Shown in pieces: positions 1 to 64,000 of a stretch of 64,000 nucleotides of DNA. Made by a program: the position numbers and the translations under genes. The stretch is taken from positions 2,274,001 to 2,338,000 of the forward strand of contig NC_025260.1 of NCBI RefSeq assembly GCF_000740895.1. The letters are read 5' to 3'. The notes beneath the pieces were generated by a model. That model saw nothing but the letters and a program-made list of their open reading frames with translations. It made no database searches and was not told the origin of the DNA. Within the stretch, counting starts at the first letter, position 1, and every line of letters starts with the position of its first letter. Source of the stretch: Theileria orientalis strain Shintoku. Lineage: Eukaryota; Apicomplexa; Aconoidasida; Piroplasmida; Theileriidae.

Positions 1-1
1 C

Positions 2-3000
2 GATTTTCCAGAAGAGTCGGCAGAAGAACTGTTAAAGGAGCTTGTGAGAGAGGTTAAGAATAAAATAACCTCAGCAGCAGAAGTGTGTATATACTCAGAA
101 GCACTGGAACAAAATCATGAAATGACGAGAGAAGAAGTGGGATTTATTAAGAGTAGCTCGGCACTGCCGTGCGTGCTAATAGCGCTAGCGTCGCTGATGA
201 GTGATGACGTGTACCTGGACACCTCGTCAGAAGGAGTGGTGAGAGTGGTGGTGAGTTGCAGGTCGGTCTACGAGTACAGCGAAGAAAAGCTGAGTCTGTG
301 CCTGAAGCTGTTCTACTGCGAAGTGGAGGACGACTGCATGTTGTCGCTGGAGTACAGGAACGCAGAGTTGGCGCACTATAGAACGCAGTTGCTGAGGTAC
401 CTGCTGCAGTTGTCGCTGTCGCCGATGAATAGGAGGAGTAAACTAAGGTTCGCGTTCAACGGAACTGTGGACACGAGGAAGTTTACAATGAGACTGTTTA
501 AGTTCCTTAACTTCAGAACGAACAGCGCACTCATGGACAGAATAGTGTTTGAAAAGTACTTGACGACGAGAGTGGTAATAGAACATAAAAGCAGGACTGC
601 GAGTGTGAAAAGTAAGAAAAATATCGCAAATGGTACCAGTGGTGTGGGCAGAACGAGTAATAGTAACCACTATGAGTATGGCAGCAGAGGTAGTAAGGAC
701 TATGAGTATGGTAATACGAGCACTGCGTCGAGAAGGGGAAGGAAAGGTACCAGAGGCAGAAGAAAGAAGGGGGAGAGGCAAGGCTTGATTAATGGGAAGC
801 TGAAGAAAGGAAAAGGGAACGAGTCGGATCAAGAAGAGTACGAGGAGCATGACGGAATGCCGCTAAGTAAAATGTTTAGTGTGTTCGGGTTTCTGGAGTA
901 CCACGGGAGGAACGTGAAAGCCGGAAACGTTAAGTTGGCAGTTAAGTCGGAGGACGCAGCGCAGAATGAAAAGTACTTCGAAGCAGAATATTTCTTTAAC
1001 GTCAGCTTTAAGTTCATAGGAGTGCTGAGGACGTACGTGGTCGAGGGGCCGAGTTTTGGAGCAGACGTCGTGGACCAGTTAACATTTAAGTATTACCTGA
1101 GGCTGTGCTCTAACGACTTCTACAACACAGTGAACACGGCAATAATATATTCGGCGATCAGGGAGGTGGTGGACACGAATGAGTACGGAGATAAGGTGGA
1201 AAACGCACTGCTTGCCCAGTATTTGGGAGAAGGAGAAGAGGGAGCGGTGAGAGGAGAGTACAACGGGTTCATGGAGTCCCTGGGTCTGCTGGATAACGAA
1301 GGCAGCAGAAGCAGAGAGAGGACGGAGAGCAAGAAGAGCTGGAAGCTGCAGTTCGTGGACCTGCTGAAGCTGAACAACAGGTACACGAAGAGAGCCTTCT
1401 ACACGCTGACGCACGAGTTCTGCGCACAGTTCCTGCGCTTCGTCCCGAACTCGTGTCTGCCGAACCTGCTCTGCAGCTGGGCGTCCTCGCTGCCGACGGA
1501 CACGATGAGCACAGTGAGGAGCGAAAAGATAGCGACGGCGCGCTTCGTGATGTTCACGCTGCTCTGCAGAATCGGCGCAGCGAAGTACGAGCTCAGCACG
1601 AGGTTCTTCAGGGCGCTGGAACCGCTGGTGTCGGCAGTTAACGTGGTGCTGGTGAACCTGGAGATCGTGTACAAGGCGCCGGCGTCACACGGCGCGTGCG
1701 AGGTGATATCAGACGACGAGGCAACGCCGCTGAAGAAGGACCCCTGCCTGCAGTCCTCACAGGAGTTCAACGAGCTGCTCTCAGGGGAGCTGGACGTGTC
1801 GGACTCCAACTTCTACGAAAACATCGTCACAAAGTACAACACGATCAGGGCGGAGAACGTGAAGAGGATGAGGGAGAGGAGGGAGGAGATGCGAAGAAGG
1901 AACAGAGAGCAGGTGGGTCATCTGCTGCATGTGGCGTGGCTGTTCGGGAAGATGATGGACAGGATAACGAGGAGCCTGAGCGACACGATGTTCGACCCGG
2001 GCAACCAGTACGTGACAAATACAGGTACGAGTCTTTTTTTATGGTATTTAAATGGTGGTGTGTGTTATCAAATGCTACTGTTGCGTTTTGTTCATAAAGT
2101 AGTATTGTGTGCTATCAAAGGCTACCATTGTGTGTTAAGGAAATAAGCCGTCGCCAGGGCGGATATTAGTTAGCATTCTTCAGTTAACTAAGTTTATTTA
2201 GAAATAGCTACTACTGTTAGTCTAATATTAGCATAATTCAACTAAAACTAATGCTGTACAGACAATACTACATAGCTAACAAAATTACACAATGGACAAT
2301 AATACATAACTAATGTTCGTAGACGACACGTACGTCGTGACCTGTATTGGGAAGAAGAGAGCGTTGCTGTACTCAATGATTGATCTGCTGAAGCTGGTGG
2401 ACAACACGCTGTCGACGATCATTAGAATATGCCTGCTGTCCTCACTGAGTATATCGGACTCCTCCGCCTCTGAGCAGTGCACTCCACAGCGAACGATGGA
2501 CAGTTACAAGTTCCCGAAGCAGATAAAGTCGGAAGCGTCCAACGAGTCTGAGTATGGGTTCCCAGACTCGTGCAAGGAGTCGGTGCAGAGAAGCGCATCA
2601 CGCAAGTACGAGGCGGCAAATGAGTCGCAAAGGCACCTGGAGTCGATGAGCCACTCTGAGATCATCGGAAAGATAAAGCTCCACAAGCAAAGCGTAAAAT
2701 CGAGACTGAAGACCATGTCAAGCGTTGAGTTCAGACCCAGAGTAAGGCTGAGAGACGAGGAGGAGAGCTCGTCGGAATACGAGGACGAAGATGGAGAGTT
2801 CACGTCCGGCGACGAAGAGGAGGATGAGGCGGAGGAGCTGGCGAGCGGCAGCGCGTCCGACGATCTGGACGGCTTCATTGACTTTGAAACGGACCAGCAC
2901 CTCTCAATGCTAACGTACAACAACGGCAAGCACATTCACAACAACGCAAAGGTAGGTTGACAGTCACGCGACAGCTATAGTATATGTTGCCATTTATATG

Positions 3001-3183
3001 GGCAGTTGCTTGCAGTAGAATTTGTTAATGCAGTGAATACATGTATTTAACTATGTGATGGGTAGTTACTGCCGTAATCTTGGATATACTTAAAATGTGC
3101 AGAACCTTGGCGCCAACAAGCGACTTAAAATGACCGACCTGAGGAGCGAGTGGAGGTGTATAATAAAATCGCAACTAATGTAG
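2..3183 (+). CDS. Large conserved-type protein of unknown function, 5'-truncated
   Basis: The frame is open from base 2, so the start lies outside the window. Exons read as 2-2024, 2323-2951 and 3103-3183; phases match at both junctions and the first acceptor has a branch-like CTAAT just before its AG. About 910 codons are visible. The N-terminal two thirds look globular and mostly helical, interrupted near residues 200-280 by a low-complexity basic insert (Gly/Arg/Lys-rich, tandem YEYG motifs). The C-terminal exon pair is Ser-rich, then strongly acidic (runs of Glu/Asp/Ser around 2755-2870). A Lys/Arg-rich helix (RMRERREEMRRRNREQ) lies near residue 620. The acidic tail after a helical body could suit a nuclear protein, for example a cohesin-type HEAT protein, but I see no diagnostic motif and do not assign a family. 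The gene is convergent with the RING ligase that follows. Confidence 0.75.
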
Positions 3184-3375
3184 TTTTATTTAGCGGATGT
3201 GTATATACATCAGTGTTTATACACATATATATGCTATGATGTATGTGTATGCATAGCTTTTGGTACATATGTACCACGGCACATACATACCTACGTACAT
3301 ACATACACAGGACCCATGCTAAATGTACATGTGAATACATACGGTGCGTATGAATTGTATAAAACATTAAAACGG
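3184..3375. other. Convergent 3' spacer with TACA/CATA repeats and a perfect palindrome
   Basis: This 192-bp spacer lies between two stop codons. It holds TGTATA/TACATA-type simple repeats (about 3195-3310) and a perfect 14-bp palindrome GGTACATATGTACC at 3262-3275. No coding signal is visible. It probably carries both 3' UTRs; the palindrome could form a hairpin in either transcript. Confidence 0.5.
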
Positions 3376-4821
3376 TCAAGCGACCTCGTCCTTCAGTGGG
3401 AACTTTACGTACGAGTAGAAGTTGCGTCTGCAGACAGGGCACTTGTCGTTGCGGAGGCCGTAGAGGCACTTGGAGCAGAAGGAGCCGTGGCCGCAAGGAA
3501 GCAGCACAGTGTCCATTTCGTTTGCGATGCAGATCAGGCACTCCTTGTCCCGCACGTCGCCCATGCCGAACATGTCCCGGGGCTCCTGAGGACAAAGGTA
3601 GTCTCCACAGAAGACCACCTGCTTTAAAATCTTGGGTGACATTTTGGGGCTCTTGACGAACGGCATGATGAGCTCGTTGGGAATTCTGAATCTGACGAGA
3701 GTAATCTCGGCGTACCCCTATAGAGATAATTAAGCGGAGAATGATGGGAGTGCGTAAAAGCAGAGCAAAAAGTTAAATGTGTAAGCAGTCAAAGAAAGTA
3801 ACTAAATGTGAGTAAACAAGTACAAGATTGCGTAAAGGGAAAAAAGTTACCTGGTGACTCTCGACGTCGCCCTCGCTGAAAACCCTAGGTTCCTGCGTCC
3901 TCGGAGTGTATAGGACAATGACCAAGGGGATTCTTTTCTGAAGAAGCTCCTCTTGGGAGGACAGAGCCGACCACGTTGAAATGCTGTTGCCGTCAACTTC
4001 AATGTGCTAAAGCGAAACGTGAAAGGGTGTAAACTTACGTCGAGGGTAGGCTTTAAGGTGCACCTGATCTTCGAGCCGGAGTTGAAACAAATAGGCTCGG
4101 ATGAGCAGAAGTTCCCCTCGTTGCAGAGCAGTGAAATGTCGCCAGAAATCTTAGTGCTGTCGCACATGTCGGAAGTCTGGTCGAGAAGAAGCTCACACTG
4201 GTCAGTGTAAAAGGGAATCAGAAACTTCCGCAGCAGCTTCTTCACCTTAGTTAACAGGGTGTCGTGCAAAAGGGATAAACCGAAGGATTCCTTCTTATAA
4301 CTCTTAGGAATGATGGCTGACTGAACAATTTCAAGAGGAACGCCCCAATAGGCGCTAACGAAGGTCGTTTTCAAGCAGTCGAACTCGAAGGTGACCGTCA
4401 AGTTGTTAGTATATCCCTTCTTCGCATCTTGTGGGTTTTCGTAGACCAAACTCAGAGAATTGGGGTTAAGGGCGAGTGGCATGTGGACTCTCGGTATGGG
4501 AATGGGCTTGACCTTCCTCTTAAACCTTAGAATCTGAGTGAAGTGACTGTAGTATAAACCTAAAATTTCGGCGGCGTACTCGGCCATGCCGCTCAAGTGA
4601 ATGGCTTTCGGGTTCGCCTGGAGCTCCTTGGCAATATGCCATATTGAATTGTACTCAGTTATTAGGTGAAACAGGCGTATAAATATTAAAAGGAGGGCTA
4701 TGACTATAAAAAGGTTGGATGAACCGTAGCTTTGGAGCGCTCCAGTCCTCCCAGAAATAAACCTGCTGTCAGCTATATTCCTGTAAAAAAATAGATCAAA
4801 TTGATCAAGTATATTATCCAT
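3376..4821 (-). CDS. RING-finger E3 ubiquitin ligase, mahogunin (MGRN1)/LOG2-like
   Basis: Exons (minus strand) 4821-4039, 4006-3851 and 3717-3376 give 426 aa; the introns are 32 and 133 nt and phase 0. The C-terminus is a C3HC4 RING from about residue 373, with ECLIC, the PCGH core, FCSKC and CPVC all present. The stretch before it (QVVF..DY then RDKECLIC) and the strand TLVRFRIP match the substrate-binding MAD-type region that precedes the RING in MGRN1/LOG2 ligases. An N-terminal hydrophobic segment (about residues 37-54, IVIALLLIFIRLFHLI) suggests membrane anchoring, which is not usual for MGRN1. The family transfers ubiquitin to endosomal or membrane cargo; the substrate here is unknown. 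A strong acceptor-like tract (TTTTTTTACAG) near the 5' end could mean a different first exon. It shares a 210-bp AT-rich divergent promoter with MRT4. Confidence 0.8.
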
Positions 4822-5031
4822 TATCCTATTAATACTTTTTATAATAACCTCCCTTTATAATATAATATATAAATATATAATATGTATATAAAATATATAA
4901 AATAATGACGATTCATGAATACATATTGGGCATTACTGAAATAAAAAAAAATTATATACTAGATTTATATGTAATATTAGTTTTAAAATAATTGTGCACA
5001 TTTATATTTATTTTTAATATAAAAAATTAAA
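4822..5031. promoter_or_regulatory. Divergent AT-rich promoter region, RING ligase / MRT4
   Basis: This 210-bp spacer separates two divergent start codons and is almost pure A/T, with TATATAAA-like stretches. No gene is visible. By position it should contain both promoters and both 5' UTRs; no specific transcription-factor motif was recognised. Confidence 0.5.
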
Positions 5032-6004
5032 ATGCCGAGTTCAAAACGAAAGTTAAAAACTCAATTGACCTCATGTAAGAAGGATTCCAAAAAGAAACTA
5101 AATCTTATTGAAAACATTAGAGGCACGCTTGAACAATTTATTAAAAATAATAAAAATGAATCCACTTTTGTCTATATAATTGCCCTAAATGACCAAAGGA
5201 ACTCGCCACTTAAAACTCTGCGTTCAATACTCTTGCCAGGAAGGTAACCCAAAAATACACAATTTTAAATTTTAAATAAAACATTAATTTAAATTTGCTC
5301 TTTCTTTAAAGTAAATAAAAATTTTAGGGTGTTTTACGGAAAAAACAAAGTAATGCGCATCGCACTCGGCACCAAACCTGAAGATGAGATTTTTGAGAAT
5401 TTGCACAAAATCTCAGAAGTATGTTTAGGATTAAAGTTAATATTTATTAATAAACTATTTTAGAATTTATTTGGCGAATCTGCGATCCTAATCACATCTG
5501 AAATGCCAGATGTGGTCATGGAGAAGGTGAACGGATTTAAAGTGAGAGATTTTATAAAGTGTGATAAATTAGCCAAAGAAACAATCGTATTAAAGGTATT
5601 TTGAATATTTAAAAAAGATAAATCTTCAAATTAATCAATACCTATTGAGATTCTGGCAAATATTCATACAGGAAGGAGGTGACGACTTTAAAGACATACC
5701 AGGCAGCATGGAGCCACAATTTAGGAAATTGGGAGTGCCAACAGCTTTAAATATGGGAAAAATTGTTTTAATGGGCGATTTTGTAGTTTGTGAAAAGAAT
5801 AAAAGGCTTTCCGCCAACCAATCGCAGATACTGGTATGTGTAGAGCATAGTTTGAGTTATTTGAATGATTTAAGAAAAAGAATTGTTAACAATAATTTTT
5901 AGAAACTACTCGGTATTAGAATGTCGTTATTTAGTGCCACCGTAAAAGGATTCTGGAACGATGGACACTATAAAGAACTGACTCCCAATACACACCAACA
6001 ATAA
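5032..6004 (+). CDS. MRT4: Ribosome assembly factor MRT4 (mRNA turnover protein 4)
   Basis: Five exons, 5032-5243, 5328-5418, 5464-5595, 5672-5833 and 5903-6004, splice in phase to 232 aa, close to the yeast protein (236). The start MPSSKRK, the motifs GKNKVMRIALG and LFGESAILITS, and the block QFRKLGVPTALNMGKI are typical of MRT4, a P0/L10-like protein that holds the P-stalk rRNA site on pre-60S particles until P0 replaces it in the cytoplasm. It lacks the long C-terminal acidic tail of P0, which supports MRT4 over P0. It is a nucleolar/nuclear protein in other eukaryotes. Other ribosome-biogenesis genes (UTP15, NIFK) lie within 20 kb, but clustering need not be functional here. Confidence 0.93.
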
Positions 6005-6047
6005 TCGCTGTAATAATAGTACATATAGCATGTAAAATCTGTAATAT

Positions 6048-6509
6048 ATGAAATGTGTAATATGTTGTGTTTTTACTTGTATTATAATACCGTGTTTGGC
6101 CTATAAAACACACCTGAACGGAACGTTGCAATTCACATCAGTGGAGAACATAGTAAGTAGTAGAATCCAAATAAACGACTGCATAAGTGTGATTTGGAGA
6201 TGATTTTAGATTCGACATATGTATAACTTTTAGATAAAAAGAGGAATTCGAAGACTGTGTGATGAGCAGGAAGAAAATATATTGAAAAAATGTAAAAGGC
6301 CATTGGTACGCATCCTTCTACACAACAATCCTACATAAAGACTGTAACTGAATAAAATTCTCTAATAGTATTCAACGAATAATCAATTAATACAGGTCTG
6401 GGTCACTGATAGTGACCCTGAGTTTGATTTACACACTAAGGTCGGAAGGACTATTTCAGATGTTCTGGACTTGAAAATAGATCAAGTGAATGATAGGTTT
6501 GTTGAATGA
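6048..6509 (+). CDS. Small secreted ORF (possible leader of ArgRS)
   Basis: Three exons, 6048-6152, 6234-6305 and 6396-6509, join in phase 0 to 96 aa. The N-terminus MKCVICCVFTCIIIPCLA is a good signal peptide ending in a plausible cleavage site, followed by a polar region with basic residues. Its TGA stop (6507-6509) overlaps the ATG of arginyl-tRNA synthetase (6506-6508) as ATGA, in a different frame. Two explanations fit. It may be a small independent secreted protein. Or it may be the bipartite apicoplast leader of the synthetase, separated from it by a frameshift or an alternative splice I cannot see. The codon just upstream of the synthetase ATG, in its own frame, is TGA, so no simple in-frame fusion exists. 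No family was recognised. Confidence 0.5.
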
Positions 6510-8394
6510 GTGAAAATGCGGTGATCAGACTGTGCAATGAGATTAAAAAGGATTTATCGATAGTGGACTCGTGTCAAATATCGCACGACGAATTAAAAGT
6601 AAAACTGAGAGACTCGTACCTCTTGGATAAGCTGGACGAAATGGAAAAGGATGAGAGACTGTCAGTAGGAAAGCTGACGAACGAGAAAGTAGTGGTAGAC
6701 TACTTTAGCCCGAACGTAGGAAAGATGCTGCACATGGGCCATATAAGGTCGCTGGTGATAGGACAAAGCCTGTCGAACCTGTTGGAGTTCTCAGGAAGCA
6801 AAGTGTGCAGAAGAAACCACGTGGGAGACTTCGGACTGCAGTGCGGAATACTGATGAGGTACCTGATGGAGTACGACGTGAGAATGATGGAAGCACTGGA
6901 GGTGGAGAGCCTGCCCCGAGACCGCGCCATCAAGGAAGAGAGGAAGTATTTCGGATTCAAAATACCAGAAATGGAGGAAGACTACAGAGAGAGGACACTG
7001 CACCTGCCGCTGCCAACATTTTCAGACAATCTGATACTATCGACAGTGGATAGCTACTACAAGTTGGCGTGCAACAAGTTCACGGAGGACGAGGAGTTTT
7101 GTAGAAGAGCAAGACACGAAGCAATGCTGTTGCAGAATTCAAAGAGCCAGGGGCAGAAGCAGTGGGAAAAATTGAGAAACACGTGCGTGGGACACTATGA
7201 AGATATGGCATACTTCTACTACATGGATGGGCTGAAAACGATACCAGAAAGCTACTATAAGAACGTGGCAGACGAATTGATAAGCAAGTTGGTGAGAGAG
7301 AATAAGGCAAGAGAGGAGGGAAAGGAGGTCCTGGTAAACATACCTGGTCTGTACCGTGAGAGTGAGGAACAAGAAGATTTGGATGATTTGGATGGCGAGG
7401 AATCAGAAGCTGCCGAGTCTGAAGACAGCGATAGCGTCAACAAGGCAGTTTTGAGGACGGCGGAAGGGAGTTTGACATACATGGCAACGGACCTTGCAGC
7501 CCTGTCTCACAGAGTAAGCTGGAACAAGCCGGACAGAGTAATATATGTGACTGAGAGCAACCAGAGACCACACTTTAAAAAGGTAAGTGCGCTGCTGAAG
7601 GGATAGGCAATTAGTTTAGTGGTCAAACAGCTAGTTGACGAATTAACGATCTGCAGCTCTATAAAATAGCAAAGAAGCTCGACATGTTAAACGGGTGTAA
7701 GGTGGAACACGTAGGATTCGGACAAGTGAGGCTCGAAGGAGCAGGAAAACTGAGGTCTAGGTCGGGCAGCAAGTGTAGTCTGGTTGACATCACGAAGCAG
7801 GTGGTTAAACTAGTGGGCGACGAAATAGTCAAGAGAGGGGACTACTTGGAGCTCAAAAGGCCGCTGCTGTCTAGAAAGATTGGTAAGTGCCGTGTTTACA
7901 AGATTAACGCTGTGCAGGAGTGGGATCCATGATTTTCAGCGACCTGAGTGTGGAGAGGCACTCGGGATACAACTTTTCGCTTGAGCGTCTGATGAATCAG
8001 GGCAACAACGGGCTCATTGCGATCCTCTACGCGTACGTAAGGTGTCTGTCGCTGCTGAAGAAGACGGAGCAGCTGGAGCCGCTGGAGAAAAGAGGTGCAG
8101 TCCAGACAAATAACGCCCTTTTCAGAATTCAGAAACGCCTCGGAGAGGAACCTGGGAAGGTCACTCCTCGGGTTCGAGAACACGGTCCTCTCAGCAGTGG
8201 CGACGCGTGAGCCGCACAGAGTTTGCAGGTACCTGAGGGCGCTCTGCAAGGCCTTCAGTCGCTTCTACGAGGACACGCAGGTCATAGAGGACGGCAAGGC
8301 CTACTCACTCTCCGTGAGGCTGGTTAAACTGACTTCAAGAGTGATAGAAGAGGCGCTGAAGATACTGAACATACAGCCAGTGCAGCATTTGTAA
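6506..8394 (+). CDS. RARS: Arginyl-tRNA synthetase (class I)
   Basis: Exons 6506-7582, 7657-7882, 7918-8094 and 8126-8394 join to 582 aa. The catalytic Rossmann fold shows SPNVGKMLHMGHIRS, the family's HIGH variant, followed by NHVGDFG. The region usually written as KMSKS is replaced by KLRSRSGSKCSLVDI, as in eukaryotic ArgRS (K-x-R-SG...LxD). The anticodon-binding domain starts near GSMIFSDLS and ends in the ALKILNI tail. The enzyme charges tRNA-Arg. The last intron is only 31 nt (8095-8125) with a GTGCAG donor; without it the frame appears broken. An acidic insert (about residues 290-315, EEQEDLDDLDGEESE) sits in the catalytic half. There is no targeting sequence in this frame, so as modelled the product is cytosolic, but the ORF upstream encodes a signal peptide. 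Confidence 0.93.
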
Positions 8395-8510
8395 TATAAA
8401 TAAAGTTAACCCTGTTATACTCGACAGAGAATAAGTATGTGTACAGAGCCTAGGTAATCTACAAGATTCAACTGAGCTCGAGTAAGCATGAAGGCATTCA
8501 TACGCAGAGT

Positions 8511-9881
8511 TCACTTGTCCTTCTTTTTCGCTTCGTCCACATCCCTGATGAACTTTCTGACCTGGCGCGGCGTCATGTCGTTCACGAAGTTAGGCTTCAT
8601 GTCCTCGGTGAACTCGGGGACCTCCGCCTTCGAAAGGTCCTGGCTGAGGTCGTAGCTGTTCGGGAACATGTGCCAGTTGTACATCCACCCGTGGACGGTT
8701 TCGCGGGGAAGCACTTTCGGAGGCTTGATCTCCCCTTCTGAAAATAGTTGTGCCAACACCAGCAATAGTAGTAGCAGATTAGCAATAGTAGTAGCAGATT
8801 AGCAATAGTAGTAATAGTAATAATAGTAATAATAATAGTAGTAGCAGAGTAGTAATAGGAAATAAATAAGTGGTGATATATGGTTAATACCTTCTGAAAC
8901 TGCTAATCTGTAGTTATTCTGAAACTCAGGAGGAGGAGTGATATGAGTGAGCTTGAACAACATTTGCAGGGTGCCGTCCCGGTAAACGCAGGACACGTTC
9001 CTCAAGTCCACATGGGAAAACGGCCTGTATGACCTTTGAATCCTCAGTAGCTTCTTATTCTTAGCAGGGTCCCGCTTAGATGCAAAAGTCACGCGTTCCC
9101 ACTGATTAACAATCGTGTTCTTCGGGAAGTTGATCATTATTAGAGGGGGCCTCAGTATGTTGTCATCGGTGACATCTGCGTAGCCATAATCAGGTTTCGG
9201 CATCCGATTGAACAAGTCGTTGTAGGTGCTGTGATAGGACAATTTGTGTTGGGGCTCCACAGGCTCACTTTCGCAGGTCTCATAGTATGTGTTCAGCTCA
9301 GGAGAGTTCGGAATCTCCTCAGCCGCTTCCATGTATGAGTCAGGATACTTTTTGTCCTTCGTGTAGTTTAAAAATACTCGAAACTGGTCCCTCTTTATTC
9401 CTGGAGCCCAGATGCTAATTCTGAGGTACGGAGTGCCCTCCCTCAGTAGCATTTTGGTATAGTCAAAGGGCGCAGGGAGCTCGAACCTTTTGAACCCTTC
9501 GTCAGGAAGGTGGAGCGTGGGATCGATCCTCTTGACCTTCTTTATCTTCTTGTCCTTGCCGGGGAAGTTTGCCTTAGTTTCCGCAGTCATTTCAGCCTCC
9601 CACTCGTCGCCAGTCTGTGTGCGACCGTCCTTTGAATACAGGCACTCGTAGGAAATCATGGTCCTGCCATACAGGCCAACATCCTCGGGCACACAAACTC
9701 CTGTCCTACTCACAGCCTTCAATGCCCTTTTTTCATAAGAAGGTTCATTTTGAATTCTACTTAAACTGTAATTATTAACACTTCCATTGAATGATTTAAG
9801 ATTATTTACAAATGATATCCGAATACAATCAGAGTTTAGAGCTATAATTAGTAGTACATAATTGTATATGAAAAGTTTCAT
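8511..9881 (-). CDS. Secreted or organelle-targeted protein of unknown function
   Basis: Two exons, 9881-8891 and 8737-8511, give 405 aa. I chose the ATG at 9881 because it opens a clear signal peptide (MKLFIYNYVLLIIALNSDC); the frame extends a little upstream without another ATG. The next 30 residues are Asn/Ser-rich with few acidic residues, as in an apicoplast transit peptide. The body is globular, rich in Tyr/Pro, with no motif I can name; the C-terminus ends in a Lys-rich helix (AEVPEF..RQVRKFIRDVDEAKKKDK region). The intron (8738-8890) contains the AGT-rich microsatellite described separately. It is convergent with ArgRS, 116 bp apart. An apicoplast lumen protein is my best guess, with low certainty. 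Confidence 0.75.
8761..8859. repeat. AGT/AAT microsatellite inside an intron
   Basis: Two exact copies of a 20-bp unit AGCAATAGTAGTAGCAGATT (8761-8800) are followed by a decayed run of AGT/AAT trinucleotides. It lies entirely within the 153-nt intron of the flanking minus-strand gene, so length change should not alter the protein. Confidence 0.8.
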
Positions 9882-10316
9882 AAGTTTTAGTGTAATCAAA
9901 TGTGCTAAGTGTGAAATTTACATTGTGAATATAACCTCAAAATACTAAAAGAACAAAAATTAAGCAACAAATAAAATGTGTGTAAGTGGCTAAATATTTC
10001 AGCTCATAAAAATACGTGGAAATTATAGAATCTTGCGAAATATATTCTGACACCATATGTGTTATAGAGAATAAGGAATCATACACATGATTAGTTTTTT
10101 AACATCATAGACTGTTTATTATTAATTTTATTAATATTTTGAAGTCCTTTATAGTAATATTGGTAATATATTATGTTAACATCTGGATTTTAATTCTTGT
10201 GTGTATCTCTATGTTAAAACACCCGTTTCCACTAACTAATTGATATTATAGTCATGTACAATGACTTGAAATAACATATTATACAGGTGTGTCTATAACT
10301 ATATGTTACACGTGAT
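9882..10316. other. AT-rich intergenic spacer without a gene
   Basis: These 435 bp lie between the start of one minus-strand gene and the stop of the next. The sequence is strongly A/T-rich with stops in all frames. I see no tRNA-like or conserved element. It should hold the promoter of the downstream secreted-protein gene and the 3' UTR of UTP15. Confidence 0.6.
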
Positions 10317-11936
10317 TTAAAGTATGAAATCGATTAAGCCTTTGAGCCTCATCAGAATCGTGTGTTGATAAAGCTCCAGGTTAATCTTGTTGGGAATGCG
10401 TTTTATCTCAGCCATGACAGCCTCATCTGTACATGACTTGAGCCAGGGGTTCTGGTCCAGAATGGCGATCAGGAACTCGAGAATGAGCGTAGTGTTGTTG
10501 ATGTCCCTGTTCAAGTGAGCGCAAACGAACTTTAAAAGAGGAAGTATGGTCTTTTCATCACGATTCCGAACCGCAGTGGAAAGAGTGCCCCTTATAATGA
10601 GGAGCTCGATGAGATTGTACACGTGTTCGGGCCTAAAGTTAAGTTATTCAAGGGGAAAAGGAAGGAACTTACGTCAATTTAAGAGCCAAATCCAGTGCAG
10701 CCTTGTATTGAAACGACTTAACGAGTTTGTCCAGTGGACCTAGCTTGGGAGGCTTGTATCCGAAGTAGTCGAGTGGTTTCGCTTCGGAACCTTGGTGCAC
10801 AGGTGAGGAATCTGAAGCCTTGGTGTCCGGCTCATTTATCATCCTATCGCCGGCCTTCAGGTTGTGCCTCACCAGCCAGTCACCTGAGACCAATCCTACG
10901 GTCAAAACGCTATTGTACAGAAAATCAAACGACGTGATCTGGGACTCGTAGCTGTAGACTTGCAGGAGAGTGCCAGACGTAACATCCGTAAACTTGACGG
11001 TCCCGTCTAGAGAGGCGGTGACCAGGCATTCGTCCTCATCACTCAAGAAAGATCCAAGGACCGTCCTCATATGAGGCTTGAGGCAGTAGTCCAGCTTCAA
11101 GCCTGAGCTCACGTCCCATACCATGACCTTGTTGTCTCCTGTGGAAAGCAGCCTGAAGCCTGAAGAGGAGCAGGAAACGTGCTGAACTGGGGACCCGTGG
11201 TTCAGAGTCGCAACTGGAGACGTCGGTATCCTAACGTCATACACTCGACACCGTGAGTCGTAGCAGCCTGTGACCCAGAGATTCGGGTCATCGGGGATGC
11301 TACACAGGGTCCTCACGGAGTCAGTGTGGCCGTCGAGCGTCAAAACGCACTTTTCCTCGGAGATATCCCAAAATTTAACCCGAGAGTCTTCACCGCCAGA
11401 CATCAAATTCAACTTGTCGTTTGAAAAGCGGTGGCAGTGGACAGGGCCTTCGTGAGCGTTAAATCTGCGCAGATGCGACTTCAGTGAGAGTGCGATAACG
11501 TTTATGGATCCAGAGTCGTCAGAAACTGCCGCCAACTTAGCATCCGATCTAAAAGAGCAGAATCGTACGAAACTCTTGGAAGAAGTGTAGTTGTGAAGTG
11601 TATTTTGATTCATGTAGTCATAGAACAAAACCTAAGAAGGAATCAGAAATTAAAATCAATATAGTATAAATAATAAATACATCAAAATAAATATAAATAA
11701 TTATCTATTGGTGTAAGGCGAGATGAATAAGAAAGGCGAACCTTCGTTCCGTACGAAACTGCGCATAGGTTATCACAAGGGCTCAAGGACAAATGTGAAA
11801 TAGGTGAGGATTCCTTGCCCGTTCCTACGACCTTTAACCATTTGAAGTAGCTTCTTGCGCTTTTATCGGACTCAGAGGTCTCAGAAACGGTTCGCCTTAG
11901 GCCTTCTACCTCGCAGACCTTGAAATAATCACCCAT
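10317..11936 (-). CDS. UTP15: U3 snoRNP WD40 protein UTP15
   Basis: Exons 11936-11742, 11631-10673 and 10632-10317 give 489 aa. The N-terminal two thirds form a WD40 propeller (repeats ending in VKFWDIS, CRVYDVR, VMVWDVS, VKFTDVT). The C-terminal third carries the UTP15-specific helical domain: DKLVKSFQYKAALDLAL followed by LLIIRGTLSTAVRNRDE and LPLLKFVCAHL. In other eukaryotes UTP15 is part of the t-UTP/UtpA complex of the small-subunit processome, which acts in the nucleolus on the 5' ETS of pre-rRNA and also promotes rDNA transcription. Length is close to the usual 510-520. The first intron has a GTTCGC donor instead of GTAAG; the resulting junction YGTK-VLFYDY restores a good propeller strand. 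Confidence 0.93.
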
Positions 11937-12492
11937 CCTGAATCAATAAATCCATTTATTAAATATAATAAATCTAAAATGTATTGCGATATGAAATTTC
12001 GTGAATTTTGAAACATATTTTAAAAAATGGCAAAAATGAGTTGAGATCTTGTTTTCATATAACATCTAGTGCTTGTACGGCAAGGACGCTCGAGAAATTT
12101 TTTAATAAATTTGTTTTATGTACCATATTTTATGTATTAATTAAATTAATTTTAAATATTGTGTTATTTATTAGAGCTCTATATTGTCAATATTTTCCAA
12201 ATTGATTGTTATCCAATATTGTCGATTTAGGGATTCAATTCTTTGAGCTTATAATAATTGAAGATTCTGTGGATTTTAAATTATAAATCATAACTTATAA
12301 CCTATTTGAGATTTAACTTTTAAATTTTAACTTCTAGAAATCTTTGTTTCGTCGGCATTCATACCTCCGAGGATTTAATTTTAAATTGTTCAAATAATTA
12401 ACATAATAAACATCTAGATTCGTTTTGTTGTTACATGACGTTGATAAAACTCTACTTTTGTATTTCATGGCTCTTCAATTACACTGAATATA
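11937..12492. promoter_or_regulatory. Divergent AT-rich promoter region, UTP15 / pseudokinase
   Basis: This 556-bp spacer separates two divergent start codons. It is A/T-rich with scattered short ORFs (one of 65 codons at 12008-12205, hydrophobic and Leu/Ile-rich, not convincing). No RNA gene was recognised. By position it should contain both promoters. Confidence 0.5.
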
Positions 12493-13957
12493 ATGAGATT
12501 TTTCTCACCCAAATTCGAAAATGATTATACCCTAGGGAAGCGAATATGCAACGGAGTAAGAACTTGAAAAGTAACAAAAACGCTTTAGGTAACATGTCAA
12601 ATAAGAGAATGTCGATCCATAAAGGAAGAAAAGGACTACGTCGTTAAAATATATCCCTCTGACCTCGATGATATTAATACAATAAGATATGAACATCATC
12701 TTTACGTAAAAAATAAACTAAATTCTATACCGAATATATTAAAACTAAGAGATTGTTTTTTTGATAAATACTACGTGTACTACGTAATGGAGAAGTACGA
12801 GTAAGTTTAAAAAGATAAGACAATGACGTGTAGAGGAAAAGATTTATTCGCAACCATAATGGACGGGTTACAGTACTCGGAGCACGACCTGGCGACGTTT
12901 TTTAGACAAATATTCAGGTCACTAAGGTCGCTGCACAGCCTAAACATTGTCCACAGAAACATCAGCGGGAAGAACCTGGTATTCGCAAGAGAAGACAGAA
13001 GGGTTCTCCTGCTGAAGGGTCTGAGGTATATGCTGAGCACGAACGAGTACTCAAAGTTCAATATTGTAGTCGAACACTCATTGCAATATTTGTCACCAGA
13101 GATCATATCTCAAGACACTAACCTCCTCAATATTACCAAAAGTGATATCTGGGCATGCGGTGTTATACTCTACACACTGCTCTTCGGCACAAACCTATTC
13201 CCAATAGAGTTCCCATTCGACAAGTATACACAAAACATAGTCAAGGGAGAAATTAACTGGAACGTAAAGTCACCACTGCTAGATTATTCGAACAAGCTGG
13301 CAATTGATTTTTGTAAGTCACTTCTTAAGTTGAACCCAGATGATAGAATAACGGCCAAAGATGCGCTCTTTCACCCATGGCTATCCAGTAAGTGTTACGG
13401 AAGTAGTTAATAGTTAGATTGATGAATTCTTTTTGTTGATATTATAAGTACTCGATTGATATTTGTAGATTAATTGGTAATTATTTATTGGTATTGAAGT
13501 AATAGGATATTTGTAATTAGTTTACATTAATGAGTTTAAAGTATAACTTATATTGTTTCAGTCGATAATGTGGATTCACACAATAAACAATTGGCACCTG
13601 AACGTTTCTACGCGGAAGTGAGGAATTCGATAGATGAGCTTGACACTTTGGAAGAGAACACGTTTATACAATGTAAGTTTGACTCAAACTTTTTTTAATT
13701 AAACAAACGTAGACCGACACAAGCTGAACGACGATGTGCTATCGAGATCAGGAGGGTCGGCGTTGTTAAATAAACTAGGATCAACACTGAGTTTGTCCTC
13801 GAGGTCGATAAAGCTCCAGGGCCCGAAGCCTCCGCAAAGATTCGGCTCAAAGTGCCTGCCTTTCAGGATCAGAAAACCAGCATTTAGAATGAAAAGATTC
13901 GGATCGAAGCGCCAAGACATGAAACCTCTAATAGAAAACCAAGTAGTGGAAAAATAA
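12493..13957 (+). CDS. CDPK/CAMK-like protein kinase homologue, predicted pseudokinase
   Basis: Five exons, 12493-12555, 12589-12800, 12834-13387, 13562-13672 and 13713-13957, join in phase to 394 aa. The fold is CAMK-like: YTLGKRI start, DYVVKIY with the VAVK lysine kept, MEKYEGKDLF hinge, IVHRNISGKNL catalytic loop, LSPEI in place of APE, SDIWACGVILYTLL (helix F) and a final HPWL. Catalytic residues are lost: HRD is HRN, the DFG position reads LKG, and the Gly loop reads CNGVTC. It is therefore unlikely to transfer phosphate by the usual mechanism. The C-terminal ~110 residues are basic with FGSK repeats and show no EF-hand, so it is not a full CDPK. It may act as a scaffold or a regulator of an active kinase; this is inference. 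Confidence 0.85.
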
Positions 13958-14170
13958 CCACAAGGCAACTAATCAAAACGATTCCCACAAACAAATGTGT
14001 TTTTACTAAAATTAGTAATTCGTAAAACAGAAAACTGTAAATGTAATGTAATAAAATAGTAAATGTGTATATTCTAAGTAAAATGTATATGAAAACGAAG
14101 GAGTAGAGATCGCAGAGTGTAATCATGAACGAGATTCAAATCCCAGAAGTTGGGGACAATTTTAGCACAA

Positions 14171-17100
14171 ATGGCAACAGAAACGGACGAAATTTGTAAA
14201 ATAGAACCAGAAAAGGAGTTAGAACTGGAAGTACTGAAAATATTGGCCTCAACATGTGACAAGCACATCGAGGAAGTATTAGAAAGAAAGAGGGTACAAC
14301 CAAGCTCGCCAGAAGGAGAAAGAGAAGATGAAAAGGAAGAATTGAAATCAGTGTCAAAAGTAATATCGTCCCTGCTCTACGATTTCTCAAGAAGCCTGCA
14401 AAATCAAACAAGTTCGTTCAATACATTCGACCTGATAGAAAAGTCATGTGATTCCATCAAGAAAAAACTTAAAGTTATTAGTCACAGCAAGTGGAATAGA
14501 ATACAAAATAAAAAATATAAAAATGTGTACCATAAAATACTAAAAAGAAGCCTGGATCCAACATACAGAAGAAGCACAGAGCAAATCAACGATGATTTTA
14601 AAGTTATATTCAGAAAAATCGATAGAACAGTAAACATATGGGCGCACCAAGTGCTCTACGACGACCTGAACGTGGAAAAGTCGTACAACGAGCCGCCGCA
14701 AGTGCAAGTTATCAGGTTCGACAAGAGCGGAGAAGTGATAATAACAGGAGGCTCCGAAGGGATGATAAAGCTGTGGGACGTGTACAGCTGCAAAGCAATC
14801 ATGAGCCTGAAGAGACACTCAGGAGCAATAACGAACATAGACGTGCACCCGACGAACGCGTTCATAGTCTCCTCGTGCGAAGGAGGAGAGATATGGCTGT
14901 GGGAAGTGAGCTACAACTTCTACAGGCCGCACAGAATGCTGAAGAGCACGTACAAGTTCCTGTGGGTGAGGTTCCTGGTCAACGACTGCAGACTGGACCT
15001 GAGCGTGAAGAGCGAAGAAGGAAGAGGGCGAATGGACGACCACGAAAGAAGGGTGTGGGAGAAGTCGCTGGACGAAACGCTGATCGTAAGTCTGGACGCA
15101 AGCAGCACGCTGAGAGTGTACAAGATGAGAGAGCTGCTGAGCTCGTCCTCAGGAGATAACGTGTACACGGAGGTGACGCCGCTGTACTACCTGGACCTGT
15201 TCAACCACAACATCACGGCCTACGACCTGTCGAAGTCGTCCTTCAACGGAGCGTACCTGACGGCAATAGGAATAGAGCCGCTGGACAACCAGGACTTCGA
15301 AAGCGGAGACCTGGACTGCATCAACACGGGGATGAACTTCATCAAAAACGACACCTTCCACAAAAGTAACCTTAACATAAAGGGGCGCTACAGAGACCTG
15401 ATAGGAAAGTCAGGATTCGCACTGCTGATGATACCACTAAATGACCCGAGCGAACTCGAGGAGATGGACGCGCCGGGAAGAGGAGAGGAAGAGAGAGTCG
15501 TCAAGCGAGGACACGAGGAGGAGGGGCTCTGCCGCTGCGACGCGAAGCTTGAGTCCTCGGTGACGTGCATAAACACGTGCGTGTTCTGCGGAAGGCAGAA
15601 GTTCAGAGAAAACAAAAGGCTGAACCTGAGCATATCGCACCACGACGGAAAGGAGCAGGCGGAGCAGGCGTCGGTGCCGAAGAGCATGTTCCTCTGGACG
15701 TCGCAGAACGCCTCGGAGCTCGAAAAGTTCTGCAACGAAGCGATTCCGGACTTCACGTTCTTCAACACGGCGGCGCCGGAAAGCAGCACGCCGAACATCC
15801 CGACGATGCACTACGGGAAGCTCTCGAGCAGCCTTATCCTGCCCTCGTGCATGAGCTCGGGCCTGGGCTCGGAGATGGAGTCGGAGCACTTCGACAAGCT
15901 CTTCCTTAACTTCGTGAACGACGCACACGTGCTGAGCCCAGACGTGTGCTTCGCAAACACGTCGACGAACCACATCTCGGCCTCAGACGACGCAAAGATA
16001 TTCCTGTGGTCCTACGAAGAGGAGGTCTTCAGAAGTAAGCAGCTGACGACGAAGACAATAGAGAGGTGGAAGAACACTATGGGAAAGGGAGACTCGAGTA
16101 GGGCGGAGACGAAGCCAGGGTCGACCTTGACCGTCGGAAACGGGCTGCAGGAGAGGAGCCACAAGTCGAAGCAGAAGCAGCACCAGTACGTCGACCAGAA
16201 CAGGAGCAGCCACCAGTCGGGCGCTAGAGCAGGAGCGCCGGGAGAAAGGGAGAGCCAGAGCAGCATCTCGAACAACACGCTCTACGTGGTGGTCTCGCTC
16301 TGTTGGTCCTCGCACGACAAGTACGTCTGCGTGGCGGACAGCATGGTGAGCAGGTACAACTACAAAAAGGCAATCGCGCACGCGAGGACGAACCTGTCTG
16401 GACTCTCCTTCTTCACGACCGACGGAAGAAGAGTGAGCGACTTCCTGCACGACACGCTGAGCTACCACGTCTCCTGCGTGGCCTTCAACCCGGTCTGCGA
16501 AGAGGTCTGCGTGGCGACGTCCTACGACGGCCTGGTGGCGATCCTGGACGTGAAGGAAGGAGTGCTGCTCAAAAAAATGAGCCTCGGAGCGAGCGCGACC
16601 TGGCTGGACGTGCAGTGGCACCCGATGGGCCACAAGTTCGTGGCGGCGCAGAAGTACGGCTCCTTCTCGCTATTCTCGGCAGACCCGACGACGCTCTACG
16701 AGAGGACGCCGACATTCCAGTCGACATACCTGGACTTCTACTGCAACTCGATCAGCTACGCGAACTCGGCGTACACGGGCCCGGAGCCGAACGTCGTTAA
16801 GCTGAGAAAGTACTACTCGAGCTTCTCGAACGTGCCAATCACGCTGACCGGGGACGCGAGCTACGAAAAAATAACAAAGTCGCTGGAAGGAGGGCCGGTG
16901 GTGTTCCTGGACGAGAGGAAAAACAACGTTATCATGCACACGACGGGAGGGTTCAGAAGGTGGCCGCCAGTACAACACTACAGGGCGGCAAAGCAAGGAG
17001 GCGACTTCAGGCGTGTCGACGTGTCTGAGAACAACCCAGACACCAGTAACGACGGCGCCACTAATGTGCTTATTGAGGCAAGCAGTGGTTGCAAAGGTGA

Positions 17101-20100
17101 AGGCAGCTCTGAGGGAGATGTTTCAAATGGCAGCAGCGACAACAACGGCGACTCTGCGCTCAATCCCACCACTGATGTTACGGACGATGCAGGCGGTGAA
17201 TTAGCAACCAATAATAGTAACAAGCATACAGAAACGGAATCAACAGCCACTGATGTTACTAACCATACAGACAGTAAACTAACAACGAGTAATACCAAGC
17301 ATACAGAAACGGAATCAACAACCACGGATGTTACTAACCATACACACTGTGAATTGACAACGAATGGTAGAAGTTTAGAAGGTGGTACAGGCAGTAATAG
17401 TGGTGGTAGTCAAGATATTGGTGCTCGTAAAGCTTCAAAAAACTCTGGAACGTCAGTGGACTCGAACATAATATACTCAACCATGTCAAGGTTAGAAGGG
17501 TTTCAGGAATATTTTGAAGCACACTACCAAGTGGATGAAAGTGGAGACGTGAGAAAGATAGTTAATCAATATCTGCAGTTGATGAAAATAGTAGGAAAGT
17601 ATGGTTCAGAAAGGAATACGGAGAATAAAGAAGCTGGTAACATGAATGGGAGAACTTTGACACAAAATTGCAATAAAACTGCCACTAGTAGAGATAATGG
17701 TACTCCGACTCGGAGTATGATTGGTAAACTTAATGGTGGGTTTAATGGGAGTGTAACGGGTGGAATAAATGGGAGTGCGACTGCCAATTTTACGGAGAAT
17801 CCTACAGCGACGCTGAATGGTACTCGGAATGGGAGTCCGACTGTGACCCCGAATAGTAATTACGATGAGGCAGCACAGAACGATAAATCGGAGTATCACT
17901 GTTACCTGGGAGATTGCACAGTCTGTGAAAACTACCTGACAGTGAATGAAAGAGCACAGAAATACGCATCAGTGAAAGATTCGTTTGTGCAGTTGAAGTG
18001 TTTAACGGACAAGGACGGGAACATAGTGAGAGCAATGCCACCATCAGCGAGACCACAAGACCTGGCAGAATCACTGACACCAGAAGCAGTGATGACGCCG
18101 CCAGGAAGAGCAGACGTGGAGTCACTAGTGGATACGTCAATGAGGTCAAGATACATAGGGTACTCGTCGCCACTAAGTGATCGTCAGATCATGTCGAATC
18201 GAACGACGCGGACGCCGCGGGAAAGAGAAAACAACGCGTTTTGGGGAAGCAGCACTGACACGATGAGTAACATCCAGGGGGATCAGTTGGTTATGTCCTC
18301 ACCATCGGAAGAAAGGCCATTAGAAGAAGGATCGTTAGATGAAGAAGAAGAAGAAGAAGAAGAGGACGATGGAGAGTTCGAGTTGGACCAAGAAGAAGAT
18401 GAGGAAGAAGACGACTACGACGATGAAGAAGATGCATACACAGAAGATGATTTCGTGCCAGAAGAAAGAGTGACGAGATCAATGAGGGCAAAAAGGGCAA
18501 AAGTCAAAGAGCTGAGAAAAGGAACGAGAAAAAGTAGCCGTCTAGTAAAGAGAGAGTCGGAAGAAGGAAAGAAGGATGAAGAAGATGAAGAAGTAGGGAA
18601 CGATGGATACAGTTTCAGAACAAAGAGAGGAAGAAGAGATACCACGGAGGAGAGACAAGTAAAGTGGGCAAGGAACCTGAGTGTGGCGATAGGACCAGTG
18701 CAAGTGAAGTACACGAGAGAAGGGAGAGAAGACTACTCGGGAAAAAATTGCGTATTCTGCGGAATAGGAGAAAGGGGAGACTACTCGAAGCTGACGAGGA
18801 CGCAGTCGCAGAAGCTGTCCTCGACAATATTGAGCAGAGGAACGGAGTTCAGACCAGCATGTAGACTCTTCGAAAACACGATAGTGGGTCCGATGGGAAT
18901 ACCGAGGAGGTTCCACGCGGAGCTGGACGACTACTTCGGGCTACTCAAGAGAGTGGAGTCGTCGACAAGCATATTCGCGCACGCATCGTGCCTGTTGACG
19001 TCGAGGGTTAAGATGGACGCGGCGAACAGGCTGTTGAATCTGCCAGTAAGTTGCACGATTGGTTAAATAGGTAGTATTGGTGTCAAAATGGCACATGGTT
19101 AGATAGTATCCATATTGTAGTTTTTAAGTACAGGCCATTTGTACCTAAGCATATGGTGGATAGTATATGAGTAGTCACTAATAGCGATGTAGGAGGTGCT
19201 CGTTAGATGCAGTTTCGATGAGTGCAGCTTCTGCGGGTCGAAGTTCGCAACGGTGGCCTGCGAAAAGTGCAAGGAGTTGTACCACTACCCGTGCGCGATA
19301 GCACAATACCAGGAACACAAGAGGAAGGCGCGAGGAGCTAACACAATCAACCACTGCGACCCGCTGGTGTGTAAAATCTTCACGTGTGTAGACTGCGCAA
19401 CGAAGTACGAAAAGGAGTATTTGTCAAGCGAGTGTTTCATATCGAAGGAGGCGAGAGAGTGGCTGATGAGCGACGAGGACTCCTTCGAAAATGAGTTCAA
19501 CGTGCAGAAGGGAGACGCCATAGTGCTGACGAGTGGGTTGTTCGAGGACAAGCACAACGCGCACTTAAGTTGGCTGACACAGAAGAATTTCCCAATACTG
19601 GCAAAAGTGGTGGATATAGCGTACATATTTGCAGGTAAGCAGTTGAATACAGTGCTAAATAGTTGTCTAGATAATAAGTTGGGTGTATTGTTATATAGGT
19701 AGGTAGCTACATATTTGCTTAGGTAGATAGGTATTTGCTTAGGTAGATAGGTATTTGCTTAGGTAGATAGGTATTTGCTTAGGTAGATAGGTATTTGCTT
19801 AGGTAGATAGGTATTTGCTTAGGTAGATAGGTATTTGCTTAGGTAGATAGGTAAATGGTATGTGTCTGGGAAGATGGAAAGATATTAAAAACAGGGAGTT
19901 ACACAAGTAAAAGAGAGTATAAAAATGCATTTGAAAACAAATTAATTTTTAGAGAAATCGATAATAGTGCCATGTGTGCTCATAGGGTCGTACACAGAGG
20001 AGTTTGAAGACGTATGCATATTCGTAACAAGGAAGACGAGGCTGATACTGTTGAGAGACTACCTAATGAGCATATATAACATGAAGAAGATGGAAGTAGG

Positions 20101-21639
20101 GTCGAAAGTAAAGTGTAGAATAGAAGGAAAAGTAAAAGAAGTGGAAGTTAAGGGAGTAAAGCAAGTAATTAAAGTAGAAAGGCCAACGAAGTTAGGGAGT
20201 CAAATAGATATGAGCACACTGAATAAAATAGTAAAAGCATCGTACAGCATAGGACACCACGCAGTAAATGTGCAAGACGAAGATAAATCAAAGGTGAGGA
20301 AAAAATAAAATCAAGTGATTAATTTAGTGGATTGATGCATGGAGTATATCAGTGGACAATGTGAAGGTGAACGAGGGTGGCAGTGGAGGTGTTGGTGACG
20401 GTAGCGTCAGCGATGCAAATAGTAGTCCAGGTGATAGCGATGGAAGTAGCGTCGCTAGCAGATCAGTGAGCATAAAAGAGGTGGAAGAGTACATAAAAAT
20501 GCCAAACGGGTACCCAGACGATGACATAGAGTTGCCAGGAGACAGCACGAGTTATGTTAACGGCGATTACAAAAATGGATATCCGATTAGAATTAAATCA
20601 AACGGGTTCATGAGTAACAGTAGAGCAAACAGTTCCTCAAGGAGAGGAAACCTAAGAAGCCGTGAAAGTAGTAGAACCAGCAGCATTGACAACGAAAGTG
20701 GCAGGGGGTCGATGGCAGGAGGTAGCACAAGTGGTAAAGGTAGCAGTAGCAGCCATCAATGTGACGGTAGGAGTATAACGAGTAGTCGCACGTCTACCAG
20801 TGACTCCATGGACAATATGGGTACCAGTAACTCTATGGATGACAATACGGGTACCAGTAACGTGATAGTTAACGGAGTTGGTACCAATAACTCCTTAGAC
20901 AATACGGGTACCAGTAACGTGATAGTTAACGGAGTTGGTACCAATAACTCCTTAGACAATACGGGTACCAGTAACGTGATAGTTAACGGAGTTGGTGGCA
21001 ACGCATTGATCAATGAAATTAAGTTAAACACATTCCTGGAAGTTGATAAACAGGCAGTGATGGAGCTCCTAGGGTTAGTTAAATTAAATAAAAATAACAC
21101 GTAGGGAAAGTAACTATGGAACGTTCTATGACTTGGAGGAAGCGAAGGAAGAAGAAGGATGGCTGACAGATTATTGGAAGAACATAACAATGCCGATATG
21201 CATAAGGAAGATCGTGGAAAGACTGTTTAACCAATACTACAGGACGCCGGAGGGGATATGCGGAGATATAAGCCTCATGATAGGGAATTGCATGGACTTT
21301 AACGAGCCCTCGAGCAAGTACTGTAAGCTGGCAGCAGAGTTGAAGGAGAAGCTAAAAAAAATCAGAGAACAGTTCGAGTCGCCAGAAGAGTGGAAAGTGA
21401 CAATGTCGTACCTGTGGCCGAAGATAAGAAGCGTCGTGGAAGTGTGGGAAGGCACGCAAAAGTCAAAAGCGCACACACGAGAGGAGGGAGCCAAGGAGGA
21501 GACGGCGAAGTCGTCGCCAAAAAGGAAGATTAGGATGGCAGAACAGCCAACGAGAAGGAGTTCGAGACTGAAAAATAACCCAGAGAAGGAAAAGAGGGAG
21601 GAAGTGAGGAAGAGGAAAACACGATATAACCTAAGGTGA
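14171..21639 (+). CDS. BRWD/PHIP-type chromatin reader: WD40, extended PHD, bromodomain
   Basis: Exons 14171-19045, 19193-19634, 19953-20293, 20328-21073 and 21105-21639 join to 2312 aa; introns are 147, 318, 34 and 31 nt. The first in-frame ATG was used. WD40 repeats span roughly residues 175-900 (IKLWDVY, IWLWEVS, IFLWSY). A low-complexity Asn/Ser/Thr region follows, then a long acidic tract near 18330-18450. A C4HC3 extended PHD is split by the first intron: NCVFCG, HASC, CSFCG, CEKCKELYH, CVDC. A BRWD-like beta domain (EVGSKVKCRIEGKV) follows. The C-terminus (about 2165-2230) is a bromodomain-like helical bundle (CIRKIVERLF, CMDFNEPSSKYCKLAAEL). Such proteins bind acetylated and methylated histones. 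The acetyl-lysine Asn may be replaced or shifted. The coding region is unusually GC-rich for this window. Confidence 0.85.
19711..19850. repeat. 20-bp tandem repeat x7 in an intron
   Basis: Seven head-to-tail copies of GTATTTGCTTAGGTAGATAG (first copy with A in place of the leading G) fill the 318-nt intron at 19635-19952 of the BRWD-like gene. Each copy contains an AG/GTA pair resembling acceptor plus donor, so each could be a cryptic splice site. Copies look identical by eye, implying recent expansion. Confidence 0.9.
20851..20994 (+). repeat. 57-bp coding tandem repeat, about 2.5 copies
   Basis: A 57-bp unit starting GTACCAGTAACGTGATAG occurs at 20851-20907 and 20908-20964, with a partial third copy to 20994. 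It encodes 19-residue Gly/Asn/Val-rich repeats in a Ser-rich linker between the BRWD-like domain and the bromodomain. It is in frame, so copy-number change keeps the protein intact. Confidence 0.9.
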
Positions 21640-21676
21640 CACAATAATGTAATAAATGTATAGTATGTGTTAAATA

Positions 21677-22966
21677 ATGAGCGACGATCTGGCAGAATCG
21701 ACAGTGGTGGTGATCCTGGACCAGAGAGATGAAGAGGTGGTGGGATTCGACTTCGTGGCGCTGCCAGAGGCGAACAAAGTGTCGGGGATATGGAACCTGG
21801 AGCCAGGAGCACACTTCATGTACATAAAGACGAAGGAAGAAGGTAAGGAGAAGTAGGAAAAATAAAAACGGTGTTTAGAGGAAAGAAGGCTGGGAGAATT
21901 CGTGTATTTGAAGAAGGGAGAGCTGAGAGTGTACAGGAGAGCGGAGGCGAGCGAGGGGCCGCTATTCAAGCAGGTGGAGGAGTACAGCAACCAAAACTAC
22001 AAAGAGTCGATCATAATGGGACATTTGAAAAATAAAATGTCGAAGATTCCCCAGAACTTATCGCAACTGTGGTCAAACATAACGGACTGCATAAACAGCG
22101 AGCTTATCGTAAAACTGAGACCGATAAATAAGGTAATAAAGAGTCAAACGGCAGGAAACGATGTGTTTGAAGAGTGTGGGTCGGAGATGGATAGAAGAAA
22201 CGAGAAGGATTTGAGGAACGCCACGATGAGGGTGGAGCTGAGTGACACAGAAGACGACGAGTCAAAAACACTGGAAGAATACAAGCAAATCGCAAAAAAC
22301 CTAAGAGGGTTCCGTAACAGTATAAATTTGAAGGAACTGAGGGGAAAACGGGAAAGTGTGTCCCCAAAAACAAGTTGCCAGATTGACCAAACCGTGGAGG
22401 AGGACTACAGCCCAATCTGCTACTCAGATATACCGGCGAGCGACAGCAGAATAAACAGATTTAAGGAAATAACGCCGGAAATGCTGACGAGTATGCACAT
22501 GGATACGAGTTACGTACTGGAATCAATGAGCGAGAACTACGAAAACAACAAGGACGGGTACAGGGCAAGCGAGTTCAAAAACAAGTATATGTATGTGCTG
22601 GGAGAGTTGCAATACAGCTTCATACTCTTTCTGCTGTGTTTTAACTTCGAAAGCCTCCAACATTACAAGAGGCTCCTGAGGGCCTTCTGCAACGCGGAGG
22701 CGACAATTATTAAAAACCAGGAGTTGGTGCTCAGATTCCTCAAAACGCTCAAGTATCACGTCGAAATATGGGACGAGGAGCACGATGTGTACCAGGAGGA
22801 CGACTTTCTGGCCCACTCGCTAGGCAGCCTGAGGGAAATAATTGTCGACAACGAAAAGGACCTGGAATATTGCAGAAACGAGTTTAAACAGCTCGACAAT
22901 TCATTTAAGCTGAAATTCGGAATTTCGCTGGATGATTTGGACGCGATAAACAACAATTATGTATAA
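21677..22966 (+). CDS. AAR2: AAR2 splicing factor (U5 snRNP assembly)
   Basis: Two exons, 21677-21842 and 21879-22966 (36-nt intron), give 417 aa. The N-terminal beta domain shows VVVILDQRDEEVVGFD and LEPGAHFMYIK, matching the AAR2 pattern of 'valid fold then PGxHF'. The C-terminal helical domain has ELQYSFILFLLCFNFESL and HYKRLLRAFCNAEATI, the most conserved AAR2 stretch. AAR2 binds PRP8 in a cytoplasmic U5 precursor and prevents premature BRR2 loading until it enters the nucleus. Spacing to the preceding stop is 37 bp, so upstream control elements must overlap the neighbour's 3' UTR. A polar insert in the middle (about residues 135-190) has no counterpart in the family. Confidence 0.88.
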
Positions 22967-23139
22967 CAGATTGCACTATATTGTACAAAATAAGTTAGTA
23001 TAATTATATATATATTTGTATATTATTTGTAGAATTAGCTGTATATTGACATTCATTACTATAATTGTATGAAAATTAACGTTTATATCGCAAAATTGAT
23101 TTAGTAAAAGTGTAATAGTTGATTTGAAATTTGATAAAG

Positions 23140-23835
23140 ATGGAGAGGGAAGTATCATATAAAAAGAACAACAGGGACATAATATACGTCGGAAACTTGC
23201 CGAAGGAATTAACAGAACAGCATCTGAAGAAGTATTTTGACCAGTTTGGAGACGTTGTGAAGATAAGGCTAATGAAGTCAAAAAAGGTATTTGAAACGAA
23301 TAGATAGTAAATATAATTAATGTACAGACGAATAGATCGAAGGGATACGCCTTTGTTCAATTTGAAAACAGCGAAATAGCGCAAATTGCGGCGGAGACCA
23401 TGGACAAATACCTCATCGACGGTAAGGCGCTAAAGGTACATGTAAAGGACGAAGATCAAGTTGTTAAGCACCTGTTTAAGGTAAGAAAAGTATACACATA
23501 GACATAAAAGATAAAATTAACAGACAAAAAAAGTAATTAACAACGTTTAGAGAGGAAGAGCCATGATGATTAAAAATAATAAAGTAAAGCATATGAACAG
23601 TGAGCTGGATTTTAAAAGAAAAACAATGAAGGAAAAGTTAGAACGAATCATGGAAACGATTAAGGAGGGGAAGAAGTTGGAAAAGGATGAGGAAACAGAG
23701 GAGTTTGTAAATAAACTAAAAAATAATCTGGAAAATTTGAAGGATAAGCAGAAAAGGTTTAACACGGACCTGTACGATGAGGAAATAAAGGAATACACAA
23801 AAGCACTGAACACTGTAAAAAAACATTTAAAATAG
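23140..23835 (+). CDS. RRM protein, NIFK/Nop15-like 60S biogenesis factor
   Basis: Exons 23140-23286, 23328-23480 and 23551-23835 join in phase 0 to 194 aa. One RRM occupies about residues 12-90: RNP2 is IIYVGNL and RNP1 is KGYAFVQF. The linker following the RRM (EDQVVKHLFK) and the phrase AETMDKYLIDGK match NIFK (human) and Nop15 (yeast), which bind the ITS2 region of pre-60S particles in the nucleolus. The C-terminus is a long Lys/Glu-rich coiled coil (about 100-190). It lacks the Ki-67-binding extension of human NIFK. Ordinary RRM proteins of other families remain possible, but the linker makes NIFK/Nop15 the best call. Confidence 0.82.
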
Positions 23836-23976
23836 TATGAATAATGTGTTGGTTGAGTGTATGATAGTGGTGGTAGATAAAGCCCATAAATATGTTCCGC
23901 TAAGTATAATAAAATTAAATGGTGCTGTAAAATAATGTTTATCCTTTAAAGTTGTCACAGATATTCTTTGGAAACA

Positions 23977-25342
23977 ATGAGTTACGATGAGAAGGTCACA
24001 CAGGGTTTCTCGTCAGTTCTGTGCACAGATAACCTAGTATTCCTCGGACACCTGGGCCCATATTCAAAAATATCGATATTTAAGTTCAAAAACGACAGGT
24101 CGTCTCTAAAGTTTGTAGGATTCTTGTCCCCAATCATTGGAACAGTGAAGAAGTTGCTGGTCACAAGCGACAAAAAAAAACTAATATGTAACACAAATTG
24201 CGGGTAAGTAAAATAGGTTATATGTGAAAAGGAGGTGAAAACAGAGCTAACGGATGTATAGGTACATATACGTCTGGGATATATCGGAGGAAACGATCGA
24301 CAAATTCGAGTCACTAATAAACAACCCGTTGTACATAGACGGATACATCCCATTGGCATTGAGAGTGAGACCAGACGTAGTAATTGAGTCGAAAAACCTA
24401 GCACAGTGCATAGATATAGATCTTTTGTATAATAACGTGATAATAGGTAAGTATAATGAAATTACGTGAGCACAGGAGTTGAAAAATGGCCGGAATTGAC
24501 AGTAAATTTATACGACTGTACGACTGGACAAAAGTTGGCATCGTTTCAAAACCTGCTGGGAGAAGTTTATGATAAGAGGAAATACATAAGGTGTATAAAG
24601 GCAGACAGCCAACTGGTGAAAGAAGGAGATGAAGTTAAGGGACAATGGGTAGCAATAGGATCAGATAAAGGACAGTTGCACATGGTATTCGTGCCAGCAT
24701 TCGATGTAAAGGATTTTAACGTGGAAAATATTGACGTTAAACTGAATTCGTTCAGTATTTCAGAAAACATAAACATAAACACAATAGCATGGAGGTTCAG
24801 AAACAAAACGTCGTCGAACTTGACAGTGATTTGCGGATGCTCGGACGGAACAATAAAGTGTTTTGTGTTAAGCTCAGGAGAAGAAAAGTTGAACATGGCG
24901 AAGCAGGCATCATACCTGTACTCAAAGGCGGCAATCTCAGGTAAGGAACCGGGGAAACAAAGACGTTGCAGCGACAGTGAACAAGATTCTGTGCGTCAAG
25001 GACGGAAGAACAGGAGTGCCCTTCCTAATAGGCTCATGCAACATGATCGGAGAGCTGGGAAACTTCGAGTTCGGAGATCTGGCGACAAACTGCGTGTTCG
25101 AGGGAGTGTACCAGAAGCTAATGCAGGACCAGTCTGACGACGTGATGTCGTTCGCAAAGGTGCAGGAGTACATAACGGACCTGTCAATAGCGCCAACCAA
25201 CAGTCACGTGGTCATGGTCTCGACGAACGACAGCGTGTACCTCTGCACGGAGAGCATGGAAATGAGCAGCAGAACGCCCTGGAGCAAACCAGTGAAGTTG
25301 ACCTGGAAGACCCCGGAATTTACTAAATTTGTAAATAACTAA
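23977..25342 (+). CDS. Beta-propeller-like protein of unknown function
   Basis: Four exons, 23977-24203, 24262-24446, 24476-24940 and 24972-25342, give 415 aa. Two introns are only 29 nt (24447-24475) and 31 nt. Propeller-like strands include CGYIYVWDIS, GQWVAIGSDKGQLHMVF and LTVICGCSDGTIKCFV; other blades are weak. No signal peptide or membrane segment is seen. WD-type proteins are usually scaffolds; I cannot name a complex. It sits 141 bp downstream of the NIFK-like gene on the same strand. Confidence 0.78.
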
Positions 25343-25490
25343 TATGATTTTAAGTGTTCGTGCGACAGTTTAAAACAAATAGGCGTGGTCACACATGTGA
25401 ATAACCGCACAACAGAATAAATGTATAAATGAGTAGTAATCACACATTTGTACCATAGTGTAAATTATACTTAAGAATTTGAAAAGGAGT

Positions 25491-26212
25491 ATGTGGATAT
25501 GCTCCAGAGTCAGAAAGGGGAACAGTTTGGGGTCCCTGAGGCACATAAGAATATACGGCACGAGATATAAGATAGAAAAGATACAAAAGCTGTGCGAAAA
25601 CTTCGAGAAGGCGTGCTGGAGGAGCGTGAGAATAGCAGAGGAGAAGGCGTATCTGCAGAAGTACCATTTTCTGAAGCACTGCTTGACTCTGATAAAGCTA
25701 TATAGACAAAAGGGGCTAGAAGCATTCTCAGCCATTAAACCGGGCCAAGATACGTGTAAAATATCGGATTTGATACTGAATATGTACGACGGGACTAATT
25801 CTAGGGAGTGCTTGGCGTTTGCGACGACGATACTAGAAAAGGTGGAGCCTTCCACGGACAAGGTAAGCAAACTGTATAATAAACAAGGTAGTCTTTACAC
25901 ATCTAGGTTAAATATTGTCTAAATTACGTGTGAAATATAGCACTTGCGAATAAGCTGATATATAGTGTGAAATCAAACTTTGTTACTCAGGATTCCATTG
26001 ATGAAGTTTCTGAGAAAGCAGGGGGCAATGTGTATAAAAGCCAATTGATTAAAAAAATAAATCTAAAGTCGATAAGTGGTAAGGATATGGATAAAATAAA
26101 GGACATAGTTACTACATTAAAAAAAAGAGTGAAGTTGGAAGAAGACCACGGCAGAAGCCCTGAGGTGCTGGGCTACACGAAAGCAGAGTTGGAGAAGATG
26201 ATTGGCCTATAG
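25491..26212 (+). CDS. Unknown helical protein, possibly mitochondrial
   Basis: Two exons. Splicing is ambiguous: donor at 25888 with acceptor before 25941 gives 222 aa; the stronger-looking GTAAGC donor at 25863 with an acceptor before 25955 gives 209 aa. Both keep the frame. The N-terminus is Arg-rich with few acidic residues (SRVRKGNSLGSLRHIRIYG), resembling a mitochondrial presequence. The rest is helical and Lys-rich, without a motif I recognise. Its stop codon overlaps the stop of the convergent Myb gene within the palindrome CTATAG (26207-26212). Confidence 0.7.
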
Positions 26213-27405
26213 CGTGCACTCGGGCAGAATGTTGTTCTTGATGCAACGAAGAACGTTCTTGTCGTGGAGCTTCCAGTGCTTAACCTCAAGCTCACTGTAG
26301 CCGAACTTGATGATGTTCCTGATGTACTTGTTGGAAAAAATACGACCCAGATTTTTAGGGTTAATCTTCTTCAGCTCCTCGACTTCGGCAGCGGAGAGCT
26401 CGGAGTCGATGAAGAGACGCTGAGAGCGAGCAGCGTAAACCTGGTACTTCCTAATAATCTTGGAAAGGGCCCTCCGAGTGCAGTGCGTAGTGTAAATCAC
26501 AGGGAGCATGGGAAACTTGGACTTGAAGTCGATGTCCTTGAGAGAACGAAGCCTCTCAGAGTTGGGGCGCTTGAGAAGCTTGCGAATCCAGCGAATGGTG
26601 AGCCGAGAAACGAGCTTCCCGCTGAACTCAGGGTAAACCTTGCGGTAAACCTTGGGGAGCAGAGACATGTTGAAGTGAATGCGGAGCTTCGAGGTGGAGT
26701 AGCCGGGAAACTTCTCCTGGACCTTGGACCAGGGGATCTTCTCAAGGGAAGCCAGGCGGCGCGTGTTGAGCATGAGCGAGCGAATGTAGTCGTAGATTTC
26801 CTGCTGGTGCTCGCTGATGTCGGAGACGCGGCTGACGCCCTCAGCGTCGTCGTCCTCGACGCCGGGAGGGCTGCGATTAATGGTGGCGATCTTGGAGACC
26901 TTGTCGGAGTCAGAGAGGTTCGGGTCAGTGACGAGGGCGCGGTAGTTGTGAATGAAGGGCTTAATCTCGCGGAACTTGTCGTGCACCTGCTCCGGAGAGC
27001 GGTTGAGGACCCGGGAGACGGCCTTCCAGCTGTTGCCCTCGTAGGAGCCCGAGAGGAAGAACGACTTGAGGAGGATGAGGAGCTCGTAGTCGCTCCACTT
27101 GCCGGCCTTGTGGGAGAGCAGGTGCCTCCGGTAGTAGCTGTAGACCGAGCGCGAGTGGCGGTCGGGGAGAACCTTTTTGCCGATGAGAGTGAGGATGGAG
27201 GGGCTCTTGCCGCGCTTCGAGATGAGTTTGCTTATGGCGTCCTCGCGAGAACAGTCGAAGTTCTCCGAAATGAACTTGTCAATGGCAGCATCCAAAATTT
27301 CCTTCTCTTCCTTGGTGAACTTGCCCTGGAAAAGGTAAAAGGAGTGGAACTTACCGTTTTTTGTAACTTGTTTGCAGTATTTTTATTTTGTTTTCGGGAA
27401 GACAT
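26207..27405 (-). CDS. Myb/SANT DNA-binding protein, REB1/TTF1-like
   Basis: Exons 27405-27355 and 27325-26207 (29-nt intron) give 389 aa. Myb-like repeats occur in order: KFTKEEKEILDAAIDKF, then a segment with LPDRHSRSVYSYYRRHL, then AGKWSDYELLILLKSF...GNSWKAVSRVLNRSPEQVHDKFR. This arrangement, with the 'CSREDAI' helix and the RSxxSxYxRxxR motif, is that of REB1 and mammalian TTF1, which bind DNA and stop or position RNA polymerase I. More divergent SANT-like repeats follow (WSKVQEKFPGYSTSKLRIHF, then WIRKLLKR). A role in rDNA termination or general transcription is inferred. The gene is divergent from the RAP gene (150-bp spacer). Confidence 0.82.
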
Positions 27406-27555
27406 GCCCTAACACATATATTGAGTGCACGAAGAAAAACAATAGACTGATTTATTGTACTTGCGTGTGTGTATACAGTAACTACGAGAATATATATTAA
27501 GTGATCTTGTAGACATAATCACTACACCCACAACAAAACGAAACTATGTGAAAGT

Positions 27556-29345
27556 ATGCGCTTTAGGATGATTCCGTCAATCCTTGCAGCTAAAAGTAAA
27601 TTAGTTCCGTTAGGGAGTGATATTGCTGGTTGTGTGTGCGTGAAAATGATGCCTTCCTTGATAAGGCACCAGCAACATCGAATCAACCTAGTTTCCCAAA
27701 ATAAACCAGCACCTTACCTATATCGCCCTGTAAAATATTATAACGCTGTTGGTTATTGCGGTAGTGGGTTAGATGTTCGAAAAGGGCCCGATTCAAGCCA
27801 TCAAAATCATACTGATGCACCTGATCGGTCATCCGTATTAAAAAGGGAGTTAGATATCGGATCTTTCTACTTAGAAAACTTATTTAGCATAGATGCTGAG
27901 GAGTGGTATCGGCTTTTAACGGATGCAGATGATAGAACGACCATTTTGTGCCTCCTTACAAACTTTCAGAGGCACATAAGGCACTTAAAATGCAGAGAAC
28001 TTCTGTATGTCATGGAAAAATGCTGTAAATATGGAATCAGAGACAATAATGAACTGATAGATGTGTACTATGTGCTCCTGTGTGAAGTTTTGTACAACTT
28101 TCTGAACAGGAACGACCGCACACTTAGCTTAAGTGAAATCTCAAGACTGTGTAAAATTATGTCAAAAGTAAAGTTTAACAGGGAATTTGACTGTAGGTCA
28201 ACAGTGCCTATATGTAGCTGCAATTTTGAACTTGATAAAAACCCAGCAGTTTGCAAAAAATGTAAAGTGAGATATAGGGAGCTGTTAAACCTGAACGGAG
28301 TGGACCTGGTCACCATTTTGACTGTGGAGCTCGGAAAATCAATTTTGAAGCAGTCCAAAGAGCTCAGGAGGAAGAACGATAACGCGCTGGTGCCGTACCT
28401 GGTGATGGTTGGAAGCAAAAACTGCACCCTGGTCTCACACATAGTCCGCCGAATGTGTGTTGAGTATCAACCACAATTTATTTCAACCAAATCTATAAGA
28501 AACACATCGATACTCCTGCACACGATTAAGAGAACAAAATCGAGAGCTAACCCCCTCGCAAAGAGAATATTTGAAAGGCTTTCAGGGGACGGAGTGATAG
28601 AAAGCTTGCTGGACAGGGAGCTGTCCACGAGTGCAAAGTTGGTAGCAATATCGCAAATCATACAGTTTTGTATAAACACGCACTACAGCGGCTCAAAATT
28701 TAACAGGAACCTCGACACGGTAGTTGCCAGATCAGTTGAGTATGCACGAAACTTATGCGAATCCGGAGCCATCGAGTTGCAGCAGTACCCTAATTTTATA
28801 TCGCAGTTGAACCTGTTGAACAGATCGGCCGAACTGGAACGACACGGACTGAAAAGGCTGTTTACACAAATGGGATTGAGGGAATTCCTCACTGGATTGG
28901 AACAGGTTAGGCCCGTGTTCTCACAAATCGACCACAACACCAGCAACACACATGTGCAAGTGGACAGCGTGTTAAAATCATTCAACTATGAGACACTGCT
29001 GGAGCACTTCATAAGCCCGTACCTCGTCGACATTTTCGTCCCGTCTAAAAACGCAATCATAGAGGTGGACGGACCCTACCATTACGCGACCGGCATGAAT
29101 GAAAGGTACGCAACTAGGGAACTAAGTAGTTAAGTAGGCGATAACCACTTATCAACAAATTATTTAGAGTGAATGCGATAATGAAGAGACCGCTTGGCCG
29201 GTTCCCATGCCAGTACAGCCTGAACAGCAGGCTGAAAAGGAGACTGCTAAGTAAATCGGGGTACAAGTTCTTCAACATACCCTACCAGGAGTGGCCTCAG
29301 TCGACAAACGAACAAATATACTACATTTCGAGCCTCAAAATATAG
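27556..29345 (+). CDS. RAP-domain protein, probably mitochondrial RNA factor
   Basis: Exons 27556-29105 and 29168-29345 join to 575 aa. The C-terminus is a RAP domain: YLVDIFVPSKNAIIEVDG then HYA, and after the intron a basic stretch ending KSGYKFFNIPYQEW. The domain has a restriction-endonuclease-like fold without known cutting activity. The N-terminus is basic and free of Asp/Glu for about 20 residues (MRFRMIPSILAAKSK), a likely mitochondrial presequence. The middle consists of helical octotricopeptide-like units. A Cys cluster at about residues 220-235 (CSCNFELDKNPAVCKKCK) could bind metal. RAP proteins are expanded in Apicomplexa and stabilise fragmented mitochondrial rRNAs; that role is inferred here. 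Confidence 0.87.
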
Positions 29346-29361
29346 CGTGGACTCGAACGCG

Positions 29362-29660
29362 TTAGCCTGCCGGCTTCCTCCTCAACTTAACCATGAAGGC
29401 CTCGACGGACGGGTTGGCTCCGTTGAACGACCGCCTAAAAAACGTTAGGGCCAGTGTGCGTACCTGGTCATGTACTTAATTTTGTGGTATTTCTGTTTGT
29501 GTTCGGTAGCTTCGTCGTGCTTCTTGTGAAACTCCTCGAACCCTGGCCTTATCCAGACAGATTCGTCCCCAATCAGCGTGTTTACGACCTTTTCAGTCGG
29601 AGGTTGGGGCTTGTCCTCGCCCTTCTGCATAAATCGCAGCTTTCGCAGATTCGAACTCAT
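29362..29660 (-). CDS. MPP6-like nuclear exosome cofactor
   Basis: Two exons, 29660-29464 and 29434-29362 (29-nt intron), give 89 aa. The start MSSNLRKLRFMQKGED matches the MPP6 N-terminus (SxNLxxMKFMQR), which binds exosome core subunit RRP40. The second exon continues R-RSFNGANPSVEAFM, equal to the MPP6 signature SFxGFNPxVE, which in other species contacts the helicase MTR4. The protein is far shorter than human MPP6 (160 aa) and lacks the acidic C-terminal region. Function: recruits MTR4 to the nuclear exosome for 5.8S rRNA maturation. Its stop is 16 bp from the stop of the convergent RAP gene. The frame extends upstream of the chosen ATG, but upstream residues show no similarity. Confidence 0.87.
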
Positions 29661-29813
29661 ATCGTCGTGAATATAAACTAAATTAAAATTGTGTGGGTGC
29701 TGCCGATAAAAACACGTGTACGCAACAGTGTAACAAATTATACAATGAACATCATTCGGGTGTTGTGTCGTAGGCAGCACAAGAATGACGGAAGCACGTA
29801 AAAGTTAGGAATC

Positions 29814-31469
29814 TCAGTCGTCGAGTCCGCCGTAGTCTACGTCTACCTAAAAGGAAGTGGTTTTAAGCTCAGGCCTTCTAAACTACCTCTGAAGTAGTGT
29901 CCTTGGTCCTGAAGCTGTCTGCGGAGAATTGGTCGTCGCTCCTGGAGGTCTCGGGCTCAGTGCTGGGCAGCCAGCAGGCTGAGATTCCGTGTAGTTTGCA
30001 GGAACTCAGCACCTACGAGGAATGTGTGGGCTATAACGAACCTTCTGTGCCGTTTCATGTGTTTTGTACTGTATGACGGCTGCTTCGTACGAGTCGCCTT
30101 GCGAAGCGAGCATTGCGATTTCCTTGGGCACCAGCACCTTAGAGTTTTCAGAAATCCACTTGGCCAGATTGCCCTTACCTGAACGACGATTAGCCCGTCA
30201 AAGGGACATGTTAACACATATTGTATACATATTGTATACACATTCCATAAGTTGAGATTTATTGACGTCGTATTGTCATTGGGTGTGTGCGGACAAAGTA
30301 ATCATATATCCAGGGATACACCCAGATGCTGATAAAACTGCCACTAACTACCTATTTGCCTAACTGTTGGTACTACAACTGCATAGTTAAATGGCTACCA
30401 CTGTACCTTTTGCGCACTCGGGCAGGCTGGAGAAGAAAACTCGAGTCTCCCTGTTATCCAACTTAATGTTCGGTTCAAGCGTGGGTTTACTGAACGTCTT
30501 AAGCTTGTGCCTCGTTGCAGGCTTCTCTTCCGGTATCAGGTCCTTCATTGCCTTCTTCAGGGCCTGTATTTTCTCAGTGGATTCCTGATACTCCTTGGAA
30601 TCCTTGGATAGTCTTGATAAGTTTCCGACAAGTGTCTGCGAATCGTCATTAATTTGTGCAATTTGCTATTACAAACAGAATTAAGTGGATATCTAAATAG
30701 GAGCTGGCTGTTTAACCAAAGCCTACATTCAGTTCTTGTGTATATTCTGCGAGCAGTCTATGGTTTTCCTTGTTTAGCTCTTCCTTTTCCTTTAAAACCT
30801 TGGCTTGGTTTTCCTAAAAAATGTTGTCAAAAAAATTACTAACTCCAACTATTATATCTTATAGTTGTGTATTTAATGTTGCTTATCAATAACTCTTATT
30901 CTATACGACATATCTTAATATAATATCGTACCTTCTGTATTTTAAACTCGTCCGATTCATATTTGTAATCTACTAAAACACTCTTATTAGCAGAGGAGTC
31001 AAATGTTTTTCTGGGCTTAAAGTTTCTCAACGCCTTTCTCCTTTGGCCACCTACATTGCGGGCATGATTGTTAGAACCTTCTTTCATCCTAGGAAGAGTC
31101 CAGGCCATGTTACGGGCCCTAGGCTTCGACTGTAATTTTGGCGAAGAGGCTGAAGGATCTTTAATCTGTTTCTTTTCATTTGTATTTTTGTCCAAGGGTG
31201 ATGAAAAGCGGTTTTTGCGATCTGAAAAGTTACAAAATATAAAAGAGATGCAAAATACCTTTATAGTGGCCATCATTACTATAACTACTCGAACGGCCTC
31301 TGGAATCCTTAGAAGAGTACCTGCTCGATCTTGAGTAGCTTCTTCTACCTCTAGAACTGCTCCTTCTATGTCTTCTAGGGGTGCTACTTCTAGAAACACT
31401 ACGGTCGTCGCTGGAATATCTTCTGGAACTATCTCTGCTTTCAGAGCGTCTTCTATGCTTATGGTTCAT
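29814..31469 (-). CDS. SR-rich coiled-coil protein, unknown role in RNA metabolism
   Basis: Seven exons, 31469-31259, 31221-30932, 30813-30727, 30665-30407, 30178-30042, 30012-29887 and 29846-29814, splice in phase to 380 aa. Residues 1-68 are an Arg/Ser-dipeptide-rich domain (SRSSRYSSKDSRGRSSS) typical of splicing-related proteins. A basic region with Met/Trp (RARNMAWTLPRMK) follows, then a coiled coil (KEKEELNKENHRLLAEYTQ through SLSRLSKDSKEYQESTEKIQ). A globular part begins near TRVFFSSLPECAKGKGNLAKW; the end is acidic (VDVDYGGLDD). No RRM is present. Two exons end at GTTCG- or GTACG-type donors. The RS region suggests a spliceosome-associated role, but I do not recognise the family. Confidence 0.78.
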
Positions 31470-31794
31470 TTTATTTACAGTTAAAAAACAAATTATATTA
31501 AAGAATTTTACTAAGCGTCTTGTAAATTTCAATCATGTGGTAAATTGGGTACGGCGTATCAATAGGATTTTTGGCATGTTTAATAATTACGATTATTTAA
31601 TATGTGGACTTCCAAACAGAGTTTAAAAATTGGAAAATGCGTTGTGATATTTAATCAGATGATTATACCCTGACTCTTCGTGGTTTTCAACATGTGTTTA
31701 CCTTCAGAGAAGTACAAGTAAATTCCAACTAATCGATGGGAAAATTTTAAACAAATTGACCATATCTCATATATAATCTAATATTGGATTGGAA
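31470..31794. promoter_or_regulatory. Divergent AT-rich promoter region, SR protein / condensin
   Basis: These 325 bp separate two divergent start codons. A/T-rich, stops in all frames beyond a short ORF at the edge, no RNA gene recognised. It should contain both promoters. Confidence 0.5.
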
Positions 31795-34700
31795 ATGAGA
31801 ATAAATGGTTTTAAAAAAAGATCAACAAAGTTGGACGAAAGCTTCTTTCATTCCATGGGAAATGGTGTCGTAAATTATAATGATTCCGAACCGAATAAAC
31901 CAATTAAAAGTTTAAAAATGAGTAACAAAAGATTATTATTAAGTGATTCAGAAAATATTGGGATCATGTGTAAGCGAAAACCGAAGATTGACTCCAATGA
32001 CTATACACCTAATCGTATGACCAATAAAACGATTTTAGATGTTCTTATGAATAGAGATGACTGTTTGTACGAAATAGATGATGTTGTTCTGGAGGAATAC
32101 TGTTTGTTAGCTACGCCAACCGACAGACGATATAAGAAAGGTATGGATAAACACACCGAATTAAACACGGCAGACTTGAGTTTGATAAGTACAACTGACC
32201 ACGACTCAACCCAAAACGAATTTGATAAGATTGGTGGCGAAGAGTCTATTGAGTCAGCCAACGAAGAAATAATTAGCCTAGATTCGGGAGAAGTAGCGGA
32301 TCCTGATGCCGATGAATCAATTAATATGGAAATCGAAGCGCCGATTGATCCAGATGTGGAAGGAACATTGAGAAGAACAGCGGATGATGAGTTGATTAAG
32401 TGTGTTCTGGATAAAGAATATTTCGAAGGATTGGAAAGAGTGCCTGCCATAGTTCCGTCGGAAGAAGGGATCGAAATATTGGCTGAAGTGTTGTCGCCAT
32501 CTGTGGGAAAGTGGACAGTAGACGGGAGCCTGAAGTATAAACTGTTCGTGCTGAACGTGGCAATTCAGATACTGAAGGAGAATAAGCTGAAAGCGGATGA
32601 CTTGTTCGCCAGCTTACTGAGCGTACTAAAGTCTGTAAGAGAAGAAGGTGTGTTTGGTGAATCAAGAAGAAAAAGGAGCGAGGAGGAATTGTTTGAATCG
32701 ATATTGGATAATAGCATATACGTAATAAGGTGTTTGAAGTTGGATGAGCTGGTGGAACTGTTTAAAGAGTATTTTCCGTACTGCTACAGAAGATGTCAAA
32801 AAGATATGATGACACTTAGAGCGCACGGAGTGTGTAAGGAAATAGTAAGAAGACTGCAAGTTGACCAGATAAAGGAAATACTGAGTTATGTAGCGTCAAA
32901 TATCGTGTATTTTAATAATAATGTGTACAATAATGTTTGTAAAATAGAGGAGACTAAGGAAGTTAGTAAATCGCAAATTGAAAAAAAAATGTATAATAGC
33001 AAAAAAGAAGATTGTAATATAGAGATAAAAAATGAAATAAAAAATGAATTAGGTAATAAAATATTTGTAAATGTGGTAATAATGTTGTTTGAAAGGATAT
33101 TTATAGGAAGTGAGAGAGATAAAGAAGGAACATTGATATCAGAAGTAGACAAAAGTGTGTTGGCACCAGAAGGTGAAGAGTCGTATTTGGTGTTTAAAGA
33201 AGTGGTGAAGAGGTTCATAGAAGAGGCATTTTACAAAGAAGGAGTGGAGTTTGAAAGTTATAGGAAGTTTATTCAAATGTTACTGGCGAATTTGGAGAGT
33301 CCAACGCAAATGTTTACGCCGTTCCTGGTGCTGGAAATGGCAAGAGTGTTTATGGCACATTTAAGTTACGAGGGAGGAAGAGTAAAGAGGGACGTGGAGA
33401 ATAGAGTGAGAAGAAGGGATTCCACAAGGTTGCACTCACTTAAGCTGCTGATGGTGATATCGACGAAGATATTTGGTATATACAACGAAATGAGGGGGAC
33501 GTTAAGGACGTACTGCTTGAATTCGAAGTATTTGGGTGATTTTTATAGTGAGGAAGGTGAATTACAGGCTTATACAGATGAAGTAGAAGAATTTGATAAC
33601 TATGGCGAAGATAGAAAACAACGAAAACAAGAAGATGCAAAAGAACAACGACAACAAGAAGAAGATGATGGAAAAGAACAACGACAACAAGAAGAAGATG
33701 GACAGAAAGGCAATAAGTTTACGAGGTTGAAGGATTATATCATCAACTACGTCAGTTACATTAACATAGATAGCAGTCACGTGGAGTGGAGTAGAATGGA
33801 TACGTATGTGTTTTACATACTGCTCAAGAAGTACTGTTATGAAGGTAATGTGCAAGAGGTGGATGACCTGAGGCTCTTTATAAAAATATTTAAGCACCTG
33901 TATAAGCATAATGGAAATTACAAGGGAGACTTGGAAAAGATGCTGAAAAATATAAACTACGACAATGTAATCAATTACCCATACTCACCAAGTGTAACGC
34001 AAGTGACGAACAATGATGTTGAGGGTTATGGTGACTGTTACAAACATAGTTGTGGCAATGATTACAAAAATAGTTATGGCAATGAGAAAATAGAGGAGTA
34101 TATGCTGAAGGTGTATGTGTGTAACGGATTATACGAGCTGTACGACGGAGTGGTGGACAGCGTAGTAGAGGTGATCAACAACGCAAATGAACAAGGCATT
34201 CGGAATTTGTCAATAGACTTTATGGCGGAGATAACGCTGAGTGACCAGAGGTATTTGTTGAACCGTGATATAAGGGAGGTGCTGATGTCATCAATGTTAG
34301 ACAGTAACACGTACGTGAGGCAGCAGATAATAAACATGTATAGTAACTGCATAGTAAGTCTTAGTAAAGAAAGTAAGGAGCAAATGAGTATGGGAAGAGG
34401 TAAAGGAGGAGAAGTTGGGAAATGTAGAGAACAAATGTTAAAGTACATAGATAAGGAGGTGTTGAGTAGAATAGTGTGGTGTACGAAGGACGTAAACTAT
34501 AAGATTAGAGCGGAGGCAGTAAAGCTGGTGCACTGCTATTTAAGCATAGTTGGAATAAAGGACTGCATGGATGTGGTGTCGGAACTGGCACAGAGGATCG
34601 TAGATACACACAGAGAACACCCACGAGTAAAAAAGGCACTGTATAACCTGATGTGTAGCGTCTTCTTTAAGTACGCAATAGAGATTATGGATAGAGTAAC

Positions 34701-37700
34701 GGAACTGAGTTCAGAAAAGACAACTGGTACTGATGATGCTAGTGGAGTTGGTAGTAATGGTGATGCTAGTAACTTAATTGGTAGTACTGATGATGCTAGT
34801 AACTTAATTGGTAGTACTGACGATAGTAGAGGAGTTGGTACATGTAAGCAGCTGATCAGTGATGAAGACCTGGAGCTTTTGGAAAAATTGGTGAAGATAC
34901 TGCTGTATAAAATGGAGTCGTACAACGGAACTGTCAATCCAATAGTGACAATGATGAGTTATTATGAAAGTAATCAAAAGGCGATAAAGGATCCAATAAG
35001 TTATTATTATCAAGTGAATGGAACTTTTAGGGAAAATGTGGCAAGTAAAATTTATGATAATGATGGTGTCATCGATGGAAACAGTAACAGTGAAAGGGGT
35101 AACATGAGTGTTGGAGGTGTAAAGAGTAGCAGCATAGTTAAAGATGATAGTAGCACAAAAGGTATCAGCAGCATTAAAAGTAGTACTAGGATTGAAAGTA
35201 ATACTGGCATCAAAAGTAATACTATCATTGAAAGTAGTACCAGCATTGGTAAAAGTAGCAGCAGAGATGTGAGTGGTAATGAGGAGCAGAAGCTGAAAAG
35301 ATCAGAAGACATAGTGAGGTGTTGGCTGGAAAAACTGTTGGACGTGTTCCTATACAAGAGAGCGGAAGGACGCAACTACTACGAGTTGGCAGAAATATTA
35401 ACAGTGTTTAAGCAATTCGGAGAAGTGCACGCAAGACTGTTTGTGAAACACCTGGTGTACTTCATACCGTATCTGAGAATAATCAATGATACAAAGCTGG
35501 AAGTTAATCAAGTTAATTTGATCATACTGATAAACAATCTGGTTATCATAGTATACAAGTACCTGAAAGAAGAAGCGACAAAGAATAGAAAAGGTAAAGA
35601 ACAGAAAACTGGCCAGAAAGATAGTCAGAAAGATAGTCAACAGTATTATCCGCAGAAGGATAACGAGAAAGAAGAAGAGGAAATCTTAAGTGAATTGAAA
35701 AGCATAAGTAACAGTATAATGTCGTTGGTAAACTATAACTCGCCAATACTAATAAGGTCGATAATACAGCTGATGTCATACAACAACGTTGAGTATATTG
35801 AGAAGATAAGAGAAGAGTCGTACAATCACCTGGAAACCCTAAAGAAGAAGCTGCAAACACTAAAAATAAAAGAAATAGGTGTTGGAGAAGATAATAGACG
35901 CGAAGATGATAAAGGAGTAATGAAGATGTTGAAAAATAATAGAATGTTGGTGGATGTGAGTGTGTATAAGAGTGGATGGCAGCTGGGATGCATAAGTGAA
36001 TTCAACGAAGTTGATAAAAAGGTGATGAAATTGTTCATAGAAATGTATAAACTGTACACAGAAATAGAAGTATACAATATATCAGGTAAGAATTAAGATA
36101 CATGGATAGATAAGTATTTATATGAATGTGTATATGAATGTGTGAGTGTATTTATATGAATGTTTGTATGTATATATTTAATAAGTTGGTAAGATAAATA
36201 GGTGATTTAATAGTAAAGTGGGTAACTGTATAGATAAGTAGATGGTCAACTAGGTAGTAAAATAAATAGGTAATAATGTACGCTAAAATAAATGTGCAAG
36301 AATGTATAGTGACAGTAACAAAAATGTGTAGGACTCTTCATAGAGTGTTGTTGCAGATACCTGAGTAACATAGGGAACCTGTACAATGTAGACCATGAAG
36401 AGTTTAAGAGAATGCTGAGCGAGTTGTATGAGTACTGTAAAGAGGATGTTAAGAACCGTTTTGGCGATTTAATTCTAATACTGAAGCAAATGCTGAATGT
36501 GTATAAGACCTTGTCAACGAATTCAGAAAAAACAAAAAATGTGAAAGAGAAAAAACAGAAGGAAGAGAATGAGATGGATGTCGACCATAGTAATATGGAC
36601 AGTGAAACGGCAGTTGAAGATGGTAATGATAGAGCAGTTGAAGATGGTAGTGATAGAACAGTTGAAGATGGTAATGGCAAAGGAGCCAGTAGTAAAAGCG
36701 ATAAGAAGAGAAAACAGCTGTTGAAAGTGTTGTACGTAGTGATGCAAAAGTATATTAACCTGTTCACAAGTACAGTAACCAATTATTACAACATTGGCAG
36801 CAGGAATGGTAATAAGAGAGATGGAGAAAATAGTAAACTGTATATGGATATAGTTGAAGTAATAGTGGTAAACAGACTGACTAGTGTACAGGAAATAGTG
36901 CCATTTGTATTCGGACACCTGCTGTCAGCAGACGTAAACGTACAGAGAGTAGCAGAACAAAACATTAAGTTGATAATAAAGCAGGATGTAAGCATGTTCC
37001 TAAACAGGCTGAACGGGTGTTTTGTAGCACTGTTGAAAGAAATAGCGCATCAGTTCTACGAAAACAATCGTGTGCTGGGAGTGCTGGGGACGAAGACAGA
37101 AAAGGCAGTACAAAGCATATTTAGAATATACGTGGAAGTCCTGGAAAAAAAGAGAGCGAACACAAAAATTTTTATAACATCACTGGTTATGCAAACGAAA
37201 GTGACCGGGAATCAGGAAATAATAGAAAGTATAAAGGAAATAATTGTGAAAAACAGCAAGTTCAACTACAGTAACATAAAGGTGAGTGACGGAAAAAGGA
37301 AAGGAGGTAGAGGGGAAAGAGGAAGAAAAGGAGTAGCAAGGGGAGTGGTAAACGGAGAAAATGAAGTAGAGGGAAAAGTGAGTAATGAAAACGTAAAAGA
37401 AGAAGGAAGAGTGGGAGGAGTGGGCGATACACTGAGTAGCCTAGTGAAGAAAATGAACAAGGCAAAAGGAGAAGAAAGAAAGGAATGTGTGGTGGAATAT
37501 ATACTCAGCCTGTACGTTAACTTAATATGCACAGTGTTGGAAGGAATCACGTTTAAAAGTAAAAGGGAAGCAAACTTCGCAGTAGCAAGAATAAAAGATG
37601 TCGTGGAGGAAAACAGACTAAACACAAAATACACTAAAATAAAAACAGAAGCACACACAAGGCTAAAGAAGATAGCAAGAAAGATAAAAAACATTTACAA

Positions 37701-37704
37701 ATAA
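31795..37704 (+). CDS. HEAT-repeat protein, probable condensin subunit CAP-D2/Cnd1
   Basis: Two exons, 31795-36085 and 36332-37704, give 1887 aa. The start is the first in-frame ATG. The first ~170 residues are polar and acidic. Helical repeats fill the rest. The most telling block is IRNLSIDFMAEITLSDQRYLL, SSMLDSNTYVRQQIINMYS, then VWCTKDVNYKIRAEAVKLV: it matches the Cnd1 pattern of 'D-xx-S/T-xVR..V' and 'DKSxxVRKxAxxL' seen in CAP-D2. YELAEILTVFKQFGEVHARLF and PFVFGHLLSADVNVQRVAEQNI are further HEAT-like units. Condensin compacts mitotic chromosomes as a complex with SMC2/SMC4. Several Asn/Ser/Lys/Gln-rich inserts (33630-33710, 34730-34840, 35090-35290, 37280-37440) contain short tandem repeats. 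CAP-D3 or another HEAT protein cannot be excluded. Confidence 0.6.
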
Positions 37705-37982
37705 AATAATACCAAATCCATAAATACATAGTAAGTAGAATACATGGGGTATGTGTAGAGAATAAAAAAGGAAACAGAAAGAATAAAACAGAAGGAAGAA
37801 GAGGAAAAGGGAAATAAAGGGAAATAAAAATTCTTAGTCAAAGAGAGCTTGAAATAAGTGGATTGAAAAGCCACATAATTGTTGTGTAAAAAGCAGGAAA
37901 CAACACTCTGAACTATTGCAAACAAATCAAATAGGAAAAAGGTAAATGGTACAGTGTTCAAGAATTTTAAAATAAATATAAA

Positions 37983-38344
37983 ATGGACGAGAACAACAAC
38001 AATAAGGAGAACCAGCAAGTTGATCCGGACAACGAACACATCCAGCTAAAAGTGAGATCACCAGTAAGTTAAAACAGTCATAAAGACGCAAACAGGACGG
38101 CTCGGAAGTGTATTTTAAAATAAAGAAGAAGACGAAGTTGGAGAAACTGATGAACACGTACTGCAATAGATTAGGACAATCGCCGGAAGCAGGTAAGCTA
38201 GAAAGGAAAAGATAACACCGATGCGTAGTGCGATTCCTGTTCGACGGAGACCGCATAAAGGGGGATTCGACTCCCGAGGAGTTGGGAATAGAAAACGGGG
38301 ACATTATAGACGCAATGGTCCAGCAAACAGGAGGGTGGAGTTAG
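37983..38344 (+). CDS. SUMO: SUMO precursor
   Basis: Exons 37983-38063, 38096-38192 and 38229-38344 join to 97 aa. The beta-grasp fold reads HIQLKVRSPDGSEVYFKIKK, then KLEKLMNTYCNR, VRFLFDGDRIKGDSTPEELG and GDIIDAMVQQTGG. The VRFLFDG...TP.ELG..DGD.IDAM pattern is diagnostic of SUMO rather than ubiquitin. The mature Gly-Gly is followed by Trp-Ser, so a SENP-type protease must remove two residues before E1 (SAE1/SAE2) activation. The N-terminal 20 residues are polar and Asn-rich, as usual. I see no clear PsiKxE chain-forming motif in the N-terminus. The two introns are 32 and 36 nt. Confidence 0.95.
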
Positions 38345-38394
38345 AGCGTCAAATATCACGGATTCCACTTTAATTTTATTTATTAGAAACGACC

Positions 38395-38625
38395 TTAAAT
38401 TACACAATAAATATACCAAAACTGGAGTTGAAAAGTGCTTAATGCCGGCAGCCCCGCGTTACTCTGAAAAGCAACACAGGAGTTATATAATAACAAATAT
38501 AATTGCAATGTAATCTCATAAAATTGAACATAAGTGATTATATATAATAAAAGTGTAATTATAACGGCAATGGAAGGTGAAAGAAAGGAAAATAAGCGGA
38601 GAAGGTGAATAGTTAATGGAATCAC
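38395..38625 (-). CDS. Possible small membrane protein (weak)
   Basis: A 76-codon minus-strand ORF fills the spacer between SUMO and the ClpP-like gene, starting 1 bp from the ClpP-like ATG on the other strand. It is very hydrophobic (LFSFLSPSIAVIITLLLYII). Its last third (38395-38470) is clearly more GC-rich than its surroundings and is preceded by a CTTTTCAG acceptor-like string, so it may be a terminal exon of a spliced gene. A long Leu/Ile ORF can arise by chance in A/T-rich DNA, so I rate this low. Confidence 0.25.
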   Translation of the reverse strand: MIPLTIHLLRLFSFLSPSIAVIITLLLYIITYVQFYEITLQLYLLLYNSCVAFQSNAGLPALSTFQLQFWYIYCVI

Positions 38626-39623
38626 ATGATGAAATTAAAATATCGCAACAAAATAAAGATAATAATCATTAACATAGTTGTTTATTTATGTTATATTGAG
38701 GTGAGTTTGATTTGAATGCAGTAAAGAAGTAATAATTGTAGGATAAATGTTACACATTTAAGATAAATAATATCAATAATAATGGTAAGAAATTGGTAAA
38801 ATAAAAAGGAAAAATAGGGAATTTGTATAAAGGTAGAGATTGCGATAAGTTATTTAACAAGATTGACATGAAATGCTACCTGGAAACAAAAAATGTGATA
38901 GGTAAGCTTGAAAATGACGACAAAAATTTAAAGGAATACCGAAGGTGGCATATAAGCACCCAGGAACGAATCAAATAGAGTGGGAGGACATACATAACAG
39001 GTGTGGTTGCGTGAAAATAAGTAAGCGTAGGCTCTTCAGAGAAAGAATCCTGTTCGTTAGTCAGCCACTAGACGACGAATACGTCAATCAACTAATAGCA
39101 GCAATACTGTGTCTAGATAACGAAACAATAGAAAAGCCAATAAAGTTGTACATAAATAGCCCAGGAGGGAATATGCACGCAGGTTTGGCACTGTATGACA
39201 CACTTAAGGTAAGAGAATAAGCGAGGAATTAATGTGGTAGCACGTGAAATCGGATGTGATTACAATAAACGTGGGACTGTGCGCATCGACAGCAACACTG
39301 CTGCTAGGATCAGGGACGCCAGGAAAGAGATATGGGCTGTGTCACTCGAGAGTATTGCTACTACAGCCTAGCGGATTGGCAGAAGGAACAGCAGAGCAAA
39401 TAAAGATAGAAGCAAAACACATAATAGAAATAAAGAAAAATTTGATAGAAATATACAGGTAAAATAGAAAAAAATGATTTAAAAATTTAGTAAAATAACT
39501 AAACAACCACTGGAAAAAATAACAGCAGATATAGAAAGAGATAATTTCATGTCAGCAGAAGAATATAAAAGTTATGGACTAATAGATGAAATAATAACAA
39601 ATTCAAACCAAAAAACAGTGTAA
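38626..39623 (+). CDS. ClpP-family protein without catalytic His (ClpR-like), apicoplast
   Basis: Six exons, 38626-38700, 38742-38784, 38818-38901, 38934-39208, 39241-39458 and 39491-39623, give 275 aa. The first exon encodes [20 protein letters not shown], a signal peptide, followed by an Asn/Lys-rich transit-like stretch, so import to the apicoplast is likely. The ClpP fold shows [43 protein letters not shown] and [20 protein letters not shown]. The nucleophile Ser (CAS) and the Asp (IERD region) are present. The His of the usual IHQP motif is Leu here (LLLQP), so the triad is broken. In plastids of plants and Plasmodium, inactive ClpR subunits form mixed rings with active ClpP; that is the likely role. 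Exons 2 and 3 are short and their borders less certain than the rest. Confidence 0.83.
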
Positions 39624-39839
39624 AAATAAATAAATAAAGATAATTTAAAGATTTATATGTAAATGTGTACGACCTTTATATAAATGTGAGAATAGATAAT
39701 AAAATCGACTCAATGGAACTTAAAATTACATTTGGCACTTAAAAAAATTTTAAATATAGCTGCATTAGAAAAATATGATTATGAATTAATAAAAAAGTAA
39801 AATGTAAGTAAATGTTAATAATGGAAATAAAAGAGTACA

Positions 39840-42800
39840 ATGAGACTTATATTAATATTCATTGTTTGTGTAATTTTACAAAAAGACATAAATCATGTAA
39901 GAAGGAAGAAAAAATAGTAAAAGTATAGGTAATATCAGAGGCGACAAGCTTAAGTGACCTACAAAGTCAAGTAAGTGGAAAAATTGGTGTAAAATTAATG
40001 TAGAATGAAGATGTTCTGTCCAAGAGCCAAGAAGAAGCCTATAAATATACGGCAAATAAAGTTCTGAAAAACAGAGAACTAACATTTAAAATAAAAAAAT
40101 GGTTAAGAAATGAGAAGGTAACATTCCTAGTGAAAAAGAATGAACTCGAATCAGGTAGAAATGTTATGAAATAAATAAGAGTATAGAGAACAACTATTCT
40201 AGAACGCAAATATGGGCGAATATGTTCTGTAACATGAATAATAACACGGTAAAGCACTCAGCAAGGTTCAGGCCGGAACAGAAAAATATAGGATTTTACT
40301 GTGTTGAGAATTTTGATCTAGACCACTCGATCTACGCAGAAGAATGTTTAAGTAACTGTGGAAAACTCGTTTTTTGCAAAGGAGGAGTTAAATCACTGAC
40401 CAGAAAAAGGCAGTTCTCGTTTCATTTAGTAAGGGAACAGATTAAATTAAATTGCAGTAAGTGTTGATAATTATATTGAGTGTCGTAGAGGAATCACAGT
40501 TGCAAGAATCGCTCCAGGAATCATGTAAATTTGATCAAATTCCAAGGGTTGACGGTCACTCAAACGTCAAGTGCTACTCAGTTAAAACAATGAATTATGG
40601 TTTAAACGGAAAATGCCTTGATGATTGTAGAAATATAGTCGATTGTTTAGGAGCTCCAGATCCCTCAGATAAAGGAGAATTGGTTAATATTGAAAGTATA
40701 GACTGGGATGCACTAACAAACGGATGCCGTAAGTTTATATAAAAATGTAAACGATAAAATGAATTCAGCGTGTTCTGAAGATTATGATGCTCATACTTTT
40801 GCTTATCAAGGCTGCCAAAACTTTTCAAAATCGGATAAAAAGTGCCTGAATTGGTCGGAAGGGATGACATCTGGCTACTATTTATATGAAAAGAGATTTG
40901 CGTTCCCAGAAAACTATTGTAGGCAGATCGACAAAACGCAAGAAATTTACTGCTTAACGGCGAGCAACAAGACCTCAAGGTGTTTGCCGAAAGGTATGTG
41001 CCAGAACGAAGCATAGTGATTTTAGAAATTCCTGAGATAAAGGTCCAGTCGGGAATAATGTTTGATATTTGGATAACGCCATACATACCGAGGTATAAGT
41101 TGAAGATAATATTCATTGACCACTCTTCAACGTGCGGGGATCAGTTTGCAGCTGTACATCAGAACATAGTTCAGTCCTACGAACTAGAAGTGTTCAACAT
41201 GATCAGGGGCAATGGAACCATGAACCAGGAGAATGATTTGTTTGAGTACTCAGATCCACCGATTTATGAACCGTCATACGTGTTCAAAGGGTATACTGCC
41301 CTTGATGGAATTTCGTCGGAGTCAAAAATATGTGCGTGTATGCATAGCAACTATTATGATAATGCCAACGGAATAGAAAACCCATGTATAAATAAGAAGC
41401 ATTATAGAATAACGGTAGGAGTGCTGATAGTACAAGGTAGGAGTTGAAAATAAAATAATGTATAATAGGTGATTTTGTGCCAAATCCGGTAGAGGAAATG
41501 ACGGATGAGGTAGTGTTGGACAGGAATTTGGGTTTAAATGGCATTGTGTCTTTGGTGAATGAGGCTGATGCGGTAGTGTGTAGGAATAACGAACAGTTAA
41601 ATTTTGAAACTTGTTCTAGATCTATCGATGCACTATTGGATATAGAAATGGCCAATAGAACGCAAAAATCATATATGCCCGAAATGGATAGAAGACCTCA
41701 GTCTAAGTATACTCATCAGATGATTGCAAGAAAGGATATACAACCTAATCATAATGTGTATTTTCACATTGAAAAGGCAGGATCATACTCATTCGTGGAT
41801 CAGAACATAAAGGACACAAATAACCCATTAATAAAGTACAGAGTCAGCCTTCAAGGTTAGTTTTAAGAAATAAACAGTATTGATTTTAGGATTTTATTCC
41901 AACAAAACTTTTACACTAATTTATGATAAGGACAAAGGAGACAATTATAGAGAGCAGTCGTTGTTCTTTGAAAGCTGGAAGGTCAACATGCCTCCAGTCG
42001 GTGTTATAATATCGAAATATAGCTCACCGCAAGAAGTTTGTGAAAAGCCATTTGCGTACTCGATAAATATATTCCCAGTGGTGAATAGTGTAATAGATAA
42101 ATCCTTAACTTTGTGGAGAGCTTCAGACTTTGAAATTACAAAAAGGTTGACCATTATGCAAGAAAAGCCCGAAAGGTTCCAAGTGTGTGCATTTACAGAG
42201 GATTCCAAATTACACAAATTAGGATCTGGTATCTTTGTGGATTTCATCAATCACGAAGTGAGCGAAATAATGGCAGGGCCAGAAATAACAGTGCCAAACG
42301 ATGTGTTTAACTATAAAATATACGACGAATGGGATCTTATAACATTCTTAATTGGCATAAAAGAAGATGAAAATTTCGAAATGTTACATTCCTTGCATAA
42401 AAATTTTACAGTGAAAAAGGATTACACCCATTTCGCTAAATTCGTGAATAGTTTTAAAACGATGGAGAATTTAAATCCTGACACTGTTCTTAAAAAAAGC
42501 AAAAATCATAAAAACGATTACCCTGCAATATTGAGTTTTTGGTCCTACCCAGATGAGAATGTAGTAAGGATGTTTCTTTTCAGGCCGAATAGAGTATCAC
42601 CGACATATATTGGTAGTATAGAAGTAAACTCGCCGATAGCATTTGGAATTTATATTACAATGAACAAACTGGTGGGAATAGTGTTGAATGAAGGTGAATT
42701 TGGAATAAACATGTATGAAATTGAATTGGATAGAACCGCTCAAGAAAAAAATAAATTTAATTTGAAACTTATGAAAACGAGCTGCGATATTGGAAGTGAG

Positions 42801-45800
42801 TTTTGTACAAAACTGGTCTCACCAGTAGATATGAAGTTGATTAGCTACTTCGATGATTGCGTAAATCGTCATTTGATAATAGTGACGGATATTGGATTGA
42901 ACTGTATAATACTTTACAACTCTACGCTGACTGAAGTTTCTAAATTGTGCAGACAAGATGGTCATAAAAATATATTTGAACCTTCTCAAATTTCGTGTAC
43001 AGACTCTCGATTTGATGTGGGTCAGTGTATCAATACTTTTGAGGAATTTGGATTTGAATCTGATGAAGAAAGGGGCCATGTAAACTGTTTTATTACTCAA
43101 CCGCATGGAGGAAGTATATTGTGGGTTCAAGTCGATGTGTTTGCTCAACGTTTAACTTTGCTAGATACCTATGGTAATGGCGATATGAGTGAAAACAAAA
43201 AGGATACAGAAGAAGATGAAACCAGAATCTCACAGTATACGTTGATTAGGCCCATAACTGTCGAAACGGTTTTATACGCAAATACAGTTTTAATATATGT
43301 TATAGAATCAGAAAACCCAGCTCTGATATTACTAATCATTGATTTGAATAGTGAAGCTAAAAAAATAACATATTATAGTAAAACTGAACTTAAGATGATA
43401 TCATATGGAAATTTCATACACATTTCTAAACTGTTGATGAGTGTTCAAAACGATGAAAGACTTAACGACCAGGACTATATAATGCTATTTAGACTTGGAG
43501 TGAGGAAAAAGTATAACAAGGAAATGGAAACATTAACTATTGTTAATGTAATGGATACCATTTCAATTAACAATTTTGAATATACGATCCCAGAATGGAT
43601 TGTAATCGGAGATGAGATAAATTTAACACCAAAAATTGACTCCGGTAACAAACAAAATTTAATTAGATATGAATTGGACATATTAAATCTTGAAGATGAG
43701 GTTGATTCTAAAAATAAAAATCACAAACACTTGGAATATGTGAACAGAAATTTTGATTGGACGGGAAACGCAACTCACAAAAATACCATAAAAATAAATG
43801 AGAAGACTGGGGAAATTAACATAAAATTAAAATATATTCACGGGTTTCATCTTTCAATAAGAGTTACTGCTTTCGGATTTATCGAATCTAGGTCGACAGT
43901 TTTATCATTTAATGTTGTGTGTAAAGACGGCCATTATTACAGCCATAACGAAAATGATCAAACACCTAATGAGTCTAACGGATGTAAGATTTGTGAAAGA
44001 GGGGAGTACAATTCTATTCAAATGATAAAGGATGATTTTACTAATTGGTCTAAGTGCACAAAATGCCCTGATAGGCAAACTACAATAAGCGAAGGGGCTA
44101 CATCTGGTACTCAGTGTCTATGTGCTCCAGGCTATGAGCCTTCTGCAGACCTTCTCATTCCCTGCTCACCTTGCGAACCAGGAAAATGGAAGAGCTCTGT
44201 GGGATTTCAGCCTTGTATTGGAAATGGTTGCTACAAAAATTCATATTCTAACAAAACAGCCAGTGTTTCAGAGGAAGATAGAGATTGCTCATGCCATGAA
44301 GGGTACTATTACGTGGATCACGCCGGAGGTATAAAGGAATGCATACCTTGTGAGACCGGATATTTTTGTCCCGGAGGAATTAAAGGACGCAAAATCAAAT
44401 GTCCTTCAAACACTACAACAGTAATTGATGTTCTTTCTAATGGGCTTACAAATAGTTTGCCCAAATCCTTGAGCCAATGCGTGTGTAAAAAAGGTTATGA
44501 AATAGTTAGTTTGTTTAAATTGGTCAATCGAAAAAACCCAGAATATAAATTAAAGAAAAGAATAGAAAAGGAAATTAGCATGATGAATCTTCAAAATCAA
44601 AATATAAATGTGAATAGAATGGTTTGTATACCCTGCGGTCACAAAAGTTATAATGATAATGAGGGAAACAAAAGATGTACAAAATGCCCAGACCATACAT
44701 TCAGTGAATCAATGAGCCCTGTCAGTAAAAAGGAATGTAACATGTGTGATGAAGGTTACTATGAAAGTGAAAGTAAAAATAGCGTCTGTGAAAAATGTGA
44801 AGAAAATCACTTTTGCGTAGGATCAAGCCCAATGAGTGACAAAGATAAGCTATACGCGAAGAAAAAAATACCATGTCCAGAGAATTCTAAGAGTGTTGAA
44901 CCTTTTGAAATGAATGTTAGTATGTTGAATTGTTTGTGTGTTGAGGGTTATGTTCCTGTGATAACTGGTTCATTGTTGAAATGTACTCAGGCTCCGAGGG
45001 ATTATTATAAGGACTTTGTTGGTAACAGGGATGCGATTCCTTGTCCGAATGGTTCAATGACTTTGTCGACTGGTGCCACATCTAGGGACTCGTGTGTATG
45101 TGAGAGAGGTACATACTTTGATGTGATAACTCAACATTGTACGATATGTCCTATTGGAAAATACTGTATGGGTGGAAAGGATGATCAGATGAATCATAGA
45201 CAACCAATGGATTGTGCAGATAGTAATGCTTTAACAAAGACTACTGGTGCATCATCGATATCAGAGTGTGCTTGTAAGCCAGGATACTATATGGATAAAG
45301 ATTCAAACAACATATGTAAGGAGTGTCCAGAAAATCATTACAAATCATATGTATCAAATGATTTATGTACAAAGTGTGATGAGAATTCATCAACAAGTGG
45401 GAAGAAGGGTTCCACATCAAAGGAACAATGTGTGTGTGATCCTGGTTATTATTTTGACAATGGATGTGTATCATGTAACTTCAATGATAGATATTGTCCA
45501 GGTGGTGTAATAGAAATAAAAGATAATAAAGGAGCAATTAAAATAGTAACACAAACACCAATAAAATGTCCTCCGAATACTGAGATTACACCAGGAGTTG
45601 ATAATGCTAGTTCAATTAAATTTTGTAAGTGTAAAAAGGGGTACTCATTTGTATCTGAAGACGATGTCATGAACACGAAGAAATGTGCTCCATGTTCACC
45701 AGGTACATACAAAAGCTCAGTCATGGACTCAAGTTGTAATGGTCTATGTACTCAGAATGCTACCAGTCTGAATGGTGCAGTGAGTTCTAATCAATGTTTC

Positions 45801-48694
45801 TGTAGATCCGGTTATTACTATCTTGAAGGTGGTGTCTGTAGTAAGTGTATGGAAGGTGCCATGTGTGAAGGAGGTTTAATAGATAAAACTAATAGTAGTG
45901 GTAATGATAACAATAATACGGCTAGTGGTAATGATAACAATAATACGGCTAGTGGTAATGATAACAATAATACGGCTAGTGGTAATGATAACAATAATAC
46001 GGCTAGTGGTAATGAAATTGTTGATTTGACTAATGCGAGTAACTCAAATACTCCTGTTGGTACTGATATGATTAACACTGGTAATAATATAAACAATTTA
46101 ATTGTCGATATTGATGACCATGTTAAACCTATTGCCGTTGAAGGTTATTATCTTGATAAGATTAATCTAAAGTTAAGAAAGTCTGATGATTGGAAGTTTA
46201 TTAAATGTCCAATTAAGGGTTCATGTCTCGGTAATGATAAATGTTCATCTTCTATGGAACATTATTTATGTAGTGAATGTAAGATGGGTTATACGAACAA
46301 TTTTGTTAAAGGAGTTTTGTGTCAACAGTGTCCAAATATGTTTATAAACATATCATTAACAATGATTTATGGACTTGGATTGTTATTAATTAACATTGTT
46401 ATGGCTTGTCTTAATATAAGTGCAGGTTTTAATCGTAGATCTATACATTCGGTTGTTATTAAGATTGCGCTGAACTATGCAATATGTACATCAGTCATTA
46501 ATGTTATTAATTTTGCTGAACTTAAAATACCAATGGGCCTAAGTAGAATAACAAATTCATTTACAAAAGTATTTGATTCAGAAGATGTTGTTTATTACAC
46601 ATCGATCGATTGTCTGATTCGTAAGTTTTTGAAAGTGAACCATGCTGATTCACTGTTCTATGTCACATTGTATACAGTATTTCTACCTATCATCTTATTA
46701 TTTGTTGTTACAATGTTAATGTGGGTTATTCTTAGTATATTTAAGGTTAGGAAATATAATGACACTAGAACAAAGTTAGCTCTGTTACAACAAGCTGAAA
46801 TTCAGGGTATGCATAAAATATCAGAAAAATTAAGAGAACAATATGAGAACGAAAGATTGTTAATGATATTCAGATATATTCCACTACCTAATCAGACAAT
46901 ATGGCTCAAGTTTAGAAACTTTATAGAAGATATGATTCCGATTTATGTGACTGTACTTTTCTCAGTACATGGAAAGATAACAAGTAGGATGTTAAGTCTA
47001 TTGGATTGTAGTTACATTGACCTAGGACGTTCATTTCCTGGCAAATATATGTTGAGACCTGCAATGAGTATTAAATGTTCATTATATCCATCCGATGGTT
47101 ATATCAAATATTTAATATTAGGTTTGAGTGGACTAGTTATTTGGGGATTTGGTATACCATTCCTTTCGTTCACTGTGTTATACACTAATCGCAAAAACTT
47201 ATATGCTACCAGCATTAGAATGAAATATGGTTTTTTACACAATGGATTCAGACAAGATTACTGGTATTGGGAAACTATTGTTTTTACCAGAAAGTGTTTA
47301 GTTCTTGTAATTGGTAGCATTGTTATAGTACCATCTCAGAACTACAGTGGATCAAGAATATGGATGGCATTAGTTGTAGCAATCATATTTTTAATTGTAC
47401 AACTAATATACAAACCCTTCGACGAAAGGTAATTGTTTATAATATTTAATCCTATTTATTAATACTAGACATTGCAATTTGTAATAATACATAATACTAT
47501 CAACTATAATATTCACATAAACTACACCTAATAATAATACTGATCATAATTAACTAACTAATAATAACAATTAGAGACTATTTCGTACTAGGAAGACTTG
47601 AGAACCATAGTATGATAGCCTGGACATTTACACTCATACTCTTCTCAATCATCATCGAATCAAATTTTAATCCACTTTACAACATCACTATCATTTTATT
47701 TATAATTATTCTGAATTCTGCTTTTATTTTAGAAGTTGTTTTTCAACTTCTTGTTGCCTACTCTCACAATCTTCGTATTCAAGTTAAAAAAACCGATTCT
47801 CTATTATATCGGTTTATTTATGGTAATCTGATTAAATTATCTTCTAAAATCAAAAGCTCTGAACCGATTATATCGTTTGACACCGTAACGTGTTCAACGA
47901 ATCTTAAATCACCAGTTACTATAATTGATAAGTTCAACAGGTTTTATGCAATAACATATCATGACAAACAATATTTTTCACATGTCATGACTGAAATTGT
48001 TTGTTTTGCAAATGTTAGAATGGAATTGGATGTGATTCCTTGCGATTTTCCAGAATTTATCACAAGGTTGACCTTTGCAGTTCATGTTAATGAAACAGAA
48101 AGGCAAAATACTGAAAATTTGGTCAAATCGTTTGCCGATGGAAACATCGATAAGCTAGTTAACTTATCATTTATTAACAAAAGTTACACAAATAATTTTA
48201 ATTATTCTGGTGAAGATAAGGATGGATTTAAAGAATCGGAGGTTATTGTTAACCCTGCCATGTTGTTTGATAAACAGGTGCTATCCAGTGGGATACCTCT
48301 TTCAGACTTTTATATGGCTTTTTCGATTATTAAATTGAATGAATTTAAAATAATTGCTAACACATATGTACATTTCAAAGAGTTGAAAATTAAGGAAAAG
48401 GCAAAAAGCATAGAATATGAGACTAAAAAACTAAACGATTTATCAGAAATAGAAAAAATGTTGGATGATCGTAGTAAGTTACCAAAAGATGTTGAGGAGG
48501 TATTTTGTTCTAAGGAAGAGCTGGACGAGTTAAATCAAAAGGTGCGCATCTTAGAGGAGAAGATACACATGTTCAAAAACGACCCACTGAGAGCACTTAA
48601 GGTCTACAAATCAGAGGATTATTCACATTTGGACATAGGGGACTTTGGAACTGACATTGTCAACTTTGGATTCAAGAAAAGGACGTATGATTAG
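39840..48694 (+). CDS. CRMP-like cysteine-repeat (GCC2/GCC3) multi-pass membrane protein, copy A
   Basis: Ten exons splice in phase to 2813 aa: 39840-39896, 39929-39970, 40004-40154, 40187-40456, 40489-40728, 40769-40993, 41026-41436, 41469-41855, 41890-47428, 47575-48694. A signal peptide (MRLILIFIVCVIL) opens it. The N-terminal third is a Cys-containing ectodomain without an obvious family; residues ~1310-2050 hold about ten GCC2/GCC3 (ephrin-receptor-like) modules of the form C.PG.Y......C..C. About nine membrane segments follow, the last two in exon 10, and then a cytoplasmic coiled coil. This is the layout of apicomplexan cysteine repeat modular proteins; in Toxoplasma and Plasmodium members act in rhoptry discharge or sporozoite entry. 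That function is inferred here. Residues ~1590-2472 lie in the inverted repeat shared with copy B. Confidence 0.85.
44874..47669 (+). repeat. Left arm of 2,796-bp inverted repeat
   Basis: Every position x pairs with 97551-x on the other strand over the whole stretch, with no indel: exon ends, shadow ORFs and a start-like ATG all obey this sum. Left border: TGTCCAG is shared and the base before it differs. Right border: the shared stretch ends at CAAATTTTA (47669), with A versus G next. The arm covers ~883 codons of the Cys-rich and membrane region plus the whole 146-nt intron 47429-47574. Confidence 0.93.
45900..46007 (+). repeat. 27-bp coding minisatellite x4 (copy A)
   Basis: Four exact copies of a 27-bp unit beginning GGTAATGATAACAATAATAC encode GNDNNNTAS repeats, an Asn/Ser-rich linker between the last Cys module and the first membrane segment. 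The same number of copies occurs in copy B. Confidence 0.95.
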
Positions 48695-48742
48695 GTTTAA
48701 ATAACAAGTATGATAATAATGAATATATATATTATTTTGGAG
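48695..48742. other. 48-bp spacer between convergent CRMP-like genes
   Basis: Only 48 A/T-rich bases separate the TAG of copy A from the stop of copy B, so their 3' UTRs must overlap. It is the centre of the inverted-repeat region but is not itself palindromic. Confidence 0.7.
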
Positions 48743-51700
48743 TCATTCAAAGTCATCCGGGTTCACCTCGGTAATGAACTCCGAGCGCTCATGCGATTCA
48801 AATCCCAGGTCCTGGATCATGTCCCCGAACCTACTCTCACTATTATCATTCATGGCTCCTTCCTTGTTAACGTTTAACAGGATGTTGTCGTGTTCTTTTT
48901 TAAATTTGAACTCCATAGCATCAAGCTCCTTTAGTTGTTCTATGTACTCAACCTTTTTAACCTTCAGAACATTTACCTCATCCATGAGTTTATCAACTGA
49001 ACGTTTCAGCTCTTCTCCATGACTCCCATCTATTCTCCTCATTTGCAATTCACTTTTAATTTTATTCAAGTTGTTAAGTTTCTCTTCCATCTCCTGACTT
49101 TCCTTTCTCTCAAAGTAGAATTTAAAGTGTTTAAAAAGAGCATATAGGAGGCTTAGTGCTTTTTTGTCTAGATTGGCCAACTTCTCAATCGACCTGAACA
49201 GGTCTGAGAGGAATAAGTCATTTATTAAAATGTCGTCATCGAATAATGAGTTAACTATTGCGTTTATCTCCTTGTCATCAAACCCGAACCTAAAGAGTTT
49301 TTTTTGAATGGCAGGGACGTAATGATCGGATGGGTTATCCTTCTTATACTTCTTAAGGTTAATAAATTTGTTTAGGTTGTTATAGTTGTCCGTAGTCACG
49401 TGAACAATTAGTTTAGACAAATTCCCCCCTGAGAACTCATTAAACAAACACTTTTCCAATATTTTGTTTTCTACGTTTGCCATTGAAATTGAATACCTTA
49501 TTAAAAACTCTATAAGCATTGAAGGGATAACATCTAGCTTTATTTCATGAACCGCAATGGTATATAAATTACTGATTGAGTTCACCAAATAGTTCAAGTG
49601 GTCATACGTAAGGTTCTTATCAGATTTGGTTAATCTCAATCTTTTGGTTTTGGGCTTAAGTGTTATGACTTCATTTGTTTGGTCATATGATACAAATGGC
49701 TGATTTGAATAGAGGATGTGAGAGGCCTTGATGTATGTGAAATTGGCTTTAGAAAAGTGTTCGTTGATCAGAAATATTGCATTAGAATAGAAAGAGATTA
49801 TAAAGAAAAATAAAACCTCCAGTACAAATAAAACGTTAAGGATGACGATAACCGTAAAAAGAAAAAAGTTGACTATAGGACTAAAATTTGATTCGATGAT
49901 GATTGAGAAGAGTATGAGTGTAAATGTCCAGGCTATCATACTATGGTTCTCAAGTCTTCCTAGTACGAAATAGTCTCTAATTGTTATTATTAGTTAGTTA
50001 ATTATGATCAGTATTATTATTAGGTGTAGTTTATGTGAATATTATAGTTGATAGTATTATGTATTATTACAAATTGCAATGTCTAGTATTAATAAATAGG
50101 ATTAAATATTATAAACAATTACCTTTCGTCGAAGGGTTTGTATATTAGTTGTACAATTAAAAATATGATTGCTACAACTAATGCCATCCATATTCTTGAT
50201 CCACTGTAGTTCTGAGATGGTACTATAACAATGCTACCAATTACAAGAACTAAACACTTTCTGGTAAAAACAATAGTTTCCCAATACCAGTAATCTTGTC
50301 TGAATCCATTGTGTAAAAAACCATATTTCATTCTAATGCTGGTAGCATATAAGTTTTTGCGATTAGTGTATAACACAGTGAACGAAAGGAATGGTATACC
50401 AAATCCCCAAATAACTAGTCCACTCAAACCTAATATTAAATATTTGATATAACCATCGGATGGATATAATGAACATTTAATACTCATTGCAGGTCTCAAC
50501 ATATATTTGCCAGGAAATGAACGTCCTAGGTCAATGTAACTACAATCCAATAGACTTAACATCCTACTTGTTATCTTTCCATGTACTGAGAAAAGTACAG
50601 TCACATAAATCGGAATCATATCTTCTATAAAGTTTCTAAACTTGAGCCATATTGTCTGATTAGGTAGTGGAATATATCTGAATATCATTAACAATCTTTC
50701 GTTCTCATATTGTTCTCTTAATTTTTCTGATATTTTATGCATACCCTGAATTTCAGCTTGTTGTAACAGAGCTAGCTTTGTTCTAGTGTCATTATATTTC
50801 CTAACCTTAAATATACTAAGAATAACCCACATTAACATTGTAACAACAAATAATAAGATGATAGGTAGAAATACTGTATACAATGTGACATAGAACAGTG
50901 AATCAGCATGGTTCACTTTCAAAAACTTACGAATCAGACAATCGATCGATGTGTAATAAACAACATCTTCTGAATCAAATACTTTTGTAAATGAATTTGT
51001 TATTCTACTTAGGCCCATTGGTATTTTAAGTTCAGCAAAATTAATAACATTAATGACTGATGTACATATTGCATAGTTCAGCGCAATCTTAATAACAACC
51101 GAATGTATAGATCTACGATTAAAACCTGCACTTATATTAAGACAAGCCATAACAATGTTAATTAATAACAATCCAAGTCCATAAATCATTGTTAATGATA
51201 TGTTTATAAACATATTTGGACACTGTTGACACAAAACTCCTTTAACAAAATTGTTCGTATAACCCATCTTACATTCACTACATAAATAATGTTCCATAGA
51301 AGATGAACATTTATCATTACCGAGACATGAACCCTTAATTGGACATTTAATAAACTTCCAATCATCAGACTTTCTTAACTTTAGATTAATCTTATCAAGA
51401 TAATAACCTTCAACGGCAATAGGTTTAACATGGTCATCAATATCGACAATTAAATTGTTTATATTATTACCAGTGTTAATCATATCAGTACCAACAGGAG
51501 TATTTGAGTTACTCGCATTAGTCAAATCAACAATTTCATTACCACTAGCCGTATTATTGTTATCATTACCACTAGCCGTATTATTGTTATCATTACCACT
51601 AGCCGTATTATTGTTATCATTACCACTAGCCGTATTATTGTTATCATTACCACTACTATTAGTTTTATCTATTAAACCTCCTTCACACATGGCACCTTCC

Positions 51701-54700
51701 ATACACTTACTACAGACACCACCTTCAAGATAGTAATAACCGGATCTACAGAAACATTGATTAGAACTCACTGCACCATTCAGACTGGTAGCATTCTGAG
51801 TACATAGACCATTACAACTTGAGTCCATGACTGAGCTTTTGTATGTACCTGGTGAACATGGAGCACATTTCTTCGTGTTCATGACATCGTCTTCAGATAC
51901 AAATGAGTACCCCTTTTTACACTTACAAAATTTAATTGAACTAGCATTATCAACTCCTGGTGTAATCTCAGTATTCGGAGGACATTTTATTGGTGTTTGT
52001 GTTACTATTTTAATTGCTCCTTTATTATCTTTTATTTCTATTACACCACCTGGACAATATCTATCATTGAAGTTACATGATACACATCCATTGTCAAAAT
52101 AATAACCAGGATCACACACACATTGTTCCTTTGATGTGGAACCCTTCTTCCCACTTGTTGATGAATTCTCATCACACTTTGTACATAAATCATTTGATAC
52201 ATATGATTTGTAATGATTTTCTGGACACTCCTTACATATGTTGTTTGAATCTTTATCCATATAGTATCCTGGCTTACAAGCACACTCTGATATCGATGAT
52301 GCACCAGTAGTCTTTGTTAAAGCATTACTATCTGCACAATCCATTGGTTGTCTATGATTCATCTGATCATCCTTTCCACCCATACAGTATTTGCCAATAG
52401 GACATATCGTACAATGTTGAGTTATCACATCAAAGTATGTACCTCTCTCACATACACACGAGTCCCTAGATGTGGCACCAGTCGACAAAGTCATTGAACC
52501 ATTCGGACAAGGAATCGCATCCCTGTTACCAACAAAGTCCTTATAATAATCCCTCGGAGCCTGAGTACATTTCAACAATGAACCAGTTATCACAGGAACA
52601 TAACCCTCAACACACAAACAATTCAACATACTAACATTCATTTCAAAAGGTTCAACACTCTTAGAATTCTCTGGACACCTTTCCATCTTTCCTTCATACT
52701 TTTTGTTTACTCTTTCCTTAGCGTTTGATCCCACGCAGTACATATTTTCTCTGCATTTTCTACATGGCTCATCCTCTAGGCCTGTTTCATAATATCCAGG
52801 ATTACATTTACTGCAGTCTGATTTCTTTTGGCTACCATTTTCTCCAGTGTATGAGTTTATTGGACATTCAGTGCAACTATCGTTTGATTCTGTATCTTTG
52901 TATTTATTTTTTGGACACGGTTTACATTTTAATGTATCAGATTGACTTCTAAATCCTTGTTCCTTTTGGATTAGTGAAACTTGAGATCCCTCTAGTACCG
53001 GTTCACATCCCATCATACACACACATTTATCCTGGTCGTTTGATCCTGGTTGAGAGGTCATGTTCTCTGGGCATTTGTTTCTATTTGACTTGAATCCGCC
53101 GAGGCAGAAGTACCCCTTTTCACATTCAACGCATTCGTTTATGCCTTGATCGTGTCCTCCCCAATAGTATCCCGGCAAACTATTCAATTATGAGTTGTTA
53201 TTTCCATACCATTCGCATCTTCGTTCCTCTTCACTCTTGCTCCCTATAACTTTCGTTTCAGAGTTTTTGTAACATGATCCAATACATGGTTCTGAACCCA
53301 CCGTCGACTTGTATGTTCCTATTTACATATTTAGTTCTGTTTAATAAGCTGTATATACATAATAATTATCGCTCTTGTGTACGCAAGTATATATGCGTAT
53401 ATATGTACCTGGTGGGCATGGTTCACATATTTCTAAAGATGTTACAGGGTCTATTACAACTGTCGAACCCTTGTCACAAGTACAATCTTCCAAAGAGCTA
53501 GAGCCCTCCCTCCTTGTAATCTTGTTTTCTGGACACTTGGTACACTTTGGCCAATCACTTCCATCTCTCGGGTTCATCGACACAGAGTAGTAATAACCCA
53601 CTGGGCACTGTAGACAAGAGCTTCCGTCATAGTATTCTCCATCTCTGCAGCTGAAATTTATGTCTAAATCTATTTTGTCCTCAACTGCCAGGATACTTGC
53701 TACTATGGTCAGCTTTAGCCTTCTGACCTTAATCTCGTTCACTGTTATGCTCAGCTCTCCAGTCAACCTATCAATTGCAAACGTATTTTTCACATATCCA
53801 TTCAGGTCCTCATAGTTTCCTATGTGATACGTTATCATCTTTTTGAAACGTTCATATTCCATGAACTGTGGAGCCAACCTTAGCGAATCCTTGTACACTA
53901 TGTTTTCAGGTATGTTATAGCTGAAGTCTGGGATCTGTAGTATTGACTCTAGGGGAGCCCATGTCAGCACCCATTTTATATTGTCTTCGTCTCTCACTCT
54001 TTCAAATATGTCTTGTATATCGTTTCCTTTTTTCAGAGGGTAGTTTATGTAATGCTCCCTTATTATCATCAATTTGTGTTCAGTAGGTCCATTGTATGTT
54101 GGACATATCCTTTTAACTCTACTATATCCTGGAAGATTACTCAGCGTGGTCACAAAGTGTATTTTTTTAGTGGCAACGTCAGGTAGGAGAATCGCCCAGA
54201 ACTCCGGATTTTCCTAAAATCAATTTAATTGCAACAAGACTTACCCTTATTATGAACAACAGTGTTGTATCTATCTTAGAGTCGTTGTACACGTAGGACT
54301 CTACTGACGATATTGATCCCAAATGTGGATCCAAATCATCTGCCACTGTGCCTGTCAGATAGTTAGACACGTAACTCAGTTCCTCCTTCCCTATGTCCAC
54401 TGACAGCCATATTATCATGTCCGTTGTGTTCTCTACTACAAAGCAATTAAATATCTTAGAGCCCTTCTGACTCGCTGAGCACGTTATTGATAATGGGTTC
54501 ACAAGAGCCGTGTTTTCTATGTTGTTGCAAATCGACTTTATGTGCCTCAGCTCAGAGTCCAACATCACTATGCACGAACTCGAGGAGTCGATCAGCACTA
54601 TCTTTACGAGGTCCTCCTGCTGAAGAACCTCAAAGTCCATTGGGTGGTACAATATTATGTCATTGAATACTACGTCTCTTCTCAGCTCATACCTTTCCAC

Positions 54701-57266
54701 TATGTTGTCCACGTCGTACCTCACTAGCAACCTCTTCGAGTCCATCAGAACGTACCAGTACACCTTTTTTGACGTTACTACCATCCTCATCTTTGAGGGT
54801 GAGTCTATTGTCACATCGTAAATCGGCAGTAACAATGTTTCCTCCTCATTTGCAACACTCATGCTTATTCTATTTTTGCCCTTGTAGACCTCAAAGTGTA
54901 CCATCTTTTTAAAGTACTTGTCAACAAATCCCTCATTGGAATTTAAGTCTCCTACTTGATGGGAACCAACTCTCCTCCTCTCATTTAACCTCTTAAACTG
55001 TTCACGCCATGATTCGAACTTTTCCAAATTATTGGTAGCGTAGAATATGTACATATCGTCCGGTTGCACTTGGTCTATGTCTACTGGCTTATTAAGCGTG
55101 TGTATTCTATAATCCTTATATTCCCTTTCCGATAGTAGTCCCACTGCGTATTTACCTTCTAAATTTGTGTATTTTACACAGATCAAATTTTCATCCAGTA
55201 CTGCGTCCTCTTTTAAAAATCTAAACTCGTCGTATATCAGATACTTTTGTTCGTGTGATGCACTCAGTGTATTATATCTATACTTCCTTCCACTCCACTC
55301 ACCGACCGACTCACCATCGCATGACTTTTTGGAGTCTACTACGAATATAGACTCTATGTATTCTGCTTCAATTCCTACTGTCTCTACTAAAATCCCATCT
55401 ACAATTCTTTTGCCCTTCGAGTCCTTATATGCGATAGCGTCAATGTTGTTTTTAACTCCTATTTAATTTATATGCTTTTAATGAGATAACTAACCCTTTA
55501 CTCTATATCCCTGTTCACTCGTTTCTATCATTGCATCATTCTTTCCTACCAAACATACGCAAAACTTTCCTGCTACGTCTCCTCTAAATGTTACTGTTCT
55601 ATTATCCTCGCTGTTCTCTCCCATAACAAAGTACTTCGATAAACTCGGGAGATCTTCAACTGTATAATCATTCCAATCCACCTTGTAGAGATCAAAAAGT
55701 TTTGTGCAATCTTCATCTATGACCCAAGATTCGACCATAAATGCTATTTGATCCTGTACACTGACGTTTATAGGTTTACCGGAGTCAGAATCTTGAAAAC
55801 TAACAGTTTTCTTTTCTAAAAATCGTTGTTTCCCTATATATACTTTACCTCTTATTACCACTTCTCCGATTTCTATGTCATAGTCACTCTTTCTGACACA
55901 CGAGTATATTTTGTTTGTCTTTGTGTAACTGGAGCAAGCACATATTTTGAGTTTCTTTGTTTCGGTGTACGGCCCAAATGGGCCCAAATGAAACACCCTT
56001 CTTGGAGTCAACGTTATTTCCTTCAGGATAGTAACTTGCAGGAATTTCACCTTCTCTATTTCAGGATGCTCATTTGCAGCCTGTCCACATTTCCTACCTT
56101 CTTCCTCTAAATAGACCGAATATACGTTTGACAGGTTGAAATCTTCAAAATTCATCTCAAACGCCTCATTCTTGTATCTATAGTACCTCGTTTTTACTAA
56201 ATTAAGTTGATTTTCATTCTTAATTTACCAAATTTACACAGCTTATACTCATCCTTTAAGTTACATGACTCCAGCTCTCCTACGCATTGCGACGATGAGA
56301 TATCCACTCCATGTCTCTTTTCAAAAGTCTTGAAGTACCAGCATTTTTCATCAGTAAAATTTTGTGCCGGTGTGTCATCTAAACAATTGAATTTACTTTT
56401 AACTCACTTATGTTCCTCTTTGTTGTTTTATTGTAGTAGTAAAGGTCAGAATGAATGTACCTCACTGGGTTAACATTAAAGGTATTCAGTATGTTCGTAA
56501 CCCTGGTGTCCCCTAACCTAACCTTTTTATCAATGTAAGGGTCTAAGTCATATTATTAAGTTTTGAAATAACCTATGTTACTATCATTTAGATTAATATT
56601 TTTGGCTTCCGTTATTGTTCTTTCTTCATATTTCCATGAATCATCAGCTCGACATATATTATTATCATTGAATATTTCAATTGACTCTAGTGTGTATTCC
56701 CTGTTCTCAAAGCTTGCTCCTCTACAGTCTGTCAATTCATCTCCGTATAGGCATGCCGTAGAAACTCCTGTTCCGGATAACGCCTTTTTAATACATTTGC
56801 AATTTGTTTTATTATTCTTGCATCTCAACAATGACCCAGAGTATGTTCTTTTGCAATGCAAGTCGCCAAAATACTGTCTCAAAGTGATTGGATATATTTT
56901 GCCTATATGAATATGTAATTGGCTCATTACTGACTCTTGATTTTATAACTTTTGGGCTTATAAGTCTTATTTTTTTCCAGCTCCTGTTCCAGAAATAAAC
57001 CTTTTAATCGAACCCATGCTACAAATTAAGTTTATAAACCAGAATTATTTATATTAATTTGTTCCGGTTTTATAATTTTTATACCTTCAATTTCAGGTGC
57101 ATCACTGGCCTACACATACATTACTTATTCAAATTTTAGATTATCAAAATATTATAAATAAATAATTAAATCGTTAAAGACAACGAACTGGAATATTTAC
57201 TGACGATTGAGCATATTTACTTCCAAAAACAGTAAATATATATATGGCTTTGACCAAACCGATCAT
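48743..57266 (-). CDS. CRMP-like cysteine-repeat (GCC2/GCC3) multi-pass membrane protein, copy B
   Basis: Twelve exons (minus strand) splice to 2626 aa: 57266-57201, 57109-57085, 57018-56935, 56902-56573, 56512-56408, 56378-56229, 56196-55495, 55458-54245, 54213-53409, 53318-53210, 53179-50123, 49976-48743. Exon 1 encodes a signal peptide (MIGLVKAIYIFTVFGSKYAQ). The order matches copy A: Cys-containing ectodomain, GCC2/GCC3 modules, about nine membrane segments, cytoplasmic coiled coil ending EVNPDDFE. The ectodomain and the tail have diverged strongly from copy A, but residues ~1365-2247 look identical to it. Two introns in the Cys region (53319-53408 and 53180-53209) and one at 54214-54244 are absent from copy A. 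The first three exons are the least certain; the donor of exon 3 is GTCAGT. A role in host-cell entry is inferred from the family. Confidence 0.82.
49882..52677 (-). repeat. Right arm of 2,796-bp inverted repeat
   Basis: Reverse complement of 44874-47669 with no difference seen in the stretches compared base by base (both borders, the intron 49977-50122 against 47429-47574, the minisatellite) and with identical translations in all frames checked. The arms are separated by 2,212 bp holding the two divergent last exons. Confidence 0.93.
51544..51651 (-). repeat. 27-bp coding minisatellite x4 (copy B)
   Basis: Mirror of 45900-46007: the same unit, the same four copies, the same flanks. Minisatellites change copy number quickly, so equal arrays argue that the two arms were homogenised recently. 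Confidence 0.95.
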
Positions 57267-57884
57267 AGGTCAATACATTAAATAGGAAAGAATACCATAT
57301 ATCTCTGACATAATTTTCATTTTAGAAACATGAATACAGTGTTAACTCATTGTATAATAAAATTATATTATGTGTAAATAAATTTGTCTAATTAAAATGA
57401 GTTCAACTAAATATCATCTCTTATATGACATCTATAACATGACACATAAAAAACTTCGAAATTTATTCTTATAAATAACGTATTAAACACCTAAATTGTA
57501 TAATATATATTACAAAATTAATGCTGTAAATAAAGTGTAAGTCATAAATTAATGAAAAAATTATTCCTCGTTGTATAAACCTTAACAATTCACACATCTG
57601 ACTGTGAACACTCATCTAGCATTGCAAATTATTTAAAATGCTAAAGCGTAAATCATTTAAGTTAAATGTTTAAGAATAACGTATTTTGAATTTAACAACG
57701 GGAGTGTGGTTTTAATGACAAAAACAGTAACCTATATGATTAACTGTTTTAAAAACTTATTTTTTGTATTATATCTTTAAAATTTATATATTTTAAAATG
57801 TTTAAATATATAACTTTACAATTTTGAACCAATTTTAGTTACATTGCACTTATGATATCGTAATATAGGATTCTTCTTATTCTG
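57267..57884. promoter_or_regulatory. Divergent AT-rich promoter region, CRMP-like copy B / LepA
   Basis: This 618-bp spacer is the longest without a gene in the window. It is strongly A/T-rich with poly-A/T runs and stops in all frames. No RNA gene or repeat was recognised. A TGCACT-type string (about 57844) near the LepA start resembles an ApiAP2-style motif, but one occurrence is weak evidence. Confidence 0.45.
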
Positions 57885-60382
57885 ATGTTATTTTATTACC
57901 AAATCGCATTCATAATAACAGAATTAATCTTATATTACTTGTTAAATTCAATTTTTTTATGTTCTCTGAGTATAAATGTTCATTCTAGTTTACACCCTAG
58001 AAGGTTCAATAGATTCTTCAATAAAATCGATTCATATCACATAAATCCGCTAAATCATGTAGATAAAAATCGAAAATTTGGTTATATAAACCAAAACCCT
58101 AGTTTGTTTCAAAAAAATACAGGAGTTTATCGCAATTTTTTAAAATTCAGCAAAAATGCTGAAGTTGCAGTGGATCAAGAAGAAGTAGATTCAGAGTTGA
58201 TTAGAAATTTCTGTATAATAGCACATGTTGATCACGGAAAGTCGACCCTGGCAGATAGGTTCCTGCAGTTTACAAAAGCAGGTATTGGTGTATGGATTTA
58301 CACACACGTTCAGTGCCTCCGGAACGCTTCAAGGACCAGTATTTGGACAATATGGACCTGGAAAGAGAAAGAGGAATAACAATAAAGCTGCAAACAGCCT
58401 TGATCAAGTATAAGTCGTTTATAGATGGAAGGACGTACACACTAAACCTGATTGACACGCCAGGGTAATGGAAAGTGGAAGCCCTAACGATTCTGTAGAC
58501 ATATTGACTTTAATCACGAGGCAAGAAGGTCAATATCAGCATGTGAAGGAGCAATACTGGTGGTGGACGGGACGAAGGGAATAGAAGCGCAGACAGTGAC
58601 GACTGCAAATATCGCAATAGAAAAGGGACTGAAGATAATACCAGTGGTTAACAAAATTGATATGGGAGTGAGTGGGATATCTAATAAATTTTTTTAGCAC
58701 TGCGACTACGAGTCGACGGCCATAAACCTGAAGAAGCACTTTGACTTTACAGAAGCGGAGATACTCAAGGCATCAGCGAAGCAGGGTAAGAAGTGAGATA
58801 AAACAGTAGTCAATAGGCACTGGAATCGAGGACATACTGGAGGCGGTGGTTGGAGTGGTTCCTCCCCCGAAAGTAGACCTGGAGAAGCCGTTCAGAGCCC
58901 TCGTGTTCGACAGCATATACGACAACAACAAGGGAGCAATATGCTACGTCAGAGTAAGTTAAGGACACTGATGTTGCAACGGCAGGTGTTTGAAGGCTCT
59001 CTGAAGGTCGGAGATGAAATAACGCTGATGAACGCAAAAATAACATCCAAAGTCACAGCACTTGGAGTGTTGTTGCCAGATAAGAGGGAGGAAACAGACT
59101 CACTGCAGTACGTGATTAAAAGCGCATCAATATCTGCTTAGGTCGGGGCAAGTTGGTTGGATAACGGCAGGAATAAAAAACACATCGCAAATAGAGGTCG
59201 GAGACACTATATCACTGAAGTCGGCCGTAAAGTGAGTGAGATAGCATAGAAACAAGTAGTTGCGTGGATGATCCGCAATTAAAGAATCTTTATCGCAAAA
59301 CCTTTTAATTTTTAGGAAAAACCTGGTTGAGCCGGTGCATAAATTTGAGAGTTCTAAGCCCACAGTGTTCGCAGGCATATACCCGTGCATTGGAGGAGAC
59401 TTTGACAAGCTGCAGACGGCCCTGGAGAAGCTTAAGCTGAACGACCACTCCTTCCACTTTGAAACGTCAAACTCGAGTCTGGTCGGCCACGGGTTTAAGT
59501 GCGGCTTCAACGGGCTGTTGCACCTGGACATCATTGTCCAGAGACTGGACAGAGAATTTGACACGCAAGTAATAGTGACGTCGCCGTCTGTGCCTTATAG
59601 GTGCACGCTGAGGGACGGAACGGTGATAATGGTGGATGACGCGGCCAAGTGGCCGGACGACAAGGTGGTTCAGAGCAGCGAAGAGCCGTGGACCTACGTG
59701 ACAGTGAGAACACAGCAAGAGTAAGTTGGGCGACTGGACGTTAATGCATTATTAGTTCGCTGGGAGAAGTTATGTCAATGATGAATAAAATGAGAGCAAG
59801 GTTCCTGGAGAAGACGGCAGTGAGGGGGACAAACATGGTGGTCATGGAGTACGAAATACCAATGTGCGAAATCCTGTCGGACTTCTTCAGTAAACTTAAG
59901 TCAGTGACAAACGGGTTCGGCTCATACGACTACGAAGGAACGTTCTACCAGCCGATAGAGCTGTGCAAAATGAGGATACTGCTGAACGGAGACGAGGCAG
60001 TAGGCCTGGCAGTGGTAGTGCCGAGAAAGGAGGCGCACGAAAGAGGTAACAAAAGATAAAGAGCTCACGTACGATTTAGGCAAATTCATAGTGCAGACGC
60101 TGGTGAAGCTGATCCCGAAAAGGCAGTTTAAAGTGCCAGTACAGGCAGTGGTGGGAAGGAAGGTGATAGCCTCGGCAAGCATACCGGCGGTGAGGAAGGA
60201 CGTAACGGAAAGGTGTAGCGGAGGAGACCCGTCGAGAAAGAGGAAACTGCTCGAAAACCAAGCGAGCGTAAGTGGAAGTGGAAATGACTGAGATTCAGGG
60301 GAAGAAGTACATGGCACAAGTGGGAAGCGTAACAATACCATCAGACAAATACAACGACATAATAAGAGCACTGAGAGTGTAG
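57885..60382 (+). CDS. lepA: Translation elongation factor 4 (LepA), apicoplast-targeted
   Basis: Eleven exons (57885-58281, 58314-58464, 58499-58667, 58698-58785, 58817-58953, 58986-59107, 59142-59231, 59316-59720, 59756-60045, 60080-60267, 60299-60382) splice to 706 aa. The leader ([20 protein letters not shown]...) is a signal peptide, then ~70 basic Asn/Phe-rich residues as in apicoplast transit peptides. The GTPase domain has [25 protein letters not shown] and NKID. The LepA-specific end is complete: [53 protein letters not shown]4 binds ribosomes and promotes back-translocation or recovery of stalled ribosomes; its origin in apicomplexans is bacterial (plastid). All introns but one are 30-37 nt. 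The first ATG may be slightly upstream of the true start. Confidence 0.93.
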
Positions 60383-60753
60383 GAAAGAAAAATGAGAGAT
60401 GTGTAACGATCGGAACGGGAAGGTGCCGTGGAAGCCGGAGGAGATTCACAACATAATTTAAACGGAACACTGATGGGGGTTGGACTACACAAAATCTTCC
60501 ATGAATCCCGGGAACGCAATTCATAAAGTATTCTTTTAAATAAAGATCGCATTAATCTGTAATCTTGTAGATGATTCACGAATCTAAATAAGAGTTTGTA
60601 TTTTAAATAGAATTTTGTATTCTGTAGCTATCAGTGGAATCCATCACAAGAAATAAATATTGTTAATTATATTAACGAAAGCGAAAAAAATAAGCATAAC
60701 ATGTTTACAAACACACAAAAATAAGTGAACATAAAAGTAAAAAGTAGGAGAAT
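60383..60753. other. Spacer with a GC-rich, coding-like segment
   Basis: Most of this 371-bp spacer is A/T-rich and unremarkable, but about 60405-60530 is distinctly richer in G/C. One plus frame reads DRNGKVPWKPEEIHNII, stop, three codons, stop, WGLDYTKSSMNPGNAIHKVF, stop. No GT-AG intron removes the stops. It could be LepA 3' UTR, a decayed exon, or a structured RNA. No known RNA family was recognised. Confidence 0.35.
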
Positions 60754-62332
60754 ATGCAGGGAGTTAAGTCGTTCGGATGGACGTCGTTTCCACTACTAAA
60801 CTCGTTGAACGGCGTAGAAACAAACGATCGTGAGAGTAAAAAGTCAGTCTTCAATTTTAAGAAGAGAATATCGTCACTACAGAACTTTAGAATCCCGAAT
60901 CCGTTGAACACAGAAGGCCCAAAAATTAGGTCACCGAACGGGTTCATATCTGAAAAGTTCGTACCACTACTAAAGGTTGCACACTGCAACGAGAATAAAG
61001 AGGATAATAAGCCGCCGTTAGGAGATAATCAGCCCATGCCGCCCTCGCCGTAAGTTCAAAAGCATAATGGAACACACGTAGGTACGATCTGCTGGTGTAC
61101 GAGAATTTGTCGAGAGAGTACAAAAACGTCATCACACAGGACAACTACGATGGGTTCAGGCTGGAAGCGGACAGGCAACTGAATAAAAACTTTCAACTGA
61201 GCCACTCGCTGTACCTGGGAACACTGCTGAAGGACGTGGGCTACATATACCAAATAGGCGCGAACTACGCAAGCGACGACGGAAAAAAGTTTGTAATGTT
61301 TAAAGTGGGCCTGGACGGAAACATAGCACTCAAGTAAGTGAAAAGAGATTAAGGACGATTTAGAGCGTTCGCAAAGCTGGGAAAGAGACTGGAGCTTAAG
61401 GCAGTGACGAACTCGAAACTAAAAATAGACAACCAGAGCACGTTTGAAGTGGGAGCGGACTATATTGACGACAACTGGACAGCGACCCTGAAGTGCTGCT
61501 GGCAAGGTAAAAAGAAGGAAAATAGACAAAATAATTAAATAAATAAGTTGTGAAAACTCTATGAGATGAATAGTAAATGATAGTACGACGATGCAGATAA
61601 TTGCAATTGCTGTAGGCACGTTCATATGGAACATTTGTTACACGCATCAGATAGTACCATCCCTTACGCTGGGATCAGAGGTGACGTACATCGTAAGTGC
61701 ATTTAAAAGGTAAAGTGATAATGGCGACTGTAGGACGCAAATGGAGCCTCCATTGGATCACTGATGGCAAGATATGTCAGAGGAGACCACGTGTTAACAT
61801 GTAAGATATAATTACACATAAGTATTCTACCAACTTTTATGTAGCTGTATTCATGTGTGTGGATATATAACTATGAATTGACGTCTGTGGATAACTATGC
61901 ATTAACGTGTGTGGAAAATCATGTACTAATGCGCGTAGGTCAATTGTCGAGGCAGCCTGACTTTAAGCAGATGGATTTCTCAAAGAATGAAGTCAACTGT
62001 GCGAGGATACAGTACGCTAGGAAGGTCAACGACCGGTTGTCACTGGCAACGGAGCTGGAGCTATCACCGTCAGCCAAGGAGTCAGCGTTGCGACTGGTAA
62101 GCCAATATTTCAAATAAGGAAATGATAGGGCTGGGAGTACCTGTTCAGGCACGCAAGAGTGCAGGGAAACATAGATACCTGCGGAAGAATAGCAATGCAG
62201 ACGCAAGATTACAACGGATTTGGAGTAAGCGGCTGTATCGACTACTGGAATAACATCTACCGCTTCGGGTTCATGATGCACATAATGCCGCAACCGGAAA
62301 ATAACCCGCAGGAACCAGGCGACCTAGCATAA
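60754..62332 (+). CDS. TOM40: Mitochondrial import receptor TOM40
   Basis: Seven exons, 60754-61049, 61082-61333, 61364-61506, 61616-61692, 61734-61800, 61939-62096 and 62129-62332, join to 398 aa. The N-terminal ~95 residues are polar with Pro near the end. After that come alternating beta strands of a porin-3-type barrel: YDLLVYENLSREYKNVI, FEVGADYIDDNWTATLKC, SLTLGSEVTYI, MARYVRGDHVLT. The C-terminal end SGCIDYWNNIYRFGFMMHIMP is the expected last beta strand, the sorting signal for outer-membrane insertion. TOM40 forms the protein channel of the mitochondrial outer membrane. VDAC shares this fold, but the length and the N-terminal extension fit TOM40 better. Two introns are long for this window (109 and 138 nt). 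Confidence 0.87.
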
Positions 62333-62518
62333 TCGCAAAAAGCATGTACAAATAATGTTGTATATCTACGCAATATACGCGTGTACAGGCGTGTGTGTGT
62401 AAGCGTGACAGTAGGAGATGCACGTATATGTGTATATACACACATAAATATATGTGATGTGTATACAAGGGTTAAGTAACAGGAAAAGCTAAAACAGCGA
62501 TGATTACACAATAAAAGA

Positions 62519-63131
62519 TTAGAAAGTGGCCACGGGAAGCTGTTTCCTAAACTGCTTGTGAGTGGCGGAGGAGTAGGGCCTGGAAACGCCCAGAGCCTCA
62601 AGAAGTTTCCCGGACTTAAAGAGAGCCAGGAGCTCGTCGTGGCCGGCGAAGGGAGATCCGTCCTTGAAAAGAACATTGCGAGCAGGCTCTCCGCTGAAAA
62701 TGTAAATAAGTAGGCGCAACTTACAGTTTGGAACACAGGAATCCGAAGACCTCCCTATTGGATAAAACGTCCACAGTGTGAAAGTCGAGCACCTGGAGAA
62801 GCGTAAAGATTTTAACAATGTTAGCCGCACAGAGAGATTTGGGACTATCAACGGAGCCTTCCATGAAAAGAAGGAGCTTGTGGGAGCTGAGAAGGTGTGC
62901 CATCTCAGAATCCACAACGTCCCGACTCGAATTGTAGGAATCCACGGAAGACTCAACAAAGTCGCTAAAAAGTTTAGTTTCCGTGACAGGGACGGCGAAA
63001 GTAGATGCGGGTTTGGAAGAAGAAGTCGCAAAACGACTCTGGGGATACATAATTAAAGACTTTGAGAGTTTTAAAGCAGGAAGGCCAGAAAAAATGTGAT
63101 GCAAAGGCCTTAAATATAAGCGAGATGTCAT
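62519..63131 (-). CDS. Mitochondrial glutaredoxin-like protein with altered active site
   Basis: Two exons, 63131-62725 and 62693-62519 (31-nt intron), give 193 aa. The first ~45 residues are basic and hydroxylated without acidic residues (MTSRLYLRPLHHIFSGLPAL), a mitochondrial presequence. The core LLLFMEGSVDSPKSLCAANIV aligns with the monothiol glutaredoxin block VVLFMKGTPExPKCGFSRxxV. The CGFS site reads SLCA at residues 99-102, so the catalytic Cys is replaced by Ser and the only nearby Cys is Cys101. The cis-Pro region (usually WPTIPQ) is also altered, but the end PFAGHDELLALFKSGKLLEALG keeps the fold. Standard GRX5 passes Fe-S clusters; with these changes cluster binding is doubtful. 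The gene is convergent with TOM40. Confidence 0.8.
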
Positions 63132-63517
63132 TTTACAAAATAATATTAAAAGGATGATGACAAAAAGGTTAAATCGGCGGCGAGAGCTATGTGCAAAAAA
63201 ACCGAGATAAATAAAACATAAAATTAGTGACGAAACCCCTCCAAAATAAAAAAAATTAATTAAAACACCCCAAAAATATAAATATAAAACGGATACCAAA
63301 TAAAACACACATCTACTAAAAGTATGCATTCATTATCAGCTATGCAAGGATGGGGATAAGGATTCTCAAAGACGATAAATACTTGATGAATTGTTGAAAT
63401 TTTGTTAAATTATTGTACATATTTTGTGTTTTTATTTCAAAATAGTTGTAAAATAGTTTTAAGCCTCCGAGATATAAAAAAAGTATTTAACACATAGTAT
63501 CTCGATTTTTCAGTGTT
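63132..63517. promoter_or_regulatory. Divergent AT-rich spacer before the final ORF
   Basis: 386 bp, A/T-rich, no gene or RNA recognised. A TTTTTCAG acceptor-like string ends at 63513, just before the next ATG, so an upstream exon of the following gene may lie here. Confidence 0.45.
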
Positions 63518-64000
63518 ATGATAGATAAATCTTTTATATCCGTTGCTGATCATCAGTACGATGAGCCACTCAGTTATGAATCGTCAAGGTCATCCGAATT
63601 TTACTCGGACGAACCTGACGATGAGCACAGAATAAAGCCGCTCCCGAATTCGATACATGTGGAGAGGGAACGCCGAAAAAACGAACAAATAGAGGACTAT
63701 ATGTCAGATTCAAAGAATTCAGATGATCAATTCCTTGAATGTGAAAGCGATTTTGAGTCGCCAAACAGATATAATAACCCCTTTGTAGATTATGATACAT
63801 TAGTAGATATATACAGAGAAAAAAAGAATCTTGAAAGAAATAGAAATAGTATAAACGGAAAGAATGATCCTAAGGGAAGTAAGTCAGATTATACGAAGGC
63901 GGAAGAAGAAATAAGTTCGGAATCACAAAGATCTGGAACGACAAAATCGTTTTTCCTGGGAAGTAAATTCAGGATAGGCAATGTGCACAGAAAATCTGAG
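63518..64000 (+). CDS. Acidic hydrophilic protein, 3'-truncated by window end
   Basis: An ATG at 63518 opens a frame that stays open for exactly 161 codons to the last base. The visible part is rich in Ser, Asp, Glu, Arg and Asn, without a signal peptide or membrane segment. It contains NNPFVDYDTL; NPF motifs bind EH domains and are common in trafficking proteins such as SCAMPs, but one motif does not settle the family. A basic/charged helix (REKKNLERNR) follows. The start may instead be an exon upstream, because an acceptor-like site lies 4 bp before the ATG. Confidence 0.65.
   Translation, partial: MIDKSFISVADHQYDEPLSYESSRSSEFYSDEPDDEHRIKPLPNSIHVERERRKNEQIEDYMSDSKNSDDQFLECESDFESPNRYNNPFVDYDTLVDIYREKKNLERNRNSINGKNDPKGSKSDYTKAEEEISSESQRSGTTKSFFLGSKFRIGNVHRKSE

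What the first reader, a model, noticed from the sequence alone, without database searches (positions are those of the whole stretch)
44874..52677. Two convergent CRMP-like genes joined by a 2.8-kb inverted repeat with no visible difference
Seen: arms 44874-47669 and 49882-52677 pair base for base (positions sum to 97551) without indel, including a 146-nt intron and a four-copy minisatellite. Outside the arms both genes differ strongly in protein and intron content. Known: introns and minisatellites drift fast, so identity across them implies very recent exchange. Inference: gene conversion keeps the Cys-repeat and membrane core of two family members the same while ectodomain and tail diversify. 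This would be a way to swap ligand-binding ectodomains on one conserved membrane core.
Basis: partly seen in the sequence, partly recalled or inferred. Interest (0 to 1): 0.88.

Follow-up and report, generated by a model that had tools for sequence, protein, structure and literature searches.

The report
Gene pair sharing one membrane core
Two neighbouring invasion-receptor genes in a cattle blood parasite keep copying the same membrane-spanning middle section from one to the other while their outer and inner ends stay different, and related parasites do the same, each with its own version of the shared section.

Summary
The inverted repeat is real: arms 44874-47669 and 49882-52677 match at 2794 of 2796 positions without indels. 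They are not "base for base": two differences exist, both silent. The arms lie inside two convergent CRMP-family genes of Theileria orientalis Shintoku whose ectodomains are 21% and tails 25% identical.

Eleven within-species gene pairs (3 T. orientalis genotypes, 8 other piroplasms) show recurrent gene conversion. Ectodomains and tails group by gene, so the duplication predates the Theileria/Babesia split. The membrane core groups by species. Paralogue-shared versus orthologue-shared sites are 8395:62 in the core and 374:4561 in the ectodomain. The core rejects the gene-wise tree (p-AU 5e-5). In the transmembrane block the copies are sisters in 10 of 10 testable pairs. This genome's other CRMP pair, same strand, is not homogenised (core about 25%).

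"Swapping ectodomains" is not supported: 22 of 23 readable ectodomain-tail combinations are parental. One T. annulata protein joins a B ectodomain to an A tail.

Singer 2023 noted the identical central sequence as a conserved duplication; conversion was not named in the passages seen. Closest known case: TLR1/TLR6.

The parts
40016..48694 (+). Gene A (P0001, labelled TOT_010001343 of T. orientalis Shintoku), CRMP1/2-type; stop 48692-48694
   Evidence: Exact peptide mapping of P0001 in pieces over 40019-48691, start from tblastn; name
48743..57019 (-). Gene B (P0015, labelled TOT_010000987), convergent CRMP1/2-type paralogue; its first five residues were not mapped
   Evidence: Exact peptide mapping of P0015 from residue 6 to 2365, in pieces
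44874..47669 (+). Left arm, inside gene A: late Cys-rich repeats to the end of the last-but-one hydrophobic segment
   Evidence: 2794/2796 identical to the right arm, no indel; hydropathy
49882..52677 (-). Right arm, inside gene B
   Evidence: Same
47429..47574 (+). 146-nt GT-AG intron inside left arm; mirror image 49977-50122 in gene B; identical, so the exchange is of DNA and not through a spliced cDNA
45896..46003 (+). Four 27-nt in-frame repeats; mirror image 51548-51655. The Goon Nure proteins both carry another, shared sequence there
46734..47626 (+). Block P0001 2118-2366 (end of third to start of last-but-one hydrophobic segment), homogenised in each of the 10 pairs that could be tested; mirror in B 49925-50817
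   Evidence: coordinates from the exon map
40016..44873 (+). Ectodomain-coding part of gene A outside the arm, diverged
   Evidence: 21.4% protein identity to B
52678..57019 (-). Ectodomain-coding part of gene B outside the arm, diverged
47670..48694 (+). Last hydrophobic segment and cytosolic tail of A, diverged
   Evidence: 24.6% protein identity to B
48743..49881 (-). Last hydrophobic segment and cytosolic tail of B, diverged
48695..48742 (.). 48 nt between the two stop codons: the genes converge almost end to end

Best explanation
Two convergent CRMP1/CRMP2-type genes, duplicated before Theileria and Babesia separated, undergo repeated gene conversion confined to the segment that encodes the last Cys-rich repeats and most of the multi-pass membrane core. 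Shown: in each lineage the two cores are re-made alike, with lineage-specific residues, while ectodomain and tail evolve as old, separate genes. Inferred: inverted neighbours pair during repair and one core is copied onto the other, mostly without net crossover. Conversions that spill into ectodomain or tail are removed by selection because the two genes serve different stages (in B. bovis the A-type gene in tick stages, the B-type gene in blood). The shared core is therefore a common membrane module of the rhoptry-discharge complex carrying two stage-specific sets of ends. Whether sameness of the core is itself selected, or only tolerated, is not shown. The confidence given is for recurrent conversion; for the shared-module function it is about 0.5.
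For: Core identity within species is 94.7-99.9% in the 6 pairs of Theileria and B. duncani and 69-93% in 5 Babesia pairs; ectodomains are 18-22% in the 10 pairs that can be measured. Trees: core by species, ectodomain and tail by gene. AU test rejects the gene-wise tree for the core (dlnL 3535, p 5.1e-5) and for the membrane block (dlnL 593, p 1.7e-7). Site patterns 8395:62 in the core vs 374:4561 in the ectodomain over 55 comparisons of two pairs. Block 2118-2366: own A-B identity 95.6-100% and above the nearest same-gene protein of the other genomes in the set, single-member species included, in 10 of 10 testable pairs. At DNA level in the window, 541 synonymous sites plus 146 intron bases carry 2 differences, dS 0.0037, although the cores of T. 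orientalis genotypes differ from each other (28 paralogue-shared differences, Shintoku vs Goon Nure). Controls: the second, same-strand CRMP pair of this genome has cores of about 25% identity and no blastn match; P. berghei CRMP1 vs P. vivax CRMP2 cores are 37%, and CRMP genes of P. berghei and P. falciparum lie on different chromosomes (PMC9815656 passage). Stage data: BBOV_III011730 is up 761-fold in kinetes, BBOV_III011740 5.6-fold in blood stages (PMC9806345 passage). P0010 is matched to the former because its tail holds the published antibody peptide.
Against: Only proteins were available for the other genomes, so silent sites and introns could be checked in the window alone. Homogenisation is patchy in Babesia: over the upper core (1575-1985) own A-B identity does not exceed the nearest same-gene protein in B. 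bovis (74.4 vs 75.4 and 77.3), B. caballi (63.6 vs 65.8 for B) and B. ovata (80.8 vs 87.2 for A, B. bigemina), and over the lower core (1985-2370) it fails in B. caballi (74.9 vs 89.9). The B. ovata A core groups with B. bigemina A over the whole core. The two T. annulata proteins may come from different isolates. Orientation of the pair in other species was not seen; one paper says the B. bovis genes are 'in tandem'. If the CRMP3/4-type partners differ as much as in this genome (about 25%), a shared partner does not simply explain why one core is kept. Shintoku's own reads could not be examined.
Confidence: 0.9

Rival explanations
1. Conversion is real but is a neutral by-product of a nearby inverted repeat: the core is functionally interchangeable, so conversion is merely tolerated there, and only the ends are under selection to differ.
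For: Outer limits of the identical runs wander between lineages (left 1557-1841, right 2301-2411 in P0001 numbering, T. annulata to the stop, Fish Creek model truncated). The same-strand pair of this genome and the Plasmodium copies compared are not homogenised.
Against: Persistence of the same membrane block in 10 of 10 testable pairs is more than a passive relic would readily give, but does not prove benefit.
Confidence: 0.4
2. Inversion switch: crossover between the arms flips 47670-49881 and exchanges the tails between the two ectodomains, giving two orientation isomers in populations.
For: Geometry: both products stay in frame because the arms include the same intron and frame. T. annulata P0014 is B ectodomain plus A tail; holding its tail with the B tails is rejected (dlnL 28.8, p-AU 0.004).
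Against: 22 of 23 readable ectodomain-tail combinations are parental. T. annulata P0004 has A ectodomain plus A tail, which fits a long conversion if both are in one genome. No A ectodomain with B tail is in the set, though cluster members at 90% identity are hidden. Assembly error through the repeat is possible.
Confidence: 0.1
3. Relic of one old duplication kept alike by purifying selection alone, without conversion (the duplication reading of the Singer 2023 passage, taken alone).
For: The core is well conserved across the family: 40 homologues are 40-97% identical to the window fragment 46200-47426.
Against: Within-species identity goes with between-species difference: 8395 paralogue-shared versus 62 orthologue-shared sites. 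Intron and nearly all synonymous sites are also identical in the window.
Confidence: 0.01
4. Assembly duplication or recent local duplication restricted to the Shintoku genome.
For: Arms are 99.93% identical.
Against: Distinct ectodomains and tails with orthologues in other species on both sides. The MACJ and MACK genomes carry both genes with their own core version; these are, as I recall the prefixes, Fish Creek and Goon Nure, assembled from Nanopore plus Illumina reads (PMC9323827 passages). The arms differ at two bases.
Confidence: 0.02

Closest known systems
TLR1/TLR6 gene conversion in mammals (Kruithof 2007, PMC2077338; abstract and first part of Discussion read)
   Same: Neighbouring receptor paralogues; a TM-containing block homogenised independently in many species with near-constant boundaries; ligand-binding part and extreme C-terminus escape; members of heterodimers.
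   Different: TLR1/6 are in tandem and span mammals. Here the genes converge (seen in T. orientalis), the core is a multi-pass membrane domain, the pair is stage-specific in B. bovis and the span is Theileria to Babesia. TLR1/6 share one partner (TLR2); here the candidate partners are two divergent genes.
EMR2 with CD97 and EMR3 (cited in the Discussion of PMC2077338; original not read)
   Same: Adjacent, oppositely oriented multi-pass receptors with conversion confined to regions of the gene; EMR2 has a seven-span membrane region most like that of EMR3.
   Different: Three genes making a chimera; EGF region also converted.
CD300A/CD300C paired immune receptors (PMC12447643, abstract read)
   Same: Conversion between receptor paralogues that keeps one domain alike while another end differs.
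   Different: Mirror image: there the extracellular domain is kept alike and signalling differs.
Singer 2023 statement on T. annulata and B. bovis CRMP1/CRMP2 (PMC9815656, passages read)
   Same: By name and adjacency the same locus: neighbouring genes with an identical central DNA sequence.
   Different: Read there as a conserved duplication before the species split; conversion and lineage-specific versions were not mentioned in the passages seen.

Membership tests
Cysteine repeat modular proteins (CRMP), CRMP1/2 (CRMPA) clade | Cys-rich GCC2/GCC3 = Ephrin_rec_like (PF07699) modules | tested here: met
   P0001 E 2.4e-31, P0015 E 2.8e-29
Cysteine repeat modular proteins (CRMP), CRMP1/2 (CRMPA) clade | Sequence relation to Plasmodium CRMP1/CRMP2 and coccidian kringle-bearing CRMP rather than to the CRMP3/4 side | tested here: met
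   Gene A C-terminal part 38% to PbCRMP1, 34% to PvCRMP2, 41% to Hammondia P0025, but 22-23% to the second pair of this genome
Cysteine repeat modular proteins (CRMP), CRMP1/2 (CRMPA) clade | About nine membrane segments near the C-terminus | tested here: inconclusive
   Eight separate hydropathy peaks above 1.5 between 1992 and 2404; AlphaFold model of part of the core helical, mean pLDDT 69
Cysteine repeat modular proteins (CRMP), CRMP1/2 (CRMPA) clade | Kringle domain (present in Toxoplasma CRMPA; not used to define the clade) | tested here: not met
   No PF00051 at E 0.001 in P0001, P0015 or P0014
Cysteine repeat modular proteins (CRMP), CRMP1/2 (CRMPA) clade | Role in rhoptry discharge | not testable with these tools
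   Shown for Toxoplasma CRMPs (PMC9815656, PMC9670195 passages)
Domain-restricted recurrent gene conversion (TLR1/TLR6 kind) | Neighbouring paralogues | tested here: met
   48 nt between stop codons in the window; consecutive locus tags for B. bovis in print
Domain-restricted recurrent gene conversion (TLR1/TLR6 kind) | Block where paralogues are closer than orthologues, in several lineages independently | tested here: met
Domain-restricted recurrent gene conversion (TLR1/TLR6 kind) | Flanking domains closer to orthologues | tested here: met
   Ectodomain and tail trees; T. annulata tail is the exception
Domain-restricted recurrent gene conversion (TLR1/TLR6 kind) | Identity at silent and intron DNA sites | tested here: met
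   Window only; DNA of other species not held
Inversion switch | Both orientations present in one species | tested here: inconclusive
   Only T. annulata P0014 vs P0004 hints at it
Inversion switch | Dedicated recombinase or short recombination sites | not tested
   -

The most novel reading that the evidence does not exclude
The inverted core is an exchange hub of the invasion receptor. Conversion keeps one membrane module for both stages, and occasional crossover between the arms flips the 2.2-kb centre and re-pairs ectodomains with cytosolic tails, as T. annulata P0014 may record. Since A and B cores are the same, the membrane interface cannot be what sorts the A and B receptors to their two divergent CRMP3/4-type partners; that must come from the ends or from stage timing.
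Probability: 0.12. Interest if true: 0.82.

Novelty: new member of a known kind. Interest (0 to 1): 0.62.

Why it matters
CRMPs belong to the complex that triggers rhoptry discharge in Toxoplasma, a step needed for host-cell invasion. The data show that in the piroplasms examined the A and B receptors share a membrane core, re-copied in each lineage, under ends that stay different (and, in B. bovis, are used in different stages). This separates what is common (membrane module) from what is specific (ectodomain, tail). It also puts a limit on the published idea that the membrane domains specify which CRMPs pair. It warns annotators and primer or antibody designers that core-directed reagents cannot tell the two genes apart, and it adds a deep, protist case to the domain-restricted conversion systems.

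Tried and rejected
Assembly artefact or strain-specific duplication: rejected, because the flanks have orthologues in other species and two further T. orientalis genomes carry both genes with their own cores. Purifying selection alone: rejected by site patterns and silent identity. Copying through spliced RNA: rejected because the intron is shared.

A search for B partners with the P0015 ectodomain gave 6 proteins, only one of them (P0058) new. A search with P0058 for the second pair gave 6: P0058 itself, GDP4-like proteins of B. bigemina and B. divergens, one unnamed protein and two far relatives, so the second pair could be used as a control only in this genome. Whether T. annulata P0004 and P0014 come from one genome could not be settled: P0004 is listed without a contig, and clusters hide their members; in 9 of the other 10 pairs both members are listed on a contig of the same length (B. 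bovis lists none). PDB comparison of the core model gave nothing at E <= 0.001. The T. orientalis proteome paper has no hit for the six terms tried. No T. parva A, B. bigemina B or B. sp. Xinjiang A protein came up in the three protein searches, so these species give no pair.

Paper searches that bear on conversion at this locus: "cysteine repeat modular protein" + "gene conversion" (2 papers: PMC4583173 read only at its CRMP passage, PMC8115857 seen only in the listing); "Theileria orientalis" + genome + "gene conversion" (listing only); "concerted evolution" + Theileria + Babesia (listing only); "Theileria annulata" + CRMP + rhoptry (listing, plus passages of PMC9806345 and PMC9815656). None was seen to report it; full texts were not read through.

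Full report
What is there. The window is G000:C1:2274001-2338000 of a 9,010,364-bp, 6-contig genome. Contig C1 is 2,746,313 bp long, the contig length listed for P0001 and P0015 of T. orientalis strain Shintoku. The two arms match at 2794 of 2796 positions without indel; both differences are silent. They include a 146-nt GT-AG intron and four 27-nt repeats. Outside them identity drops to background on the left (65-72%) and just above it on the right (73-75%), against random pairs of mean 67%, maximum 72.5%. A 169-base query over the intron found two places in the genome, the two arms.

The genes. Gene A runs + from 40016 to 48694 and gene B runs - down to 48743, with 48 nt between the stop codons. 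Both carry Ephrin_rec_like (GCC2/GCC3) modules and DUF7630. They resemble Plasmodium CRMP1/CRMP2 and a kringle-bearing coccidian CRMP more than the second CRMP pair of this genome. The arm begins in the late Cys-rich repeats and ends at the close of the last-but-one hydrophobic segment, so the last segment and the cytosolic tail lie outside.

Comparison across piroplasms. A protein search returned the pair, or one member, for T. orientalis (three genotypes; the assignment of MACJ to Fish Creek and MACK to Goon Nure is recalled), T. annulata, T. equi, T. parva, B. duncani, B. gibsoni, B. ovis, B. ovata, B. bovis, B. bigemina, B. caballi and B. sp. Xinjiang. Eleven gave both members; T. parva, B. 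bigemina and B. sp. Xinjiang gave one each. The two T. annulata proteins may stem from different isolates. Core identity between the two members (P0001 numbering 1575-2370) was Shintoku 644/648, Fish Creek 287/303 (truncated model), Goon Nure 726/727, T. annulata 789/792, T. equi 790/791, B. duncani 770/787, B. gibsoni 713/795, B. ovis 740/793, B. ovata 684/792, B. bovis 690/799 and B. caballi 507/733. Ectodomains were 18-22% in 10 of 11 (B. ovata not measurable). Tails were 19-28% in 9 of 11; Fish Creek was not measurable and T. annulata was 99%.

Trees. The ectodomain separates A from B with support 100/100, with Theileria and Babesia on both sides (23 rows). The core groups the two members of one species: 10 of 11 pairs in the quick tree (the exception is B. 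ovata, whose A core sits with B. bigemina A), and 8 of 9 in the careful tree (B. caballi unresolved). Forcing the A proteins together costs 3535 log units (p-AU 5.1e-5). In the membrane block 2118-2366 all 10 testable pairs are sisters or identical, and forcing A together costs 593 log units (p-AU 1.7e-7).

Block identities. In block 2118-2366 own A-B identity is 95.6-100%, above the nearest same-gene protein of every other genome in the set in 10 of 10 pairs (a first version without the single-member species was). Over the upper core (1575-1985) this holds in 8 of 11 pairs and fails for B. bovis (74.4 against 75.4 and 77.3), for B against B in B. caballi (63.6 against 65.8) and for A against A in B. 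ovata (80.8 against 87.2 in B. bigemina). Over the lower core (1985-2370) it holds in 9 of 10 and fails for B. caballi (74.9 against 89.9). Homogenisation of the upper core is therefore patchy in Babesia.

Site counts. Over all 55 comparisons of two pairs, sites with A=B within each pair but different between pairs number 8395 in the core, 374 in the ectodomain and 353 in the tail. Sites with A=A and B=B across pairs but different between genes number 62, 4561 and 1462. Comparisons with T. annulata contribute 242 of the 353 tail sites.

Age of the last exchange. The arm has about 541 synonymous sites plus 146 intron bases and two differences: dS 0.0037, or 0.0029 over silent sites with intron, 95% upper bound 0.0105. 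The cores of Shintoku and Goon Nure differ at 28 paralogue-shared residues, so each genotype has homogenised its pair since they parted. Where Shintoku has the four-copy repeat, both Goon Nure proteins carry another, shared sequence.

Controls. The second CRMP pair of this genome (C1 about 860-880 kb, both on the - strand) has cores of about 25% identity and no blastn match to each other. P. berghei CRMP1 and P. vivax CRMP2 have cores of 37%; in P. berghei and P. falciparum the CRMP genes lie on different chromosomes (PMC9815656 passage). In these controls homogenisation is a property of this locus and not of the fold; other species' second pairs could not be tested.

Function. Toxoplasma CRMPA and CRMPB form a complex needed for rhoptry discharge; published models pair the CRMP1/2 side with the CRMP3/4 side through the membrane domains (PMC9815656 passages). 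In B. bovis the A-type gene (BBOV_III011730; matched to P0010 by the antibody peptide in its tail) rises 761-fold in kinetes, and the B-type gene (BBOV_III011740) 5.6-fold in blood stages; in B. bigemina the values for BBBOND_0404220 and BBBOND_0404210 are 137-fold and 1.8-fold (PMC9806345 passage). That P0022 is BBOV_III011740 is inferred from its UniProt number next to P0010's. The best reading is one membrane module with two stage-specific sets of ends. Because A and B cores are the same, the membrane interface cannot by itself sort A and B to different partners; this is inference.

Swapping. Crossover between the arms would flip 47670-49881 and exchange tails, leaving both genes in frame. 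Of 23 proteins in which ectodomain and tail can both be assigned (12 A, 11 B), 22 are parental. T. annulata P0014 has a B ectodomain and an A tail; placing its tail among B tails is rejected (p-AU 0.004). It may be an inverted isomer, a conversion running to the stop codon, or an assembly error. I could not decide.

Prior knowledge. Singer 2023 states that in T. annulata and B. [quoted passage not shown] The sequences here agree with the old duplication but show that each lineage has its own version of the core. TLR1/TLR6 is the closest described case (abstract and part of the Discussion). Hence: a new member of a known kind, in an invasion receptor and reaching from Theileria to Babesia.

Limits. 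DNA was available only for the window's genome. Gene orientation elsewhere is unknown, and one paper calls the B. bovis genes "in tandem". The AlphaFold model of part of the core is of middling confidence (mean pLDDT 69.4) and has no PDB match at E <= 0.001.

Noticed in passing
50800-50880, 51334-51708, 52441-52656 (- strand): The annotated gene B protein of Shintoku leaves out three stretches of 81, 375 and 216 nt of the open core, all multiples of three; one removes the third hydrophobic segment. The same DNA in gene A is annotated as exon apart from one 180-nt stretch. Goon Nure B omits the 216- and 81-nt stretches too. Probably annotation, but stage-specific splicing is not excluded.
   Followed up: partly
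T. annulata proteins P0014 and P0004: P0014 joins a B-type ectodomain to an A-type tail, 99% identical to the tail of P0004: tail exchange, long conversion or assembly inversion.
   Followed up: partly
G000:C1:859899-879673: Second CRMP pair (CRMP3/4 side) of the genome, both on the - strand, not homogenised; one member is somewhat closer to BboGDP4 (30% against 26%).
   Followed up: partly
48695-48742: Only 48 nt separate the two convergent stop codons, so the 3' untranslated regions overlap or are very short.
   Followed up: no
26207-27412: Two long open frames (391 and 399 aa) overlap almost completely on opposite strands.
   Followed up: no
T. parva (P0016): Only the B-type protein of T. 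parva came up, in a shortened model; no A-type was found in the searches.
   Followed up: no
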